Positions 1 through 64,000 of a stretch of 64,000 bases of DNA are shown in pieces (position 1 is the first letter of the stretch; every line of letters begins with the position of its first letter). This DNA is from Erysipelotrichaceae bacterium (lineage in GTDB: Bacteria; Bacillota_I; Bacilli_A; Erysipelotrichales; Erysipelotrichaceae). Under the pieces are notes generated by a model, which saw only the letters and a list, made by a program, of their open reading frames with translations, did not search any database and was not told the origin of the DNA. Location: positions 1 to 64,000 of the forward strand of contig JAUYTU010000013.1 in assembly GCA_030694975.1 (NCBI GenBank). The letters run 5' to 3'. The position numbers and the translations under genes are program-made.

Positions 1-1
1 T

Positions 2-412
2 AATGAAGAAATTGAAATACTGAAAAGCAATCGTTATGTAAAAAAAGTAGGTGAGAAATCGATTAGTTTTACAAAGGAGTTTAAGGAAATCATTGTACGG
101 GAAGGACGAAGTGGTAAGTCACGACTGAATATCTTGCGAGATCTGGGAATCGACTGGAACATGCTTGGCGAGGTTCGGATCAATTCGATGTTCAGACGTT
201 GTCGAAATCAGTTGGCACGGAGTGAAACATGGGTACGATCAAAGCCGTTGGGTCGTCCGAAGAAAATAGAGTTTTCTAGCGTCGAAGAAGAGAATCGTTA
301 TCTTAAAGATCGAATGGAATATCTTGAGCAGGAAAACGAATTTCTAAAAAAACTGAAGGCGCTACAAAGGGGGGACAAAGACATGTCCGCGCCGAAGAAA
401 AATTCGAAATAA
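2..412 (+). CDS. IS3-family transposase OrfA, 5' truncated by window edge
   Basis: The frame is open from base 2, so the first residues lie outside the window; 136 residues are visible. The N-terminal half is basic and helix-rich, as in the helix-turn-helix DNA-binding part of IS3 OrfA. The C-terminal part, VEEENRYLKDRMEYLEQENE followed by FLKKL, has leucine-zipper heptads typical of OrfA oligomerisation. It ends 8 bp before the orfB ATG and lies in the +1 frame relative to orfB, as needed for a -1 frameshifted OrfAB transposase. Its role would be to recognise the element ends and regulate transposition. Confidence 0.85.
   Translation, partial: NEEIEILKSNRYVKKVGEKSISFTKEFKEIIVREGRSGKSRLNILRDLGIDWNMLGEVRINSMFRRCRNQLARSETWVRSKPLGRPKKIEFSSVEEENRYLKDRMEYLEQENEFLKKLKALQRGDKDMSAPKKNSK
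346..352 (+). other. probable -1 ribosomal frameshift heptamer
   Basis: A run of seven A is phased A AAA AAA relative to orfA. Slipping back one base enters the orfB frame, which is open from about 322 through the orfB ATG at 421, so a fused OrfAB could be made. A second slippery run, G6 at 369-374, lies just downstream. IS3-family elements normally make their active transposase this way. No stimulatory structure was established. Confidence 0.6.
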
Positions 413-420
413 TCCACTCG

Positions 421-1344
421 ATGGAGAAAAAGCGACGTAGCCGCTTGGATATCCGATTCATGTGCTCTGTCGCAAAAGTATCCCGGTCCGGTTACTACGC
501 CTACAAGAATCGCTTTGCTAACCGCCAAGCCAAAAATATCGATGATGCGACGGAATTCATGTACATTAAGGCCGCATACGAGTATAAAGGTTATAAAAAA
601 GGCGCAAAACAAATCAAAATGCGTCTGGACCGAGATTTTGGTATTAATATGAACCTAAAGAAAATTCGAAGGTTGATGCGGAAGTTCAACTTAATCTGTC
701 CCCTACGTAAAGCGAATCCGATTAAAGCGATGATTCGTGCTTCAAAAAGCGATAGGACGTACGGGAATGTAATTGCCCGAAATTTCCGGCAAGGAGCAGC
801 GAAGAAAACGCTGCTGACCGACATTACCTACATACAATATGGCAAAGGGAAAAGAGCTTACCTTTCAACCATCAAGGACTCATCCACTCAGATGATACTG
901 GCTTGGCAGCTCTCAACGTCTCTTGAACTGAAATTTGTTATTGATACGGTGAAACTGCTTCTTGCCATGTATTCGGGGGAACTAGATATGAATGTAGTTT
1001 TACACTCCGATCAAGGATGTCATTACACAAGCATCAACTACCAGACTCTCTTACGGGAAAACGGAATCATCCAATCGATGTCGAGAAAGGGTAACTGTTG
1101 GGATAATGCGCCACAGGAATCTTTCTACGCAGTCCTCAAAACGGAGGTCGAACTCTTCCAGATAAATACATATGAAGGTCTTGCAGAAGACATCATCCGA
1201 TTTATTAACTATTATAATTATGATCGTCCTCAATGGGAACTTCATCGCAAAACACCGAGTGAATATGACCAGTATTTATCGGAAAGGTCCAGTTCAAAAC
1301 TGTTATTACCTATGAAATTGCCAGAACTGGTCCTTCGAATATAA
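421..1344 (+). CDS. IS3-family transposase OrfB, DDE catalytic subunit
   Basis: This 307-residue protein has the HTH_21-like N-terminal region (about 40-95, YKGYKKGAKQIKMRL) and an rve integrase core. The acidic triad reads D134 (LLTDITYI), D197 (LHSDQG) and E233 (NAPQESFYAVLK), with 35 residues between the last two, the classical DDE spacing. It catalyses strand cleavage and transfer, probably as the OrfAB fusion. The frame is intact, with no stop or frameshift, so the element may still be active if its left end is intact. Confidence 0.95.
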   Translation: MEKKRRSRLDIRFMCSVAKVSRSGYYAYKNRFANRQAKNIDDATEFMYIKAAYEYKGYKKGAKQIKMRLDRDFGINMNLKKIRRLMRKFNLICPLRKANPIKAMIRASKSDRTYGNVIARNFRQGAAKKTLLTDITYIQYGKGKRAYLSTIKDSSTQMILAWQLSTSLELKFVIDTVKLLLAMYSGELDMNVVLHSDQGCHYTSINYQTLLRENGIIQSMSRKGNCWDNAPQESFYAVLKTEVELFQINTYEGLAEDIIRFINYYNYDRPQWELHRKTPSEYDQYLSERSSSKLLLPMKLPELVLRI

Positions 1345-1380
1345 AAAGATCGCCATTATAGACGATCTTTCTGGGTTTTT
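1345..1380 (+). terminator. intrinsic terminator inside IS right end
   Basis: AAAGATCG (1345-1352) pairs perfectly with CGATCTTT (1363-1370) over a 10-nt loop, followed by CTGGGTTTTTTA. It directly follows the orfB stop and would insulate the flanking chromosome from IS transcription. Confidence 0.65.
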
Positions 1381-1385
1381 TATTC

Positions 1386-1407
1386 GGTGTCCTTTACAAA
1401 GGGTACA
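1386..1407. repeat. putative right terminal inverted repeat of the IS
   Basis: The segment ends in TACA on the plus strand (TGTA inward) and carries a CCTTTACAAAGG palindrome. IS3 ends usually begin with TG, which fits. The matching left repeat lies outside the window, so this is positional inference. Confidence 0.45.
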
Positions 1408-1432
1408 GTTTATCTTAAGTAAGAGGGTGCTT

Positions 1433-2083
1433 TTAGAATTGATTGAAAGGAAACTGATTCGGCGGATAACAGGAAAATGTAATCAACTCTTTTGAAATCG
1501 GATGAGGGAAAGTTAACTCGGTTGCCCAAAGCGCAATCTGCTGACCCGGTTTCGCGGATGAGTGATAACGCTGATCACCCCAAAGCGGCGTCTTACGTGA
1601 TGCGAATTGTACACGAATCTGATGGGAGCGTCCAGTCATCAATTTGACCGTACATAAACTCAAATCACCGAGCATTTTCTTGCTTAGAACAATAAGCTCA
1701 CTGTCCTTGCCTTTGGAATCAATGCGAACCATGTTGGTTTTCTCATCTTTGAGCAATCGATCCGAATATTTACCTATTTTAGGATCGCCAATACATACCA
1801 GTGTATAGATTTTATCGAGCTGACGCAATCGTACGGACTCGGATAGCCGCGATGCGGCTTTTGATGTTTTCGCAAACACCATCACACCACCCACCGGGCG
1901 GTCCAAACGATGAACAAGACCCACAAAGATATTGCCAGGTTTGTCATATTTCTCTCGCAGATAGTCTTTAATGATGGTTAACATATCTAGATCTTCGGAT
2001 ACATCCTGTTGAACGGGAATGTTTACGGGTTTGATTACGACAAGGATATGATTATCCTCAAACAGAACGTCTAACGAAACCAT
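1433..2083 (-). CDS. RluA-family RNA pseudouridine synthase
   Basis: The 216-residue protein converts a specific uridine in rRNA or tRNA to pseudouridine. The signature LVHRLDRPVGGVMVFAKT, with catalytic Asp in HRLD, lies in the first third, and the C-terminal GRSHQIRVQF motif is also present. There is no S4 RNA-binding domain ahead of the catalytic domain, so it belongs to the short RluA/TruC-like subgroup; the exact target site cannot be told. The ATG at 2083 was chosen because GGAG lies 10 nt upstream; a TTG at 2101 would extend it. It overlaps the end of the upstream methyltransferase gene by 13 bp, so the two are likely co-transcribed. Confidence 0.88.
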   Translation of the reverse strand: MVSLDVLFEDNHILVVIKPVNIPVQQDVSEDLDMLTIIKDYLREKYDKPGNIFVGLVHRLDRPVGGVMVFAKTSKAASRLSESVRLRQLDKIYTLVCIGDPKIGKYSDRLLKDEKTNMVRIDSKGKDSELIVLSKKMLGDLSLCTVKLMTGRSHQIRVQFASRKTPLWGDQRYHSSAKPGQQIALWATELTFPHPISKELITFSCYPPNQFPFNQF

Positions 2084-2943
2084 AAACCGGTTACTCCACA
2101 AGGTAAGACCATATTACGCAATTCAATGACATTACCGATTTCACTGACATCGACTTGACCATCGAACTCTGTGAGAATGGTTGAGCGTAGAATGTTTTCA
2201 ATCGCTGTGACCGACAGTCCGGTCGTATAGCTGTTAAGAATAAGGAAGAGTGCGTCTTTATCAAGGATTTCCATACACTCCTTAATGAGAGGAACCAACT
2301 GATCTTCGAGTTTCCACATTTCACCGTTCGGACCGCGACCATACGAAGGTGGATCAAGGATGATTCCATGGTAGGTTCTGCCTCTGCGGGCTTCACGTTG
2401 GACGAATTTCACGACATCATCCACGATATATCGAATATGCTTATCCTCAAGTTTGGAGAGTTTGGCATTTTCCTTGGCCCACTCCACCATCCCTTTGGCC
2501 GCATCGACATGCACGACCTCAACGACATTGGACTCCATCGCTGCCGCCATGGTTGCGCCTCCGGTATATGCAAACAGATTGAGGATTCTCAGATTTTTGT
2601 TTTCACTCATTTTAATGCGATCACGCATCCAGTCCCAATTAACGGCCTGCTCCGGAAATAATCCGGTATGCTTAAACGCGGTTAAGGACACTTTAAATGT
2701 CAGGTCACGATAATTGACCGACCAGTAATCCGCAAATTTCTTTTTAATCTCCCAGGCTCCGCCACCGGATTTACTGCGATGATAGGTCGCATCATTGTTG
2801 TTCCAACGATGATCGCCACCTTTGGGCCAAAAAGCGACAGGATCTGGGCGACGTACCGTCACGTTTCCCCAAACTTCCAATTTTTCGCCATCACCGGCAT
2901 CCAGACAACGATAATCCTTCCAATCTTTACTGTAACGAATCAT
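2071..2943 (-). CDS. class I SAM-dependent methyltransferase, RlmI-like
   Basis: The 290-residue protein has the SAM-binding motif LNLFAYTGGATMAA followed by the acidic VVHVDAAKGM strand, and the catalytic-type DPPSYGRGPNG loop. Both are typical of RlmI/RlmK-type rRNA cytosine-C5 or related methyltransferases. No PUA domain is present at the N terminus, unlike canonical RlmI, so the substrate is unclear. The ATG at 2943 has the Shine-Dalgarno sequence GAGGTGA 7 nt upstream. It is divergent from pcrA across a short region with two extended -10 promoters. Confidence 0.8.
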   Translation of the reverse strand: MIRYSKDWKDYRCLDAGDGEKLEVWGNVTVRRPDPVAFWPKGGDHRWNNNDATYHRSKSGGGAWEIKKKFADYWSVNYRDLTFKVSLTAFKHTGLFPEQAVNWDWMRDRIKMSENKNLRILNLFAYTGGATMAAAMESNVVEVVHVDAAKGMVEWAKENAKLSKLEDKHIRYIVDDVVKFVQREARRGRTYHGIILDPPSYGRGPNGEMWKLEDQLVPLIKECMEILDKDALFLILNSYTTGLSVTAIENILRSTILTEFDGQVDVSEIGNVIELRNMVLPCGVTGLWFR

Positions 2944-2961
2944 GATAGTCACCTCGGCGAT

Positions 2962-2970
2962 ATTATAGCA
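2962..2970 (-). promoter_or_regulatory. extended -10 promoter of the methyltransferase-rluA pair
   Basis: Read on the minus strand the sequence is TGCTATAAT, a perfect extended -10 (TGN-TATAAT), ending about 19 bp before the start codon. No convincing -35 was seen, as expected for extended -10 promoters. Confidence 0.7.
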
Positions 2971-3008
2971 CATTGCGTCGGGTTTCAGTTATCACATCTC
3001 CCATAGCA

Positions 3009-3017
3009 TGCTATAAT
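3009..3017 (+). promoter_or_regulatory. extended -10 promoter of the pcrA operon
   Basis: TGCTATAAT, identical to the divergent promoter on the other strand, lies 17 bp before the pcrA ATG, followed by the Shine-Dalgarno sequence AGAGGTGA. It probably drives pcrA-ligA-camS-gatCAB. Confidence 0.7.
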
Positions 3018-3034
3018 AATGCAGAGGTGAAGCT

Positions 3035-8257
<5,223 letters not shown>

Positions 8258-8266
8258 GGAGTATCT

Positions 8267-8563
8267 ATGGAACGTATTTCGAAGAAGCAAGTTTATAAAC
8301 TGGCGCAACAGCTCATGTTACGTCTGAGTGAAGAAGAGGCTGACAATATCATCGCGGAGTTTGATACATTATTGAAACAGTTGGACTTGTTGGATCAAAT
8401 CGATACCAGCAATGTGGATGAGATGATTTATCCTTTTGAGGAACCGACAGATTTTTTCAGAGAGGACATCGTCGATCATGTTTTGCCGATTGAAGAAGTA
8501 TTGTACAACGCACCGGTAGAGGAAGAGGGATATTTTGTAATCCCGAAAGTGGTGAAAGACTGA
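8267..8563 (+). CDS. gatC: Asp/Glu-tRNA amidotransferase subunit GatC
   Basis: The 98-residue GatC subunit stabilises GatA and links it to GatB in the complex that converts Glu-tRNA(Gln) and Asp-tRNA(Asn) to their amide forms. The sequence shows the usual helical N terminus (KQVYKLAQQLMLRLSEEEA) and the belt-like acidic tail with DDILR-type DHVLPIEEVL. It follows an AAGGAG site and overlaps gatA by one base (TGATG). Confidence 0.93.
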   Translation: MERISKKQVYKLAQQLMLRLSEEEADNIIAEFDTLLKQLDLLDQIDTSNVDEMIYPFEEPTDFFREDIVDHVLPIEEVLYNAPVEEEGYFVIPKVVKD

Positions 8564-9975
8564 TGTTTGCGAATCGTAAAATTGAAAATATCGAGATGGA
8601 AGTCATGGATGCGGTGAATCAGGCGCGTAAGCAACAGCCGTTGTTAAATGCGATGGTTTCATTTACGGAAGTTGATGAGGCGATTGAGTATGCGAAATCA
8701 TCTTCTGGTAAAATGGCCGGGCTTCCTATTATATTGAAGGACAACGTATTGACCAAAGGCGTTCGTACGACCGGCAGTGTGCAGATTTTGGATAATTATA
8801 TCGGAACGTATGATGCGACGATTACGACGAAACTTAAAGAGGCCGGGGCTGTGATCATCGGTAAATCGGCGTTGGATGGTTTGGGAATGGGTGGAACCGG
8901 AACCAATTGTCATACCGGATTTGTTCATAATCCGTATGATCTTACTCGGATGGCCGGGGGATCCTCGGTGGGATCAGCCGTATTGGTTGCTTCGGGCGCC
9001 GTTGCATTTGCGATTGGCTCAGATACGGGGGACAGTGTACGTAAACCGGCTTCATTTGTTGGTATCGTTGGCGTTAAACCGACCTACGGCCGTATTTCTC
9101 GCTATGGTATCATTCCTTATGCATCATCACTTGATCATGTCGGTTATTTTACGCGTGGTGTTGAGGATGCGGCATTGTCATTGGAAGTGTTGGCGGGTCG
9201 TGATGATAAAGATATGACATCTTCTTTTCGTGAAGTTGAGAACTATCTGGCAAATCTGAATGGAGATTTAACGGGGAAAACGATTGGAATTATGGGCAAT
9301 GTCATAGATGCAATTCGGAGTAAAGAAGTTTTGGTTTTATTTAATGATTTAGTGGAAAAATGCAAAGCTGCCGGTGCGATTATAAAAGTGATCCACATGG
9401 ATCCTGTTCGTTTAAAAACATGTTTGCCGGTGTACTATATTATTGCGAACAGTGAGGCAACGGCCAATCATTCCAATTTGGATGGTGTCCGTTTCGGAAT
9501 GCAAGAGAGGGGCGACTCACTTGAAGAGTTAATGACCAACTCGCGTACCAAAGGTTTCAGTTTCTTGTTGCGCAAACGGTTTATTATTGGCAGTTACAGT
9601 CTGGCGGATGAGAATCAGGATTTGCTGTTGCGTAAGGCACAGAAAGTCCGTCGGTTATTGGTGGAGGATTTCAAAGTTGCTTTAGCGGATATTGATGTTC
9701 TGATTGCTCCGGCGAGCAGTGATGTAGCGCCGTTATTAACGGATACTTCAGCGGATCAACTATCTGCTCGGTATTTGATTGCTGAAAATCATATGGTATT
9801 GGGTAATTTTTCGGGTTATCCGAGCATGACGATTCCGATGGGGAAAATCAATGGATTACCCATCGGTATTAACTTAACGGCGAAGCCATTTGAAGAACAA
9901 GTCTTGTTTGATATCGCTTTGGGAATGGAACATCTGACAGGCTGTAAAAATATGATGGCAGAGGTGATGTTATGA
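8563..9975 (+). CDS. gatA: Asp/Glu-tRNA amidotransferase subunit GatA
   Basis: The 470-residue amidase-signature subunit releases ammonia from glutamine for transamidation. The Ser-cisSer-Lys triad can be placed as K59 (ILKDN), S134 (GGSSVGSA) and S158 (SDTGDSVRKPA); the intervals of 75 and 24 residues match those I recall for S. aureus GatA. The loop reads TGDS instead of the usual TGGS (D157), and GGTGTN replaces the common MGSS-type segment. Both resemble Mollicutes-type GatA. It overlaps gatB by 4 bp. Confidence 0.95.
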   Translation: MFANRKIENIEMEVMDAVNQARKQQPLLNAMVSFTEVDEAIEYAKSSSGKMAGLPIILKDNVLTKGVRTTGSVQILDNYIGTYDATITTKLKEAGAVIIGKSALDGLGMGGTGTNCHTGFVHNPYDLTRMAGGSSVGSAVLVASGAVAFAIGSDTGDSVRKPASFVGIVGVKPTYGRISRYGIIPYASSLDHVGYFTRGVEDAALSLEVLAGRDDKDMTSSFREVENYLANLNGDLTGKTIGIMGNVIDAIRSKEVLVLFNDLVEKCKAAGAIIKVIHMDPVRLKTCLPVYYIIANSEATANHSNLDGVRFGMQERGDSLEELMTNSRTKGFSFLLRKRFIIGSYSLADENQDLLLRKAQKVRRLLVEDFKVALADIDVLIAPASSDVAPLLTDTSADQLSARYLIAENHMVLGNFSGYPSMTIPMGKINGLPIGINLTAKPFEEQVLFDIALGMEHLTGCKNMMAEVML

Positions 9976-11396
9976 GTTTTGAGGTAATTATCGGAATTGA
10001 AATCCATTGTGAATTGAAAACGAAGACCAAAATGTTCTCGGGGGCTCCGGTTTCTTTTGGTAACTTACCCAATACCTGTGTCAATGAGATTGATTTGGGT
10101 CACCCCGGGACGTTGCCATCGCTTAATAAAAGAGCGGTCGAATTAGCAATCATTGCTTGTGAGCTGATGAACTGTGAAATTGATCGGCTGATCCGTTTTG
10201 ATCGTAAGAATTATTATTACTCGGACTTGCCGAAAGGTTATCAAATCACTCAACAGTTTCATCCCATCGGTCGTGGCGGATATGTCGATATCGAGGTGGA
10301 TGGAGTGAGTAAGCGCATCGGTATTAACCGGTTACATATGGAAGAGGATACGGCGAAGCAATTTCATCACGGCGATGTCACGTGGATTGATTTCAATCGG
10401 GCGGGAACACCGTTGGTTGAAATCGTCTCTGAACCGGATATTCGCAGTGGCAAGGAAGCGGCCGCGTTTGTTGAGAAGATGAAGTCATTATTAGAATTCG
10501 GTGATATTTCGGATGTCAAAATGGAGGAAGGTTCCTTGCGTTGTGATGTCAATATATCGTTGCGTCCGTATGGATTTGAAGGTTATGGAACGAAAGTTGA
10601 AATTAAGAATTTGAATTCGGTCAACAATGTACTTCGGGCCGTTGAGGCAGAAATTGCCCGTCAAACGGACGTTTATTTTAAAGGGGAGTCCATCGTTCAA
10701 TCAACACGCAGATATGATGAGACCAGTCGGAAGACCGTTTTGATGCGTAAAAAAGAGGGGGCTGTGGATTATAAGTACTTCCCGGAACCCAATATTCCGC
10801 CAATCATGATTTCTGATGAGTTTTATCGCAAGGTGAAGAGCAATCTTCCGAAAACGGCACAACAGCGTAAAGAGGATTATATTCATTTGTTGGGATTATC
10901 GGATTATGATGCTTCGATTTTAACCTCAGGAAAAGATTTATCGGATTACTTCGATGCGATCGTTTCGTGTGGTGCACCGGCGAAAAATACGGCGAACTGG
11001 TTGATCAGTGAGGTCTTGTCGGTGGCTCAACTGAGAAACAATAGGAGATTTGCGGATTGGATCCAACCGCAGCACATGTCTGATTTATTAGTCTTGGTCA
11101 GCGAGGGGAAAATTTCGGGTAAGCAAGCCAAGGAAGTCTTTGCGGATATGATCCAGGGTGAATCTCCAAAGGATATCGTTGCCAAAAAGGGTCTGGTTCA
11201 AGTGTCGGATGAAGGCCATCTGTTGTGTTGGGTTTTGGAAGTTCTGAGCAACAATGCGCAGTCAATTGAGGACTATAAAAACGGAAAAGATCGTGCGTTG
11301 GGCTTTTTGGTCGGTCAGGTCATGAAGCTTTCTAAGGGCAAGGCGAATCCGGCGATGACCAGTGAACTTTTGGTTCAAGAGTTGTCAAAACGATAA
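9972..11396 (+). CDS. gatB: Asp/Glu-tRNA amidotransferase subunit GatB
   Basis: The 474-residue subunit phosphorylates the acyl group of the mischarged tRNA and transfers ammonia to it. It starts with the conserved EVIIGIEIHCELKTKTKMFS and contains the FDRKNYYYSDLPKGYQITQQ, FNRAGTPLVEIVSEPD and DYKYFPEPNIPP motifs. The C-terminal YqeY-like helical tail (about 330-474) binds tRNA. A ligA-camS-gatCAB gene string without spacing points to one operon. Confidence 0.97.
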   Translation: MSFEVIIGIEIHCELKTKTKMFSGAPVSFGNLPNTCVNEIDLGHPGTLPSLNKRAVELAIIACELMNCEIDRLIRFDRKNYYYSDLPKGYQITQQFHPIGRGGYVDIEVDGVSKRIGINRLHMEEDTAKQFHHGDVTWIDFNRAGTPLVEIVSEPDIRSGKEAAAFVEKMKSLLEFGDISDVKMEEGSLRCDVNISLRPYGFEGYGTKVEIKNLNSVNNVLRAVEAEIARQTDVYFKGESIVQSTRRYDETSRKTVLMRKKEGAVDYKYFPEPNIPPIMISDEFYRKVKSNLPKTAQQRKEDYIHLLGLSDYDASILTSGKDLSDYFDAIVSCGAPAKNTANWLISEVLSVAQLRNNRRFADWIQPQHMSDLLVLVSEGKISGKQAKEVFADMIQGESPKDIVAKKGLVQVSDEGHLLCWVLEVLSNNAQSIEDYKNGKDRALGFLVGQVMKLSKGKANPAMTSELLVQELSKR

Positions 11397-11449
11397 ATCG
11401 TGCAATATCCGTTAAATTATTGTAAAATAGTGTCGGTAGGGAGGTCTTT

Positions 11450-12067
11450 ATGACTCAAAAGAAAACAATCGCAAAAAAGAAAACATTATCAAAAATTCAT
11501 TGGCCGACGGTCATTCTGATTTTAAGCTTGGTTTTATTGTCGGTTCCCACAGTAGTTATTGGGAAGGTTCTGTATGACGCATTTGCGGCTACCGGCACTC
11601 CGTTGTTTGGTAACCGTTATGATATGGATTTGGATCCGGCGATTACCGAAGAGCAGTTGACGGAGCTAAAGATTAAGATTTCATCCGAAGAGTTGGTGGA
11701 AGGTGTTACAGCCACGCTCATCAGTGCGTCCTTACGTATAAGTGTGGATGTCAAAGACGATATCACCCTTGAGCAGCTCACTCCTTTAGCGACGACGCTG
11801 TATAGTCATGTTGTTACAGTGTTGCCGGTGGAAACGTATTTTAAGTTGAATGAAACATCAAAAATGTATGATCTTGAATTACATATTTATAATAGTTTGG
11901 AATTGAAGGAAGATGAAAGTTATAAGTATTTGATATTTCTATTGAATTCCATCATGGAAGAACCGTTGATTCAGTTGGTTTCAGATCCGAAGAATCCGGA
12001 ATATGTTAAAGAATTATATGACCGTTTAAATAATGTAGATGATGAAGAGGAAACAGACGGAGGATAA
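11450..12067 (+). CDS. unknown membrane-anchored protein after gatCAB
   Basis: A 205-residue protein I do not recognise. Residues 1-18 are strongly basic, followed by one hydrophobic segment (about 19-45, TVILILSLVLLSVPTVVIGKVLY), so it is probably anchored with the body outside. The remainder is acidic, mixed alpha/beta, with no Cys, and ends DDEEETDGG. It has a strong AGGGAGG ribosome-binding site. A hairpin terminator follows its stop directly, so it may end the gatCAB transcript. It is not an obvious lipoprotein. Confidence 0.75.
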   Translation: MTQKKTIAKKKTLSKIHWPTVILILSLVLLSVPTVVIGKVLYDAFAATGTPLFGNRYDMDLDPAITEEQLTELKIKISSEELVEGVTATLISASLRISVDVKDDITLEQLTPLATTLYSHVVTVLPVETYFKLNETSKMYDLELHIYNSLELKEDESYKYLIFLLNSIMEEPLIQLVSDPKNPEYVKELYDRLNNVDDEEETDGG

Positions 12068-12086
12068 AAGGGCACAGCCCTTTTTT
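12066..12086 (+). terminator. intrinsic terminator between the unknown gene and rlmCD
   Basis: AAAAGGGC (12066-12073) pairs with GCCCTTTT (12077-12084) over a 3-nt loop, ending in six T. It starts inside the stop codon of the upstream gene and lies 10 nt before the preferred rlmCD start at 12096. Confidence 0.75.
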
Positions 12087-12095
12087 AAAGTGAAA

Positions 12096-13421
12096 ATGAA
12101 AAAGAATGATGTTGTATTAGGGTGTGTCAGTGATTACACTTCCGAAGGATTAGGGGTAGTTAAACTGGAAGGTTTTCCGGTTTTTGTTAAGGATATGATG
12201 ATTGGGGAATGCGGTGAAATCGTGTTGACCTTAATCAAAAAGAATTTTGGATTTGGTCGCAGACTTTCAATCGTTAAGGAAAGTAAAGACCGTGTGGTTC
12301 CGCGTTGTTCGGTGGTTAAGCAGTGTGGCGGTTGTCAGATCATGCATATGTCAAAAGAACATCAGGCAGATTTTAAGCAAAATCTGGTCGTTCAGGTGAT
12401 GAAAAGAATTGCGAAAGTCGATGCGGAGGTTCGTCCGATTTTGACGATGTCCGATCCTTGGTTTTATCGCAATAAAGTGCAGGTTCCGGTGAAGTGTGAT
12501 AACGAAGGTGTGAAAATTGGTTTTTATCGGACCAATTCTCATGAAATCATTGATATGGCAGAATGTATGGTTCAAAGTACCGAACAAAATGAGATTATTG
12601 CTTGGATGAGGACGTTTTTAATGAGTCGTCCAATCCCTCAGTTAAGACATATCATCATTCGTCAGGCATTTAAGTCAAAGCAGGTGATGGTCGCTTTTGT
12701 TTCTCGTTACCGTCATTTTGATCATGAGGAAAAACTGGTCGAACTTCTGACGAAGCGTTTTGATTATATTAAGAGTGTGATGGTTACCGTTAACAACCGT
12801 GATGATAATGTGATCATGGGAGATACGGATGATGTTTTGTTTGGACAAAATTTCATTGAAGATGAGTTGATGGGATTGAAATTTAAGGTGTCCTTGCGTT
12901 CGTTCTTTCAGGTCAATCCGATTCAAACCGAAGTATTGTACCATCAGGTATATATGCTTGCGGATTTAAAGAAGACCGATGTCTTGTTGGATTTGTATTG
13001 CGGAGTAGGGACGATTGGCGGTTTCTTAGCCAGATTCGTGGAAGAGGTTATCGGGGTTGATGTGGAGAAGGATGCCATTGAGGATGCGTGGGCCAATGCG
13101 ATGCTGAATCACATTCCGAATATTGATTTTTGGGCGATGGATGCCAAGGGTGCGAAGAAGCGTTTGGCGGATGAAGGCAAGAAGGTCAATGTGATTGTGG
13201 TGGATCCGCCGCGTAAGGGATTGAGCTCAGAAGTAATTGCAGATATTCTTGAAATTGCACCAGAGCGTCTGATTTATGTTTCGTGTGATCCGGCAACGCT
13301 TGCCAGAGATATCGCTTTGCTTAAAGAACAATATGATGTGAAGGTCATTCAACCGGTGGATATGTTTCCTCAGACAGTACATGTGGAGACAGTGGTATTG
13401 ATGTCTCGAAAAGATAAATAG
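12096..13421 (+). CDS. rlmCD: 23S rRNA (uracil-C5)-methyltransferase, RlmCD/RlmD type
   Basis: The 441-residue protein methylates uracil C5 in 23S rRNA (U747/U1939 by homology). It has an N-terminal TRAM domain (SDYTSEGLGVVKLEGFPVFV), an iron-sulfur cysteine set (RCSVVKQCGGC plus MAEC), the SAM motif DLYCGVGTIGGFLA and the catalytic cysteine in YVSCDPATLARD. The ATG at 12096 fits the TRAM N terminus; an ATG at 12039 would place a terminator hairpin inside the coding region and has no Shine-Dalgarno sequence. Family naming is firm, exact target site inferred. Confidence 0.9.
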   Translation: MKKNDVVLGCVSDYTSEGLGVVKLEGFPVFVKDMMIGECGEIVLTLIKKNFGFGRRLSIVKESKDRVVPRCSVVKQCGGCQIMHMSKEHQADFKQNLVVQVMKRIAKVDAEVRPILTMSDPWFYRNKVQVPVKCDNEGVKIGFYRTNSHEIIDMAECMVQSTEQNEIIAWMRTFLMSRPIPQLRHIIIRQAFKSKQVMVAFVSRYRHFDHEEKLVELLTKRFDYIKSVMVTVNNRDDNVIMGDTDDVLFGQNFIEDELMGLKFKVSLRSFFQVNPIQTEVLYHQVYMLADLKKTDVLLDLYCGVGTIGGFLARFVEEVIGVDVEKDAIEDAWANAMLNHIPNIDFWAMDAKGAKKRLADEGKKVNVIVVDPPRKGLSSEVIADILEIAPERLIYVSCDPATLARDIALLKEQYDVKVIQPVDMFPQTVHVETVVLMSRKDK

Positions 13422-13449
13422 CAAGGCCCAACAGGTCTGAAATCAGAGG

Positions 13450-13497
13450 TTTCCAGACCTTCGGTAATGATCACCGATTGCTGGAAATCTTTTTTTG
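13450..13497 (+). terminator. branched terminator after rlmCD
   Basis: TTTCCAG (13450-13456) pairs with CTGGAAA (13481-13487) around an inner TCGGT/ACCGA stem (13461-13465 and 13472-13476), followed by TCTTTTTTT. An alternative GGTCTG/CAGACC stem overlaps the left arm, so two folds compete. Confidence 0.65.
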
Positions 13498-14035
13498 TCT
13501 TTCGTAAGTTGTGTAAGTCTTAACAGGATTAATCGGTTGAGATTAGAGATCGTTTGTTAAGTAAGGCAGTAGTCACCTAGTGGAAATAATGCCTCAGTAT
13601 GAACTTTTTTTCATTCCGTTACAGTTGGTGCTAGATATTTATGTTTGACCATTGAGAGAGAGGCAGTTGCCAATTCTATATTGAAAAATCTATTGAATGT
13701 GATAAAATGTATCAATCTCGCATGTTTCCTTTTTAGTTTTTAAACTGGGTGTTCCGCTTTAATATAAAGGAGCAAATGAAAAACTGGACTAGTCCATGCT
13801 TAGCAGATTAACTAGATAGAATTTTATCTAATCGATTTGTCGCGGCAGTAATTTCAATGAGCGTGTCAACGTGGTTCTTGAGTCCTTAACTGAAGACATT
13901 CATTCTTTACCAAATAAATTTCTTGGTGTTAATTTCATAAACACCATCATACAATTTCAAAGTTTATCCTCTTTGTCGTGGTGAATATTTTCGCAACATT
14001 TATAACAGAATGCTCATCTGAAAGGGAGGAATCTT
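13498..14035. other. gene-poor AT-rich spacer with a possible micro-ORF
   Basis: No conserved gene was recognised. A plausible promoter is TTGAAA (13681-13686), 16-bp spacer, TAAAAT (13703-13708). Downstream at 13776-13811 is an 11-codon frame, MKNWTSPCLAD, with an AAGGAG site 4-5 nt before its ATG. The remainder holds short stop-rich frames, which looks like decayed sequence. The downstream cyclase has its own site GGGAGGA at about 14023. Confidence 0.4.
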
Positions 14036-15220
14036 ATGATCCAAACTATTAGAAAAATATTAATTAAATATAGTGAAGTGAATCTCGAGGCTTTCATCAC
14101 CAATTTTAGAAGAATGAAGCAAATTTCCATGATTGGAATTCTTGTCAGTATGTTTCACATTATTTACTTTTTATTTTTTGTAATAACTGAAACCAAAGAG
14201 GAATCCATATGGCGAATCGGTATTATTACATCACACAGCGTTCTAGTCATCCTGTTTACTTTTACATATTACGCCATCACTTTTTTAACCAAAACGAACA
14301 AGGCAACCTTATTACGGATGAAAATCATTCAGTATTTTTACATATTTATAATCATGGCTATAGGTGCTATGATAGTTACACTAGATCAACTTGTCACAAC
14401 AAACATAACACCTTTTTTAGTGATTAGTACATTCATTGCACTAGCATTTTTATTGCAACCTTTAGCATCCGTGCCTATTTATTTAGTTGCTTACTTTATC
14501 TTTTATTTTTCGATTGCATTTATACAAAACGACCCGTTAGTATTAGCATCAAACCGAGTCAATGGCCTTACAGCTGCATTCATAGGTATTGCACTGTCCA
14601 ATATATTGTGGCAGTATTATACGAGAGATTTTTTCCAAAGAGTTTTAATCGAGCAACAAAACACGGAACTTATTTTACAAAAGAAAAAGTTAGAAGAGAC
14701 AAATGAACAATTGATCCATTTGGTTGCTTATGATGGCTTAACAGGTTTATTTAATCGTAGAGAATTTGAGAGAATCGTTAATAAGACGCTACTCGAAATG
14801 AAACGTTATAAATCCAATGCTTGTATAATCATTGTTGATATTGATCATTTTAAGTATATTAATGATCAATATGGGCATCCAGTAGGCGACAAACTCCTAA
14901 AAGCATTTTCGTTTATTTTAAAAGACGAACTCAGAGACATTGATATCATTGCACGTTGGGGGGGTGAAGAATTTATCATCATGCTCCATAATACACCTGC
15001 TCAAGATGGGGTTCATGTAGCAGAACGCATAAGATACTCCATAGAAAACAACAAGTTTTTAATTGATGGACATGAAATCGGAATTACTGCTAGCTTTGGA
15101 ATCTCAGAGCTACTTTATTATGAAATAGATTGGCTAATTACAGCTTATCAGAAGGCCGATAAAGCATTGTACATGGCTAAAAATAATGGCAGAAATCAAT
15201 GTGTTTTTGAACCTGATTAG
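14036..15220 (+). CDS. membrane diguanylate cyclase (GGDEF)
   Basis: The 394-residue protein makes cyclic di-GMP from two GTP. Residues about 30-200 hold roughly six hydrophobic segments, then a short coiled coil (EQQNTELILQKKKLEETNEQ). The GGDEF domain (about 235-394) has DGLTGLFNRREFE and the active motif RWGGEEF. An RxxD inhibitory site (RDID) lies exactly five residues before GGEEF, so product inhibition is expected. The N-terminal membrane domain is the presumed sensor, ligand unknown. The gene is visibly AT-richer than the housekeeping block. Confidence 0.93.
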   Translation: MIQTIRKILIKYSEVNLEAFITNFRRMKQISMIGILVSMFHIIYFLFFVITETKEESIWRIGIITSHSVLVILFTFTYYAITFLTKTNKATLLRMKIIQYFYIFIIMAIGAMIVTLDQLVTTNITPFLVISTFIALAFLLQPLASVPIYLVAYFIFYFSIAFIQNDPLVLASNRVNGLTAAFIGIALSNILWQYYTRDFFQRVLIEQQNTELILQKKKLEETNEQLIHLVAYDGLTGLFNRREFERIVNKTLLEMKRYKSNACIIIVDIDHFKYINDQYGHPVGDKLLKAFSFILKDELRDIDIIARWGGEEFIIMLHNTPAQDGVHVAERIRYSIENNKFLIDGHEIGITASFGISELLYYEIDWLITAYQKADKALYMAKNNGRNQCVFEPD

Positions 15221-15687
15221 TATTGAAGTGGATCAAAATTGCCGTTCTCACTACAAAAAATGTCATATTCACTATATCTGTAAACTTGCTTCTGAGAGCG
15301 AAAAAAGCGCGCTTTGAGCATTTAGACTAGGATTTTTTAAGCATCTAAAAAAGTCTGCTGTAGCACAACTTTCAGATTCTAAGTGAATGTTAGAATGATT
15401 ACAATATTATCATTACTCGGCCGAATTTGCGTTTTTGGTAAAGATACTTGCTGTTCATAAAAACAGATTGCAAAGAGATAACTATGTGATACAAATTGAT
15501 ATTGTTCTAAACGGATTATAATGATGATAATGCAAAAATACTAAAAATCTACAGTGATGTAATTGATGACGATGATTTCGTAAGAATGACAGCCATGTAC
15601 ATTGTGAGTTTTAATTCGGAAAAAAAAGACAGTTAAGTTGACAGACGGTTGACATTGTAGTATCAATTTACTTGTAGGAGACTGATT
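15221..15687. other. spacer with a decayed reading-frame fragment
   Basis: No complete gene was seen. An acidic open stretch at 15511-15636 (NAKILKIYSDVIDDDDF in its middle) has a stop immediately before it and no usable start, suggesting a gene remnant. A 12-bp perfect palindrome AAAGCGCGCTTT lies at 15304-15315, without a T-run. Confidence 0.3.
15638..15666 (+). promoter_or_regulatory. promoter of the P-loop gene
   Basis: A consensus -35 TTGACA (15638-15643), a 17-bp spacer and TATCAA (15661-15666) precede the gene at 15688, which has a TAGGAGA ribosome-binding site. Confidence 0.55.
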
Positions 15688-16374
15688 ATGGAAATAGCGA
15701 ACAATATTCTGAAGTATTATCTAAGAAACGTTTTATTTATTACGGGTACTGCCTATGCGGGAAAATCCACGATGGTTGCTATGCTTGCTGAAAAATACAA
15801 TCTGGTTCACTGTGGTGAAAACTATCATATGTCTGCTTTACCTGCCCAGATTCTAACAGTTGAGCAACAACCGAATTTATGCTATTTTAAAACAATGAAA
15901 GACTGGCAGGAGTTTGTAAACAGGACACCCCAACAATATTGCGATTGGATTGAAGGTGCATCTGCTGAAGCCTCCGAAATTGAAATCGTCGAACTAATCC
16001 AGTGTTCTAAAGACAGGAAAGTTATTGTTGACACGAATATACCTCTGAAGGATTTGGCACAGATTGCGGACTATAATCAGATTGCAATTATGCTTTCTTC
16101 ACAAGAGATGTCAGTCAATGACTTTTTTGAACGGAATGACCCGGAAAAAATCTTTATTAAAGAGCAAATTTTGCAGGCCGATAACCCAGATATAACGATG
16201 AAGAATTTTAAGGCTTGTTTGGCGATGATTAACAGTAAACAGAGATATGACTATCTGGCATCAAGCGGTTTTTTTACTGTTGTACGAGAAAATACTGGAG
16301 AGGATACTCGTGAGGAAGTAATGAAAGCTCTTGCTGATCACTTCGGCTTAACGGATAACAAAAAATCGCGGTAG
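15688..16374 (+). CDS. P-loop nucleotide-binding protein, kinase-like, unknown substrate
   Basis: The 228-residue protein has a Walker A motif GTAYAGKST at about 20-28, and a second acidic strand, KVIVDTNIPLKDLAQIADY (about 110-128), like the lid/Walker B region of small kinases (AAA_17/AAA_33 type). The middle section with NLCYFKTMKDWQEFVNR and DWIEGASAEASEIE is reminiscent of small-molecule kinase-like proteins seen singly in Firmicutes. No reaction can be assigned. It stands alone with its own promoter; base composition is AT-rich. Confidence 0.75.
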   Translation: MEIANNILKYYLRNVLFITGTAYAGKSTMVAMLAEKYNLVHCGENYHMSALPAQILTVEQQPNLCYFKTMKDWQEFVNRTPQQYCDWIEGASAEASEIEIVELIQCSKDRKVIVDTNIPLKDLAQIADYNQIAIMLSSQEMSVNDFFERNDPEKIFIKEQILQADNPDITMKNFKACLAMINSKQRYDYLASSGFFTVVRENTGEDTREEVMKALADHFGLTDNKKSR

Positions 16375-16562
16375 CTTTTTTTTCGATGTTGTTTCATCAA
16401 GCAGGTGACTTGAATTTGCAGATCAAGATGAAATAATCGGATGCATAGTTTAAATCATTGATCGGAGTATTTAGTGATATAATAATTATGCATTAAGATA
16501 ATATTTAGCTAAAAAATTAGTTGGATTATTAGGTAAATAATGCGATAAGGAGGTAGACTTTA

Positions 16563-16835
16563 ATGTTAAAAAGCAAAAAGTTTACTGTTGAACAAGCACA
16601 GAAGCATGGCGACAAACTAGGTATCGATTGGAAAAAATTTGATGTGGAAGAGTTTAGAAGTGGGATGGATGTTGAGTTAGAACATGGAAGTTTGGATTCA
16701 ATTACGAATCTAACCGATGATGATCCTCTAACTACAGCGAAGATTGCGTTGGCGCATCTAAATGAAATTCCGGATTATTACACTCGACTTAAGAAGATGG
16801 AAACTGAAGCGAAAGCCTATTGGAAAGACAAGTAA
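16563..16835 (+). CDS. small protein resembling DUF5661
   Basis: A 90-residue acidic protein with the pattern KLGIDWKKFDVEEFRSGMDV, then ELEHG, and later KIALAHLNEIPDYYTRL ending in a Glu/Lys-rich helix. This arrangement is that of the small DUF5661-type proteins often found in bacteria and phages; function unknown. A perfect AAGGAGG site lies 10 nt upstream of the ATG. It is monocistronic, closed by a terminator at 16894. The family call is from memory of the pattern. Confidence 0.7.
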   Translation: MLKSKKFTVEQAQKHGDKLGIDWKKFDVEEFRSGMDVELEHGSLDSITNLTDDDPLTTAKIALAHLNEIPDYYTRLKKMETEAKAYWKDK

Positions 16836-16893
16836 GGTTTGAAAGTATATCGTTTCGTTCCCAAAAGAGATTTTAACTGCGAATTAAGATTTT

Positions 16894-16917
16894 GGACAGC
16901 AATCACTGTCCTTTTAT
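16894..16917 (+). terminator. intrinsic terminator after the DUF5661-like gene
   Basis: GGACAG (16894-16899) and CTGTCC (16906-16911) form a 6-bp stem over a 6-nt loop followed by TTTTATT. Confidence 0.65.
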
Positions 16918-17380
16918 TATGCTAATTTACAAACTTAGTTATTGAATTTTAAAAGAATTCTAATCCTCTGACTTACGCAATTATAGTAATATTATAATAA
17001 ATATACTAATATAAATTATAATAAAAATTATAACAATATATATAATTATATTGACTTATCTCTTTAACTAACATACACTGAAAGTATCAGTTGTTTCTGT
17101 TGCCAGGTTGAATTTACTTGTTTAAGTTCTAAAAAGAACAAGGAATTTTAATCAACTGACAGTCACAAATGAGATGATCACGGATCAATTGCTGAGTAAA
17201 ACCGATGCAACGTTTTGAAATTAACATGTACGATCTTGTTTAAAAGATGGTTTGTGGTAAACACACGTTTTTAGTTTGCAAATTATCATAAATCGATTGT
17301 TCAAAACAATGATCGGAAATAAAGGTTAATGAACGTGGTTAATTAATTGAGTTTATAGAAACTCAGGAGGAAATTAAAAA
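16918..17380. other. very AT-rich spacer upstream of the hemerythrin gene
   Basis: From about 16976 to 17060 the sequence is almost pure A/T with short TATAATTATA-like runs and no open frame. Near the downstream gene, TGAGTTT (17348-17354) and AAACTCA (17359-17365) form a perfect 7-bp hairpin with a 4-nt loop that abuts the AGGAGG ribosome-binding site. ATTGT-N5-ACAAT at about 17298-17312 is a second small palindrome. Confidence 0.4.
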
Positions 17381-17839
17381 ATGAATGTTTTAGAACACAT
17401 CAAAGAAGAACATGCGGATTTCAGAAAGAAATTGACAAAGATTGAGAATGCGAAGGGAGAACAAAAAAAGGTAATCTTCAAAGAGCTTTTTGCGGAAATA
17501 CATGGACATCATGAAGCTGAAGAACAAGTTGTTTTCCCATTAGTTAAAGCAAAAAAAGATGAAAAGGCTCAAGATGTTGTTTTAGAGATGATCGAAGAGC
17601 ATACGCTGGGAATGCATCAATTCAAAGTCTTGGATAAAACACCGGTGGAAGATGAAACTTGGGATGCTAAGTTTGCCGTACTTAAGGAAGTTCTGACTCA
17701 CCATATGGATGAAGAGGAAAAAGAGTTCATGCCTAAGGCTAAGAAAGCAATTACTGAGAAGGTTTTAGTCGATATCCTTCCTAAATTTGAATCCGTTCTT
17801 GAAGATAATATGAAGAAAATGAAGAAGAAACTAGGCTAA
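17381..17839 (+). CDS. hemerythrin-domain protein, complete metal ligand set
   Basis: The 152-residue protein should fold as a four-helix bundle holding a non-heme di-iron centre that binds O2 or NO, in the cytoplasm (no signal peptide). Ligand candidates are H11 (EEHADF), H44 and E48 (HGHHEAEEQVVFP), H74 and H79 (EEHTLGMHQF), and H108 with E112 (LTHHMDEEEKEF), matching the H-HxxxE-HxxxH-HxxxxE family pattern. It has its own AGGAGG site beneath a 5' hairpin. Likely role: oxygen/NO binding or stress defence. Confidence 0.9.
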   Translation: MNVLEHIKEEHADFRKKLTKIENAKGEQKKVIFKELFAEIHGHHEAEEQVVFPLVKAKKDEKAQDVVLEMIEEHTLGMHQFKVLDKTPVEDETWDAKFAVLKEVLTHHMDEEEKEFMPKAKKAITEKVLVDILPKFESVLEDNMKKMKKKLG

Positions 17840-18311
17840 TTAAGATTTATTGATATCTTATATTTAATAACATGATGCAAGCATTCGTAAATATATCAAT
17901 ACCCCTATTCAATTAAAGAATATATGTTGTTTGATAAAAAATTCAAATTTACTGCTTCTTGGACATCAATCCTTGGGGCAGTTTTTATTTTTAATGCCTT
18001 CGGTATTCTATATCTTAATGAGGATCAAAACGGGGATTAAGAAAACACTCATTGTTTAATTTTAATGAAGAAAAATGGTCACTAATTGAAAAATCAGTTA
18101 AATTCAAACGTTCCGTTTTATTATGTGTGCAATGTTTGTGCGAACAAAAAGTACAACTTATTGGCTTTCGTTCATTTTATCTGTGTGCCTATTGATATCT
18201 TATTCTTGTTTTGTTACTGTATTAAAAAGTGAATAAATTTCAACAGAATTTTAGTAAACACGTCAAGAATATTCAATACAAGTCTCGCTTTAATTAAGAG
18301 GAGGTAAGCAC
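17840..18311. other. spacer with a doubtful 38-codon frame
   Basis: An AT-rich stretch. A frame at 17924-18040 encodes 38 residues with a hydrophobic centre (SILGAVFIFNAFGILYL) but has no good ribosome-binding site. A weak TAAGAT/ATCTTA hairpin after the hemerythrin stop may terminate. No other gene was recognised. Confidence 0.3.
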
Positions 18312-21047
18312 GTGATATCGGAAATTCTAAAACATGTCGACTTTGAAAGAGCGAATGTATTATTGGAAGGTTTTAATAAATCAACAGGTTTTGTTACTGC
18401 CATATTAGATCTTGAAGGAAACATTTTATCCCAATCGGGATGGAGAAGAATCTGTTCTGATTTCCATCGAAAGAACCCTAAAACTGCTTCCAATTGCTTT
18501 GAAAGCGACACTTTCTTGGCGAATAAATTAAAAGCAGATGAGAAGTACCTTTTCTACAAATGCATGAATGGCTTGATTGATGTTCGACTACCTATTGTTA
18601 TTAGAGGTGAGCATATTGCGAATCTTTTTTCAGGGCAGTTCTTTTTTGAGAAACCGGATGTTTCTTTCTTTAGAAATCAGGCAATAATTCATGGATTTGA
18701 TGAGAAAGAATATCTGGAAGCTCTTAGTCAGGTACCTGTGATTCCAAAACAAAAAGTACAAATAGCGATGGATTTTTTGCTCAATATTACGCAATTAATT
18801 ATAGAGATGACAGCCGATCGAATTGAACAGATAGAGATAAATGAAGCGATAAAACGTAATGGGGTAGCTCTAAGTGAAAATCAGAAGCTGCTTAAGAAAA
18901 ATGTAAAAGATCTTTTGGAATCTCAGCGAATTGCCCATTTGGGAACTTGGCGTTTAGATTTGGTAACAAATGAGGTTGTATGGTCAGAAGAACTTTATAA
19001 AATGTATGGGTTCGACCCGACATTTCCAGTACCACCTTACACAGAACATATGAAACTATTCACTTCGCAGAGTTGGAACAGATTATCCACTTCTCTTGAG
19101 AAGACCAGAACCACCGGAATACCTTATGAATTGGAATTAGAAACGGTTACCAAAGACGGCTCGAATGGATGGATGTGGGTACGTGGGGAGGCCGAAAAAG
19201 ATTCAGAAGGTAATATCATAGCACTTTGGGGAGCTGCGCAAGACATAACAGCGTATAAGCGGATAGAACTTGAAACGAAGCAAAGCGAAGAAAGATTTCA
19301 ACTTCTCTTTAACAAAGCACCCATCGGGTATCAGTCTTTGGATTTCGACGGCTATTTCATTGAAGTCAATCAACAATGGCTAAGTACATTGGGCTATAGC
19401 AAAGAGGAAGTCATCGGTAAATGGTTTGGGGATTTTCTTTGTCCTGAATACGTAGAAGGTTTCCGTAAACGGTTTCCGCTATTCAAATCTCAAGGGTATA
19501 TACATAGTGAATTTGAAATGATGACTAAAGGCGGTAATCGGTTGTATATGGCATTTGAGGGTAAGATTGGGTATGATACGGATGGTAAGTTTAAGCAGAC
19601 TCATTGTGTTTTACAAGACATCACGAATCAAAGAAAAGCTGAGAAAGCGCTGATTGAAAGTGAAGAGCGCTATAAGTATTTGTTTGAAAACTCTGGGGTT
19701 GGCGTTGGTTATTACACCGTTGAAGGAAAAATAATTTCTTATAATAAAAAGGCATTGGAGTATATTGGTGGAAGACTTGAGGACTATGTAGGTAAGTCCA
19801 TTCGAGATATCTTTCCTAAAGAAGACGCGGATGAATTTCTCTATAGGATAGAGATTGCTGTTTTAAGTGACCAATCGCAACAATATGAAGATTCTATGGC
19901 AACAAGTACAGGTTTAAAATGGTTTTCCAGTACGATAACTAAAGTAACCAATATAGTTGGAGAGATTATTGGCATTCAAATCGCATCACTGGATATCACT
20001 GAACGTAAGAAAACAGAACATGAATTAGGCAGGATCATGGCTCAGAATCAACGGATTCTGGACAATTTACAAGATTCATATTTTCAAGCGGACTTAGAAG
20101 GTAAGTTTACGGTTGTTAACCCCCAAGCAGCTACGATGTACGGCTATTTGTCAGCTTCCGAGTTGATTGGTCAGTCAGCCGCTTTACTATATGCTGATCC
20201 ACAAGATCGTAAACGGGTAATTGAGGAACTTAAAAAAGTTGGAGAAGTTACCGATATGGTATTTAGGGGATGTCGCAAAAACGGAGAGACTTTCTGGGTT
20301 TCAATGAATGTTCAGTTTGTCAAAGATGAACAAGGCACAATTCTTGGCACTGAGGGGTTGGTGCGAGATATATCTGAAAGAATCACGATGCAAAACGAAA
20401 TTGAGTTACAACGTGACAACTTGATAGCAAGCAACGAAAAACTTGCTCATTTACTGGAACAATCGGTAAATTCCATTTCAAAAATCGGTGAGCTTCGTGA
20501 TACTTACACCGCGGGTCATCAACGACGGGTTAAGGACCTTTCTTGTGCCATAGCAAAGGAGTTAGGACTATCCAATGAGGCAATAACGAATTTGGCCTAT
20601 GGAGCCCTAATTCATGACATTGGTAAGATCAATGTCCCCACTGAAATTTTGAACAAGCCCGGAAGAATATCGAATATTGAGTTTCAAATCATACAAACCC
20701 ATGTTGAACATGGTTACAACATTGCCAAAGGAATTGATTTCCCAGAGGCGATTTCAATCATGGTTCATCAACATCATGAGCGACTTGACGGCTCTGGTTA
20801 TCCCTTGGGTTTGTCAGGAGATCAGATTATCATGGAAAGCAGAATATTGGCGGTTTCTGATGTTGTTGAAGCCATGACTTCTCATCGACCGTATCGTCCG
20901 GCGTTGGGAATCGATGCTGCACTTGAGGAAATCTTAAATTTCCGAGGATTGAAATATGATGATATGGTAGTAGATACCTGTATTGAACTGATTAGGGATA
21001 AAGGATTTGAGTTCAGTGATTCGATAGCTGACGGTATTGAACACTAG
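18312..21047 (+). CDS. PocR-PAS-HD-GYP cyclic-di-GMP phosphodiesterase-like protein
   Basis: A 911-residue multi-sensor protein. Residues about 5-180 match the PocR ligand-sensing domain (SQSGWRRICSDFHRKNP; two or three conserved Cys). Four PAS domains follow (about 200-320, 325-445, 450-575, 580-700), then a coiled coil and an HD domain with HDIGK (H768, D769) and the HD-GYP signature HHERLDGSGYP. The output should hydrolyse c-di-GMP to pGpG or GMP. GTG start at 18312 with GAGGAGG upstream. No membrane segment, so it senses cytoplasmic signals. It pairs functionally with the GGDEF protein at 14 kb. Confidence 0.92.
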   Translation: MISEILKHVDFERANVLLEGFNKSTGFVTAILDLEGNILSQSGWRRICSDFHRKNPKTASNCFESDTFLANKLKADEKYLFYKCMNGLIDVRLPIVIRGEHIANLFSGQFFFEKPDVSFFRNQAIIHGFDEKEYLEALSQVPVIPKQKVQIAMDFLLNITQLIIEMTADRIEQIEINEAIKRNGVALSENQKLLKKNVKDLLESQRIAHLGTWRLDLVTNEVVWSEELYKMYGFDPTFPVPPYTEHMKLFTSQSWNRLSTSLEKTRTTGIPYELELETVTKDGSNGWMWVRGEAEKDSEGNIIALWGAAQDITAYKRIELETKQSEERFQLLFNKAPIGYQSLDFDGYFIEVNQQWLSTLGYSKEEVIGKWFGDFLCPEYVEGFRKRFPLFKSQGYIHSEFEMMTKGGNRLYMAFEGKIGYDTDGKFKQTHCVLQDITNQRKAEKALIESEERYKYLFENSGVGVGYYTVEGKIISYNKKALEYIGGRLEDYVGKSIRDIFPKEDADEFLYRIEIAVLSDQSQQYEDSMATSTGLKWFSSTITKVTNIVGEIIGIQIASLDITERKKTEHELGRIMAQNQRILDNLQDSYFQADLEGKFTVVNPQAATMYGYLSASELIGQSAALLYADPQDRKRVIEELKKVGEVTDMVFRGCRKNGETFWVSMNVQFVKDEQGTILGTEGLVRDISERITMQNEIELQRDNLIASNEKLAHLLEQSVNSISKIGELRDTYTAGHQRRVKDLSCAIAKELGLSNEAITNLAYGALIHDIGKINVPTEILNKPGRISNIEFQIIQTHVEHGYNIAKGIDFPEAISIMVHQHHERLDGSGYPLGLSGDQIIMESRILAVSDVVEAMTSHRPYRPALGIDAALEEILNFRGLKYDDMVVDTCIELIRDKGFEFSDSIADGIEH

Positions 21048-21091
21048 ACAAATTTCGATAAGGCAGTAGATGTCAAATTTAATAATAAACA

Positions 21092-21147
21092 CAGAGTTTG
21101 TAAACGTCGAACTGTCTATTGGTTCAATGCTTGGGAACTCTGTTTAT
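21092..21147 (+). terminator. long hairpin terminator after the HD-GYP gene
   Basis: CAGAGTT (21092-21098) pairs with AACTCTG (21136-21142), followed by TTTATTTC; a GAAC/GTTC pair lies inside. Confidence 0.5.
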
Positions 21148-21214
21148 TTCGTTTGAACGGATGAATAAACTGTAATCTAGACTTTAATCAATTGCTTCAT
21201 CTAGGGTAGATGAA

Positions 21215-21244
21215 TTGTCTCAAACATGAAGATTATGGTAAAAT
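21215..21244 (+). promoter_or_regulatory. promoter of the RnfD-like gene with overlapping palindrome
   Basis: TTGTCT (21215-21220), an 18-bp spacer and TAAAAT (21239-21244). TATGGT (21234-21239) and ACCATA (21249-21254) form an inverted repeat straddling the -10, a possible operator. Confidence 0.45.
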
Positions 21245-21276
21245 AAAAACCATAAAAACCGAATGAAAGGAATAAG

Positions 21277-21311
21277 ATAATCCAATAAATGGTGAGGAAT
21301 CATTGGATTAT
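21277..21311 (+). promoter_or_regulatory. 10-bp hairpin enclosing the RnfD-like translation start
   Basis: ATAATCCAAT (21277-21286) and ATTGGATTAT (21302-21311) are perfect complements. The 15-nt loop holds the Shine-Dalgarno-like GGTGAGGA and an ATG (21289), while the preferred ATG (21310-21312) has its first two bases in the right arm. Folding in the mRNA would expose the ribosome site but bury the start. Confidence 0.55.
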
Positions 21312-22191
21312 GAACAATTGTATGATGAAAATATTTCGAACATTACTACTGACACTTTTACCTGCCACTCTTTTGGCTGTCTACTTTTACAGGGAGAAAG
21401 CAGTGCTTCTTATTTTAGTCGGAGTTACCGTGGCAGTTGCATCTGAAGCTCTTTTTCAGTTTATTTTCAAGAGAAAATACACATTTAAAGATGGCAGTGC
21501 CGTGGTCACAGGACTTCTATTAGCTCTTTCAGTTTCTCCCTCGACACCTTTATACGCCCTAGCCGCAGCTACGGCCGTAGGTATCGTTTTTGGAAAACAA
21601 GTATTTGGGGGATTTCCGAAAAACCTTTTTAACCCAACACTTTTCGGTCGGCTATTTCTTGTGTTAGCTTTTCCAACGGCAATGAGTCCTTGGTTAACAC
21701 CGGTGGATATGGTTTCATCCGCAACACCATTACAGATTTTTAGAGAAGAAGGGATAACCACTCCGATTTGGGATCTGTTTATTGGCAATATCGGAGGTAG
21801 CATTGGTGAGGTGTCAGCACTGGCACTCTTGTTAGGAGCTGCCTATCTAATCTACAAGAAATTTGCCAATTGGCGAATTCCGGCAGGGTATCTGTCAGCG
21901 ATGGCTGTGATGGCTTTAGTGGTCGGCCAGAATCCTTTGTTTCATATATTTGCCGGCAGTGCAATCTTAGGAGCATTCTTTATGGCTACTGACCCAGCAA
22001 CATCCCCAAAATCTAATAACGGACGATGGATTTTCGGTATTGGAATCGGTTTGATCGTGATGATCATTCGGTTGTGGGGGTGGGTACCTGAGGGAACGAC
22101 CTTCGCTATATTAGGTATGAACTACTTGGTTCCGTTTATCAACACGGAGATGGACCGACTGAAATCCTCAAACGTTAAAAAAGAGGGATAA
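21310..22191 (+). CDS. orphan RnfD/NqrB-family membrane subunit
   Basis: A 293-residue (from this start) membrane protein with about nine hydrophobic segments. KDGSAVVTGLLLALSVSPST, NPTLFGRL and VSSATPLQI are RnfD/NqrB signatures; the Thr of SATPL (about residue 139) is the expected covalent FMN attachment site. Rnf complexes move electrons between ferredoxin and NAD coupled to Na+ or H+, but no other rnf gene is next to it, so it may work alone or with FMN-transfer partners elsewhere. An in-frame ATG at 21289 would add seven residues and one at 21343 is possible. Confidence 0.85.
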   Translation: MNNCMMKIFRTLLLTLLPATLLAVYFYREKAVLLILVGVTVAVASEALFQFIFKRKYTFKDGSAVVTGLLLALSVSPSTPLYALAAATAVGIVFGKQVFGGFPKNLFNPTLFGRLFLVLAFPTAMSPWLTPVDMVSSATPLQIFREEGITTPIWDLFIGNIGGSIGEVSALALLLGAAYLIYKKFANWRIPAGYLSAMAVMALVVGQNPLFHIFAGSAILGAFFMATDPATSPKSNNGRWIFGIGIGLIVMIIRLWGWVPEGTTFAILGMNYLVPFINTEMDRLKSSNVKKEG

Positions 22192-22399
22192 TAAATCTTA
22201 GATTGCAAAATATAATTTTAAAATTCTCTTTTCCATTTTTTCATTATGGAGGATTAAGATAGAGAATAAATTTATGAATTATGAGTATTCTTAATATAAT
22301 TACAATAATAGATAGACAAAACCATCGGTAAGTAACTAGAATAGAACTATAAGAGCTACAAATTAACTCTACGATCCATGATCGAAAAGGAGATTAGAA

Positions 22400-22726
22400 A
22401 TGAATAGAAGAATGACAGAATCCTTAATTGGTGGTGTTTTACTTGGTATTGTCTGTGTGATTGGGGCTTATGTGCGCTCCGGATTTACGGCCTCACCCGT
22501 ATTTGTATTTTCACTTTGGTACAATCGCGTTATATTGGGATTACTGGTAGGAGCGCCATGGCCCAAAGTTGCTCGAAACAAGGCGTTACTTCGCGGAGCT
22601 TTGTTTGGACTGTTAGTTTCATTTGCGTTTTACAGTTCTACCGGATTTGTGGATCTCGTAAGTTTTCTCGCCGGAGTCGTTTATGGTGTGATACTTGAGG
22701 GATGGCTCAGTCGCCTTGAGAAATAG
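22400..22726 (+). CDS. small integral membrane protein, unknown
   Basis: A 108-residue protein with three or four hydrophobic segments (about 8-28, 35-52, 62-80, 82-100) separated by basic loops (WPKVARNKALLRG). AAAAGGAG lies 11 nt before the ATG. I do not recognise a named family. Spacing of 208 bp from the RnfD-like gene makes an operon uncertain. Confidence 0.75.
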   Translation: MNRRMTESLIGGVLLGIVCVIGAYVRSGFTASPVFVFSLWYNRVILGLLVGAPWPKVARNKALLRGALFGLLVSFAFYSSTGFVDLVSFLAGVVYGVILEGWLSRLEK

Positions 22727-22772
22727 TTTCTATCACCTGACTCGTCTTTAAATTTAGAAAGAGGACATTTAT

Positions 22773-23303
22773 ATGTTTATTCAGAATCAACATCTTATTA
22801 TCAGAAATGCTACACAAGAGGATGCAAGCACCTTGTGCAAATGGTGGAATGACGGGAAAATTATGGCACATGCCGGATTTCCAAAGGGTGTCAATACTAC
22901 GGAAGAAGCCATAGCCAATAGTTTATTGAAGGATACCGATGAAACACACCGACGTTTAATCCTCGAAGTGGATGGAGTGGCCGTTGGTGAAATGAATTAT
23001 CGAAACAAAGGCAATCAGACAGCGGAGATAGGTATTAAGATTTGTGATTTTTCTAAGCATAATCAAGGAAACGGCAAGAAATTTCTATCACTGCTGATTC
23101 AATCTCTGTTTGATGATTTGGGGTACACAAAGATTATTTTGGACACAAACATTAAAAATACGGTTGCTCAAAATGTATATGATAAACTTGGATTCAAAAA
23201 AGTCGAAGTCAGAGAGAATGCTTGGAAAGACCAAGAAGGTGTGATGCAAACATCCATAGATTATCAATTATTTGAGCCGGATTTTATAAATCACATAAAA
23301 TAA
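22773..23303 (+). CDS. GNAT-family N-acetyltransferase
   Basis: The 176-residue protein fits the GCN5-related acetyltransferase fold: an N-terminal LIIRNATQEDASTLCKWWND, the acceptor-side strand GVAVGEMNYRNKGNQTAEIGI, a pyrophosphate-loop-like KHNQGNGKKFLSLLI, and C-terminal DTNIKNTVAQNVYDKLGFKKV. This is the RimJ/RimL or aminoglycoside-6'-like subgroup; substrate unknown. GAGGACAT site before the ATG and a strong terminator after the stop, so monocistronic. Confidence 0.9.
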   Translation: MFIQNQHLIIRNATQEDASTLCKWWNDGKIMAHAGFPKGVNTTEEAIANSLLKDTDETHRRLILEVDGVAVGEMNYRNKGNQTAEIGIKICDFSKHNQGNGKKFLSLLIQSLFDDLGYTKIILDTNIKNTVAQNVYDKLGFKKVEVRENAWKDQEGVMQTSIDYQLFEPDFINHIK

Positions 23304-23314
23304 TTTCCATCGAG

Positions 23315-23341
23315 CGCATCTCATTCAGATGCGTTTTTTTT
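23315..23341 (+). terminator. intrinsic terminator after the GNAT gene
   Basis: CGCATCT (23315-23321) and AGATGCG (23327-23333) with a 5-nt loop, followed by eight T. Confidence 0.85.
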
Positions 23342-23419
23342 AAAATGAACTTTTTATATCGAGGTTTGTTATTTTCTAAGGTATAATGTGGCTAAATAAG
23401 ATTTGTATGAGGAGGTTAT

Positions 23420-24805
23420 ATGCGATTTGAAGAACTATTGCCCATTCTTTTGCCTGCTGGATCTTTACAAATATTCGTACAAGGCTACTACATTTGGGAT
23501 TGTATACATCATCCGCGTCTTAGTAAATGGGCAAAACTTAAGTATGCACTGGGAATTGCGGCGTTCAGCTTACCAGTTGCGGCGTATTACCTTTTAAAAG
23601 AGCGCAACGAAGATATTGGTGAAGACATTTCCAAAGGAGTCTTTAAATCCAATGTCCGCCAGGCAATTTTTGTGTTAATCGTTATCGCATTTGAAATCCT
23701 ATCCATCACAACCGTAGCGAGCTATATCGGCACTGCTGAGTTTCAACCGTTAGTTTGGATTAGTGCGATTAGTATTACGGTGATGATTGCGACTGAATTA
23801 AGCATTCAGAGAAACAAATGGACAATTGCCTACACATTATCCATCTTGTTGAGTTTTCTGGGATTTGCACTTTTGTATATTGTCTTTGACATGAATACTC
23901 CATTTTTAATCATCATTTTATCAGCTTCAATCATAAATAATTATCCGCTGAAGCATGTAAGAAAATTCATCTATTTCATGATTTTCGGATTTGTAATGAT
24001 GGGAATAGTACGTCCGATGCTTGTTGAAAACGTATATGACCTCGATACTATTGTCAGTTCAGTTTATCTGAATACGGTGATTCTTGTTCTTGTTATACTT
24101 TCATTTTATATACTCAAACGACAGTACATCACAAATTACCAACTCGTAAGAACTCTGAATGTGGTGGAAAGTCAAAATGTGATGATTGAGGAGTTAAGTA
24201 AAACGGAAGAAAGAAATAAAATTGCACGAGAAATACATGACACAGTTGGGCATCGGTTAACAGGTGCTTTATACATGATTGAGGCCGCCAAGCTGAATGA
24301 TGATCGTTCGATTATAAATGAGAAGTTGGATACTGCTTATAATTTAATCAAAGATGCATTATCCGATATTCGACATTCAGTTAAACTGTTGGTTGAAGAT
24401 ACATCGGGAGTTTTCAGTGATAAAATAGAAACTCTTCGATTGGAATTAAATAAAAACACCGGATTGGAAATCGAAATAATCGTTGAAGCAACTCAACAAA
24501 TTCCTTCAATTCATCAAAGCCTGATATTTCGCGCGCTGATGGAATGTGTGACAAATACGATTAAACATTCTAAATCAACAAAAGCTGATATATTGATACA
24601 AGTAGCTAAAAGCAAACTCCTTTTTTCCTATAGTGATAATGGTGAAGGTTCAAAACCGTTTGATATGGGATTTGGGCTCACTTCAATGAAAGACTCTGTT
24701 GAAAGTCTGGGAGGATTATTTTCTGCTAACAATGGAAATGACGGGTTTATCGTAAACTTTACCTTACCCTTAGGCATTACGAATGAAGGTGACCTCAATG
24801 ATTAA
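23420..24805 (+). CDS. sensor histidine kinase, NarL/LiaS-type
   Basis: The 461-residue kinase has seven or eight N-terminal hydrophobic segments (about 10-235), a HisKA_3 dimerisation domain with the phosphorylated His in REIHDTVGHRLTGALY (about residue 273), and an HATPase_c domain with NTIKHSKSTKADI and SDNGEG. The first 60 residues resemble the PLDc_N-type membrane segment of the small protein at 25537. It phosphorylates the overlapping response regulator. AGGAGG site; a TATAAT at 23382-23387 is the likely -10. Confidence 0.93.
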   Translation: MRFEELLPILLPAGSLQIFVQGYYIWDCIHHPRLSKWAKLKYALGIAAFSLPVAAYYLLKERNEDIGEDISKGVFKSNVRQAIFVLIVIAFEILSITTVASYIGTAEFQPLVWISAISITVMIATELSIQRNKWTIAYTLSILLSFLGFALLYIVFDMNTPFLIIILSASIINNYPLKHVRKFIYFMIFGFVMMGIVRPMLVENVYDLDTIVSSVYLNTVILVLVILSFYILKRQYITNYQLVRTLNVVESQNVMIEELSKTEERNKIAREIHDTVGHRLTGALYMIEAAKLNDDRSIINEKLDTAYNLIKDALSDIRHSVKLLVEDTSGVFSDKIETLRLELNKNTGLEIEIIVEATQQIPSIHQSLIFRALMECVTNTIKHSKSTKADILIQVAKSKLLFSYSDNGEGSKPFDMGFGLTSMKDSVESLGGLFSANNGNDGFIVNFTLPLGITNEGDLND

Positions 24806-25433
24806 AATTAAATGCCTGATCGTGGATGATCAGCCAATCCTTCGTGAAGGACTGAAATCACTTTTGGCTACCTGCGCAGACATTGAAGTGATTGCTGAGG
24901 CAAGTAATGGCAAAGAGGCGTTAGATCAGTTGGGTATTGTTCGACCGGATGTTGTTTTAATGGATATTCGCATGCCAGTGATGAATGGTGTCGAAGCTAC
25001 CAAAGCGATTAAGGAAAAATTTCCCAATATTATTATCATCATATTGACCACGTTTGATGATGATCAATATATTCTCGATGCCTTACGTTATGGCGCATCC
25101 GGATATCTGCTTAAAGATATGGGTATTCAGCAGCTTGCATCAGCCATTCGAGACGGTTTCTCCGGCAATGTTTTATTGCCCGGAAGAATTGCAAATAAGC
25201 TTTCAATGATGATCAATTCAGTCAGTAATCATCCAATGAATGAAAGTGATTACTCAACAAGAGAAAAAGACATTATACAACTTTTGGTCAAAGGCTATTC
25301 AAATAGTGAGATTGCCGAAACACTGTTTCTATCTATAGGTACCGTCAAAAACTATGTCAGTCAGATTTATTCGAAAGCGAATGTAACCGATCGTAGCAAT
25401 GCGGTCATTTATTTCAAGCAAAGAGGATTCTAA
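24798..25433 (+). CDS. LuxR/NarL-type response regulator
   Basis: The 211-residue regulator has a receiver domain (D10, D11, phosphoacceptor D56 in VVLMDIRMP, T and K in ILTTFDD and YLLKD) and a C-terminal LuxR-type HTH (STREKDIIQLLVKGYSNSEI, then VKNYVSQIYSKANV). Start at 24798 is favoured by AAGGTGA 6 nt upstream; it overlaps the kinase by 8 bp. Likely target: the ABC operon immediately downstream, as in LiaSR/YxdJK/DesKR-type arrangements. Confidence 0.93.
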   Translation: MIKIKCLIVDDQPILREGLKSLLATCADIEVIAEASNGKEALDQLGIVRPDVVLMDIRMPVMNGVEATKAIKEKFPNIIIIILTTFDDDQYILDALRYGASGYLLKDMGIQQLASAIRDGFSGNVLLPGRIANKLSMMINSVSNHPMNESDYSTREKDIIQLLVKGYSNSEIAETLFLSIGTVKNYVSQIYSKANVTDRSNAVIYFKQRGF

Positions 25434-25457
25434 GGCGAACACATCGCCTTTTTTTTA
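25432..25457 (+). terminator. intrinsic terminator after the response regulator
   Basis: AAGGCGA and TCGCCTT pair over a 5-nt ACACA loop, followed by a run of T. It separates the two-component genes from the ABC operon. Confidence 0.85.
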
Positions 25458-25511
25458 TGACTTTTATATGACCGTGGTAACTGTTTCTATGACTGCACAC
25501 TGCAATATAAT
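25456..25511 (+). promoter_or_regulatory. ABC operon promoter with three TATGAC direct repeats
   Basis: TATGAC occurs at 25456-25461, 25467-25472 and 25488-25493, spaced 11 and 21 bp, that is one and two helical turns on the same DNA face. A consensus -10 TATAAT lies at 25506-25511 and no good -35 exists, as expected for an activator-dependent promoter. Which regulator binds is inferred. Confidence 0.6.
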
Positions 25512-25536
25512 GAAGATGTCAAAGGAGGATATGATT

Positions 25537-25743
25537 ATGAATTGGATTAATGAAAACATGGAAATACTGCTTATTGCATCACCAGTCATTTTGATACATT
25601 TATTTATGTTTGCTTATTGTGCACTACTTATCAGAAAAGAAGGTGTCTCAAACCTGAACCGTACGCTATGGTTGGCAATCTGCTTCTTCTTTCAAATCTT
25701 AGGGCCAATTGCCTTTATGATCATTGGCAGAAAAGGAGAATAA
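25537..25743 (+). CDS. small membrane protein with PLDc_N-type domain
   Basis: A 68-residue protein with two hydrophobic helices (about 8-32 and 42-62) separated by a basic loop, ending GRKGE. The arrangement matches the phospholipase-D-nuclease N-terminal (PLDc_N) domain, often encoded alone in front of ABC transporter genes in Firmicutes; function unknown. The ATG at 25537 has GGAGG 8 nt upstream; an ATG at 25531 is too close. It is 2 bp from the ATPase gene, clearly one operon. Confidence 0.8.
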   Translation: MNWINENMEILLIASPVILIHLFMFAYCALLIRKEGVSNLNRTLWLAICFFFQILGPIAFMIIGRKGE

Positions 25744-25745
25744 TC

Positions 25746-26642
25746 GTGATTGAGATTAAAAATCTGAACAAGCATTTTGGTCAGTTTCACGCGTTAAAAG
25801 GAATAAGTCTACGTGTAAAAGAGAATGAAATTTACGGATTCATTGGTCATAATGGAGCCGGTAAATCGACAACGATGAACATCATGGCAGGATTATCTCA
25901 CTTCGAAGAAGGAAGCTGTATTATCAATGGTCAAGATGTAAAGGAACTTGCGAAACCTGGGGATTTAAACGTTGGGTTTCTTCCTGAAAATCCCCAATTT
26001 TATCCTTGGATGAATGCAACTGAATATCTGCTGTATTGCAGTAAGAATCCAGATAAGCAAAAAGTGAAGGAAATCATTGCGTGGGCAGGACTTGAGCAAC
26101 ACGCCTCACGGAAAATCAAAGGTTTTTCAAGAGGTATGAAGCAACGCCTTGGATTGGCGGTAGCGCTTATTAACGATCCAAAACTGATCATTCTCGATGA
26201 ACCGTCATCCGCACTTGATCCAGAGGGAAGAAGCGAAGTCCTTCGATTGATGGTAGAACTTAAAAACATGGGAAAGACCATCATCTTTTCATCACACATT
26301 CTCAGCGATATTGAGCGCATTTGTGATCGCATCGGTATGATTGAGAATGGCGAAATTATCTTTGAGAAATCGTTGGTATCATTGTTGAATGAAAATGTGA
26401 AACCCATCTTCGATATAGAGTTTAAACATATGATATCGACTTTGCAGATTGAGCGACTAATGGAACATAAAGACATTTTGAAAGTTGAAGCAAAGGATAA
26501 TATGCTTACGGTACAGTTAAAACAAAACGATCTGGATCCTAAAAGCTTACTTGAATCAGTTCTTGAGTTCGATGTACCAATTCTTGGATTCAATCTGAGA
26601 AAGAATAATCTAGAATCATTATTTATCAAGGAGGGGAACTAA
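25746..26642 (+). CDS. ABC transporter ATP-binding protein
   Basis: The 298-residue ATPase has Walker A GHNGAGKST, signature FSRGMKQRLGLAVAL, Walker B LIILDEPSSALDPEG and H-loop FSSHIL. The C-terminal 80 residues form the accessory region typical of ABC-2 exporters of the CcmA/YxlF class. GTG start at 25746 with AAAGGAG 8 nt upstream; longer upstream frames lie inside the previous gene. It energises the permease at 26644. Confidence 0.94.
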   Translation: MIEIKNLNKHFGQFHALKGISLRVKENEIYGFIGHNGAGKSTTMNIMAGLSHFEEGSCIINGQDVKELAKPGDLNVGFLPENPQFYPWMNATEYLLYCSKNPDKQKVKEIIAWAGLEQHASRKIKGFSRGMKQRLGLAVALINDPKLIILDEPSSALDPEGRSEVLRLMVELKNMGKTIIFSSHILSDIERICDRIGMIENGEIIFEKSLVSLLNENVKPIFDIEFKHMISTLQIERLMEHKDILKVEAKDNMLTVQLKQNDLDPKSLLESVLEFDVPILGFNLRKNNLESLFIKEGN

Positions 26643-26643
26643 G

Positions 26644-27414
26644 ATGTTCAAAGAGTTAAAAAAAGAATGGATATTCGCCTCCAGAAGCGGAAGACTGTTC
26701 ATTCTTAGTATGAGTTTTATATTTCTGGCAGTATTAACACCGATTATGCTGAAAGTACTTATTCCAGAAATCTTCCGCATGCAATTTCCAAATTTACCGA
26801 TCGAAGAGATCAACCGAATGATCAACGCCAGTCAACTCACTGCTATTCAAGGTTTTATGTCCGATTTATTTGAGTTAGGCATGATCATCGTAGTTTTCAC
26901 ACTATGCTCGATCATGGCACAGGAAATCAGAGATAACACACTGGTCTTTCCGATCGTTTCCGGAAACAAGTTCGTCAATATTATCGGTTCAAAAATGATA
27001 TTCTTCGGCGGTGTCTTAGGATTGTTGGTCACGATATCCATCCTCATATGTTATGCTTATGCCGGCATTTTGTTTGAATTTGAAGTTGCATTGCAAGATG
27101 TCTTATATGCCGGATTGCTTCAAGGAAGCTACTTCTTGTTTATTGTATCCAATCTGATCATGTGGGGTGCTTTACTAAAACGTACCTTACCCACCGGATT
27201 TGTGACGTTAGTAGTCGCTTATTTACTACAGGCAGTCGGAGGATTGTTGGATATCCATGCTTACTTACCTTCAGGATTGATCGATTTCTCCTCGAAGCTA
27301 CAATTTCAATCACAGAATATCATCACCTCGGTCTCGATTACGATATTTCTCATTGCAATTATGTTGATGATCACTCATTCAGCAATGAAGAAAATGGAAT
27401 ACAATATTCGCTAA
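26644..27414 (+). CDS. ABC-2 type transporter permease
   Basis: A 256-residue membrane protein with about six hydrophobic segments. It begins with the cytoplasmic KELKKEWIFASRSGRLFIL motif common in ABC-2 permeases of the YxlG type, and has an amphipathic QEIRDNTLVFPIVSG segment in the first loop. One base separates it from the ATPase gene. The exported substrate is unknown; the flanking two-component system suggests cell-envelope or antimicrobial stress. Confidence 0.88.
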   Translation: MFKELKKEWIFASRSGRLFILSMSFIFLAVLTPIMLKVLIPEIFRMQFPNLPIEEINRMINASQLTAIQGFMSDLFELGMIIVVFTLCSIMAQEIRDNTLVFPIVSGNKFVNIIGSKMIFFGGVLGLLVTISILICYAYAGILFEFEVALQDVLYAGLLQGSYFLFIVSNLIMWGALLKRTLPTGFVTLVVAYLLQAVGGLLDIHAYLPSGLIDFSSKLQFQSQNIITSVSITIFLIAIMLMITHSAMKKMEYNIR

Positions 27415-27417
27415 GTT

Positions 27418-27443
27418 AAGCCTGGACGGGTTCCAGGCTTTAT
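27418..27443 (+). terminator. intrinsic terminator of the ABC operon
   Basis: AAGCCTGG (27418-27425) and CCAGGCTT (27433-27440) form an 8-bp stem with a 7-nt loop, followed by TTAT. Confidence 0.75.
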
Positions 27444-27888
27444 CCTATCGGAGTATAGGATCTTTAACATCAAAAGGCGATCGATTTACATCTATGATTT
27501 ATGACCTGAATTGACAAGAAGTTTATATCAGAATATACTTTGAATGTATAGATAATACTTTCAACGAAGCAAATCTAAAAATCGATATACTTGATTTTGG
27601 TAGTATGCTTTAGTTATTTCAAGAGAACATCTCTGCTTAATGCAGAATCAACAATCATTTAACCTCAAAATAGCGACATCAGGGCTCGTCTTTTTTGTGT
27701 TTATTTATAAAGAATCGGTGTGCACACTTTTTCTAGTGGTGGAATGATGTGCATCAAAAAGGTGAAAATCATAACGTACATCCGTATAGAATTAAAGGTT
27801 GATTTTTGACAAACAAAATAAAGACATATTAGCAAACGATCGTTTTTTCTTACCCATAATTCACTAACTATTATGAAAGGACAAAATT
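27444..27888. other. catalase upstream region, no gene
   Basis: No open frame of note. TTGACA (27806-27811) with a weak TATTAG 15 bp on is a tentative promoter. A perfect 12-bp palindrome AAACGATCGTTT lies at 27834-27845, just downstream of that -10. A CTGC-N5-GCAG hairpin lies at about 27632. I found no clear PerR-type TTATAAT-N-ATTATAA box. Confidence 0.4.
27834..27845. promoter_or_regulatory. palindrome at catalase promoter, possible operator
   Basis: AAACGATCGTTT is self-complementary and sits about 44 bp before the catalase ATG, near the expected transcription start. The binding protein is unknown. Confidence 0.35.
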
Positions 27889-30000
27889 ATGAAAAAAGAC
27901 CAAACTAGAAATCCAAAAAAATCAAATCAGAAAAAAGACATTTATCTAGAAGAGGAATCACAAAAGGGTAACGCTGGTGAGCTGCATCAGATGGCCGGCG
28001 GAAAGCATCCAGATTTAACGACCAGTGAAGGAGTGCCGATATCTGATAATCAGAATTCACTTCGACTCGGTCCTACAGGTCCAACCCTCTTGGAAGATTT
28101 CATTTTGCGAGACAAAATCACGCATTTCGACCACGAGCGAATTCCGGAACGGATCGTCCATGCCCGAGGTACAGGGGCTCACGGTTTTTTTGAACTTACA
28201 GAATCAATGGAGAAGTTCACAAAGGCGAAAATCCTGACGGAAGTCGGTGTAAAGACACCTGTATTTGCACGTATCTCCACAGTTGCGGGGGGTGCCGGTT
28301 CAATCGATACGCCTCGAGACATTCGCGGATTTTCCGTAAAATTCTATACACAAGAAGGAAATTGGGATCTGGTCTCAAACAATGTTCCTGTCTTCTTCAT
28401 TCAGGACGCCATCAAATTTCCTGATCTTATCCACGCTGTAAAAATGGAGCCTGATCGAGCATTCCCTCAAGCCTCCAGTGCTCATGATACTTTTTGGGAT
28501 TTCATATCCTTAACCCCTGAATCCATGCATACGATCATGTGGCTTATGTCCGATCGTACATTACCCCGAGCTTTGAGCATGATCGAAGGATTTGGTGTTC
28601 ATAGTTTTCGTTTGGTTAATGAGGAAAACAAGTCAACGTTCGTGAAATTTCACTGGCGTCCAAAACTTGGATTACAATCCACCCTTTGGGATGAAGCTGT
28701 CAAAATAGCTGGGGCTGACCAAGATTTCCATCGCCGCAATATGTTTGAATCAATTGAAGCAGGTAAATTCCCGGAATGGGAACTTGCCCTTCAACTTTTC
28801 ACTCAAGAAGAAGCAGATAAACTTCCGTTCGACCATCTTGATGCAACCAAACTTATCCCTGAAGAGTTGATACCACTAAAAGTGATTGGTCGTATGGTAC
28901 TCAATCGTTGGCCAGACAATTTCTTCGCTGAAACGGAGCAGGTAGCTTTCTGTCCGGCAAATATTATTCCTGGAATTGATTTTTCCAATGATCCGTTGTT
29001 ACAAGGTCGATTACTATCCTATCAAGATACACAACTTTCACGTTTGGGAACTGTTAATTTTCATCAGATTCCAATAAATGCTCCTAAGCGTCCGGTCGAC
29101 AATCATCAACGGGACGGACAAATGCAAATGGGTGTACCGAAGGGTCGCGTAGCCTATGAACCTAACTCCTTATCTGAGAATTCCCCAAGGGAAACACAAA
29201 TGCAGGGATTCCGTAGCTTTGAGGCAAGTGAAACCGGTGAGAAAATGCGGATTCGCTCAAAAAGCTTCTCCGATCATTACAGTCAGGCACGTCAATTCTA
29301 TATCAGTCAAACAGCATATGAACAGGCACACATTGCCTCGGCGTTTGTATTTGAACTTTCCAAAGTTGAGCACTTGCATATTCGCGAGAGAATGGTCAGT
29401 CATTTGTTAAATGTCGATGACGATTTGGCTAAGCGAGTGGCGAAAGGTCTTGGATTGGATAAAGTTCCAAAAGCTTTAAAAGCAGAGGTTCCAATCAAGA
29501 AACTCGACCCCTCACCCGCTCTACAAATTATTGGTAAGATGAAAAAGACACTGCTTGGACGGGCTGTCGGAATACTTATTGCGGATGGATCTGACCCAGA
29601 GGCTATTATGGATATCAAGAAAGCCGCACTGGCCGCTGGAGCGGATGTAAAAATTATTGCTCCTAAAGTCGGTGGTGCAAAACTTGCGGATGGATCGTTG
29701 ATGGCAGCCGATGGACAATTGGCTGGAACGCCCTCCGTGTTGTTCGATGCGGTCGCCATCATTCTAAGTGATGATAGCTCTAAAGTTTTATTAAAAGAAG
29801 GCGCTGCCATCGACTTTGTGCGCGATGCATTTGGTCATCTTAAAGCGATTACTGCTGACAAAGGCGGACAGGTCTTATTAAAGAAGGCAGGAGTCAAAAA
29901 AGACCCGGGTATCCTGGAAGTTGGAGATACCGATGCATTCATCGCTGCTGCTATGACTCGTCAATGGGATCGTGAGAAGTCTGTTCGAATCTTAGCATAA
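27889..30000 (+). CDS. katE: large-subunit catalase (clade 2, KatE/HPII type)
   Basis: The 703-residue heme catalase dismutates hydrogen peroxide to water and oxygen. Active-site His is H91 (RIVHARG), the distal Asn lies in VSNNVPVFF (164/165), and the proximal Tyr is in [28 protein letters not shown] is the family signature. Residues about 550-703 form the flavodoxin/DJ-1-like C-terminal domain ([14 protein letters not shown]) that separates the large catalases from the 480-residue form. AAAGGAC site; terminator follows. Cytoplasmic, no signal peptide. Confidence 0.96.
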
Positions 30001-30030
30001 ACGAACCATTTTAAACGAATTGAATAATAT

Positions 30031-30065
30031 AAAGACAAAACGGTTAATGTTTTGTCTTTTTGTTT
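30031..30065 (+). terminator. intrinsic terminator after catalase
   Basis: AAAGACAAAAC (30031-30041) and GTTTTGTCTTT (30049-30059) form an 11-bp stem over a 7-nt loop, followed by TTGTTTT. Confidence 0.85.
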
Positions 30066-30131
30066 TAGCCATATTAAGACAACAATCAGCATTTTGAAGT
30101 ATAATAAAATCAATGAACAAGGAGACTGACT

Positions 30132-30698
30132 ATGAAAAAGGAAAATCTTGAGCTAACTCTTGAGCAACGCGATGAGTTGCTTGATATTCTTAGAGTCCGA
30201 TTTGACAAATACAGCCATCGTCATCCAGCCATTGATTTCGAAGATGTTTACAACCGATTGATTCAACACCCCGCTAAACTTTGGTCGCTACACGAAATGG
30301 AAAAGACCGGTGGAGAACCGGATGTTGTTGAAGTGGATAAAATCTCAAAAGAAGTGATTTTCTTTGATTGTTCAATTGAGACACCGAAAGATCGACGCAA
30401 CATTTGTTATGACCGTGAAGCACTGGATAAACACAAACAATATAAGCCGGAAACCAGCGCTATGGACATGGCAATTGCCATGGGAATCGAAATACTGACT
30501 GAAGAACAATATCAATACTTACAAACCTTAGGAGATTTTGATACAAAAACTTCAAGTTGGCTTAAAACACCGATTGAGATTCGTAAGCTTGGCGGTGCGA
30601 TTTTCGGGGATAAGCGCTATGACCATGTCTTTATTTATCATAACGGAGCGGATTCTTATTATGGTGTTCGCGGCTTCAGAGGATGCATACGCATATAA
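30132..30698 (+). CDS. DUF4256-family protein
   Basis: The 188-residue protein matches the DUF4256 pattern: LLDILRVRFDKYSHRHP, LWSLHEMEKTGGEPDVV, IFFDCSIETPKDRRNICYD, ending GGAIFGDKRYDHVFIYHNGA then YYGVRGFRG. It is widespread as a single-copy protein of unknown function in Firmicutes and Bacteroidetes. AGGAGA site. A 19-bp gap to the next gene suggests co-transcription with the flavin-type oxidase-like gene. Confidence 0.85.
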   Translation: MKKENLELTLEQRDELLDILRVRFDKYSHRHPAIDFEDVYNRLIQHPAKLWSLHEMEKTGGEPDVVEVDKISKEVIFFDCSIETPKDRRNICYDREALDKHKQYKPETSAMDMAIAMGIEILTEEQYQYLQTLGDFDTKTSSWLKTPIEIRKLGGAIFGDKRYDHVFIYHNGADSYYGVRGFRGCIRI

Positions 30699-30717
30699 TT
30701 TTAGAGGGAGAAAAATC

Positions 30718-31188
30718 ATGTTTCGTGAAATGAGAAGAATTAAGCAACAGTTAAATAATGAGGATATTGAGCGAATACTGAACAAACACACATCCGGCAT
30801 ATTGGCTGTCAACGGAGATGACGGTTATCCTTATACAATTCCAATCAGTTACACTTATGATGACAATCAGCTGTTTTTTCACAGCGCAAATGAAGGCCAT
30901 AAAATAGATGCGATCAGAAATAATGATAAAGTATCCTTTTGTGTAATCGATCAGGATGAGGTCATTCAAGAAACCTTTACAACTCACTTTCGCAGTGTTG
31001 TTATTTTTGGAAGAGCAACAATTATCACCGATCCTCAACAACGCCAATTGGCATTGGAAAGTCTTGTAAGAAAGTATTCACCTGATTTTCTTGAGAAAGG
31101 TCAACAAGAAATCAGAGAAGCCTGGGATCATGTCAGTATCATCGCCGTAACCATTGAATATAAAAGCGGAAAAACAAACAACAAGTAA
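30718..31188 (+). CDS. pyridoxamine 5'-phosphate oxidase-like flavoprotein
   Basis: The 156-residue protein has the split-barrel pattern of the NimA/PNPOx-like group: KQQLNNEDIERILNKHTSGILA, then GYPYTIPISYTYDDNQLFFHSA and GHKIDAIRNNDKVSFCV. Members bind FMN or F420/heme and reduce small molecules or nitro compounds; the substrate here is unknown. The ATG at 30718 has AGAGGGAG 8 nt upstream; a longer in-frame extension would run into the previous gene. Confidence 0.88.
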   Translation: MFREMRRIKQQLNNEDIERILNKHTSGILAVNGDDGYPYTIPISYTYDDNQLFFHSANEGHKIDAIRNNDKVSFCVIDQDEVIQETFTTHFRSVVIFGRATIITDPQQRQLALESLVRKYSPDFLEKGQQEIREAWDHVSIIAVTIEYKSGKTNNK

Positions 31189-31207
31189 TAGATAAGTGAG
31201 GAATTTT

Positions 31208-32089
31208 ATGGCTAGTTTCGAAAGTAGAATAATACTGTTTATTCTTCACAAATTAAATACGAAGCGATCGTTTGAACACTATTTTAAGCGTGGGAAGTTA
31301 AATTCGGAAGTTTCAAATAAGCCGAACAGAATGCTTAAGTCATTGGCAACCGTTACCAGTACAGAATTATTGGGAAGAGTCATTTATACAGCTACACCGA
31401 TTAATCAAACGTCGGATATGCATGTCTTATTTTTTCATGGTGGCGCATATGTTTTAGGACTAAAAAACCATCACTATAATTTTATATCCAGATTAGTAAA
31501 ATCCATCGGATGTAAAGTCTCAATTGTGGACTATCCGTTGGCACCTCGCTATACAGCGGATGATGCACTTGATGTAGTCACAAGATTATATATAGAAATA
31601 ACAGAGAAAGAATCTGCTGACAAAATTGTGCTCATGGGAGATTCATCGGGGGGTGGACTCACTTTAGGGCTGGCTCAGTATTTACGTGATCGCAATATCC
31701 CGCAACCAAAGCAAATCATCTTATTGTCACCGTGGTTGGATGTCACGATGCAAAATCCGGACATTCTGGCCATCGATAAACTAGATCCGATCTTAAGTAT
31801 TGAAGGTTTGAAAATGGCAGGTGAGGCATATGCCGGAAATAAGGACCCTAAAGACCCTTACATCAGCCCGATTTATGGGAATTTTAAAAATCTGTCACCC
31901 ATCAGCTTGTTTACAAGCACAAATGATATTTTAAATGCGGATGCCCGGAAGTTAAAAGGAATGTTGGACCAACAGGGAATAATGATGAGAGTTGAAGAAT
32001 ATTCTGGATTATTTCATGATTGGATGGTTTTTAACTCTACGGAATCAAGAGATGTTATCGCAAAGATTACGGAAATTGTAACTAACTGA
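31208..32089 (+). CDS. alpha/beta hydrolase, HSL-type esterase
   Basis: The 293-residue protein has the oxyanion motif FFHGGAYVLG, the nucleophile elbow MGDSSGGG, and a C-terminal GLFHDW that would hold the catalytic His; the acid is probably in FTSTNDILNADARK. This is the hormone-sensitive-lipase (alpha/beta hydrolase fold-3) group acting on short acyl esters. The ATG at 31208 has GTGAGGA 5-6 nt upstream. It is 19 bp after the flavoprotein gene, so probably one operon. Confidence 0.9.
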   Translation: MASFESRIILFILHKLNTKRSFEHYFKRGKLNSEVSNKPNRMLKSLATVTSTELLGRVIYTATPINQTSDMHVLFFHGGAYVLGLKNHHYNFISRLVKSIGCKVSIVDYPLAPRYTADDALDVVTRLYIEITEKESADKIVLMGDSSGGGLTLGLAQYLRDRNIPQPKQIILLSPWLDVTMQNPDILAIDKLDPILSIEGLKMAGEAYAGNKDPKDPYISPIYGNFKNLSPISLFTSTNDILNADARKLKGMLDQQGIMMRVEEYSGLFHDWMVFNSTESRDVIAKITEIVTN

Positions 32090-32164
32090 GTATTTTAGAA
32101 GTGACAGTATGAGCCAAATGCATTACTGATTGCGGTAGTACTGTCGATATAAAGGGTAAAAAAT

Positions 32165-33031
32165 ATGAGAAGTGATAATGAAATGTACGACTTGATTTTA
32201 AATGTTGCGAAATCGGATTCACGGGTGATGGCCGTTTTACTCAACGGTTCACGCGCCAACCCCAATGCACCAAAAGACAAGTATCAGGATTTTGATATTG
32301 TTTATGTTGTTACAGAAATGGAATCTTGGATGTCAGATCATCATTGGATTGATATCTTCGGTGAGCGAGTCATGCTTCAAATGCCTGAAACGATGAGAAA
32401 TCCTGAGAACGATGGCAACTTTGGGTATCTGATGTTATTTAAAGACGGTCATCGGATTGACCTGACATTAATGCCTATCGGAAATTTGAACATGTCCGAT
32501 AAAATGACCGTCGTTTTGTTGGATAAGTCGAAGCAATTGCCCGATGTAGAACCTTCAAGTGATCGTGATTATCATGTTAAGAGGCCAACATTATTGGAAT
32601 ATAACTCTTGTAGCAATAATTTCTTGTGGTGTCTTCAAAACGTAGCCAAAGGGATTGCCCGGGATGAACTGCCTTATGCCATGGAAATGTTTAACAATGT
32701 CGTTCGTGAAGAACTCAATACCATGACCGCTTGGTATATCGGAACTTTAACTGATTTCTCAGTTTCTGCGGGTAAGATGGGTAAATATTTCAAACGACAT
32801 CTGCCATCCGAAGTCTATCAGATGATCAAAGCGACCTATAGCGACAGTGATTATGCTCATTTATGGAGCGCAATGTTTATGGCCGTTGAATGTTTTGAGT
32901 TCATGGCAAAAGTTGTCGGAGAAAAGATGAACTATTTTTATAATCAACAAGATCATGACAACATGGTCAACTACTTGTCCCGCATAAAAAGTGAACTGAA
33001 CGGAGAATCTCACCATGGAAAAGGGAATTGA
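32165..33031 (+). CDS. aminoglycoside 6-adenylyltransferase-like, AadK/AadE type
   Basis: The 288-residue protein transfers AMP from ATP to the 6-hydroxyl of streptomycin in characterised homologues. The nucleotidyltransferase motif LLNGSRANPNAPKDKYQDFD, with the DxD-like acidic pair in DFDIVY, is at 25-46, and the third acid is in HRIDLTLMP (about 98). The helical C-terminal half (NNFLWCLQNVAKGIARDELPY, REELNTMTAWYIG) matches Adenylyl_transf_2-type proteins. Chromosomal location and operon-like tail with DUF genes suggest an intrinsic gene, not recently acquired. Confidence 0.9.
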   Translation: MRSDNEMYDLILNVAKSDSRVMAVLLNGSRANPNAPKDKYQDFDIVYVVTEMESWMSDHHWIDIFGERVMLQMPETMRNPENDGNFGYLMLFKDGHRIDLTLMPIGNLNMSDKMTVVLLDKSKQLPDVEPSSDRDYHVKRPTLLEYNSCSNNFLWCLQNVAKGIARDELPYAMEMFNNVVREELNTMTAWYIGTLTDFSVSAGKMGKYFKRHLPSEVYQMIKATYSDSDYAHLWSAMFMAVECFEFMAKVVGEKMNYFYNQQDHDNMVNYLSRIKSELNGESHHGKGN

Positions 33032-33320
33032 TAACTATTTGGACGAAAATGGCAGAATTAAGCAATGGCCATCCAAAATGATCATGAAGAATAAAATATT
33101 GGAATATTTATTATCGAAGTTTGAGGATGAGGTACAATATACGGAAGCTCAGGTCAATGAAATCCTCAAAGAATGGCATACATTCAACGATTATTTCATC
33201 TTGCGCAGAGGTCTGATTGATGTCGGTTATCTCAAACGTCATGTGGATGGCAGTCAATATTGGAAAAACCAAGAACTTGAACCGATGGATGTTGTGTCAC
33301 AGTCCTCAGATGAAAATTAG
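33015..33320 (+). CDS. DUF2087-domain protein
   Basis: The 101-residue protein carries the DUF2087 pattern (GRIKQWPSKMIMKNKILEYL, YTEAQVNEILKEWHTFNDY, LRRGLIDVGYLKRHVDGSQY). The domain is a small winged-helix-like fold often fused to ArsR or MerR regulators, so nucleic-acid binding is plausible. It overlaps the adenylyltransferase gene by 17 bp with no clear ribosome site, so translation is coupled. Confidence 0.85.
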   Translation: MEKGIDNYLDENGRIKQWPSKMIMKNKILEYLLSKFEDEVQYTEAQVNEILKEWHTFNDYFILRRGLIDVGYLKRHVDGSQYWKNQELEPMDVVSQSSDEN

Positions 33321-33675
33321 AGATAGAGTATCCAGTATCAAGGTTTATTTACCAGCCTTATATTTGGCATTAAAACACAAAAAAACACCTTGGCTAGCCA
33401 AAGCGATTGCTGCAGTTGCACTTATTTATGCAATTTCTCCCATCGATTTCATTCCGGATTTCATCCCAATTGTCGGCTACTTGGATGACTTGCTGATCTT
33501 ACCGGGGTTAATTGCGCTATGCATTAAGTTAATTCCTAAAGAAATTATGACTGAATGTCTGGATAAAGCGAAGGACATTCACTTGCCCAAAGGGTTGTGG
33601 TATCACGCTTTACCAATCATCGGCATATGGATACTTTTAGTTTTTTGGATCATGCGATGGTTCGAGTGGATATAG
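33310..33675 (+). CDS. YkvA-type DUF1232 membrane protein
   Basis: The 121-residue protein contains the DUF1232 signature AISPIDFIPDFIPIVGYLDDL, preceded by a short basic region and followed by a C-terminal hydrophobic helix (LPIIGIWILLVFWIM). Function unknown; members are small membrane-associated proteins. The ATG at 33310 overlaps the DUF2087 gene by 11 bp; an upstream in-frame start lies deep in that gene and is unlikely. Confidence 0.85.
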   Translation: MKIRDRVSSIKVYLPALYLALKHKKTPWLAKAIAAVALIYAISPIDFIPDFIPIVGYLDDLLILPGLIALCIKLIPKEIMTECLDKAKDIHLPKGLWYHALPIIGIWILLVFWIMRWFEWI

Positions 33676-33689
33676 AACGAGGAAATGAT

Positions 33690-34361
33690 ATGACAAAAAT
33701 GGACCATTTATATATTGAAGAGTTAATCCGTGAGTTTGCTACACTTAGAGATGAAAAGAGATTGTTAACGTCCGAAGTGCGCAAGGTTTCCGCAAAGATT
33801 TTCAAAAAGTTACCCAACGATTTGACCTATGTTTTAACTCTATGTGAACAATTGTTGGAATTGCGAACTTGGGAAATGACCATCACCGCCTATGATTGGG
33901 CACACCGTAAAAGAAATCAATATGATGAATCGACTTTCGAAGTATTTGAGAAATGGATGAAGAACTATATTTCCGATTGGTGGGATTGTGATGATTTCTG
34001 TACACATGCCTTTGGGGAACTGATGATCAAATATCCGCATCTGTTACAAAGAATCGTAACTTGGTGTGATCATGAGAACTTCGCAGTGCGCCGTTGTGCA
34101 CCTGTCATTCTGATTTTACCAATTAAAAGGAAGAGTTTACTGACGGTCGATCCTCTGGAAATAGCGAATCGACTGTACAATGACCCACATTACTTAGTGC
34201 TAAAAGGTTATGGCTGGATGTTAAAAGTATTATCAAGTACACAATATGATAAAGTGCTTGGCTATCTTGAATCAAATCGATCGACGATGCCAAGAGTTGC
34301 TTTTCGATATGCACTTGAGAAAATGCAAAAATCTGATAAACTACGATTGATGAGTGAATGA
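33690..34361 (+). CDS. HEAT-repeat protein, AlkD-like DNA alkylation repair family
   Basis: The 223-residue all-helical protein resembles the AlkD/DNA-alkylation-repair superfamily: ELRTWEMTITAYDWAHRKRN, then MKNYISDWWDCDDFCTHAFG and WCDHENFAVRRCAPVILI. AlkD glycosylases excise positively charged alkylated bases; key catalytic residues (a Trp pair and an Asp) are plausible in SDWWDCDDF, but I cannot confirm activity. The ATG at 33690 has GAGG 8 nt upstream. Cys content is higher than in neighbours. Confidence 0.8.
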   Translation: MTKMDHLYIEELIREFATLRDEKRLLTSEVRKVSAKIFKKLPNDLTYVLTLCEQLLELRTWEMTITAYDWAHRKRNQYDESTFEVFEKWMKNYISDWWDCDDFCTHAFGELMIKYPHLLQRIVTWCDHENFAVRRCAPVILILPIKRKSLLTVDPLEIANRLYNDPHYLVLKGYGWMLKVLSSTQYDKVLGYLESNRSTMPRVAFRYALEKMQKSDKLRLMSE

Positions 34362-34388
34362 AAAATTCCGAAAAGGTGAGGTAGATTA

Positions 34389-34877
34389 ATGAAAGCACTT
34401 GTACTGTACTATTCGTATGAAGGAAACACAGAATTTATAGCGGAAGCAATTTCGGAAACGCTAAATGCTCCAATCATCCGTATCCATCCAACCAACGATT
34501 TAACCTCTACCGGATTTGGTAAATATGTTTGGGGTGGCGGGCAAGTCGTTATGGGGATCAAACCAAAACTTGAACCCATCGAATGTAATTTGAATGAGTT
34601 TGATGTGATATTTTTAGGATCGCCGATCTGGGCCGGAACTTATGCTCCACCAATCAAAACACTGATGGAAGATGGATTTTTTATTGGTAAAAAAATGTTC
34701 TACTTCTATACTCACCAAGGCGGCGCTCAAAATGCTGAGCGACGTGCTGAAAAAGTAATCTCGAAATCAAACCAATTTGTTTCCGCATTGGGATTTTTGG
34801 ATGTGTTAAAGAATCCGGAAGAAAACAGACGAAAAGCGCAATTATGGGCAGTGGAATGTATCGGGGAAATTGAGTGA
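34389..34877 (+). CDS. flavodoxin
   Basis: The 162-residue protein has the FMN phosphate loop YYSYEGNTEFIAEA at the N terminus and the ring-binding segments FLGSPIWAGTYAPP and FYTHQGGAQNAERR. It should be a cytosolic low-potential electron carrier. GGTGAGG site upstream. It overlaps the membrane 4Fe-4S protein start by 4 bp, suggesting the two exchange electrons. Confidence 0.92.
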   Translation: MKALVLYYSYEGNTEFIAEAISETLNAPIIRIHPTNDLTSTGFGKYVWGGGQVVMGIKPKLEPIECNLNEFDVIFLGSPIWAGTYAPPIKTLMEDGFFIGKKMFYFYTHQGGAQNAERRAEKVISKSNQFVSALGFLDVLKNPEENRRKAQLWAVECIGEIE

Positions 34878-35596
34878 ATCGACAAGGCATGCGAAAAACG
34901 AGCATACTGATTTCGTTCATCTTGTTTCCAGTCACTCTATATTATTTTTCTCCATATCTAGTCATTGAAGCGCTAACCCAACAAGTGATTGCGGGCAGCT
35001 TTATTATTTTTACGCTCATGCTGCTCGGTTCAATATTTTTCGGAAGACTGTTTTGTGGTTGGTTATGTCCGGCAGGTGGTCTTCAAGAAGCATCCACAAT
35101 CATCAATGACCGTAGAGTAACATTAAAAAAGGCTAAACTCATCAAGTATCTGATATGGCTGCCTTGGATCTCGCTGATATTGATTTTACTGTTACTAGCA
35201 AAGGATAATCTAACAATCGACTTCTTCTACCAAACTTGGTATGGAATATCAATATCTGATCCCTATGGATTTATCATATACTTTGGCGTTGTTTTTCTGA
35301 TCTTGATACTTGCTTTGATCTTGGGCAGACGTGGCTTTTGTCATACCGTTTGTTGGATGGCACCTTTTATGCAACTGGGCATGTGGATACAAAAGAAAAT
35401 GAACATTCCTCACCTGTATCTACAAACCAGGGCAGAGGAATGCATCCACTGTAATGCATGCACAAAGAAATGTTCGATGAGTTTATCCGTCATGGAATTG
35501 GTTCAAGAGGGTAAAATCAATGATTTAGACTGCATCCTTTGTCTTGAATGTGTGGATGTTTGTCCCAAGAAAATAATAAAACTGAATATAAAATAA
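34874..35596 (+). CDS. NapH-like membrane 4Fe-4S protein
   Basis: The 240-residue protein has four or five membrane segments. It carries the NapH/RdxA/CcoG-type cysteine motif RLFCGWLCPAGG in an N-terminal loop and a second FCHTVCWMAP later. Two ferredoxin clusters are at the C terminus: CIHCNACTKKC and CILCLECVDVCP (C-x2-C-x2-C-x3-C each). It probably passes electrons across or along the membrane, with the flavodoxin as partner. GTG start at 34874, four bases inside the flavodoxin stop; GGGGA lies 8 nt upstream. An ATG at 34889 is an alternative. Confidence 0.88.
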   Translation: MNRQGMRKTSILISFILFPVTLYYFSPYLVIEALTQQVIAGSFIIFTLMLLGSIFFGRLFCGWLCPAGGLQEASTIINDRRVTLKKAKLIKYLIWLPWISLILILLLLAKDNLTIDFFYQTWYGISISDPYGFIIYFGVVFLILILALILGRRGFCHTVCWMAPFMQLGMWIQKKMNIPHLYLQTRAEECIHCNACTKKCSMSLSVMELVQEGKINDLDCILCLECVDVCPKKIIKLNIK

Positions 35597-35624
35597 ATGC
35601 AACGGTTACTCCTGTTGCATTTTT
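35595..35624. terminator. bidirectional terminator between 4Fe-4S gene and symporter
   Basis: AAATGCAAC (35595-35603) and GTTGCATTT (35614-35622) pair over a 10-nt loop with T on both strands. It includes the stop of the minus-strand symporter gene. Confidence 0.75.
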
Positions 35625-37033
35625 CTGATCTGTTTCTGAATGTGTCGAACCCGCTCTTCATTCAGCGGATACCTTCGTAAACTGAGATAAGCTAAAACGA
35701 AGCTGATGATCGAGCCTAAACCCAGAATCATTCCCAGACTGAACAAAGTAAATTCACTTTGAATGGGAAGTGATGAATCAAATCGGATGATATCCAATAG
35801 GATCCCAATGACGAAAATAGCTACAGCTTGGGAAAGCTTGTAATAAAGTGTCAAACTGCCAAAATAGAAACCTTCAAATCGCAAGCCGCGTTTGTATTCA
35901 TCAAAGTCAATCGTATCCGCAACCATTGATAGGGGAATGGTAAACAGCGCTCCCGTACCAAATCCCGCAATCAATGCATAAGGGAAGAAGAACAGCGGTT
36001 GAGAAGCGATTGAATCTTTAAACAGAACCATAATGACGAACATAACACCGGCGATTGCACTGAATAACAGACCGATATTCATTGCCGGACGCTTATCATA
36101 TTTTCTGGCAATGTACATCCAAACCGGCTGGGACAATATACTCATCAGAAACTGCACACCAAGAATAATCGCAATTTGTTGACTGGTAAGTACAAATGTA
36201 TACGTAAACACATGCAAGCCAATATTAGTCAGAAATGCGGATGCCAGATTGTTGAATAAGTAACAAAGCGCTACTGCTCTAAATGCGCGATTGTCAAATG
36301 TGCTCTTTAGTGAGTCAATCAAAATATCCAGCTTTTTTCCTTTTACTTCATTGATTTGGTGTTTATTGAGAATCGGTATGTACTTCATCGTAGCCCAATA
36401 ACATACAAAAGTAGATACCATAACCACAACCGCGGACATAATCCCAATATTGCGATAGGACATAGGATTCAGCTGACCACTGGGAAACTCAAGGGTTGGC
36501 TGAAAGAAAATATACAATCCCGCAACAGAAACAAAGGCTAAACCAAGTAGAAAGAAAACAGTCTTAATGCTTTGGATCGAAGTCCGTTCGTTATAATCAC
36601 TGGATAGTTCTGCACCTAAAGCCGTGTAAGGTGTGACATAAACGGTTATAAAAGTTTTAAATAAAATGATGTAAATAAACAGAATGATAAATTTCGTATT
36701 GGTATCCAAACTTGCCGGTATCGTCCACATCATATAAATCGTCGCTGAAACTCCCAGAGCTCCAATGATTAAATACAAATGTCGCCGACCAAAGATCTTT
36801 GATTTTGTGATATCCGATAAATATCCCATCAAAGGATCGGTGATAGCATCCCAAAAAATACTGATACTGACAGCCAAGCCAACTAAATAGCCGGGAATGC
36901 CAAGAATAACGGTAGAAAAAAACACCAAATAAGTCCCAACAACTTGCATGGCGATTCCGATACTGAGATTGCCCACTCCGTATCCAACTTTGTCTATAAC
37001 AGGGACATTGCGATTGGTAACTTTTGTTGTCAA
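35606..37033 (-). CDS. GPH-family sugar:cation symporter (MFS_2)
   Basis: The 475-residue transporter has 12 predicted membrane segments and the GPH signatures WDAITDPLMGYLSD and MVADTIDFDEYKRGLRFEGFYFG. The family imports glycosides, pentosides or hexuronides with Na+ or H+. No sugar hydrolase is next to it, so the substrate is open. TTG start at 37033 with GAGGGAG 6-7 nt upstream. A TATAAT at 37059-37064 (minus) and an overlapping palindrome at 37085 mark its promoter. Confidence 0.93.
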   Translation of the reverse strand: MTTKVTNRNVPVIDKVGYGVGNLSIGIAMQVVGTYLVFFSTVILGIPGYLVGLAVSISIFWDAITDPLMGYLSDITKSKIFGRRHLYLIIGALGVSATIYMMWTIPASLDTNTKFIILFIYIILFKTFITVYVTPYTALGAELSSDYNERTSIQSIKTVFFLLGLAFVSVAGLYIFFQPTLEFPSGQLNPMSYRNIGIMSAVVVMVSTFVCYWATMKYIPILNKHQINEVKGKKLDILIDSLKSTFDNRAFRAVALCYLFNNLASAFLTNIGLHVFTYTFVLTSQQIAIILGVQFLMSILSQPVWMYIARKYDKRPAMNIGLLFSAIAGVMFVIMVLFKDSIASQPLFFFPYALIAGFGTGALFTIPLSMVADTIDFDEYKRGLRFEGFYFGSLTLYYKLSQAVAIFVIGILLDIIRFDSSLPIQSEFTLFSLGMILGLGSIISFVLAYLSLRRYPLNEERVRHIQKQIRKMQQE

Positions 37034-37058
37034 AGGATCTCCCTCACATTCTGCCTAT

Positions 37059-37101
37059 ATTATAACTGATTTGACTATAAAAGATTCTGTGTTGCACAGA
37101 A
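37059..37101 (-). promoter_or_regulatory. symporter promoter with upstream palindrome
   Basis: Minus-strand -10 TATAAT at 37064-37059. TTCTGTG-TTG-CACAGAA (37085-37101) is a perfect 7-bp inverted repeat covering the -35 area, a possible repressor operator. On the minus strand it is followed by TCTTTT, so it could also weakly terminate the gene ending at 37121. Confidence 0.5.
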
Positions 37102-37120
37102 ATTTACGAAAATTTGACAT

Positions 37121-37483
37121 TTAATTTGTGCTATGATTATTCACTTTTTTATATTTGCTATTCAGCTTTTTTCCAACCCAAACACCCGCTAAACAAACCA
37201 GAAAAATCATGAAACTATATAGAAAATAATAAACATTCTGAGGATCAAGCAATAAGATAATTACACCGCCACCGCCAAGAAATGCAGCATTTAACCAAGC
37301 GTTGTGTGGCTGAATATAAGCGAAGATTGTTGATAGTACAAATAAAAGTAAGAGCACGATAACAATCAGAATCAAACGTTCATTGATTCCACCATCCGCA
37401 AACACAGATAAAAATACACCATATAAAGAAATCAGTGCCCCGCATATTAACGCTGCGACTGACAAGAGAATGCTTTTTAGCAT
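37121..37483 (-). CDS. membrane protein with four helices, unknown
   Basis: A 120-residue protein with four hydrophobic segments (about 4-25, 37-58, 65-82, 86-105) and a basic C terminus (GKKLNSKYKKVNNHS). I recognise no family. The ATG at 37483 has AGAGGTGA 5-6 nt upstream; a GTG three codons earlier is less likely. It is divergent from the ADP-ribosylglycohydrolase gene. Confidence 0.7.
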   Translation of the reverse strand: MLKSILLSVAALICGALISLYGVFLSVFADGGINERLILIVIVLLLLFVLSTIFAYIQPHNAWLNAAFLGGGGVIILLLDPQNVYYFLYSFMIFLVCLAGVWVGKKLNSKYKKVNNHSTN

Positions 37484-37593
37484 TTTGATCACCTCTGTTC
37501 ATGCTCATCGTAATCGATTGACTTAGACCCGTCAATCTTTGTGAACAATCGGAACGTATAAATGAGCTATAATTAAACCTAGGGAGGTAGAAG

Positions 37594-38592
37594 ATGAAAA
37601 GAACAATCGAACATTTTAAGGCAAGCCTTTTAGCTGGAGCCGTCGGGGATGCGTTGGGATGGCCCGTCGAATTTCGCAGTTACAATGCAATCATTGAAGA
37701 AAATGGGAGTTCAGGAGTTACAAAGTTGCAATTAAACACGCAAGGAATCGCAGAAATTACCGATGATACTCAAATGACACTGTTTACACTTGAAGGCATT
37801 GTCAATCATCGCTACTTAAAAAAGTTCTCGTCTTTGAATGAATCCGTATTTCAAAGTTATTTACGTTGGTACAAGACCCAATCCGGTATGATTGTTTCCC
37901 TGTTGACGGCTGACTTCGACTTAATGTCATACACTCAGCTTTTTCATCGGCGTGCACCCGGCCTTACCTGTACCACAACATTAGCTAAGGGTATTATGGG
38001 AACAGTAAAAACTCCCATCAATGACTCAAAGGGATGTGGTGGGGTGATGCGCGTTGCTCCCATTGGTTATTTTTATGACAAAGACTTGGCATATGATTAT
38101 GGTTGTGCTTGCGCTGCCATCACCCACGGACATCCGTTGGGATACCTATCTGCCGGTGCTTTTGCATATATGATGTCACTGATATTTGATGGCGTAGAAC
38201 TAAAAGATTCTGTGTTACAGACAATTTCCAAACTCGAGATGTCATCGTTAGCCAAACGACAAGTTTCATTGCTTAACCAAGCACTGATTTTAGCCGAATC
38301 TGACCAGAGTGATATTCAATGCATACAAACACTTGGGGAAGGCTGGGTCGGTGAAGAAGCACTTGCGATTGCTGTATTTTGCTCACTCAGATATTCCAAT
38401 GATCTGATAAAGGCACTTTCCGTATCCGTAACTCACGATGGTGACAGTGATAGCACCGGATCGATCACTGGCAATATCCTGGGAGCTTTCTTAGGAATGG
38501 ATGCAATCAAAGAAGAGTGGTTAAAAGTTTTAGAAGTCACTGAAATTGTCATCACCTTTTGTAATTATGTTGAACAACATGACAAATCATGA
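37594..38592 (+). CDS. ADP-ribosylglycohydrolase family protein
   Basis: The 332-residue protein matches the DraG/ARH fold: LLAGAVGDALGWPVEF, metal-binding ITDDTQMTLFTLEG, GCGGVMRVAPIG, ACAAITHGHPLGY and the second metal site THDGDSDSTGSITGNILGAFLG. All Mg-binding acids seem present, so it should hydrolyse ADP-ribose from proteins or small molecules. No partner ADP-ribosyltransferase or toxin is visible nearby. AGGGAGG site. Confidence 0.94.
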   Translation: MKRTIEHFKASLLAGAVGDALGWPVEFRSYNAIIEENGSSGVTKLQLNTQGIAEITDDTQMTLFTLEGIVNHRYLKKFSSLNESVFQSYLRWYKTQSGMIVSLLTADFDLMSYTQLFHRRAPGLTCTTTLAKGIMGTVKTPINDSKGCGGVMRVAPIGYFYDKDLAYDYGCACAAITHGHPLGYLSAGAFAYMMSLIFDGVELKDSVLQTISKLEMSSLAKRQVSLLNQALILAESDQSDIQCIQTLGEGWVGEEALAIAVFCSLRYSNDLIKALSVSVTHDGDSDSTGSITGNILGAFLGMDAIKEEWLKVLEVTEIVITFCNYVEQHDKS

Positions 38593-38620
38593 GAGGCTAT
38601 TGCAGTCATGACAAATCATG
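38578..38620. repeat. two copies of a 14-bp palindrome CATGACAAATCATG
   Basis: Identical copies at 38578-38591 and 38607-38620, 29 bp apart, each an inverted repeat CATGA-N4-TCATG. The first overlaps the stop of the ADP-ribosylglycohydrolase gene, the second lies in the promoter spacer of the next gene. Confidence 0.75.
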
Positions 38621-38627
38621 CTAGAAT
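38600..38627 (+). promoter_or_regulatory. promoter of the secreted protein, operator in spacer
   Basis: TTGCAG (38600-38605), 16-bp spacer, TAGAAT (38622-38627). The spacer is almost entirely the second CATGA-N4-TCATG palindrome, a position typical of repression. Confidence 0.55.
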
Positions 38628-38686
38628 GAACATATATTGTAATTACGTTGAATATTTGTAATTTAATCTCGAGAAAGGAGAACTCA

Positions 38687-39355
38687 ATGAAGAAAATACT
38701 ATCTGCATTGTTTGCGATATCGATTGTGTTTGCACTTGCTCTACCGGTAATGGCCTTAGAAACGGAAATTATCGTTGATCCTGTGGAAATTGCTGAAGAA
38801 ACAACGGTCACATTGACCGCAAAAACCTTCGGTTCAGGCGCTTATGGCGTTGATTGTTGGTTAATTGGTGAAGAAGAAGTATGCATGACAGGTGCTACGT
38901 TAGAAAAAGTCACCAAAGATGAATTTGATGTGGATTTGCCAGAAGAAGAACAGTATTGGTTAAGCGTTTTGGTTTGGACAACACCTGAACTTGAAAAAGG
39001 TGAGAAAGAAGCTGAATTTACCTTTACGTACAAAATTACGTTATATGATGATGTAGAAGATACTGAAGAAAAGGTAGAAACAGATACCGGTGAGAAAACT
39101 GTAACTGTAAAGGTTGCTGAAGTCGAGTATCCTGCAGCTACAGCTGTTGCTACAAAACTGTTGGCAGAAGCCGGAGTTAAGCATCGTTACGGAAAAGGTA
39201 AAGATGGCGGCAATTATATTACGGATGTTGCTAAGTTAATGGGCAAAGGGGCATCCTTTATGGGAGTTGAGAAGAAAGATTTTGTAGCTTATAAAGAAGC
39301 TGTCAAAGCTTACCTAACGGAAGCCGGAGCATTTTTAGTCGAAGCGGGAGAATAA
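38687..39355 (+). CDS. secreted acidic protein, unknown
   Basis: A 222-residue protein with a signal peptide (MKKILSALFAISIVFALALP, cleavage probably after VMA). The mature part is very acidic. Residues about 24-150 look like a beta-rich Ig-like domain (ETTVTLTAKTFGSGAYGVDC, AEFTFTYKITLYDD, EKTVTVKVAEVEY) with two Cys nine residues apart that could bond. Residues 155-222 are helical (TAVATKLLAEAGVKHRYGKG). No sortase or lipobox motif. Strong AAAGGAG site and own promoter. Family not recognised. Confidence 0.78.
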   Translation: MKKILSALFAISIVFALALPVMALETEIIVDPVEIAEETTVTLTAKTFGSGAYGVDCWLIGEEEVCMTGATLEKVTKDEFDVDLPEEEQYWLSVLVWTTPELEKGEKEAEFTFTYKITLYDDVEDTEEKVETDTGEKTVTVKVAEVEYPAATAVATKLLAEAGVKHRYGKGKDGGNYITDVAKLMGKGASFMGVEKKDFVAYKEAVKAYLTEAGAFLVEAGE

Positions 39356-39361
39356 CAAACA

Positions 39362-39387
39362 AAACGGACGGTTGTCCGTTTTTGTTT
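39362..39387 (+). terminator. intrinsic terminator after the secreted protein
   Basis: AAACGGAC (39362-39369) and GTCCGTTT (39374-39381) over GGTT, followed by TTGTTT. Confidence 0.85.
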
Positions 39388-39444
39388 GGGCGAATGTTTT
39401 GACACACGGGTCATTAGCGCATAATGTTGTATGCAGGTGATAAC

Positions 39445-39768
39445 ATGGAAAACAAAATTACGATTCTCGACCATGAAGAACAATATCTTGAAATGATCAA
39501 AAACCAAGAAACCTTTCTTTTATACTTCACAACGCCTGACTGTGGTGTGTGTAAAGTGCTCTATCCACGACTTCTGAATGAACTTCAAGCATTTGAATTT
39601 CCACTGTTAAAAGTCGATGCTTCTACATTTAAAGAACTTTCCGGACAGTACCTGGTCTTTGCGGTGCCCACCGTTTTAATCATTCACCAACAAAAAGAAG
39701 TGCTAAGAGAAAGCCGATATATTGACTTTACCAAGATCAGCCGATTGTTAAATCTGTTATCCGTTTAG
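39445..39768 (+). CDS. thioredoxin-fold protein
   Basis: The 107-residue thioredoxin-like protein has the redox motif CGVC in FTTPDCGVCKVLYP and the cis-proline loop FAVPTVLI. It probably acts as a small dithiol carrier or defective-thioredoxin-like protein (YtpP/YbbN group). The ATG at 39445 follows CAGGTGA; a start seven codons earlier lacks a site. Confidence 0.88.
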   Translation: MENKITILDHEEQYLEMIKNQETFLLYFTTPDCGVCKVLYPRLLNELQAFEFPLLKVDASTFKELSGQYLVFAVPTVLIIHQQKEVLRESRYIDFTKISRLLNLLSV

Positions 39769-39812
39769 ACAGTCGGTTTTTTTTGTTCTATAATGAAAAA
39801 AAGGACATGATT

Positions 39813-40724
39813 ATGAACCTTGAACACATTCGCTATGCTCCCTTACTGACTTTATGGAAAGCCATTGCTCAAATGGACTTGGCTTATTTTGAAAGTGTTC
39901 AATTACCTAAAGATGTCCGATTGATAACTGACTTGTCTTATGGCGAAGATCCGATGTATCATCGCTTGGACATCGCTTACCCCGAAACACCCATGGATAG
40001 CTATCCGGTGATCGTTCAGGTACATGGCGGTGGCTGGGTGTATGGCACAAAAGACACGATCTACAAAGCGTATGGAATGGCCATGGCACAAAAAGGATTT
40101 GCGGTCATCACCTTCAATTACCGGCTGGCACCAACCCAACATTTTCCAACTCAGCTGGTTGACATCGATCAGATCATGCTGTTTATCGAGAAACATGCCA
40201 AACAGTATTCATTGGACACTCAACATGTTTTCATGGTTGGTGATTCTGCCGGTGCACATTTAGTTTCATTGTTTATAGCACTACAAAGAACCAGACTTTC
40301 TCATCCGTTTCAGTTTCAATCAAAAATACACGTATCAGCGGTTGCACTTAGTTGCGGCGTTTATGATTTTGATTCATTCAACACCTCAAAGATTAAGTTC
40401 CCCCAAAAAACCAATACCTTGCGATCGCTTTTTGGTGTCAATGACGTTCGAACACATCCTATGTATCGATGGTCATCTACGCTTTCATTGATGGAAGAAT
40501 CATTTACAGATACACTTATCATATCGAGTCAGTCCGATCCGCTTTACCCTCAAACAATAGAACTGATCAACAAACTGAATGAAAAAAAAGTCATATATAA
40601 GTCCATCATCGCTGAAAAGAAACTTGGACTTCCCCATGTATTCAACACAAGATTAAGCTATGCTAAAAGTGTAGAGGTTCTCAATGAAATCGCAGACTTT
40701 TTTCACAAAAGGGTGAATATATGA
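39813..40724 (+). CDS. alpha/beta hydrolase, BD-FAE-like
   Basis: The 303-residue hydrolase has the oxyanion loop VQVHGGGWVYGTKD, a GDSAGAHL nucleophile elbow, and a C-terminal acid (SSQSDPLYP) and His (GLPHVFN). These fit the bifunctional acylesterase/feruloyl-esterase-like group of cytosolic esterases. The ATG at 39813 has AAGGA 7 nt upstream; ATG 39807 is too close. A TATAAT at 39788-39793 is the likely -10. It overlaps the next gene by 4 bp. Confidence 0.9.
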   Translation: MNLEHIRYAPLLTLWKAIAQMDLAYFESVQLPKDVRLITDLSYGEDPMYHRLDIAYPETPMDSYPVIVQVHGGGWVYGTKDTIYKAYGMAMAQKGFAVITFNYRLAPTQHFPTQLVDIDQIMLFIEKHAKQYSLDTQHVFMVGDSAGAHLVSLFIALQRTRLSHPFQFQSKIHVSAVALSCGVYDFDSFNTSKIKFPQKTNTLRSLFGVNDVRTHPMYRWSSTLSLMEESFTDTLIISSQSDPLYPQTIELINKLNEKKVIYKSIIAEKKLGLPHVFNTRLSYAKSVEVLNEIADFFHKRVNI

Positions 40725-41248
40725 GAATTTTCATTGCCTATCGGATGGATGAACAAACCAAAAGTGAGATTCTTTTCATTCAAGAACAAGTGAAACCAAT
40801 TTATCCAAATGGCAGATTCAAACAACCGAAAAATATGCATATGACCTTGAAATATATCGGGGATGTTACAATTGATCAGTTTAATCGATTGATAACTGAA
40901 ATTGATAGAACGATCTGTGAATATGCTTTATTGAACGTTGAATTGAATCAACTGGGATTCTTTGGAAAATCCACAAAGAATCATACGTTGTGGATTGGAT
41001 GCCAGGCACACCCATCCATGACTCAGCTGAGTGAAGCTATGACAAGTTGTGCAGTTTCAGCGGGTATTTCTGTGAACCAGACACCTTTTGTACCACACAT
41101 CACCCTTGCCCAACATGGAACATTGTTGAGTGAATTACCCAGAATTGAAACTATAAACGTCCAGTTTGATCAGGTATGCGTGTTTTTATCCTCCCGCATC
41201 GAGGGAGAGTTGATTTATCAGCCCTTGAGATGTTGGAAACTAACATAG
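40721..41248 (+). CDS. thpR: RNA 2',3'-cyclic phosphodiesterase (2H family)
   Basis: The 175-residue protein has the two HxTx motifs of the 2H phosphoesterase/2'-5' RNA ligase family: HMTL in KNMHMTLKYIGDV and HITL in FVPHITLAQHG. It opens 2',3'-cyclic phosphates on RNA or related nucleotides. The first residues MRIFIAYRMDEQTK are the usual family start. It overlaps the hydrolase gene by 4 bp (ATGA). Confidence 0.93.
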   Translation: MRIFIAYRMDEQTKSEILFIQEQVKPIYPNGRFKQPKNMHMTLKYIGDVTIDQFNRLITEIDRTICEYALLNVELNQLGFFGKSTKNHTLWIGCQAHPSMTQLSEAMTSCAVSAGISVNQTPFVPHITLAQHGTLLSELPRIETINVQFDQVCVFLSSRIEGELIYQPLRCWKLT

Positions 41249-41264
41249 AAAAAGGAGGCAGATG

Positions 41265-42269
41265 ATGGAAGAAAATGAGAAAGCCCAATGGCTGGAGCTC
41301 TATACGCTAGCAAAGGAAATTCAAAAATCGGAACCGTGGAAAGTATTTTTAGAACTCGACGTCTTTCCGGTCAGTTTACCGACGTATAAAGAACCTTTTT
41401 TCTGCACATTTCTGGGCAATGAATCATCACAGAAAGCGATCATGGTTTATCCGGGCTATCAAGCCATTGATGGCTTATGGCGAACGGTAAAAAGTGATCA
41501 AATGCCACCGTTTCAACGCATGCGATATCAACAACATTTAGCTACTTTCTTTGTCGGTTCGGATGAAGTTTCGCCTGCGGACAAAGATCGAATGAATCAG
41601 TTAGGACTGAAGTTTAGAGGAAAGAACTGGATCCTATTTGAATCCGCTTTGTTAAATTTAGTTCCCTCAACGTGTACTATCAGCGAAGTTGAAATCTTAA
41701 TTGATGTTTATAAACAATTAATCCTGGCTATCGATGACATCATAACCGAAAGAATGAATGTTGATTTCGAAAGTGGGCAAGTACTTCATCGCCAATTTGA
41801 TTCCTTCACTCAGTCATGGCATAGCATTGTCGAGAAATTGGAATGGAGTGAGGAACAAGTTCAGCCACCCCGTATTTATCCGGAAATCATTGATGAAATC
41901 AATCAACTGCCCATGACGACCCAACAACTTGAACTGGACATAATCGTTACACCGATTGTCGCTGATGAAATCGAAGGGCAACGCCAGGGAATCGTGCGCT
42001 TTGCACTTTTGGCGGATCATAAAAGTGGTTTTGTACACAAACATGAACTCGTGCATTTGAAACACAACAACCAAGATATTCTCTTAACGATCATTATCGA
42101 AGGAATCTTACAGTTGAATCGACCAAAGCAGATATGGGTAAGGGATGATGTAAGTGAAGCTATACTTAAAGCTCTGAGCGAGAAAACCGGCATAAAAATA
42201 AAAGTGTCTCAGAAATTAAAGGCCATCGACACTTTTGCGGAAAAATTGTTTCTTCATATACAAAAATAA
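41265..42269 (+). CDS. uncharacterised two-domain protein
   Basis: A 334-residue acidic cytoplasmic protein. The N-terminal half (KAQWLELYTLAKEIQKSEPW, PFFCTFLGNESSQKAIMVYP, YQQHLATFFVGSDEVS) and C-terminal half (ELDIIVTPIVADEIEGQRQG, LLTIIIEGILQLNRPKQIWV) resemble the DUF7309/DUF6930 proteins I recall from Firmicutes; function unknown. The ATG at 41265 is preferred because GGAGG ends 6 nt before it; one codon earlier is possible. It probably joins the hydrolase-thpR operon. Confidence 0.75.
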   Translation: MEENEKAQWLELYTLAKEIQKSEPWKVFLELDVFPVSLPTYKEPFFCTFLGNESSQKAIMVYPGYQAIDGLWRTVKSDQMPPFQRMRYQQHLATFFVGSDEVSPADKDRMNQLGLKFRGKNWILFESALLNLVPSTCTISEVEILIDVYKQLILAIDDIITERMNVDFESGQVLHRQFDSFTQSWHSIVEKLEWSEEQVQPPRIYPEIIDEINQLPMTTQQLELDIIVTPIVADEIEGQRQGIVRFALLADHKSGFVHKHELVHLKHNNQDILLTIIIEGILQLNRPKQIWVRDDVSEAILKALSEKTGIKIKVSQKLKAIDTFAEKLFLHIQK

Positions 42270-42292
42270 ACTCAGCCATGGCTGAGTTTTTA
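42268..42292. terminator. bidirectional terminator, near-perfect palindrome
   Basis: AAACTCAGCC meets GGCTGAGTTT over an AT centre, flanked by T on both strands. It closes the plus-strand operon and the minus-strand VOC gene. Confidence 0.8.
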
Positions 42293-42676
42293 CTGATTAA
42301 TGGCTTCTAGCAGATTGCCCGCACAGTCATAGAACGTGAAGGTTTTCTTAAACTCATTTTCGCGAATGTCGGTGATCTCAACATGATTACTTTTCAAGTG
42401 TTCGTAAAGTTTTTCAACATCCGGATGACTGAAACAGAAGACGGGGAATTGTGCAAAATTACGGATAATTCGCAACGGCATGTCGTTGACAGTTTCAACC
42501 AACACGATATTACACTCATCGTTATCCCCAAATTTCAATCGGGCAATCAGTGAACCGCGATTCTTGTAACAGCGGATCAACGAAGTGTTCAGGTTTTTCT
42601 GATACCAAAAAATAGCCGTAACTATATCTTTTACGGGTAGATAAACATATCCCATGGCACTCGTTGTCAAAGGCAT
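42290..42676 (-). CDS. VOC/glyoxalase-like protein
   Basis: The 128-residue protein has the beta-alpha-beta-beta-beta repeats of the vicinal-oxygen-chelate fold (YVYLPVKDIVTAIFWYQKNL; DVEKLYEHLKSNHVEI; KTFTFYDCAGNLLEAI). The terminal E in NLLEAI fits the metal site, but the N-terminal His is replaced by Tyr (GYVYLPV), so it may be a non-canonical, possibly inactive, member. ATG at 42676 with AGAGGTGA upstream. Confidence 0.82.
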   Translation of the reverse strand: MPLTTSAMGYVYLPVKDIVTAIFWYQKNLNTSLIRCYKNRGSLIARLKFGDNDECNIVLVETVNDMPLRIIRNFAQFPVFCFSHPDVEKLYEHLKSNHVEITDIRENEFKKTFTFYDCAGNLLEAINQ

Positions 42677-42730
42677 TCTGTCACCTCTTTTTATTATTGT
42701 ACACGGTACTTTCAAAACAATCAATCAAGC

Positions 42731-42759
42731 AAAAAGAAATATAGCGCAGGCGCTATATT
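42731..42759 (-). terminator. terminator of the tdh-kbl operon
   Basis: AATATAGCGC (42738-42747) and GCGCTATATT (42750-42759) are perfect complements over 2 nt. On the minus strand the hairpin is followed by TCTTTTTG and includes the kbl stop. Confidence 0.75.
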
Positions 42760-43937
42760 ATTTGCATCTCTTTACCAATTTTAACAAACGCATCGACTGA
42801 TTTATCCAATTGCTCCTTGGTATGGATCGCCGTAACCATCACGCGCACCCGGCCTTTGCCCTTGGCAACCGTGGGGAAGATGATGGGCGATACAAAGACA
42901 CCTTCCTGTAGAAGTGCTTTGGAAAATGCCATGGTTTTGGCTTCGTCGAAGATAAATACCGGAGTGATCGGTGTTTGCGAATGACCGATATCAAAACCGG
43001 CATCCGACATTTTAGTTTTGAAATAGCGGGCATTATCCCAACAGGCCTTCGTATATTCCTCTGATTCATTAAGCATCTTTACGGCTTCTAACAATGCACC
43101 TACAACCGCAGGAGGTAAGTACGTTGAAAACAAAAGGGGACGGGCACGATGTGCCAACCATTCTTTAGCTACCTGACGACATGCGACATATCCGCCAATT
43201 ACACCGAAAGCCTTGGATAATGTGCCAATCGTAAAATCAATGCGTCCATGCAAATGGAAATGATCGACGGTTCCGCGTCCGCTCTCACCCAAAACACCCG
43301 AGCCGTGGGCATCATCGACATACGTCAGACATTTAAACTCCTCGGCCAGATCAACGATCGCAGGCAGATGAGCAATATCGCCATCCATTGAGAAAACTCC
43401 GTCTGTAATAATAAGTACTTGCTGGTAATGTTCTCTTTTTTCCTCGAGAACTCTGCGTAAATCCGCCATATCACTGTGCTTATACACGGCGCGATCAGCT
43501 CTTGACAGTCGCGTACCATCGATGATCGAGGCATGGTTCAACTCATCGGAAACAATCAGATCGCCGGCTTGCGTGATGGCCTGGATAACTCCGGCATTAC
43601 AACTGAAACCGGATTGAAATAACATAACGGCTTCTTCTTTTTTGAACTTTGCTAATTCTGCTTCGAGTTGCTCGTGTATGTCCATGTTACCGACGATCGT
43701 CTTTACAGCTCCGGCACCGACTCCGTACTTCTCAATCGCTTCGATTGCTGCTTTTTTTAAGCGGGGATGATTGGCAAATCCTAAGTAATTATTTGAGCAT
43801 AGATTGATAACTTTTCGGCCATCGATCAACACTTCGGCTTCATTGGCACTTTCGATGATGGGAATTTTGCGATAAACACCGTCATCTTTTAATTGTTGAA
43901 CCTGCTTTTGCAGAAATTCTAAATCATGAACATCCAT
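42753..43937 (-). CDS. kbl: 2-amino-3-ketobutyrate CoA ligase (glycine C-acetyltransferase)
   Basis: The 394-residue PLP enzyme cleaves 2-amino-3-oxobutyrate with CoA to glycine and acetyl-CoA. The PLP lysine is in [27 protein letters not shown] and the [14 protein letters not shown] start are family marks. Start at 43937 has GGAGGAG 5 nt upstream and overlaps the tdh stop by one base. Completes threonine breakdown with Tdh. Confidence 0.96.
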
Positions 43938-44995
43938 CAGTTCTCCTCCGGATGCGATACCATTAAAACGATTTTTCCGCAATTACCGCTTTCCATCAAG
44001 TCCATCGCATGTTCAAATTGTTCCCAAGGCAGTTTATGTGTAATGATTTTATCCAAATGAAGTCGACCGCTGTCGATTAGGGCTCGAACTTGAAACCATG
44101 TCTGATACATACGACGACCGGTAATGCCATGAATGGTTAAACCTTTGAAAACAATATTTTTACCGACTTCGATTTCAACCGGTTTGGTCGGAATGCCCAA
44201 AATGGAAACACGACCGCCGTCTTTGACATAATTCAGGGCTTGATTTAAGGCGAAACCACTGCCCGACATTTCACAGACAACATCAACGCCTGCGCCATGA
44301 GTCAGGTTGCGAACAACGGCGACAACATCCGTATCTTTAGCGTTGATTATATGATCTGCGCCTAATTCCTTTGCCAGATTCAATCGATAATCGTTGATAT
44401 CAATGGCAATTACTTTGGCAGCACCAACCGCTTTTGCGACATCGACAGCCATGATCCCGATTGGACCGACACCAACAATGGCAACAGTTTTACCAATGAT
44501 TTCTCCGGATAAAACGGTATGAACCGCATTGCCTAAAGGCTCTTGAATACATAAAAGTTCAGGCGGAACATTAGGATCATTCTTTACGGCATTGATGGCC
44601 GGAAGAGCTATGTATTGAGCAAATGCGCCATCGCGATCAACACCCAACACTTTGGTGTTCTTACAAATATGAGCTTGTCCGGTCAAACAGAATTCACACA
44701 ATCCACAGACGATATGAGTTTCAGCTGAAACGACATCACCCACCTGAATATGACTGACACGTGATCCGACTTTTACAACCTTACCAGCCAATTCATGACC
44801 CATGGTTTGTGGGACAGGTATGCGAGATTGGGCCCAGGCATCCCATTGATAAATGTGTACATCGGTACCGCAAACGGATGTAGCGAGTACCTTAACGAGG
44901 ATTTCATCATCCAGTATTTCCGGTATCGGTTTTTCAATCATTACGCCACCGTGTTTTGATTCCATTTTGCTGATAGTAAGCATGTTATTTTGCAT
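43937..44995 (-). CDS. tdh: L-threonine 3-dehydrogenase
   Basis: The 352-residue Zn alcohol-dehydrogenase family enzyme oxidises L-threonine to 2-amino-3-oxobutyrate with NAD. Catalytic Zn ligands lie in SVCGTDVH and TMGHELAG, the structural Zn loop is [15 protein letters not shown], and the Rossmann motif is [14 protein letters not shown]. The tdh-specific [12 protein letters not shown] segment is present. GCGGAGA site. It forms an operon with kbl. Confidence 0.96.
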
Positions 44996-45176
44996 GTTTT
45001 TTTTATCTCCGCAATATTCTTTGTAATCATTGTATCATAGCCCACATATTTTTCTATTGATAACGGCATGAATATTTCTGTAAACATTGAAAGAAATAAT
45101 GATTTCTACATTGAAAAAAACAGCGGAATCCATCATAAGCGCAAAGTTTGTGATAAACTTAAAACGAGGTGTTTAA

Positions 45177-46331
45177 ATGGAAAAAATAGAGCGTATCGCG
45201 AAATATCTTGATGAAATTGCTAAGGGTCAACATACCATGGAACTTTATCGTGCGTATGAAGAAGATATTTTAAGTATTGAAGCAGAAGAATTGTTCACCT
45301 TGTTTTTTAATCGTTTGAACCAAGACGAAACGCCCGAACAAATATTGGTTTATCTGGATCGTCTGATGCATGTATTTGCTCAAGCTCTAAAAATTAAGGA
45401 TATCTCAGTTTTGCAGGATTCTTTTTTGGATCACATGATAAAAGAAAATTTCGAAATGGCCAAACGCATGGATTCTATCAAGAGTTACCTTGCCAAAGGT
45501 GATGTTGAGAAACATAAAGACGAATTGTTTGTTATGTTTGAGGAGTTGTTGAATTTCAATGTACACTACATCAAGAAAGAGAATATTCTATTCCCTTATC
45601 TGGAAAAAAAAGATCAGAAATTTACCGGGGTCTCGATCATGTGGACATTACATGATCAAATGCGCAGAACCCTAAAGAGCATATTGGCAGAGTTGAAAAA
45701 TGTTGATTTCAATCAGAAAGGCTTTATAATAGAAGTCGGTCGTTATTTTTTTCAGGTTTATGGATTGATACAAAAAGAAGAACTGATTTTGTATCCCGTA
45801 GCACGGAAAGTATTAACGCCATCCGAGCATGTCCAGATGCGCAAACAAAGTTTTGAACTCGGATTTGCATTCATTGAAACACCCATAGAAACTATGGGTG
45901 AAACTTCTGTTGAAACCAATGACTGGATTTACCGAAGTGAAACCGGAGAACTCACCTATGAGCAGTTAACATTGTTTGTTAACGCTTTGCCGGTTGATTG
46001 TACATTGATTGATGAACATAACAAAGTACGCTATTTCACCCGTCCGAAAGACCGAATTTTCCCGCGTTCACCGGCAATCATCGGCCGCGATGTGCGAAAC
46101 TGTCATCCGGCGGAAAGTGTGGATGTTGTCAATAAAATCATTGAAGCATTTCGAAAAAATGAGAGAGATGTTGCGACTTTCTGGATCGATATGCGTGGCA
46201 GAAAATTATTAATTCAATATTACGCCTTGCGAAATCCGCTCGGAGAGTATAAAGGAACGTTGGAAGTAAGTCAGGATATTACTGAAATTCAACAATTACA
46301 GGGTCAACGACGATTGTTGCAATGGGAATAA
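45177..46331 (+). CDS. hemerythrin-PAS protein, DUF438-related paralogue
   Basis: A 384-residue protein. Residues 75-215 form a hemerythrin-like bundle with H130/E135 (FNVHYIKKENILFPYLE) and H159 (LHDQMRRTL); in the last helix (GLIQKEELILYP) the usual His is absent. Residues 260-384 are a PAS domain (DCTLIDEHNKVRYFTRPKDR, GRDVRNCHPAESV, LEVSQDITEI). The NCHP motif is shared with the paralogue at 60238. It probably senses O2 or NO and acts with the adjacent permease gene, 12 bp downstream. Confidence 0.88.
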   Translation: MEKIERIAKYLDEIAKGQHTMELYRAYEEDILSIEAEELFTLFFNRLNQDETPEQILVYLDRLMHVFAQALKIKDISVLQDSFLDHMIKENFEMAKRMDSIKSYLAKGDVEKHKDELFVMFEELLNFNVHYIKKENILFPYLEKKDQKFTGVSIMWTLHDQMRRTLKSILAELKNVDFNQKGFIIEVGRYFFQVYGLIQKEELILYPVARKVLTPSEHVQMRKQSFELGFAFIETPIETMGETSVETNDWIYRSETGELTYEQLTLFVNALPVDCTLIDEHNKVRYFTRPKDRIFPRSPAIIGRDVRNCHPAESVDVVNKIIEAFRKNERDVATFWIDMRGRKLLIQYYALRNPLGEYKGTLEVSQDITEIQQLQGQRRLLQWE

Positions 46332-46343
46332 ATGGAGAGAGAA

Positions 46344-47621
46344 ATGGATAACTTAAAGACGATAGCATTGATTATATTTTTGGGTATTTATGTGGGATTG
46401 CTGGTGTTTCCAAAGTATCGAACGTGGATCGCACTTTCCGGAGCCGTACTTTTTGTGATATTGGGTATTTCACCACTATCCCAAGTTACGACGATGATCG
46501 ATTTTAATGTATTGATGATGATTGGCGGTACGATGGGAATCGTAGCGCTGTTTATCGAGTCGAAAATGCCCGCAAAACTGGCAGATATATTAATCGATAA
46601 AATGCCGGATGTACGTTGGGCTATTATTGTTTTGGCATTCTTTGCCGGAATCATATCCGCGTTTGTTGATAATGTAGCTACGGTTTTGATGGTAGCTCCC
46701 GTAGCCTTGGATATTGCCAGAAAATTAAAGATTTCACCTGTAAAAATGATTGTTGCAATCGCTGTATCATCCAATCTACAAGGGGCCGCTACTTTGGTAG
46801 GGGATACGACTTCTATCTTACTGGGTGGATATGCCAACATGAACTTCTTGGATTTCTTTGTCTATCAAGGAAAACCCGGCCTGTTTTGGATTGTTCAGCT
46901 AGGTGCTATATTCGCTACAGCTACCTTGCTTTACACATTTCGAAATAACAAACAATCCATTCACTTGCAGGGGACCACAGAAGTCAAAGATCTATTCCCG
47001 ACCTTCCTTCTTGGTGGAATGATTGTTCTGCTCGTGTTTGCCTCATTTATTGAAAATCGACCGGCCGTTACCAATGGATTTATTTGTATACTGCTGATGG
47101 CCATCGGTTTGCTACGCAAGTACTTGCGTGAACAAGACTTTAGTGGTATTACCGGGGTATTGTTGCAGATCGATGGAGAAACGTTGGGGTTATTAGCCGG
47201 GCTGTTTGTCGTTATTGGCGGAATCGGTGCTGTCGGTGTGATTTCCGACATCAGTAAAGCGTTTGTCTTTTTGGCAAAAGATAATGTCTTTGTGATTTAT
47301 ACACTGCTTGTTTGGGGGTCGGTGTTGTTCTCGGCATTCATCGACAACATTCCGTATGTTGCGACCATGTTGCCGGTCGTTGCATCGATTGCCACATTGA
47401 TGAATGTTGATCCGACGTTACTGTACTTTGGTTTACTGATTGGTGCAACCTTGGGTGGAAATTTAACACCGATTGGCGCTTCCGCCAACATAACCGCCAT
47501 TGGTATCTTGCGTAAAGCGGGATTTGAAACCAAGACGTCCGAATTTATGAAAATCGGAGTACCGTTTACGTTGATTGCGGTGATCACCGGATATATAACC
47601 ATATACTTATTGTTCAGATAA
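46344..47621 (+). CDS. ArsB/NhaD-type ion permease (SLC13-like)
   Basis: The 425-residue transporter has about 11 membrane helices and two re-entrant family motifs: SAFVDNVATVLMVAPV and SAFIDNIPYVATMLPV, with GDTTSILLGGY and GGNLTPIGASANITAIGIL. This two-fold pattern is that of the ArsB/NhaD (CitM) permeases; the ion could be Na+/H+, arsenite or an organic anion. The ATG at 46344 has GGAGAG 6 nt upstream; ATG 46332 has none. Probably expressed with the hemerythrin-PAS gene. Confidence 0.9.
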   Translation: MDNLKTIALIIFLGIYVGLLVFPKYRTWIALSGAVLFVILGISPLSQVTTMIDFNVLMMIGGTMGIVALFIESKMPAKLADILIDKMPDVRWAIIVLAFFAGIISAFVDNVATVLMVAPVALDIARKLKISPVKMIVAIAVSSNLQGAATLVGDTTSILLGGYANMNFLDFFVYQGKPGLFWIVQLGAIFATATLLYTFRNNKQSIHLQGTTEVKDLFPTFLLGGMIVLLVFASFIENRPAVTNGFICILLMAIGLLRKYLREQDFSGITGVLLQIDGETLGLLAGLFVVIGGIGAVGVISDISKAFVFLAKDNVFVIYTLLVWGSVLFSAFIDNIPYVATMLPVVASIATLMNVDPTLLYFGLLIGATLGGNLTPIGASANITAIGILRKAGFETKTSEFMKIGVPFTLIAVITGYITIYLLFR

Positions 47622-47650
47622 AAACAGCGGCCTTGCGGTCGCTGTTTTTT
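47620..47650. terminator. bidirectional terminator
   Basis: AAAAACAGCG-GCC and GGT-CGCTGTTTTT pair over TTGC with one mismatch, T-runs on both strands; the minus-strand stop at 47649 lies at its edge. Confidence 0.8.
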
Positions 47651-48293
47651 ACATAGCTTCGATTTGAGCTAAGAATTCTTCAATCGGCTGATTACCGACC
47701 ATTTCATATTTGTCATTAATGACAATCTTCGGTACACCGGAAACATTGAATTTATTGGAAAGATCCGTAAATGTTTGTGCTTCGATCATTTCGCCTTCGA
47801 TGTTCTTGTTAAGCATGGCCAATACATGGGCTTTTTGCACAGCACCTGGACAATGCGGACAGCTTAAGGTCACAAAGACTTTGATATTGACGGGCTTGTC
47901 AATTTTCGCAATGCGTTGGGCAAAATCAGCCGGAACATCTTGTTTCACGCCGGACATTTCAAGAAGTGCCGGAATAAATGAATTGATTTCATGTCCAGCC
48001 GGAATCCCATTAAATTTCACGCCTTGATATTCGCCTTGACTGTTCAGCAAAACGAAACTCGGCACCATTTCAATGTTATACTTCTTAGCTTCTTCGACAT
48101 CTTTATTTAGGTCGAACTTTTTCAGGTGGATTTTATCACTTAATTGCTCAACTTCTTCGAGCAATCCCATCGTTTCTTCACAAGAGTAACATTCACCTTC
48201 CTGAGTAAACAATACCATCGTGACATCTTCTTTCATTTCGGCAAACACCTGACGTAATTGATTTTGAATTTCTTCATTTAGCATTTTTTGCAT
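47649..48293 (-). CDS. protein disulfide oxidoreductase, two thioredoxin folds
   Basis: The 214-residue protein has two thioredoxin-like halves with CYSC (C35, C38) and CPHC (C145, C148), like archaeal/bacterial PDO or the AhpF N-terminal domain. It probably takes electrons from the neighbouring thioredoxin reductase-like protein and reduces substrate disulfides or peroxiredoxins. AAAGGAG site 7 nt before the ATG. It is 14 bp downstream of the reductase gene. Confidence 0.9.
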   Translation of the reverse strand: MQKMLNEEIQNQLRQVFAEMKEDVTMVLFTQEGECYSCEETMGLLEEVEQLSDKIHLKKFDLNKDVEEAKKYNIEMVPSFVLLNSQGEYQGVKFNGIPAGHEINSFIPALLEMSGVKQDVPADFAQRIAKIDKPVNIKVFVTLSCPHCPGAVQKAHVLAMLNKNIEGEMIEAQTFTDLSNKFNVSGVPKIVINDKYEMVGNQPIEEFLAQIEAM

Positions 48294-48307
48294 TTTATTT
48301 TCTCCTT

Positions 48308-49285
48308 TTAGAAATTTTGATTGATATATTCATTGGCAGCCAGAGCCGCTTTCGCTCCATCAGCCACCGCAATGACAATTTGTTTGTAGGGCATTTGCGT
48401 AACATCGCCCGCCGCATACAATCCGGATAAACTAGTCATATTCTTTTCATCGACAACAACTTCACCTTGTAAGTTCAGTGTTACAAGATCTTTGACAAGA
48501 ACATTGCTTGGTAAGTTACCGATTTCAATGAAGATGCCATCTGCTTCAATCACACGTTCTTGGGAGGTTTCCTTGTTAAGTACGTTCACTCCGGTCATTT
48601 TGTCATCACCGACAATCTGAAGTATTTGTGTCTGAAGAAAGACGGTTATGTTTGATTGATTCATCATGTGATCGATCAATATCTGATCAGCGCGCAGCTG
48701 ACTGCGATGTACCAAGGTTACTTGAGTCGCGAATTTAGCGACATCGATGGCCGCTTCAACCGCTGAATTTCCACCACCGGCTATGATGACATTCTTATCT
48801 TTAAATAAAGGCGCATCACAGATTGCACAATACGCAACACCACGGTTGGAAAACTCCACCTCACCGGGTACTTCGAGTTTACGAGGCGCTGAACCTGTGG
48901 CCAGAAGCAGCGTCTTGCTTTGAAAGATGGTCCCATCTTTTAGTGTTGTATTGAAAAGTTTATCAATCTTTTCTACTATAGTGACTTCCGCTTCTTCTAG
49001 AATCCCGACATCGAGTTCTTTAAGATGTGACAGATACTTTTCACTCAGTTCTTCACCGCTGACTTGCGATATACCCAGATAGTTGTCGACGGAGGATGTA
49101 TTGAGCAGCTGACCGCCAATCCGCTGCGTAATGATTCCGGTCGTTAGACCTTTTCGCTTGGCATATAATGCAGCATTCAGACCGGCAGGACCTCCACCAA
49201 TCACCAACAAGTCATAAATCGTATCATTGATTAATTTGACGGCTTTTTTGGTTTCGTTGATATTAAAATTAAAGTTGAAACTCAT
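48308..49285 (-). CDS. thioredoxin reductase-like flavoprotein
   Basis: The 325-residue flavoprotein has the FAD motif VIGGGPAGLNAAL (about 29-41), the redox pair CAIC in GVAYCAICDAPLF, the NAD(P) motif IAGGGNSAVEAA and the C-terminal FAD motif LYAAGDVTQMPYKQ. It reduces a thioredoxin-like partner, most likely the PDO encoded downstream. The unusual N-terminal 20 residues (NFNFNINETKKAVK) precede the core. AAGGAAGG site before the ATG. Confidence 0.92.
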   Translation of the reverse strand: MSFNFNFNINETKKAVKLINDTIYDLLVIGGGPAGLNAALYAKRKGLTTGIITQRIGGQLLNTSSVDNYLGISQVSGEELSEKYLSHLKELDVGILEEAEVTIVEKIDKLFNTTLKDGTIFQSKTLLLATGSAPRKLEVPGEVEFSNRGVAYCAICDAPLFKDKNVIIAGGGNSAVEAAIDVAKFATQVTLVHRSQLRADQILIDHMMNQSNITVFLQTQILQIVGDDKMTGVNVLNKETSQERVIEADGIFIEIGNLPSNVLVKDLVTLNLQGEVVVDEKNMTSLSGLYAAGDVTQMPYKQIVIAVADGAKAALAANEYINQNF

Positions 49286-49369
49286 ATTTTACCTTCCTTA
49301 CATGATTAAGTATATAGGGACACTACTTGAATTACAATGCTATTGCTCAAGAAACTACTTCAACATCCC

Positions 49370-50053
49370 TCAGAATTGCTCTTTATTTTTTAGAATCTTC
49401 GATATGGTCGACTCACTGATTCCGCCAAACAAAACCCCTAACTGCTTCATCGAACAATTTGTCTGTCGATGCAGACGAGCGATACATTCATTGCGCAGAT
49501 GCTTATCTTTCTTCAAATCATCATCACAACAGCCATTGTCTTTCATCCACGCATCCAAAATAAGTGTGGCACCATCGATGTCTGAAGTCTTTTTCTCTTG
49601 GGTTATTTCAACACTTGTCTGATGTATATTGGCAAGCCAATCCAATGATTGCTGTGAAGTGTCATCGTAAAAACAAAAACTGTTATACGATGAATCTGAC
49701 TTTTGATTGATACGATTTACCTCAGCTACGACCTCTTCCTTCGAGTGAAGAGGCGTACTTTTAAAGCGCTGGGTAAAAAGTTTCTTATCTGCTTTGCGAT
49801 ATAATGCATAAGCAATTGATATTGATGATAGAATACTGGAAATATTCTTATCGTTTACATCAAGAATGATTTTAAACCCGTGATCAGAGAGTAAGCAAAA
49901 AGCATAACAATGAAACCCATACTTTCGCTGGGTAGCTTTGATAGTTTCCATCATGCTTTGTCGATCAAGATCATTTCGAAACAAGATTTGCTCACTTACC
50001 TGATTGATCGCATAAATCGATGTCATCTGATTTTTGCGTGCTATACGTGCCAT
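49370..50053 (-). CDS. RAYT/REP-associated transposase homologue, catalytic HUH lost
   Basis: The 227-residue protein follows the REP-associated tyrosine transposase (Y1) layout: IARKNQMTSIYAINQVSEQI, FRNDLDRQSMMETIKATQRK, KKLFTQRFKS. However the HUH motif position reads LLSDHGFKIIL, so the second His is Phe, and the tyrosine-bearing IHxNPV-type segment is degenerate. The C terminus (about 180-227) is the DnaA-like HTH, MKQLGVLFGGISESTISKIL. Likely a DNA-binding relic or domesticated protein. ATG at 50053 with GGGGTGA upstream. Confidence 0.85.
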   Translation of the reverse strand: MARIARKNQMTSIYAINQVSEQILFRNDLDRQSMMETIKATQRKYGFHCYAFCLLSDHGFKIILDVNDKNISSILSSISIAYALYRKADKKLFTQRFKSTPLHSKEEVVAEVNRINQKSDSSYNSFCFYDDTSQQSLDWLANIHQTSVEITQEKKTSDIDGATLILDAWMKDNGCCDDDLKKDKHLRNECIARLHRQTNCSMKQLGVLFGGISESTISKILKNKEQF

Positions 50054-50135
50054 ATCATCACCCCATCGAAATATAACATACTCGACAAAATAATTCAAGT
50101 AATGTCCCCGAAAGAAAAGAACCGGATGTACGGTT

Positions 50136-51665
50136 CTACTTTCCCTTTAGTAAGGTATTGAAAATGCCACGGGCAATTTGTCGGCCAAGCGAACTGCTCA
50201 TCGTACCCATAAAGGACTTAGCCATTTTTGAAACTTCGCTTTGAGAAGTTCGTGCCGATGCTCTTTTAGATTTCTCGAGTCTTTCACGTTCTCTCTCTAC
50301 GCGGATTCGTTCTTTTTCAAGGGCTACTTCTTCTTTTCTTTGATTGATCTCAGCTACAGCCTGCTTTTCGGCATTCTCTTTAACAGCCATCTGCGCGCGC
50401 AACATTTCATATGCGGATTCCTTATCCACAACCTGATGATACTTATAGTAAAATGGTGAATTCTGAATCAAATCATTGCGCTTGATCGCATCAATTACAC
50501 CAAACTTACTGTGTGGCGGAGCAATCAAGGCACGCTCAACCATACTTGGCCGTCCTTCTTCATCCAACATTGAAACCAGTGCCTCGCCCGTTTTTAAGTC
50601 GGTCATGACCATGGGAATATCAATGCTCGGATTTTGTCTAAATGTTTGAGACATGGCAACGATCGCTTTTTGCTCTTTCGGCGTATAGGCACGAATGGCG
50701 TGCTGAATGCGATTGCCCAATTGTCCTAAAACCGTTTCGGGAATATCGATCGGATTTTGCGTGACAAAGTAAACGCCGACTCCTTTGGAACGAATCAAAC
50801 GGACCACCAACTCAATTTTGTCTTGAAGTGCTTTGGGGGCATCATCAAATAATAAATGAGCTTCATCAAAGAAGAACACCAACTTCGGTTTATCCACATC
50901 ACCGACTTCCGGTAACTGTTCAAACAATTCCGCCAATAGCCACAGTAAAAATGTCGAATAAAGGGCAGGGGACATCATGAGTCTCTCACAAGCTAAGACA
51001 TTGATAAATCCCTTCTCATAACTGTCAACTTTCATTAAATCCTTGATATCGAGTGCCGGCTCAGCGAAGAAGTGGTCACCACCCTGATCTTGCAGAGTTA
51101 AAAGTGATCGCTGAATCGCGCCAATGGACTGCTTGGAAATATTTCCATATTCCGTTGTAAACTGATCGGCATTATCACCGACAAACTGCAACATACTGCG
51201 CAAATCCTTTAAATCAATCAATAACAACTCATTATCATCCGCAACCCTGAACGTAACATTAAGCACTCCGGCCTGAACATCATTAAGACCTAGAATCCTT
51301 GCTAACAGAAGCGGTCCCATTTCGGATATGGTCGTTCGCATCGGATGACCCAATTCACCGAATACATCCCACAAACGAACCGGGTAAGACTGAAATTTGA
51401 AGTCAGTTAATCCTAAAAAATCCAACCGATCTTGCAATTTCGGATTCATCTCACCGGGTTGAGCGACGGAAGCCAAATCACCTTTAACATCCGCCAGAAA
51501 AACCGGAACACCGATGTCGCTGAAATGCTCAGCTAAAACCTTCAATGATATGGTTTTCCCGGTACCGGTCGCACCGGCGATCATGCCATGGCGATTGGCC
51601 ATTCTTGATAACAAAAATACTTCTTTGTCACCTTTACCGACAAACATTTTTACAGATTGATTCAT
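50136..51665 (-). CDS. HerA-like ATPase (DUF853 family)
   Basis: The 509-residue ATPase has Walker [13 protein letters not shown] (about 31-42), Walker [18 protein letters not shown], sensor [20 protein letters not shown], and a long basic coiled-coil near the C terminus ([20 protein letters not shown]). The DUF853 HerA-like group is thought to be a DNA-translocating ATPase, related to virus packaging/HerA-NurA. No nuclease partner is next to it. AAAGGAG site; divergent from the AraC-type gene. Confidence 0.9.
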
Positions 51666-51800
51666 TTGTTGACTCCTTTATCGTATATACTGATATTATA
51701 AATCCTAAACAAACCGCTTACAATCAGAACACCGAAATCACCGCAATTTTTATCAAGAAATCACAAATAAAACAAGCTATACTTTCTATGAGGTACAACT

Positions 51801-52679
51801 ATGGCACAAAAAAACCTGAAAGATCAAGTGTTGAGGCTTTTAATGTCAACCAATGAAGAACTCACCCTTGATGATATCGCGTTAGAAGTATCCTACTCGA
51901 AATGGTATTTAACGCGCAAATTTAAAGAAGAGACCGGTGAGACGCTGATGAGTTTTGTTAAAAGGACACGTATGATTTGCGCCGCAAATAACATGTTTGA
52001 CAAGAAAATCATGGACGTTGCTTTGGATACCCTCTATCGATCGCATGAGGGGTTCAGTCGGGCTTTCTTTAAAATGTTTGATGTATCGCCGCGTGAATAT
52101 AAACGGAAAATGCGGTTGGACCCTCAATTTGTAGCTAAAACGATGAACGATGTGCGCAAACGCATCGAAGAAGGAGGAATTTTAATGAGTGAAACACCAA
52201 TTCCTGTCTTTGTACAGGTGATTTCTAAGCCCGAGCGACAACTTGTTTGTAAAAAAGGAAAAGTTGCTGAGGATTATTTTGCTTACTGTGAGGAAGTAGG
52301 TTGTGATGTATGGGATACACTTCTGACAATTAAAGAGGCATTGGGTGAGCCCATGGGAATGTGGCTTGGTGAACACTTGGTTGAGAGCGGTACGTCGAAA
52401 TATATCCAGGGTGTGGAAGTGCCATTAAACTTTCAAGGAGATATTCCCTCTGGATTCTCGATGATGCAGCTTCCGGCTTGTGATGTGATGATTTTCCAAG
52501 GACCTCCTTATCCGGATGCCGATTTTTCTGAGGCTATCGGACAGCTTTGGCAGGTTATGGAACACTACGATCCCCGTCGGGTCGGATACGAGTGGGCGGA
52601 TGATTTAGGTGGAAGTTTCCAATTGGAACCACGGGGAGAACGCGGTTATATTGAGGGAAGAACTGTAAAAAGAGTATAA
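51801..52679 (+). CDS. AraC-family regulator with GyrI-like effector domain
   Basis: The 292-residue regulator has an N-terminal AraC-type double HTH (about 1-110: DDIALEVSYSKWYLTRKFKE; DVALDTLYRSHEGFSRAFFK; FDVSPREYKRKM) and a C-terminal GyrI/BmrR-like small-molecule domain (about 130-292: PVFVQVISKPERQLVCKKGK; YIQGVEVPL). It resembles Rob/TipA-type multidrug sensors. AGGT site before the ATG. Targets are unknown; the divergent herA-like gene and downstream DUF1576 operon are candidates. Confidence 0.9.
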   Translation: MAQKNLKDQVLRLLMSTNEELTLDDIALEVSYSKWYLTRKFKEETGETLMSFVKRTRMICAANNMFDKKIMDVALDTLYRSHEGFSRAFFKMFDVSPREYKRKMRLDPQFVAKTMNDVRKRIEEGGILMSETPIPVFVQVISKPERQLVCKKGKVAEDYFAYCEEVGCDVWDTLLTIKEALGEPMGMWLGEHLVESGTSKYIQGVEVPLNFQGDIPSGFSMMQLPACDVMIFQGPPYPDADFSEAIGQLWQVMEHYDPRRVGYEWADDLGGSFQLEPRGERGYIEGRTVKRV

Positions 52680-52703
52680 ACTTGAGAAACAACTAGCAAA
52701 CAT

Positions 52704-52730
52704 CCGCATTTTCTGATATAAATAATGCGG
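52704..52730 (+). promoter_or_regulatory. hairpin before the DUF1576 gene
   Basis: CCGCATT (52704-52710) and AATGCGG (52724-52730) are complementary over 13 nt; the right arm abuts GGGAGTGA, the likely ribosome site of the gene at 52743. It could be an attenuator, an operator for the AraC-type regulator, or a mRNA stability element. Confidence 0.4.
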
Positions 52731-52742
52731 GAGTGATGTATT

Positions 52743-54005
52743 ATGGAATTATTTAACAGGTTAAAGAAGCCGCTGCCAAATCGATTAAGGGTAACGCTTC
52801 TTTTCTATTTTCCGCTTATTTGTTTAATCGGTGTCGTCATAGCGAACGATCCGCAGGTATTAGAAAACTTCATTAAAATTCAGCTGTCACCAGCCATTTT
52901 ACTGACGGATTATCTGGAGATCGGCGGTGTAGCCGCAACTTTACTTAATGTCGGCATGATCGCATTAATGAACATCTTATTGTTTTACCATTTGAAATTG
53001 CCTTATACAGGATTGATGTTTGCGGCATTCTTCACTATTTTCGGATTTTCATTTCTGGGAATGACCCTCGTCAATTTGATTCCGATTTATTTAGGCGGAC
53101 TTCTATACAGCCGATATGCCAAAATCAAATTCCGCTCGATCATAATGTTAAGTGTTTTCGCCGGAACCTTAGGACCGGTTGTCAGTCATTTGATTTTTGG
53201 ATATGGTTTCACTGGAATATTTGCCTGGACCCTGGGAATATCGATGGGTATCGTTTTGGGTTTCTTCGTAATCCCAATTGCCAGACACTTACTGAAGTTC
53301 CACGATGGATTTAATCTATACAATATTGGTTTCGCCTCAGGAATCATCGGTATTATTTTCGTATCTGTAATGAAGTCATTGGGCTATCCAACCGAACGGG
53401 TAGTACTGCTCTATCAAAGTCACAACTCTATTATCTTGGCACTTACTTTGATTTCATGTCTGTATCTGATGACCGTCGGATACTTCGCGGAAGAAGAACT
53501 GATTAAGAAATGGAAGTTAATACTTCCTGTCAGTGGACGTGCCATTTCAGACTTCACTGAACCCGCCGGATTTGGGGCAACTTTGTTCAACATGGGCGTT
53601 GTGGGTTTAATGAGTACTGCTTTGGTGTTAATATTAGGGGGAATAGTCAACGGCTTTACTATGGCTGCAATCTTTACGATTATCGGATTTGGAGCCTTTG
53701 GTAAACATCCGAAAAATATATGGCCGATATTTGCGGGAGCTATATTATCAAGCATGCTGCTTGGTTTGCCTTTAAATTCAACGACAACGTTGGGTTCGAT
53801 ATTGTTTGCGACGACATTAGTGCCAATCGCCGGGGTTTATGGTCCGGGATGGGGAATCGTTGCCGGATTTTTACATGTATTTGTGGTAAGACAAGTCGGG
53901 GATTTCCACGGGGGCTTGAATTTATATAATAACGGCTTTGCCGGGGGACTGGTTGCCGGGGTACTCATCATCATAATCCAAACATTGAAAGGCGGGGAAA
54001 AATGA
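52743..54005 (+). CDS. DUF1576 membrane protein with internal duplication
   Basis: A 420-residue protein with about 12 hydrophobic segments. The two halves are related: DYLEIGGVAATLLNVGMIAL against DFTEPAGFGATLFNMGVVGL, and FHDGFNLYNIGFASGIIG against FHGGLNLYNNGFAGGLVAG. This inverted or tandem repeat suggests a transporter or channel. Family known only as DUF1576. It overlaps the next gene by 4 bp. Confidence 0.88.
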   Translation: MELFNRLKKPLPNRLRVTLLFYFPLICLIGVVIANDPQVLENFIKIQLSPAILLTDYLEIGGVAATLLNVGMIALMNILLFYHLKLPYTGLMFAAFFTIFGFSFLGMTLVNLIPIYLGGLLYSRYAKIKFRSIIMLSVFAGTLGPVVSHLIFGYGFTGIFAWTLGISMGIVLGFFVIPIARHLLKFHDGFNLYNIGFASGIIGIIFVSVMKSLGYPTERVVLLYQSHNSIILALTLISCLYLMTVGYFAEEELIKKWKLILPVSGRAISDFTEPAGFGATLFNMGVVGLMSTALVLILGGIVNGFTMAAIFTIIGFGAFGKHPKNIWPIFAGAILSSMLLGLPLNSTTTLGSILFATTLVPIAGVYGPGWGIVAGFLHVFVVRQVGDFHGGLNLYNNGFAGGLVAGVLIIIIQTLKGGEK

Positions 54006-54349
54006 GGACACACGTTAAACGCATAGCAAGTATTGCTGATGAAATCATGACTTTTCTATTGTTAGAGAATTTTTCAACGTTATCATTAACGATTGTTCCT
54101 GAAGGCAAAGTCACAACCTTTCGATTTGTAAGTGAGAACTGTTCAATGCCACAAGAGAAGCTGGATGAAATACTGGAAGTTTTGAATCAACCAAGACAAA
54201 TTGAACTAGAAACTTACTATTGGTCACTGCTTGGGGAAAGCGGTGCTGATATGTCACTAAGTGTTGTCGGAAGGATGATCGACTCAGCCCATGGCCATTT
54301 TGAAAACGGCTCTGTGGTACTCACTTTCACCAGAGAAGAAATCGAATGA
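54002..54349 (+). CDS. small soluble protein coupled to DUF1576 and hflX, unknown
   Basis: A 115-residue cytoplasmic protein. The layout (helix, two strands TLSLTIVPEGKVTTFRFV, helix EKLDEILEVLNQPRQIELET, strand GHFENGSVVLTFTRE) is compact alpha/beta. No family recognised. It overlaps DUF1576 and hflX by 4 bp each, so three genes are translationally coupled and it may be a cytosolic partner of the membrane protein. Confidence 0.75.
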   Translation: MRTHVKRIASIADEIMTFLLLENFSTLSLTIVPEGKVTTFRFVSENCSMPQEKLDEILEVLNQPRQIELETYYWSLLGESGADMSLSVVGRMIDSAHGHFENGSVVLTFTREEIE

Positions 54350-55644
54350 ATATTGAAAAGCAACTGAATATCGAAAAGCAACTGAACATTGAAAAGCAAC
54401 GTGTTGTAATTCTGGGGATTAAAGATACATCAGCAAGCAATTTTAATCGTGCCATGGAAGAATTAGTCAATTTGGCATCCGCTTGTGATATGGAGGTGGT
54501 TGCTTCCTTTCAGCAAGTCGCTTCGACGGGGTCATCAACGTATATTGGCAGTGGTAAGATTGAAGAAATCAAGAGTTTTTGCTCAGAAAACGACGTAGGT
54601 ACAGTCATAACCCTCCATGAGCTTTCGCCATCACAATTGCGCAACTTGGATGAAGCACTCGACTTGGCTGTGTTTGATCGAACAGCTCTTATATTGGAAA
54701 TTTTCGCCCGCAGAGCAAAAAGTAAGGAAGCCAAATTACAAGTCGATGTGGCACGATTACAATATGAAATGCCACGTATGATTGGCAGTTATACGGCTTT
54801 AAGCCGTCAAGCCGGTTCACAAGGTGCGATGCGCAGTCGTGGTACCGGTGAAACGAAACTGGAATTGGACCGTCGTCGTATCGAACGTCAGATTCATGAG
54901 ATGAATCAGGACTTACAGTTGATTGCTCAACAGCGTCAGGTTCAGCGTAGAAAACGCAAAAAACAAGGATTGTATAATGTAGCTTTGGTCGGCTATACCA
55001 ATGCCGGTAAAAGTACCTTAATGAATCGTTTGATTTCAATCAGTCAGAATGGAATGGCCGAAAAAGAGGTTTATGTTAAAGATCAACTCTTTGCTACGTT
55101 GGAGACCTCCGTTCGGAATATTCACATTCCGCCCTATCCGCCATTTATCCTATCAGATACGGTCGGATTTGTCAGTGAACTGCCACATCAGCTGATTAAA
55201 GCGTTTCATTCAACCTTAGAAGAAGCTATCGAGGCAGATATTTTATTGCATGTCGTGGACTATTCCGATTCTGATCATCAAGTTCATATAGACACAACCC
55301 GTGAAACTTTGCGTGATATCGGAGCGGGACTGATTGAAGAGATTCTGGTTTTGAATAAAAGTGATATGACAACGGATACAATCATGCCCAATGGTCATAG
55401 CAGTATAAAAATTTCTGCTCTAACGGGAGATGGTGTAGACGAATTAGTCAAAACGCTGTTTGACTTTCGCTTTCAAAGTGATAGCATGGAAATCTTATTA
55501 CCCTATGATCGAATGGACATGCTGTTCTTAATTCAGGAAGAATGCATGACGCTGACTTCCATGGAGGAAGAAGAAGGGTACTTGATGACCATTAAAGGAC
55601 CGGCCCATATATTGAACAGACTGAAGGCATTTAAAACGGAATAG
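54346..55644 (+). CDS. hflX: ribosome-associated GTPase HflX
   Basis: The 432-residue GTPase splits stalled 70S ribosomes and aids recovery from stress. It has the HflX N-terminal domain (about 17-190), with QVASTGSSTYIGSGKIEEIK and SHRRGTGE-type RSRGTGETKLELDRR, then the G domain: G1 GYTNAGKSTLMN, G3 DTVGFVSELPHQLI, G4 NKSD, G5 SALTGDG. The first residues consist of three tandem NIEKQ units preceding RVVILG. ATG overlaps the previous gene by 4 bp. Confidence 0.95.
   Translation: MNIEKQLNIEKQLNIEKQRVVILGIKDTSASNFNRAMEELVNLASACDMEVVASFQQVASTGSSTYIGSGKIEEIKSFCSENDVGTVITLHELSPSQLRNLDEALDLAVFDRTALILEIFARRAKSKEAKLQVDVARLQYEMPRMIGSYTALSRQAGSQGAMRSRGTGETKLELDRRRIERQIHEMNQDLQLIAQQRQVQRRKRKKQGLYNVALVGYTNAGKSTLMNRLISISQNGMAEKEVYVKDQLFATLETSVRNIHIPPYPPFILSDTVGFVSELPHQLIKAFHSTLEEAIEADILLHVVDYSDSDHQVHIDTTRETLRDIGAGLIEEILVLNKSDMTTDTIMPNGHSSIKISALTGDGVDELVKTLFDFRFQSDSMEILLPYDRMDMLFLIQEECMTLTSMEEEEGYLMTIKGPAHILNRLKAFKTE
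54349..54402 (+). repeat. three 18-bp tandem repeats at the hflX start
   Basis: AATATTGAAAAGCAACTG and two near-identical units (one T-to-C change, one unit ending CGT after AACATT) encode NIEKQL NIEKQL NIEKQR. This is an in-frame minisatellite just after the ATG, able to change length by slippage without frameshift. Confidence 0.8.
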
Positions 55645-55647
55645 AAT

Positions 55648-55685
55648 AAAAAAAGTGATATCCCACAGGACATCACTTTTTTTTT
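55648..55685. terminator. bidirectional terminator between hflX and the YckD-like gene
   Basis: AAAAAAAGTGAT and ATCACTTTTTTT with TCC/GGA extension pair with one mismatch; long A and T flanks allow use on both strands. Confidence 0.85.
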
Positions 55686-56094
55686 AACGGTTACCGCGTC
55701 GACCTTGACCGCCGAAACCACCATTACCACCCATTCTCATCCCGCCGAAACCTTGATTGGTACCATCACCGGTACAATCGGCCTGACGTGCTTCCATCTC
55801 AACTTTCAGCGCATCCGCTTCTGCTTGTGTCAGAAAGCCATCCGAAACTCTTTGTTCGAGGATTTCTGTGCGCCTTTCCGTCATGTAAACTTTGAATTCA
55901 TCCAATTTATCCGCATCCAATGCTATCTGACCCATATGGAATCCTTGTCCGCGTAGCTCAATGATTTCTTCCGGTGTTTTACCAGCTAGTTTTCCAACAA
56001 AATCCCACGCATCATCATTTCCGGTAGCCATAGCACCGACAAGAGTCAGTGATAAACCAACCAATACCATTAATGTAATAAATAACTTTTTCAT
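55684..56094 (-). CDS. secreted YckD/DUF2680-like protein with Gly-rich tail
   Basis: The 136-residue protein has a signal peptide (cleavage probably at AMA-TG). The middle contains RRTEILEQRVSDGFLTQAEA, matching the DUF2680 pattern, followed by EMEARQADCTGDG and a C-terminal Gly/Arg-rich tail (FGGMRMGGNGGFGGQGRRGN). It is likely a small extracellular or wall-associated protein. Strong AGGAGA site. It is divergent from the OmpR-type system and shares its TTATGAC array, so is the probable main target. Confidence 0.82.
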   Translation of the reverse strand: MKKLFITLMVLVGLSLTLVGAMATGNDDAWDFVGKLAGKTPEEIIELRGQGFHMGQIALDADKLDEFKVYMTERRTEILEQRVSDGFLTQAEADALKVEMEARQADCTGDGTNQGFGGMRMGGNGGFGGQGRRGNR

Positions 56095-56146
56095 AGAAAC
56101 ATCTCCTGTTCTCAGTATTACTGAATGACTATAGTTTATAATTAAG

Positions 56147-56219
56147 TTATGACGAAATTATGACAAAATTTGGGTATTTATGTGATATTCTATCTTTTTT
56201 CGTCATCGAAAAGTCATAA
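56147..56219. promoter_or_regulatory. mirrored TTATGAC repeat array between divergent genes
   Basis: Plus strand: TTATGACGAAA (56147-56157) then TTATGACAAAA (56158-56168), an 11-bp tandem. Minus strand: TTATGAC at 56219-56213 and ATGAC at 56206-56202, also 11 bp apart. The two tandems face each other across a 33-bp AT-rich core. Eleven-base tandems are typical sites for OmpR-type response regulators; the gene at 56252 is the natural candidate. Confidence 0.7.
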
Positions 56220-56251
56220 TTCAGTGATAAACTCTAAGTGAGGTGATTTAG

Positions 56252-56941
56252 ATGAAAAAAATACTGATTGCGGATGACAATCCCTCGATCGTCAATATCC
56301 TGAGTGATTATGTTAAAAAGGAACAAATGAATGTTAAAACGGTATCCGATGGCGAAGCAGCATTGTCCGTCTTTTATCAGTGGCAACCCGATATGATCCT
56401 GCTTGATGTCATGATGCCAAAAATGGACGGGTTTTCGGTATGCAAAGAAATCCGCCGTACCTCAATGGTGCCGATTATCATGATTACTGCTCGCAGTGAA
56501 GACTTTGATAAAATCATGGGATTGGACATCGGAGCCGATGATTACATCGTCAAGCCATTTTCGCCTAAAGAAATCATCGCACGCATCCACGCCATTTTCA
56601 GACGAGTCGAATCAAAATCTGATAATCGCAAGATTATACGATTGCACTCGTTGATGATTGATGAAACATCCTATCAGGCGAGTATCAATGATACACCCCT
56701 CAATCTGACAAAAAAGGAATTTGAGCTGCTGACCACCTTGGCCGCCAATCCCAATCAAGTATTCTCCCGCGAACATTTACTGGAAAGATGTTGGGGATTT
56801 GATTATATCGGCGATGACCGTACGGTGGATGCTCATATTAAACGCTTGCGCGCAAAATGTGATGCTGTTGAACACGTAGGTTGGCAAATCATTACGATAT
56901 GGGGAGTCGGTTATAAAATGGAGGACACCCATGAAAAGTAA
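56252..56941 (+). CDS. OmpR/PhoB-type response regulator
   Basis: The 229-residue regulator has an N-terminal receiver (D8/D9, phosphoacceptor D52 in ILLDVMMP, T/K in MITARSED and DDYIVKPFS) and a C-terminal winged helix (about 130-229: LTKKEFELLTTLAANPNQVF, GDDRTVDAHIKRLRAKC). AGTGAGGTGA site 10 nt upstream. It overlaps the kinase by 11 bp and probably autoregulates via the TTATGAC array. Confidence 0.95.
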   Translation: MKKILIADDNPSIVNILSDYVKKEQMNVKTVSDGEAALSVFYQWQPDMILLDVMMPKMDGFSVCKEIRRTSMVPIIMITARSEDFDKIMGLDIGADDYIVKPFSPKEIIARIHAIFRRVESKSDNRKIIRLHSLMIDETSYQASINDTPLNLTKKEFELLTTLAANPNQVFSREHLLERCWGFDYIGDDRTVDAHIKRLRAKCDAVEHVGWQIITIWGVGYKMEDTHEK

Positions 56942-58349
56942 AATATCTAAAAAGCTGATCCTTTATTTCGGCAGTACGTTGCTGGTATTCACTGTGATAA
57001 TCGGCGGCATCTTTTTGCTGGTTTTTCGTAACTACGTACTATCGGACAATGAAGAAAAACTGAAAGATAAAGCACTGACAATCGCAACGACCATCTCCGA
57101 ATCATCGGATCAATTGCGACCGACCGGCGGTATGGGGATGTTGTTGAGAACCCTCTACGGCAACGGAAATGAGGATGTCTGGGTCATCAACAGCGATTAT
57201 TCCATCGTTACTCGCCGAATGGGTCAACAAAATTCCATTACATTCAACCAGCTTCCCGAAAGCGCTCAGCAAGTCGTTGAAAATGTTTTGGGCGGAGAGA
57301 CTCAGTTAAGTGAAGATTTTTCATCTTTTCTTGATGGATCATCGATGACCGTCGCCACTCCGCTATTCGATACATCCGGTAAAATCGCCGGAGCTGTGCT
57401 GGTCCATACACAGATCACCGGACTGAATGCCGGATATCAGGCCGCCGTGTGGATTATGGGTCTCAGTTTGCTGTTTGCACTGGCCATTGCTGTGGTTATG
57501 GGAACTTTCCTGTCATTATCATTTAGCCGACCGCTGAATCAAATGGCCTCGATGGCAACGGAATTAAGTGAAGGCAACCTGACTGTCCGAAACCGGATTG
57601 AACAAGAGGATGAGGTCGGGCAGTTAGCAAATAATCTGAATTCTTTAGCCATAAAACTACAACAAAGCGATCTGCAGCGGGAACAACTCAATCAAATTCG
57701 CAAGGATTTTATGGCCACCGTATCGCATGAATTAAAAACGCCGTTAACTGTCTTACAAGGATCACTGGAAGCACTGATGGAGAAAGTTGCTCACCGACCG
57801 GATCAAATCGAACGCTACTATCAACAAATGCATGATGAGACCTTGGCATTAAGTCGTCTGACCGATGATCTCCTGGAATTGACGCGATTGTCGAGTTCAG
57901 ATTTTTCCATTGAGAAAACGGCAATAGCCCTAGCAGGTCCTTTACATAGTGCTTTAGAAGCCGCCAAAATTAAGGGGAAAAGCAAGAATATTACATGGAA
58001 TGTATCACTTTCAGATTTATCGCAAATTGATGCGGATGAAGGCAGGATACGACAGTTACTTTTAATTTTACTCGACAATGCGATAAAATTCTCCAATCCA
58101 GAGAGTGCGATCGATGTCAGTGCCAAGGGTAACGTTGTATGTATTTGTGATCATGGACATGGAATACACCCCGACGACTTACCATACATATTCGACCGTT
58201 TTTATCGTAATAAAGATGCTGGGTTTGCCGGTACCGGGTTGGGATTGGCGATTGCCGAACAAATTGCTAAACGTCACGATGTAAACATCGAAGTTACCAG
58301 TCAACCCCATGTTCAGACCTGTTTTACGCTGACTTTTACGAGTAATTAA
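56931..58349 (+). CDS. sensor histidine kinase with HAMP domain
   Basis: The 472-residue kinase has a first membrane helix (about 8-34), an extracellular loop of roughly 130 residues, a second helix (about 166-192), HAMP (about 193-245: RPLNQMASMATELSEGNLTV), HisKA with VSHELKTPLTV, and HATPase with N (LDNAIKFSN), G1 (CDHGHGI) and G2 (GTGLGLAIAEQIAK) boxes. It phosphorylates the regulator at 56252. The loop has no recognisable sensor domain. Confidence 0.94.
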   Translation: MKSKISKKLILYFGSTLLVFTVIIGGIFLLVFRNYVLSDNEEKLKDKALTIATTISESSDQLRPTGGMGMLLRTLYGNGNEDVWVINSDYSIVTRRMGQQNSITFNQLPESAQQVVENVLGGETQLSEDFSSFLDGSSMTVATPLFDTSGKIAGAVLVHTQITGLNAGYQAAVWIMGLSLLFALAIAVVMGTFLSLSFSRPLNQMASMATELSEGNLTVRNRIEQEDEVGQLANNLNSLAIKLQQSDLQREQLNQIRKDFMATVSHELKTPLTVLQGSLEALMEKVAHRPDQIERYYQQMHDETLALSRLTDDLLELTRLSSSDFSIEKTAIALAGPLHSALEAAKIKGKSKNITWNVSLSDLSQIDADEGRIRQLLLILLDNAIKFSNPESAIDVSAKGNVVCICDHGHGIHPDDLPYIFDRFYRNKDAGFAGTGLGLAIAEQIAKRHDVNIEVTSQPHVQTCFTLTFTSN

Positions 58350-58350
58350 A

Positions 58351-58380
58351 AACCCGTCGGCTAATTTTCCGTCGGGTTCT
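58351..58380. terminator. terminator between converging genes
   Basis: AACCCG-T-CGG and CCG-T-CGGGTT pair over CTAATTTT with one mismatch, followed by TTCTCC; on the minus strand the flank is TTTTTAATT. Confidence 0.65.
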
Positions 58381-59131
58381 CCATAATCTCTTTAAAGGTC
58401 GCCAAGGCATTGGCCATCGCCAAACCATCGGTAATTCGCTCATCTGCGACCACCGTAGCGCGTATCGTGTTTGTTTCCTCATTGAGTTTACCTAACACGC
58501 ATACCATGGATATGGTTCCCCAGTTATAAAGGTGATGATAGGGGGCATTGATTTTGATACTGCCAAGATTTGCAATCATGGCTGTGGCATGCAAGGGATC
58601 ATCCTCCGAAACAAACCTCGGCAACAGATTGTGATTATTTAGAAATCGTGCGAATCGCATGATCAAGCGCAGAAGAAAATGCGGTAAATGTCCAAGCAAT
58701 TCAAAAAATTTATCACTTGTCGCACCTTCATCCCGTTTTGCTTTGATCACGCTTGAAATTACCTGTTTGTTAAAGTCGGTAAATGACAATCCTTCCTTAA
58801 AAACCCATTTCACCACGATTGACCGACCATCTTCTGTCATTTTCTGCTTAACAACCGTCGAGAAAGCAATGTGATTGCGCTGATACAAGCGATTGTTCAT
58901 CACAAATCGATTGATAGCCGGATGCAGTGTCGTTGTTTTGTAAATCGCATACAAAAAGTAAGACAACATCATCGAATTATTTTTTTCAATGTAAGGAAGT
59001 ATGTGGGTTGCATCAATATCCATATACATATATACCGATGATCCGATTCGGTCGTCCAAAAAGTGAGCTTCAAGTTTTTGATAGGGATTCAACTTGATCT
59101 CATCCGCATCCCAACGTTTAAATATAGCCAT
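58361..59131 (-). CDS. E2/CAT-like acyltransferase with replaced catalytic His
   Basis: A 256-residue protein resembling the 2-oxo-acid dehydrogenase E2 catalytic (CAT-like) domain, without lipoyl or E1/E3-binding domains. The end reads TIRATVVADERITDGLAMAN, aligning with the E2 motif DHRxxDG; here the His is Glu. LHATAMIANLGSIKINAPYH and ISMVCVLGKL match the fold. Either a scaffold or a changed chemistry is implied. AAGGAGA site. It is divergent from the Crp/Fnr gene. Confidence 0.8.
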   Translation of the reverse strand: MAIFKRWDADEIKLNPYQKLEAHFLDDRIGSSVYMYMDIDATHILPYIEKNNSMMLSYFLYAIYKTTTLHPAINRFVMNNRLYQRNHIAFSTVVKQKMTEDGRSIVVKWVFKEGLSFTDFNKQVISSVIKAKRDEGATSDKFFELLGHLPHFLLRLIMRFARFLNNHNLLPRFVSEDDPLHATAMIANLGSIKINAPYHHLYNWGTISMVCVLGKLNEETNTIRATVVADERITDGLAMANALATFKEIMENPTEN

Positions 59132-59247
59132 AATGATCTCCTTGCTTATCTAATTATAGATTTTAACGCACATACATACAAGTAGCAGTAAATAGTCTTC
59201 TTTGCGTTTGTTCAATCTATCTGATAAAGTAAATATGGAGGAATACC

Positions 59248-59937
59248 ATGACTTGTCAAACTTGTTTACACAGCCATCCGTTAGGAACAACATGTATGCG
59301 ACGCGTACCGCTTTTTGCACCGCTTTCTGCACAGGAAATCAGCGAAGTTCAGCGACTGATTGTTCAAAGAGAGTATAAAAAAGGGGAATTTATCATTCAT
59401 CCGCTCAAAGTCATGCAATGTCTTTTTATCATCAACAAGGGAAAGGTCAAAGTAATCCGTCCCAACAAAGATGGCAAAGAACAGATTCTTTATGTGTTGA
59501 CGGTCGGAGAATTTTTTGGTGAGCAAGCCCTATTCAGTCGACTGTCGGAAGACATCATGGTTGAAGCATTGGAAGACAGCGGCATATGCACCATATCCAA
59601 AGCGCAGTTTCAAGCGCTGTTACAACAGATGCCGCAAATAGCTATTAAGATGATAGAAGTCATGTCCCATCGATTGACAAAAATGGAAGAGTTGGTGGAA
59701 AGTTTGGGAATCAATTCGGTTGATAAGCGCGTATTCAATCTTATTGAAGAATATTCAATAAAATTCGGTCGTAAAACACATGAAGGAATTTTGATTCAAC
59801 TGCCGCTGAGTCGTGAAGAAATGGCCAACCACTTGGGTATTACCCGTGAAACCATCAGTCGGAAACTTGCCAAATATCAGGATGAAGGGAAGATCAAGCT
59901 GATTGGGCATAAACAGATATTACTGATACATAAATAA
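59248..59937 (+). CDS. Crp/Fnr regulator with Cys cluster
   Basis: The 229-residue regulator has a cyclic-nucleotide-type sensor domain (about 20-130: GKVKVIRPNKDGKEQILYVL, GEFFGEQALFSR), a dimerisation helix and an HTH (LSREEMANHLGITRETISRK). The N terminus MTCQTCLHSHPLGTTCMR holds C3, C6 and C16, with C58 and C114 inside. E. coli Fnr uses three N-terminal and one internal Cys for an O2/NO-sensing 4Fe-4S cluster, so the same is likely here. Next to DUF1858/DUF438 genes it probably controls. Confidence 0.92.
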   Translation: MTCQTCLHSHPLGTTCMRRVPLFAPLSAQEISEVQRLIVQREYKKGEFIIHPLKVMQCLFIINKGKVKVIRPNKDGKEQILYVLTVGEFFGEQALFSRLSEDIMVEALEDSGICTISKAQFQALLQQMPQIAIKMIEVMSHRLTKMEELVESLGINSVDKRVFNLIEEYSIKFGRKTHEGILIQLPLSREEMANHLGITRETISRKLAKYQDEGKIKLIGHKQILLIHK

Positions 59938-59990
59938 TGTGACATTTTTTGCTTAAAGTCACATTTTCTTGACTTTTAAAAAGATATAAT
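59938..59990 (+). promoter_or_regulatory. promoter of DUF1858-DUF438 genes with inverted repeats
   Basis: TATAAT at 59985-59990. TGTGAC (59938-59943) and GTCACA (59958-59963) form an inverted repeat centred about 46 bp before the expected start; AAAGTCA-N8-TGACTTT (59955-59976) overlaps the -35 area. No -35 hexamer of quality is seen at the right distance. The upstream Crp/Fnr protein is the obvious candidate binder. Confidence 0.5.
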
Positions 59991-60010
59991 GGACTCGCAG
60001 AGGAGATGCT

Positions 60011-60235
60011 ATGAAATCAATTGCCCTCGAAGACACGATTTATGAGATATACAGTCATTACCCCCAAGTCATGGATATTTTGTATGAATTTGGTTTTACT
60101 CAAATCAAACAACCGATGATGATACAGACGGTGGGACGATATATGACATTAAAGAAGGGCTGCGAGATGCGTGGCTTTGATTATGAAGAATTAGTACGTT
60201 TGTTGCGATCCAAAGGATTGCCCGTGGAGGAATGA
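60011..60235 (+). CDS. DUF1858-domain protein
   Basis: The 74-residue protein is the DUF1858 domain: LEDTIYEIYSHYPQVMDILYEFGF near the start, then VGRYMTLKKGCEMRGFDYEE with the conserved Cys, and a C-terminal helix. The domain occurs with hybrid-cluster or DUF438/hemerythrin (ScdA/YtfE-type) iron-sulfur repair and NO-related proteins. AGAGGAG site. It overlaps nothing but is 2 bp before the DUF438 ATG, so coupled. Confidence 0.9.
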   Translation: MKSIALEDTIYEIYSHYPQVMDILYEFGFTQIKQPMMIQTVGRYMTLKKGCEMRGFDYEELVRLLRSKGLPVEE

Positions 60236-60237
60236 AA

Positions 60238-61419
60238 ATGAGCGAAATCATCAATAACCGACAAGAAAAATTAAAAGAATTGATTTTAAAATTACACGAT
60301 GGAGCCAATCTGGAGGCAGTGAAAGCTGAATTTAAGGAACATTTTGGGACGGTCAGTACCGCTGAGATATCCGCGATAGAACGATCTTTGGTTGAAGAAG
60401 GAATGGCACCTGCCGAAATCCAACGCCTATGCGATGTGCACGCATCCTTATTCGAAGGTTCAATCGAACAAATTCATTCCACGGCCAAGCCCGAGCACAC
60501 GCCGGGACATCCGGTGTATACTTTCCGTTTGGAGAATATCAAAATTAAAAAACTTATTGAAAGAGAAATTCTGCCCTTACTCGAAGAAGAGTTTGATCGT
60601 TCAACCTTGTTTGCAATGATCGGCAGACTGCTGGAAATCGATAAGCATTATGCCCGCAAAGAAAACGTTGTCTTTCCTTATATGGAAAAACACGGGATTA
60701 CAGCACCTCCCAAAGTTATGTGGGGTGTGGATGATGAAATACGTAATGATTTAAAGAGTCTTTTAAGATTCTCACAAGCATGGTCGGTTGAAGAGTTGAT
60801 CAACAACACGAAGGCAGCTATCAAGAAAGTTATAGACATGATTTCTAAGGAAGAGAACATTCTATTTCCCATGATTATGGATACTTTCAGTGAAGCGGAG
60901 TGGGCAACTATTTTTGCTCAGTCGAAAGAGTTTGAGACTTCTTGGGTCGTTAATCCGCCTGCCTATCTTCCACAACTGGTCATCGAAGAAAAAGAGGATT
61001 TGGTAATACAATCCGGTTCTGTACCATTATCCGCAGGTTCGTTAACATTTGAGGAAACCAATGCGATATTCAATACGGTTCCATTTGATATGACTTTTGT
61101 CGGAGCTGATGATAAAGTAAAATTCTTTACTCAAGGGAAAGAAAGAGTCTTCTCGCGTCCGCTCTCCGTTATCGGTCGGGAAGTGAAGAACTGTCATCCT
61201 CCTCAAAGTGTTCATGTTGTCGAGAAGATTGTGGAAGATTTGCGTTCAGGCGTAAAAGACCACGAAGACTTCTGGATCAATTTCAAAGGAATGTTTGTTC
61301 ATATCCGTTATTATGCCGTTCGTAACGAAAAAGGCGAATACTTGGGAACCTTGGAAGTCACGCAAGATATTGAACCGATTCGGGCACTTGTTGGTGAAAA
61401 AAGACTGATGAATGAATGA
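60238..61419 (+). CDS. DUF438 protein: helical domain, hemerythrin, PAS
   Basis: A 393-residue protein with the DUF438 N-terminal domain (about 1-80, KELILKLHDGANLEAVKAEF and ISAIERSLVEEGMAPAEIQR), a hemerythrin-like bundle with H (YARKENVVFPYMEKH, ISKEENILFPM) and a PAS domain (FDMTFVGADDKVKFFTQGKE, GREVKNCHPPQSV). The last hemerythrin helix lacks the usual His. ATG at 60238 has GGAGG 7 nt upstream; ATG 60232 is too close. Predicted cytoplasmic O2/NO sensor or Fe-S stress protein. Confidence 0.88.
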   Translation: MSEIINNRQEKLKELILKLHDGANLEAVKAEFKEHFGTVSTAEISAIERSLVEEGMAPAEIQRLCDVHASLFEGSIEQIHSTAKPEHTPGHPVYTFRLENIKIKKLIEREILPLLEEEFDRSTLFAMIGRLLEIDKHYARKENVVFPYMEKHGITAPPKVMWGVDDEIRNDLKSLLRFSQAWSVEELINNTKAAIKKVIDMISKEENILFPMIMDTFSEAEWATIFAQSKEFETSWVVNPPAYLPQLVIEEKEDLVIQSGSVPLSAGSLTFEETNAIFNTVPFDMTFVGADDKVKFFTQGKERVFSRPLSVIGREVKNCHPPQSVHVVEKIVEDLRSGVKDHEDFWINFKGMFVHIRYYAVRNEKGEYLGTLEVTQDIEPIRALVGEKRLMNE

Positions 61420-61442
61420 AAAAAAGCCTCGCGGCTTTTTTA
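61418..61442. terminator. bidirectional terminator
   Basis: AAAAAGCC (61421-61428) and GGCTTTTT (61433-61440) over TCGC, with A and T flanks. It ends both the DUF438 gene and the minus-strand XRE gene. Confidence 0.85.
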
Positions 61443-63026
61443 AATGGATTCAAGCATTTTATACAACTCTTTGAGTACATCGGGGCGGCTTCTGCGCATG
61501 GTCGGGATATGGTTGATGACTTCTTCCATGTAATGATTCATTGAGGAAAGGATATTTCCCTCATGGACATAAAATCCTAACAAAGGTATCAATCCCTGTA
61601 CATTGGCAGTCAAGAAAGCTTCGGTATTTTCTTTAAGGTTAATATTAATGGTGATTTCATTTTCCGAATGGTGATAGTTGCCAAAGAACAGCTGGAATTT
61701 TTCGTTGTTTTCGATTACAAATATCATATTTTCGATGATGGCTTTAATTTCAAGACGGGTACAGATGATTTCATCTCTTAAAAAGAATACGGGATCAAAG
61801 TGCACATAGGCACCGCGGGTTATTGAATCTTTGAGTACTTGCAACGGGAATATGTCTGTATAAGGCGCAATCGAAAGCGAATTGAGCATTCGAGTACGCA
61901 ACTGCCGAACTTTGTCGATGTAGTTTTTCTGCGCAGTCGGAGGTAAGGTTTTACTGTAACGCGTGTAGACATCGTCGGGTAGGAAAATAGAATTGACATG
62001 CAAATGCCAACTGGTCGTCGGTGATACGACTGCGATATTTTGGATCATTCGATCCAACAGTTCAAACTGCTGAGTTTTCTTAAATATTTCAAACAACGGT
62101 TTACATCCGGTCAATCGTCCCATAAATTGCGATTGAAACGACTGTGCTACCTCAGGAAGTTCGTATAAGTAAGACAGATTCTCAACATCTTCAAATGTTA
62201 CGGATGATGAAACCAGTGCCCGCATATCCTTTTGAACAAACCAAGAGGTTTTCACGATTTGTGATTGGTACCGAGGATTATAATACGACTTGATGGATCC
62301 TAACAGATGCAAAGGCATCCACAAATTGATTGCCTGCAGGATATCGTGCGTGTCCCGATGCACCGTATGGATAATACTGATCTTGTGCCCGGCTTCAATA
62401 ATCCCGCGCAACAACACATGCCATTGCACCTGAAATACCCGGTCTTCTGTCAGCCAACTCATATCTTCATCGCTCAACAAAAACAATTCAGTTTTCTCTT
62501 CACTTCGCAAAACGGAAGTTAAAAGATAGATAACGGCTTTTCGTTTTGCGGAATTACCGGCAAATAAATGAAAATCCTTTTTGTATTGAGTCGTTAAGGT
62601 CGGTAATGGGAAATCGAGAGAAGGCATCGCAGCTTGGGCTGGCCGATCTTTAGCCAGTCCCTGAATCTGCTGCAAAAGAACTTCCGCGTACTCTTCACTT
62701 GAAACAAACGGTCGAATCACGGTCGACGAAGCTGTGTCGCGAATCAGCCAGTCAGAAAGCAAGGCAACCTGATCGCTGATATTGGGTAATTCAGCTTTTT
62801 GCTCTTCTAAGATATGACGCAAATACTCCTGCTGATAGGAGTAACCGTTTTGAGACAAAAAATAATCCGCGATCGAAGGAATGTGTGAAGAACGCATGGT
62901 TGGAACACGATCCCCGTTACGCCAACGACTGACTAAAGAAGGATCGATGTTGATTTCCTTAGCCAGTTTGCTGTTTGAAATATGGAACTGCTCCATCAGT
63001 TGATTGAGTTTATCTTTGAATTGCAT
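61440..63026 (-). CDS. XRE-family regulator with large unknown C-terminal region
   Basis: A 528-residue protein with an N-terminal XRE helix-turn-helix (about 1-65: LNQLMEQFHISNSKLAKEIN, DPSLVSRWRNGDRVP). The remaining 460 residues match no family I know, with an unusual run VIYLLTSVLRSEEKTELFLL and no TPR pattern. No membrane segment. Start has AGAGGTAAAG upstream. The promoter (-35 TTGACA, 18 bp, CATAAT) is embedded in TGACA half-sites, implying autoregulation. Confidence 0.85.
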   Translation of the reverse strand: MQFKDKLNQLMEQFHISNSKLAKEINIDPSLVSRWRNGDRVPTMRSSHIPSIADYFLSQNGYSYQQEYLRHILEEQKAELPNISDQVALLSDWLIRDTASSTVIRPFVSSEEYAEVLLQQIQGLAKDRPAQAAMPSLDFPLPTLTTQYKKDFHLFAGNSAKRKAVIYLLTSVLRSEEKTELFLLSDEDMSWLTEDRVFQVQWHVLLRGIIEAGHKISIIHTVHRDTHDILQAINLWMPLHLLGSIKSYYNPRYQSQIVKTSWFVQKDMRALVSSSVTFEDVENLSYLYELPEVAQSFQSQFMGRLTGCKPLFEIFKKTQQFELLDRMIQNIAVVSPTTSWHLHVNSIFLPDDVYTRYSKTLPPTAQKNYIDKVRQLRTRMLNSLSIAPYTDIFPLQVLKDSITRGAYVHFDPVFFLRDEIICTRLEIKAIIENMIFVIENNEKFQLFFGNYHHSENEITININLKENTEAFLTANVQGLIPLLGFYVHEGNILSSMNHYMEEVINHIPTMRRSRPDVLKELYKMLESI

Positions 63027-63046
63027 GAGCTTTACCTCTTTATCAC

Positions 63047-63096
63047 ATTATGACAGAAATTGACAAAAAATGTCAATGACAAATTGTGTCATGACA
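63047..63096 (-). promoter_or_regulatory. XRE promoter with TGACA/TGTCA half-site array
   Basis: Minus-strand -35 TTGACA (63076-63071) and -10 CATAAT (63052-63047). TGACA occurs at 63051, 63061, 63077 and 63092 and TGTCA at 63071 and 63087. Two TGACA-N5-TGTCA palindromes (63061-63075, 63077-63091) are 16 bp apart. The array extends up to the divergent short transcription unit. Confidence 0.7.
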
Positions 63097-63119
63097 TTCC
63101 TTTTGTAACACTAAATGTG

Positions 63120-63209
63120 TATTATATTGGTGACTGGGTGGGGGATTGATGTATAAACAATGCGTGTGTGGGCACCGGTCATGAAGATTCCTTGATGGAA
63201 TCTTTTTTA
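63120..63209 (+). ncRNA. candidate short transcript with micro-ORF, divergent from XRE
   Basis: A TATTAT/TATATT -10 region at 63120-63128 precedes a G-rich stretch. An 11-codon frame MYKQCVCGHRS (63149-63184) has GTGGGGG before it, and its stop sits on the terminator stem. GAC-TG-GGTG and CACC-G-GTC can pair around the frame. Could encode a peptide or be a structured small RNA; neither is proven. Confidence 0.3.
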
Positions 63210-63210
63210 T
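63184..63210 (+). terminator. intrinsic terminator of the short unit
   Basis: AAGATTCC (63184-63191) and GGAATCTT (63197-63204) over TTGAT, followed by TTTTATTT. Confidence 0.8.
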
Positions 63211-63337
63211 TTCATCACAGATTTCTATTCTTCATCTTACTTCTCTATCTGCAAAATCTCTCATTGACGCAAACGCAGTTGTTAATGAAGATGAATAACA
63301 CAGATTATGTTAAAATACTTAAAAGGAGACTATGATC

Positions 63338-63709
63338 ATGAAATTCAAATTCGCTCATTTTAATTTTAATGTGCTCGACCTGCAGAAAAGTATACAGTTT
63401 TATCAGGATGCTTTAGGTTTAACCGTAAGAAGAAGCAAGGAAGCTGCCGATGGCAGTTATATCATCACTTTTTTAGAAGACCGCGAATCAGATTTTTATC
63501 TGGAACTTACCTGGCTTAAAGATCATACGGAACCCTATGATCTGGGTGAACAAGAGTATCATCTAGCATTTATTACGGACCAGTATGATGCAGCACATAC
63601 CCACCATCAGGAAATGGGTGTCATATGTTATGAGAACCCGGTGATGGGAATATACTTCATACTTGATCCGGATGGCTATTGGATCGAAATCGTACCCGCA
63701 AAACGTTAA
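63338..63709 (+). CDS. glyoxalase I-like VOC protein
   Basis: The 123-residue protein has two betaalphabetabetabeta modules. The four metal ligands of glyoxalase I can be placed: H in FAHFNFNV, E in YLELTW, H in YHLAFIT and E in YWIEIVPA. It probably isomerises methylglyoxal hemithioacetal or acts on a related thiol adduct. AAAAGGAG lies 10 nt upstream of ATG 63338; an ATG at 63332 is 4 nt from the site. Confidence 0.88.
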   Translation: MKFKFAHFNFNVLDLQKSIQFYQDALGLTVRRSKEAADGSYIITFLEDRESDFYLELTWLKDHTEPYDLGEQEYHLAFITDQYDAAHTHHQEMGVICYENPVMGIYFILDPDGYWIEIVPAKR

Positions 63710-63735
63710 GAAGGATCTTCAGATTCTTCTTTTTT
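63708..63735 (+). terminator. intrinsic terminator after the VOC gene
   Basis: AAGAAG-G-ATC and GAT-T-CTTCTT pair over TTCA with one mismatch, followed by a run of T. Confidence 0.75.
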
Positions 63736-63767
63736 TCTTTACATTATCATCTTTTGAAAGTATACTA

Positions 63768-63789
63768 CATATGAACAACTGTTCATATG
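63768..63789. promoter_or_regulatory. ArsR/SmtB-type operator, perfect 10-2-10 palindrome
   Basis: CATATGAACA-AC-TGTTCATATG is a perfect inverted repeat ending 8 bp before the ArsR ATG. It matches the 12-2-12-type operator of SmtB/CadC/ArsR repressors, so autorepression is expected. Confidence 0.85.
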
Positions 63790-63797
63790 AGGTATTT

Positions 63798-64000
63798 ATG
63801 AAAGCAGATGTATGCAAAGAGTTTTTTACTCATCCCCAAGTTATCGAAGCCGCGAAAAGCGACTTGCTTTCTGATGAAGAATACGACTACATGTCGATGT
63901 TTTTCAAGATGGTTTCTGACCCCACGCGCTTAAAAATCATCAATGTACTATTTGACAGAGAGTTGTGTGTTTGCGACTTGATGATCGTTACAGAAATGTC
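63798..64000 (+). CDS. ArsR/SmtB metal-sensing repressor, 3' end outside window
   Basis: The 67 visible residues start MKADVCKEFFTHPQVIEAAK and continue with MFFKMVSDPTRLKIINVLF, DRELCVCDLM. The ELCVCDL motif carries the paired Cys of the CadC/ArsR alpha-3N metal site; C6 is a further ligand candidate. This is the winged-helix repressor that releases its operator on binding Cd, Pb, Zn or As. The regulated export gene is expected downstream, out of view. Confidence 0.93.
   Translation, partial: MKADVCKEFFTHPQVIEAAKSDLLSDEEYDYMSMFFKMVSDPTRLKIINVLFDRELCVCDLMIVTEM

Follow-up and report, generated by a model that had tools for sequence, protein, structure and literature searches.

Architecture of the locus

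The window analyzed here, bases 1-64000 (64,000 nt) of contig 18 of a 42-contig, 2.19 Mb Erysipelotrichaceae assembly (genome G000), contains an array of TGACA/TGTCA half-sites that separates the gene of a 528-residue XRE regulator from a short terminated unit, an architecture that had been proposed from the letters of this stretch and that our analysis confirmed. The next gene 3' of the unit, 120 nt on and in the same direction, encodes a glyoxalase. Comparisons drew on a family sample of 273 genomes, among which seven, G000 included, make up its genus (g1); the closest relatives of G000 are metagenome assemblies labelled Erysipelotrichaceae or Firmicutes (HGW) bacterium. The XRE gene is present in five other g1 genomes, and nine orthologous loci were compared across two genera, g1 and g59, between which the XRE orthologues share about 25-27% protein identity. 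The features of the locus are:

61440-63026, minus strand: XRE regulator of 528 residues, with a Cro/C1 HTH at about residues 6-56 and a predicted tandem pseudo-phospholipase D (pseudo-PLD) region at about residues 146-312 and 317-528 (ORF, HTH_26, AlphaFold)
63047-63076, minus strand: XRE promoter inside the operator, -35 TTGACA (63076-63071) and -10 CATAAT (63052-63047) (promoter scan)
63051-63096: operator of six TGACA/TGTCA half-sites (sequence, comparison, simulation)
63120-63125, plus strand: putative -10 TATTAT of the divergent RNA promoter (sequence, four-genome alignment)
63129-63210, plus strand: predicted non-coding small RNA (sRNA) of about 80 nt, start inferred near 63131 (covariance model, fold)
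63131-63181, plus strand: 5' domain of the predicted sRNA, closing stem 63131-63137 with 63175-63181 (fold, alignment)
63149-63184, plus strand: micro-ORF MYKQCVCGHRS, judged not to be a gene (start, frame and stop not kept)
63183-63210, plus strand: intrinsic terminator, stem 63183-63205 and a U-run (terminator prediction, alignment)

A nested half-site array overlies the XRE promoter

The six half-sites lie at 63051(+), 63061(+), 63071(-), 63077(+), 63087(-) and 63092(+) and include, as first described, two TGACA-N5-TGTCA palindromes (63061-63075 and 63077-63091) spaced 16 bp apart. Such a density, six half-sites within 46 bp, greatly exceeds chance expectation: when the window was simulated 200 times with a first-order Markov model, the most crowded 46 bp held two to four half-sites and never six. 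The natural core of this operator is TGTCA-A-TGACA (63071-63081), with more half-sites on both flanks. The XRE promoter was correctly placed beneath the array, with both of its boxes inside it; it matches the consensus at 11 of 12 positions with an extended -10, and the central TGTCA-A of the array forms its -35.

Conservation divides the array into two parts. The first four half-sites (63051, 63061, 63071 and 63077), which are those over the XRE gene's own promoter, keep a fixed spacing (0, 10, 20, 26) in all nine orthologous loci of the two genera. The fifth and sixth (offsets 36 and 41) are present in all four g1 genomes that have the RNA, and the fifth (63087) is displaced by 2 bp in G264 and G267 of g59. 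Two g1 genomes have the regulator and no RNA: in G257 the sixth half-site is gone and a remnant of the terminator is all that is left of the RNA, and G260 lacks both the fifth and the sixth, so that the sixth (63092) is missing from both genomes. In this small sample the losses fit a division in which the inner sites would serve autoregulation and the outer sites the RNA promoter.

Of the 273 family genomes, 17 contain the 21-bp pattern TGACA-N5-TGTCA-N-TGACA, and in ten of these (six g1, three g59 and G173) it lies upstream of a gene that belongs to the same XRE family; the remaining matches are one site each in three genomes of a further genus, g8, and single sites elsewhere, three inside ORFs. 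The pattern occurs once in G000, where the exact sequence TGTCANTGACA has eight other sites, all inside ORFs, and the exact operator revealed no further regulon. The three g8 sites (G029, G031 and G052) lie between an RpiR-like regulator and a lipoprotein gene, an intergenic position that a related XRE protein may use as a second target. Separately, two identical palindromes, TGACATCATTTGTCA, stand 423 bp apart outside ORFs (G000:C4:23112-23126 and 23535-23549), flanking a 95-residue ORF, and are perhaps the operator of another regulator.

The regulator carries a predicted pseudo-PLD region

Pfam and NCBIfam recognized the N-terminal HTH alone in the 528-residue protein (HTH_26, 1.2e-5), and no solved structure is related to it by sequence. 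At the level of sequence, the original prediction that the large C-terminal region matches no family therefore stands, but the predicted structure gives it a pseudo-phospholipase-D fold like that of TrmB. The AlphaFold model (pLDDT 71.7), in which strands and helices alternate as in PLD folds, places at residues 146-312 an alpha/beta domain that, among solved structures, is matched best by the effector domains of TrmBL2 and TrmB and by proteins of the PLD family (Foldseek E down to 2.6e-7); VIA gave Z 14.5 against TrmBL2 (2.6 Å over 137 residues) and Z 12.7 against TrmB. Residues 317-528, folded alone, again matched PLD-family proteins, more weakly (best Z 8.6), both models being of moderate confidence (pLDDT 72 and 77). 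The HxK(x)4D motif that marks phospholipase D enzymes is absent from the window protein and from nine orthologues. The C-terminal region is most likely a non-catalytic tandem PLD-like domain resembling the effector-binding domain of TrmB.

In TrmB the PLD-like domain binds sugars, and autoregulation is known for several of the archaeal TrmB and TrmBL2 regulators (PF01978 with PF11495) (PMC4158304). The protein described here would share with them a DNA-binding domain followed by a PLD-like domain that lacks the HKD motif, and differs in carrying a Cro/C1 HTH in place of the winged helix, in its two predicted PLD-like repeats and in its bacterial host. By sequence it matches neither PF01978 nor PF11495, and a Pfam search up to E 1 found no match to the TrmB effector domain PF11495 in the window protein or 15 homologues. 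No papers on XRE proteins with PLD domains were found in the literature searched, and as far as that literature shows the combination is undescribed. A viral, phage or plasmid origin was rejected: viral contigs and phages held no relative of the protein, and the only plasmid relatives are on Lachnospira eligens megaplasmids, at 22% identity.

The divergent unit is kept as a predicted structured RNA

The short unit had been described as a -10 region, an 11-codon frame whose stop sits on the terminator stem and a strong terminator. A -10-like TATTAT and the terminator are in place, but a good -35 is not: the divergent promoter has no recognizable -35 and is absent from the list of a simple promoter scan. 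Its -10 reads GTGTATTAT, GTGTAATAT, GTGTAATAT and GTGTATGAT in the four-genome alignment, and the half-site ending at 63096 adjoins the expected -35 position. The predicted fold of the unit (-24.9 kcal/mol, z -3.0) is a closing stem that encloses a conserved GGGGGAU (63140-63146), a UGUGGG (63167-63172) and a variable A/U-rich part, followed by the terminator.

A covariance model of the unit, R1, matches G000 and its congeners G258, G259 and G261 with E-values of 7e-18 to 4e-13; those of the three relatives (3e-17 to 4e-13) show similarity, R1 having been built partly from their sequences. The RNA is present in four of the seven g1 genomes, only beside this operator, and, more informative than the E-values, the R1 search found no second copy of similar quality among the 273 family genomes. 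Beyond the genus R1 gave only weak matches (E 0.0016 and above), which were treated as chance because at the six loci examined they rested mainly on terminator hairpins and weak stems. Across the four sequences the closing stem (TGACYGG with CCGGTCA), the GGGGGAU, the UGUGGG and the terminator are conserved, and 98% of the stem and terminator pair cells are intact, with one two-sided change. Covariation among these four close sequences is weak, being matched by 138 of 500 shuffles, and the pair conservation is consistent with the structure and, with four sequences, is not proof of it.

The 11-codon frame was found where it had been described, its stop overlapping the terminator stem, which starts at 63183. 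Among the relatives, G258 and G259 have ATT in place of its ATG and G261 has no counterpart of that codon; G259 also carries a frameshift, and G258 has lost the stop. The search among homologues for a divergent micro-ORF or RNA structure thus recovered the RNA structure, in four of the seven g1 genomes, and not the micro-ORF, and of the two links first suggested, to a peptide or to an RNA, it is the RNA that the conservation supports. That MYKQCVCGHRS is a signalling or effector peptide tied to the XRE protein in the manner of RRNPP systems is accordingly highly improbable, and a peptide gene was rejected on the comparison of frames among relatives. Its ATG does lie 4 nt after GGGGG in the window, and the window and G258 share a short alternative frame, MRV(L)WAPV(M/T)KIP; the peptide has no secretion signal or hydrophobic stretch. 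The likeness to the RRNPP regulators (Rap, Rgg, NprR, PlcR, PrgX and AimR) consists of the XRE-type HTH, the large C-terminal domain and the nearby micro-ORF, with the AimR model giving a weak, HTH-only match (E 0.003) below the cut-off. The difference lies in the C-terminal domain, which is predicted to be PLD-like rather than TPR, so that the TPR domain was rightly said to be missing as far as the model goes, and in the pro-peptide: those systems have an adjacent, conserved, secreted one, whereas the micro-ORF here is not conserved among relatives. On comparative grounds the small gene is non-coding, kept as RNA and, by prediction, intrinsically terminated, and the unit is probably a structured regulatory RNA of about 80 nt rather than a gene for a tiny protein.

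Genes downstream of the unit bear on whether it could instead be a 5' leader whose terminator controls the next gene, perhaps a riboswitch that binds a ligand. The order of a structured 5' domain and then a terminator recalls a riboswitch, and a gene does follow in the same direction both in the window (the glyoxalase gene) and in g59, where it encodes a DnaQ-like exonuclease. In G258, however, the next gene after the RNA is mscL on the opposite strand, which makes an attenuator unlikely in g1, and in G261 and G257, too, the sequence that follows reads as mscL in that orientation. No anti-terminator pairing is visible in the fold, and Rfam gave no match up to E 1 in 60000-64000, so we regard the leader as quite unlikely. 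In G258, mscL stands between the RNA and the glyoxalase gene and is missing from the window (63211-63331); an indel therefore borders the RNA terminator.

Other genera place different partners opposite the regulator

Three g59 genomes (G264, G266 and G267) carry a different, terminated, G-rich unit at the same place, with no ORF shared among the three, a further point against the peptide. At the equivalent position in G264 and G267, a promoter-like GTGACA-N17-TAAAAT accompanies a unit of about 76 nt. Over about 80 nt the three units share 86-93% identity, and the G266 XRE protein is 65-66% identical to the other g59 proteins; by these comparisons the RNA core is more strongly conserved than the XRE protein. 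In G266 the operator has been split by an insertion sequence: both contigs run into the same repeat beside operator half-sites, and the RNA counterpart lies on one contig (G266:C62:12472-12548) and the XRE gene on another (G266:C54), a natural disruption of the XRE-RNA pair. This split case apart, the unit occurred only at this operator. An AUGGGG-type strand and a G-rich 3' strand are present in the g1 as well as the g59 RNAs, whose likeness is limited to these G-rich strands; the alignment was unconvincing and homology was not accepted, common descent being possible.

These comparisons also bear on whether the divergent transcription merely tunes the XRE promoter, the RNA being a short terminated by-product with no function in trans. 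The divergent promoter shares the operator, its transcripts are predicted from the sequence to end quickly, and G257 keeps the terminator and not the RNA body, all of which this account would accommodate. Against it stand the conservation, beyond promoter and terminator, of the GGGGGAU, the UGUGGG and the closing stem of the RNA body and the higher conservation of the g59 RNA core relative to the protein, and we judge it unlikely.

The XRE/pseudo-PLD homologues in g8, like those in Lachnospira eligens, are related full-length proteins. The g8 proteins differ in having two HTH domains in tandem, and many keep a GTCAWTGAC core upstream of their genes; instead of an RNA, a gene for a zinc-ribbon, membrane or surface protein stands opposite them. 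The regulator is therefore older and more widespread than the RNA. The GTCAWTGAC core in g8 is often flanked by GTGCCA/TGGCAC arms.

A model of a ligand-responsive regulator-RNA pair

We favor, at somewhat better than an even chance, a local pair in which a ligand-responsive, autoregulated XRE/pseudo-PLD regulator controls a divergent sRNA. Dimers of the XRE protein would bind the TGACA/TGTCA array; at the inner half-sites, over its own -35 and -10, the protein would repress itself, and at the outer half-sites, next to the -35-less promoter, it would control, and most likely activate, the divergent promoter. Activation is our guess because that promoter has no -35 and a half-site ends at 63096 there, as in promoters that need an activator. 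The RNA so produced would be terminated, structured and about 80 nt long, with exposed G-rich strands. The protein may be switched by a small molecule, perhaps a sugar or a phosphate compound, bound to the dead PLD-like domain. We propose that the RNA is the regulator's main output in trans, since the exact operator is found nowhere else in the genome, and that it acts without Hfq or CsrA, its G-rich strands pairing with C-rich stretches of mRNA or capturing another RNA or a protein.

Several observations count against the pair. XRE homologues lacking the divergent unit had been named in advance as evidence against it, and G257 and G260 have the regulator and the core operator with no unit, so the pairing is common but not universal. 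Together with the protein genes opposite the regulator in g8, this indicates that the output need not be RNA, and the divergent promoter is weak by consensus.

Neither Hfq nor CsrA was detected in the five g1 genomes tested, three of which are 62-79% complete, and an RNA acting as a CsrA-binding decoy was rejected on the absence of CsrA from these genomes. With the antisense of the G-rich strand as query, 15 off-locus sites were found with two to three mismatches; the ten viewed held nothing recognizable as a translation start, and there was no convincing target. That no target mRNA stands out, and that the G-rich strands resemble ribosome-binding sites, would suit a sponge or decoy whose partner is not an mRNA but a C-rich sRNA or an RNA-binding protein, yet there is no known candidate for that partner, CsrA being undetected in the g1 genomes tested, and we consider capture of this kind as the RNA's role very unlikely.

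The regulator-RNA pair as we picture it has precedents of layout in SgrR-SgrS, OxyR-OxyS and GcvA-GcvB, enterobacterial sRNAs that are divergently transcribed beside their own regulators (PMC4423775). As in those systems, the regulator gene and a short, intrinsically terminated RNA gene diverge from one shared intergenic control region, here the operator; the DNA-binding proteins there respond to a ligand or to stress, as the XRE protein would. The regulator types differ (XRE/pseudo-PLD against SgrR or LysR types), the RNA is unrelated, the enteric pairs use Hfq, which was not detected in the tested g1 genomes, and the pair described here is a prediction from sequence; the locus is not a member of these families. 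SgrR itself has an N-terminal DNA-binding part and a large C-terminal ligand domain, a layout to which that of the XRE regulator is similar.

The pair may be new, and the RNA a new family. A broader reading, which we hold tentatively and at clearly less than an even chance, is that the XRE protein with its dead tandem PLD region represents a new sensor class whose only strong operator drives a dedicated sRNA, the slot opposite being filled in two genera by different G-rich sRNAs and elsewhere by protein genes, so that regulator and output RNA would evolve as interchangeable parts. This layout of regulator and sRNA is familiar mainly from enteric bacteria that use Hfq, and a pair in Erysipelotrichaceae genomes in which neither Hfq nor CsrA was detected would carry it to a group where small RNAs have hardly been studied. 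It would also supply XRE regulators that bear no annotation beyond hypothetical or XRE with a sensor domain, the pseudo-PLD region, and the nested half-site code, with its loss along with the RNA, offers a directly testable promoter logic.

Other genes in the window

Three further observations were made by eye. The product of 58361-59131 looks like a protein of the chloramphenicol acetyltransferase fold with ERITDG apparently in place of the usual HHxxxDG, and is probably not an acetyltransferase of that type. The products of 45177-46331 and 60232-61419 form a paralogous pair resembling hemerythrin/DUF438-type proteins with a PAS domain. The second of these genes lies behind one for a Crp/Fnr-type regulator (59248-59937) and one for a short protein that resembles DUF1858 (60011-60235), and the Crp/Fnr-type, DUF1858-like and hemerythrin-like genes together suggest a nitric-oxide or redox response cluster.
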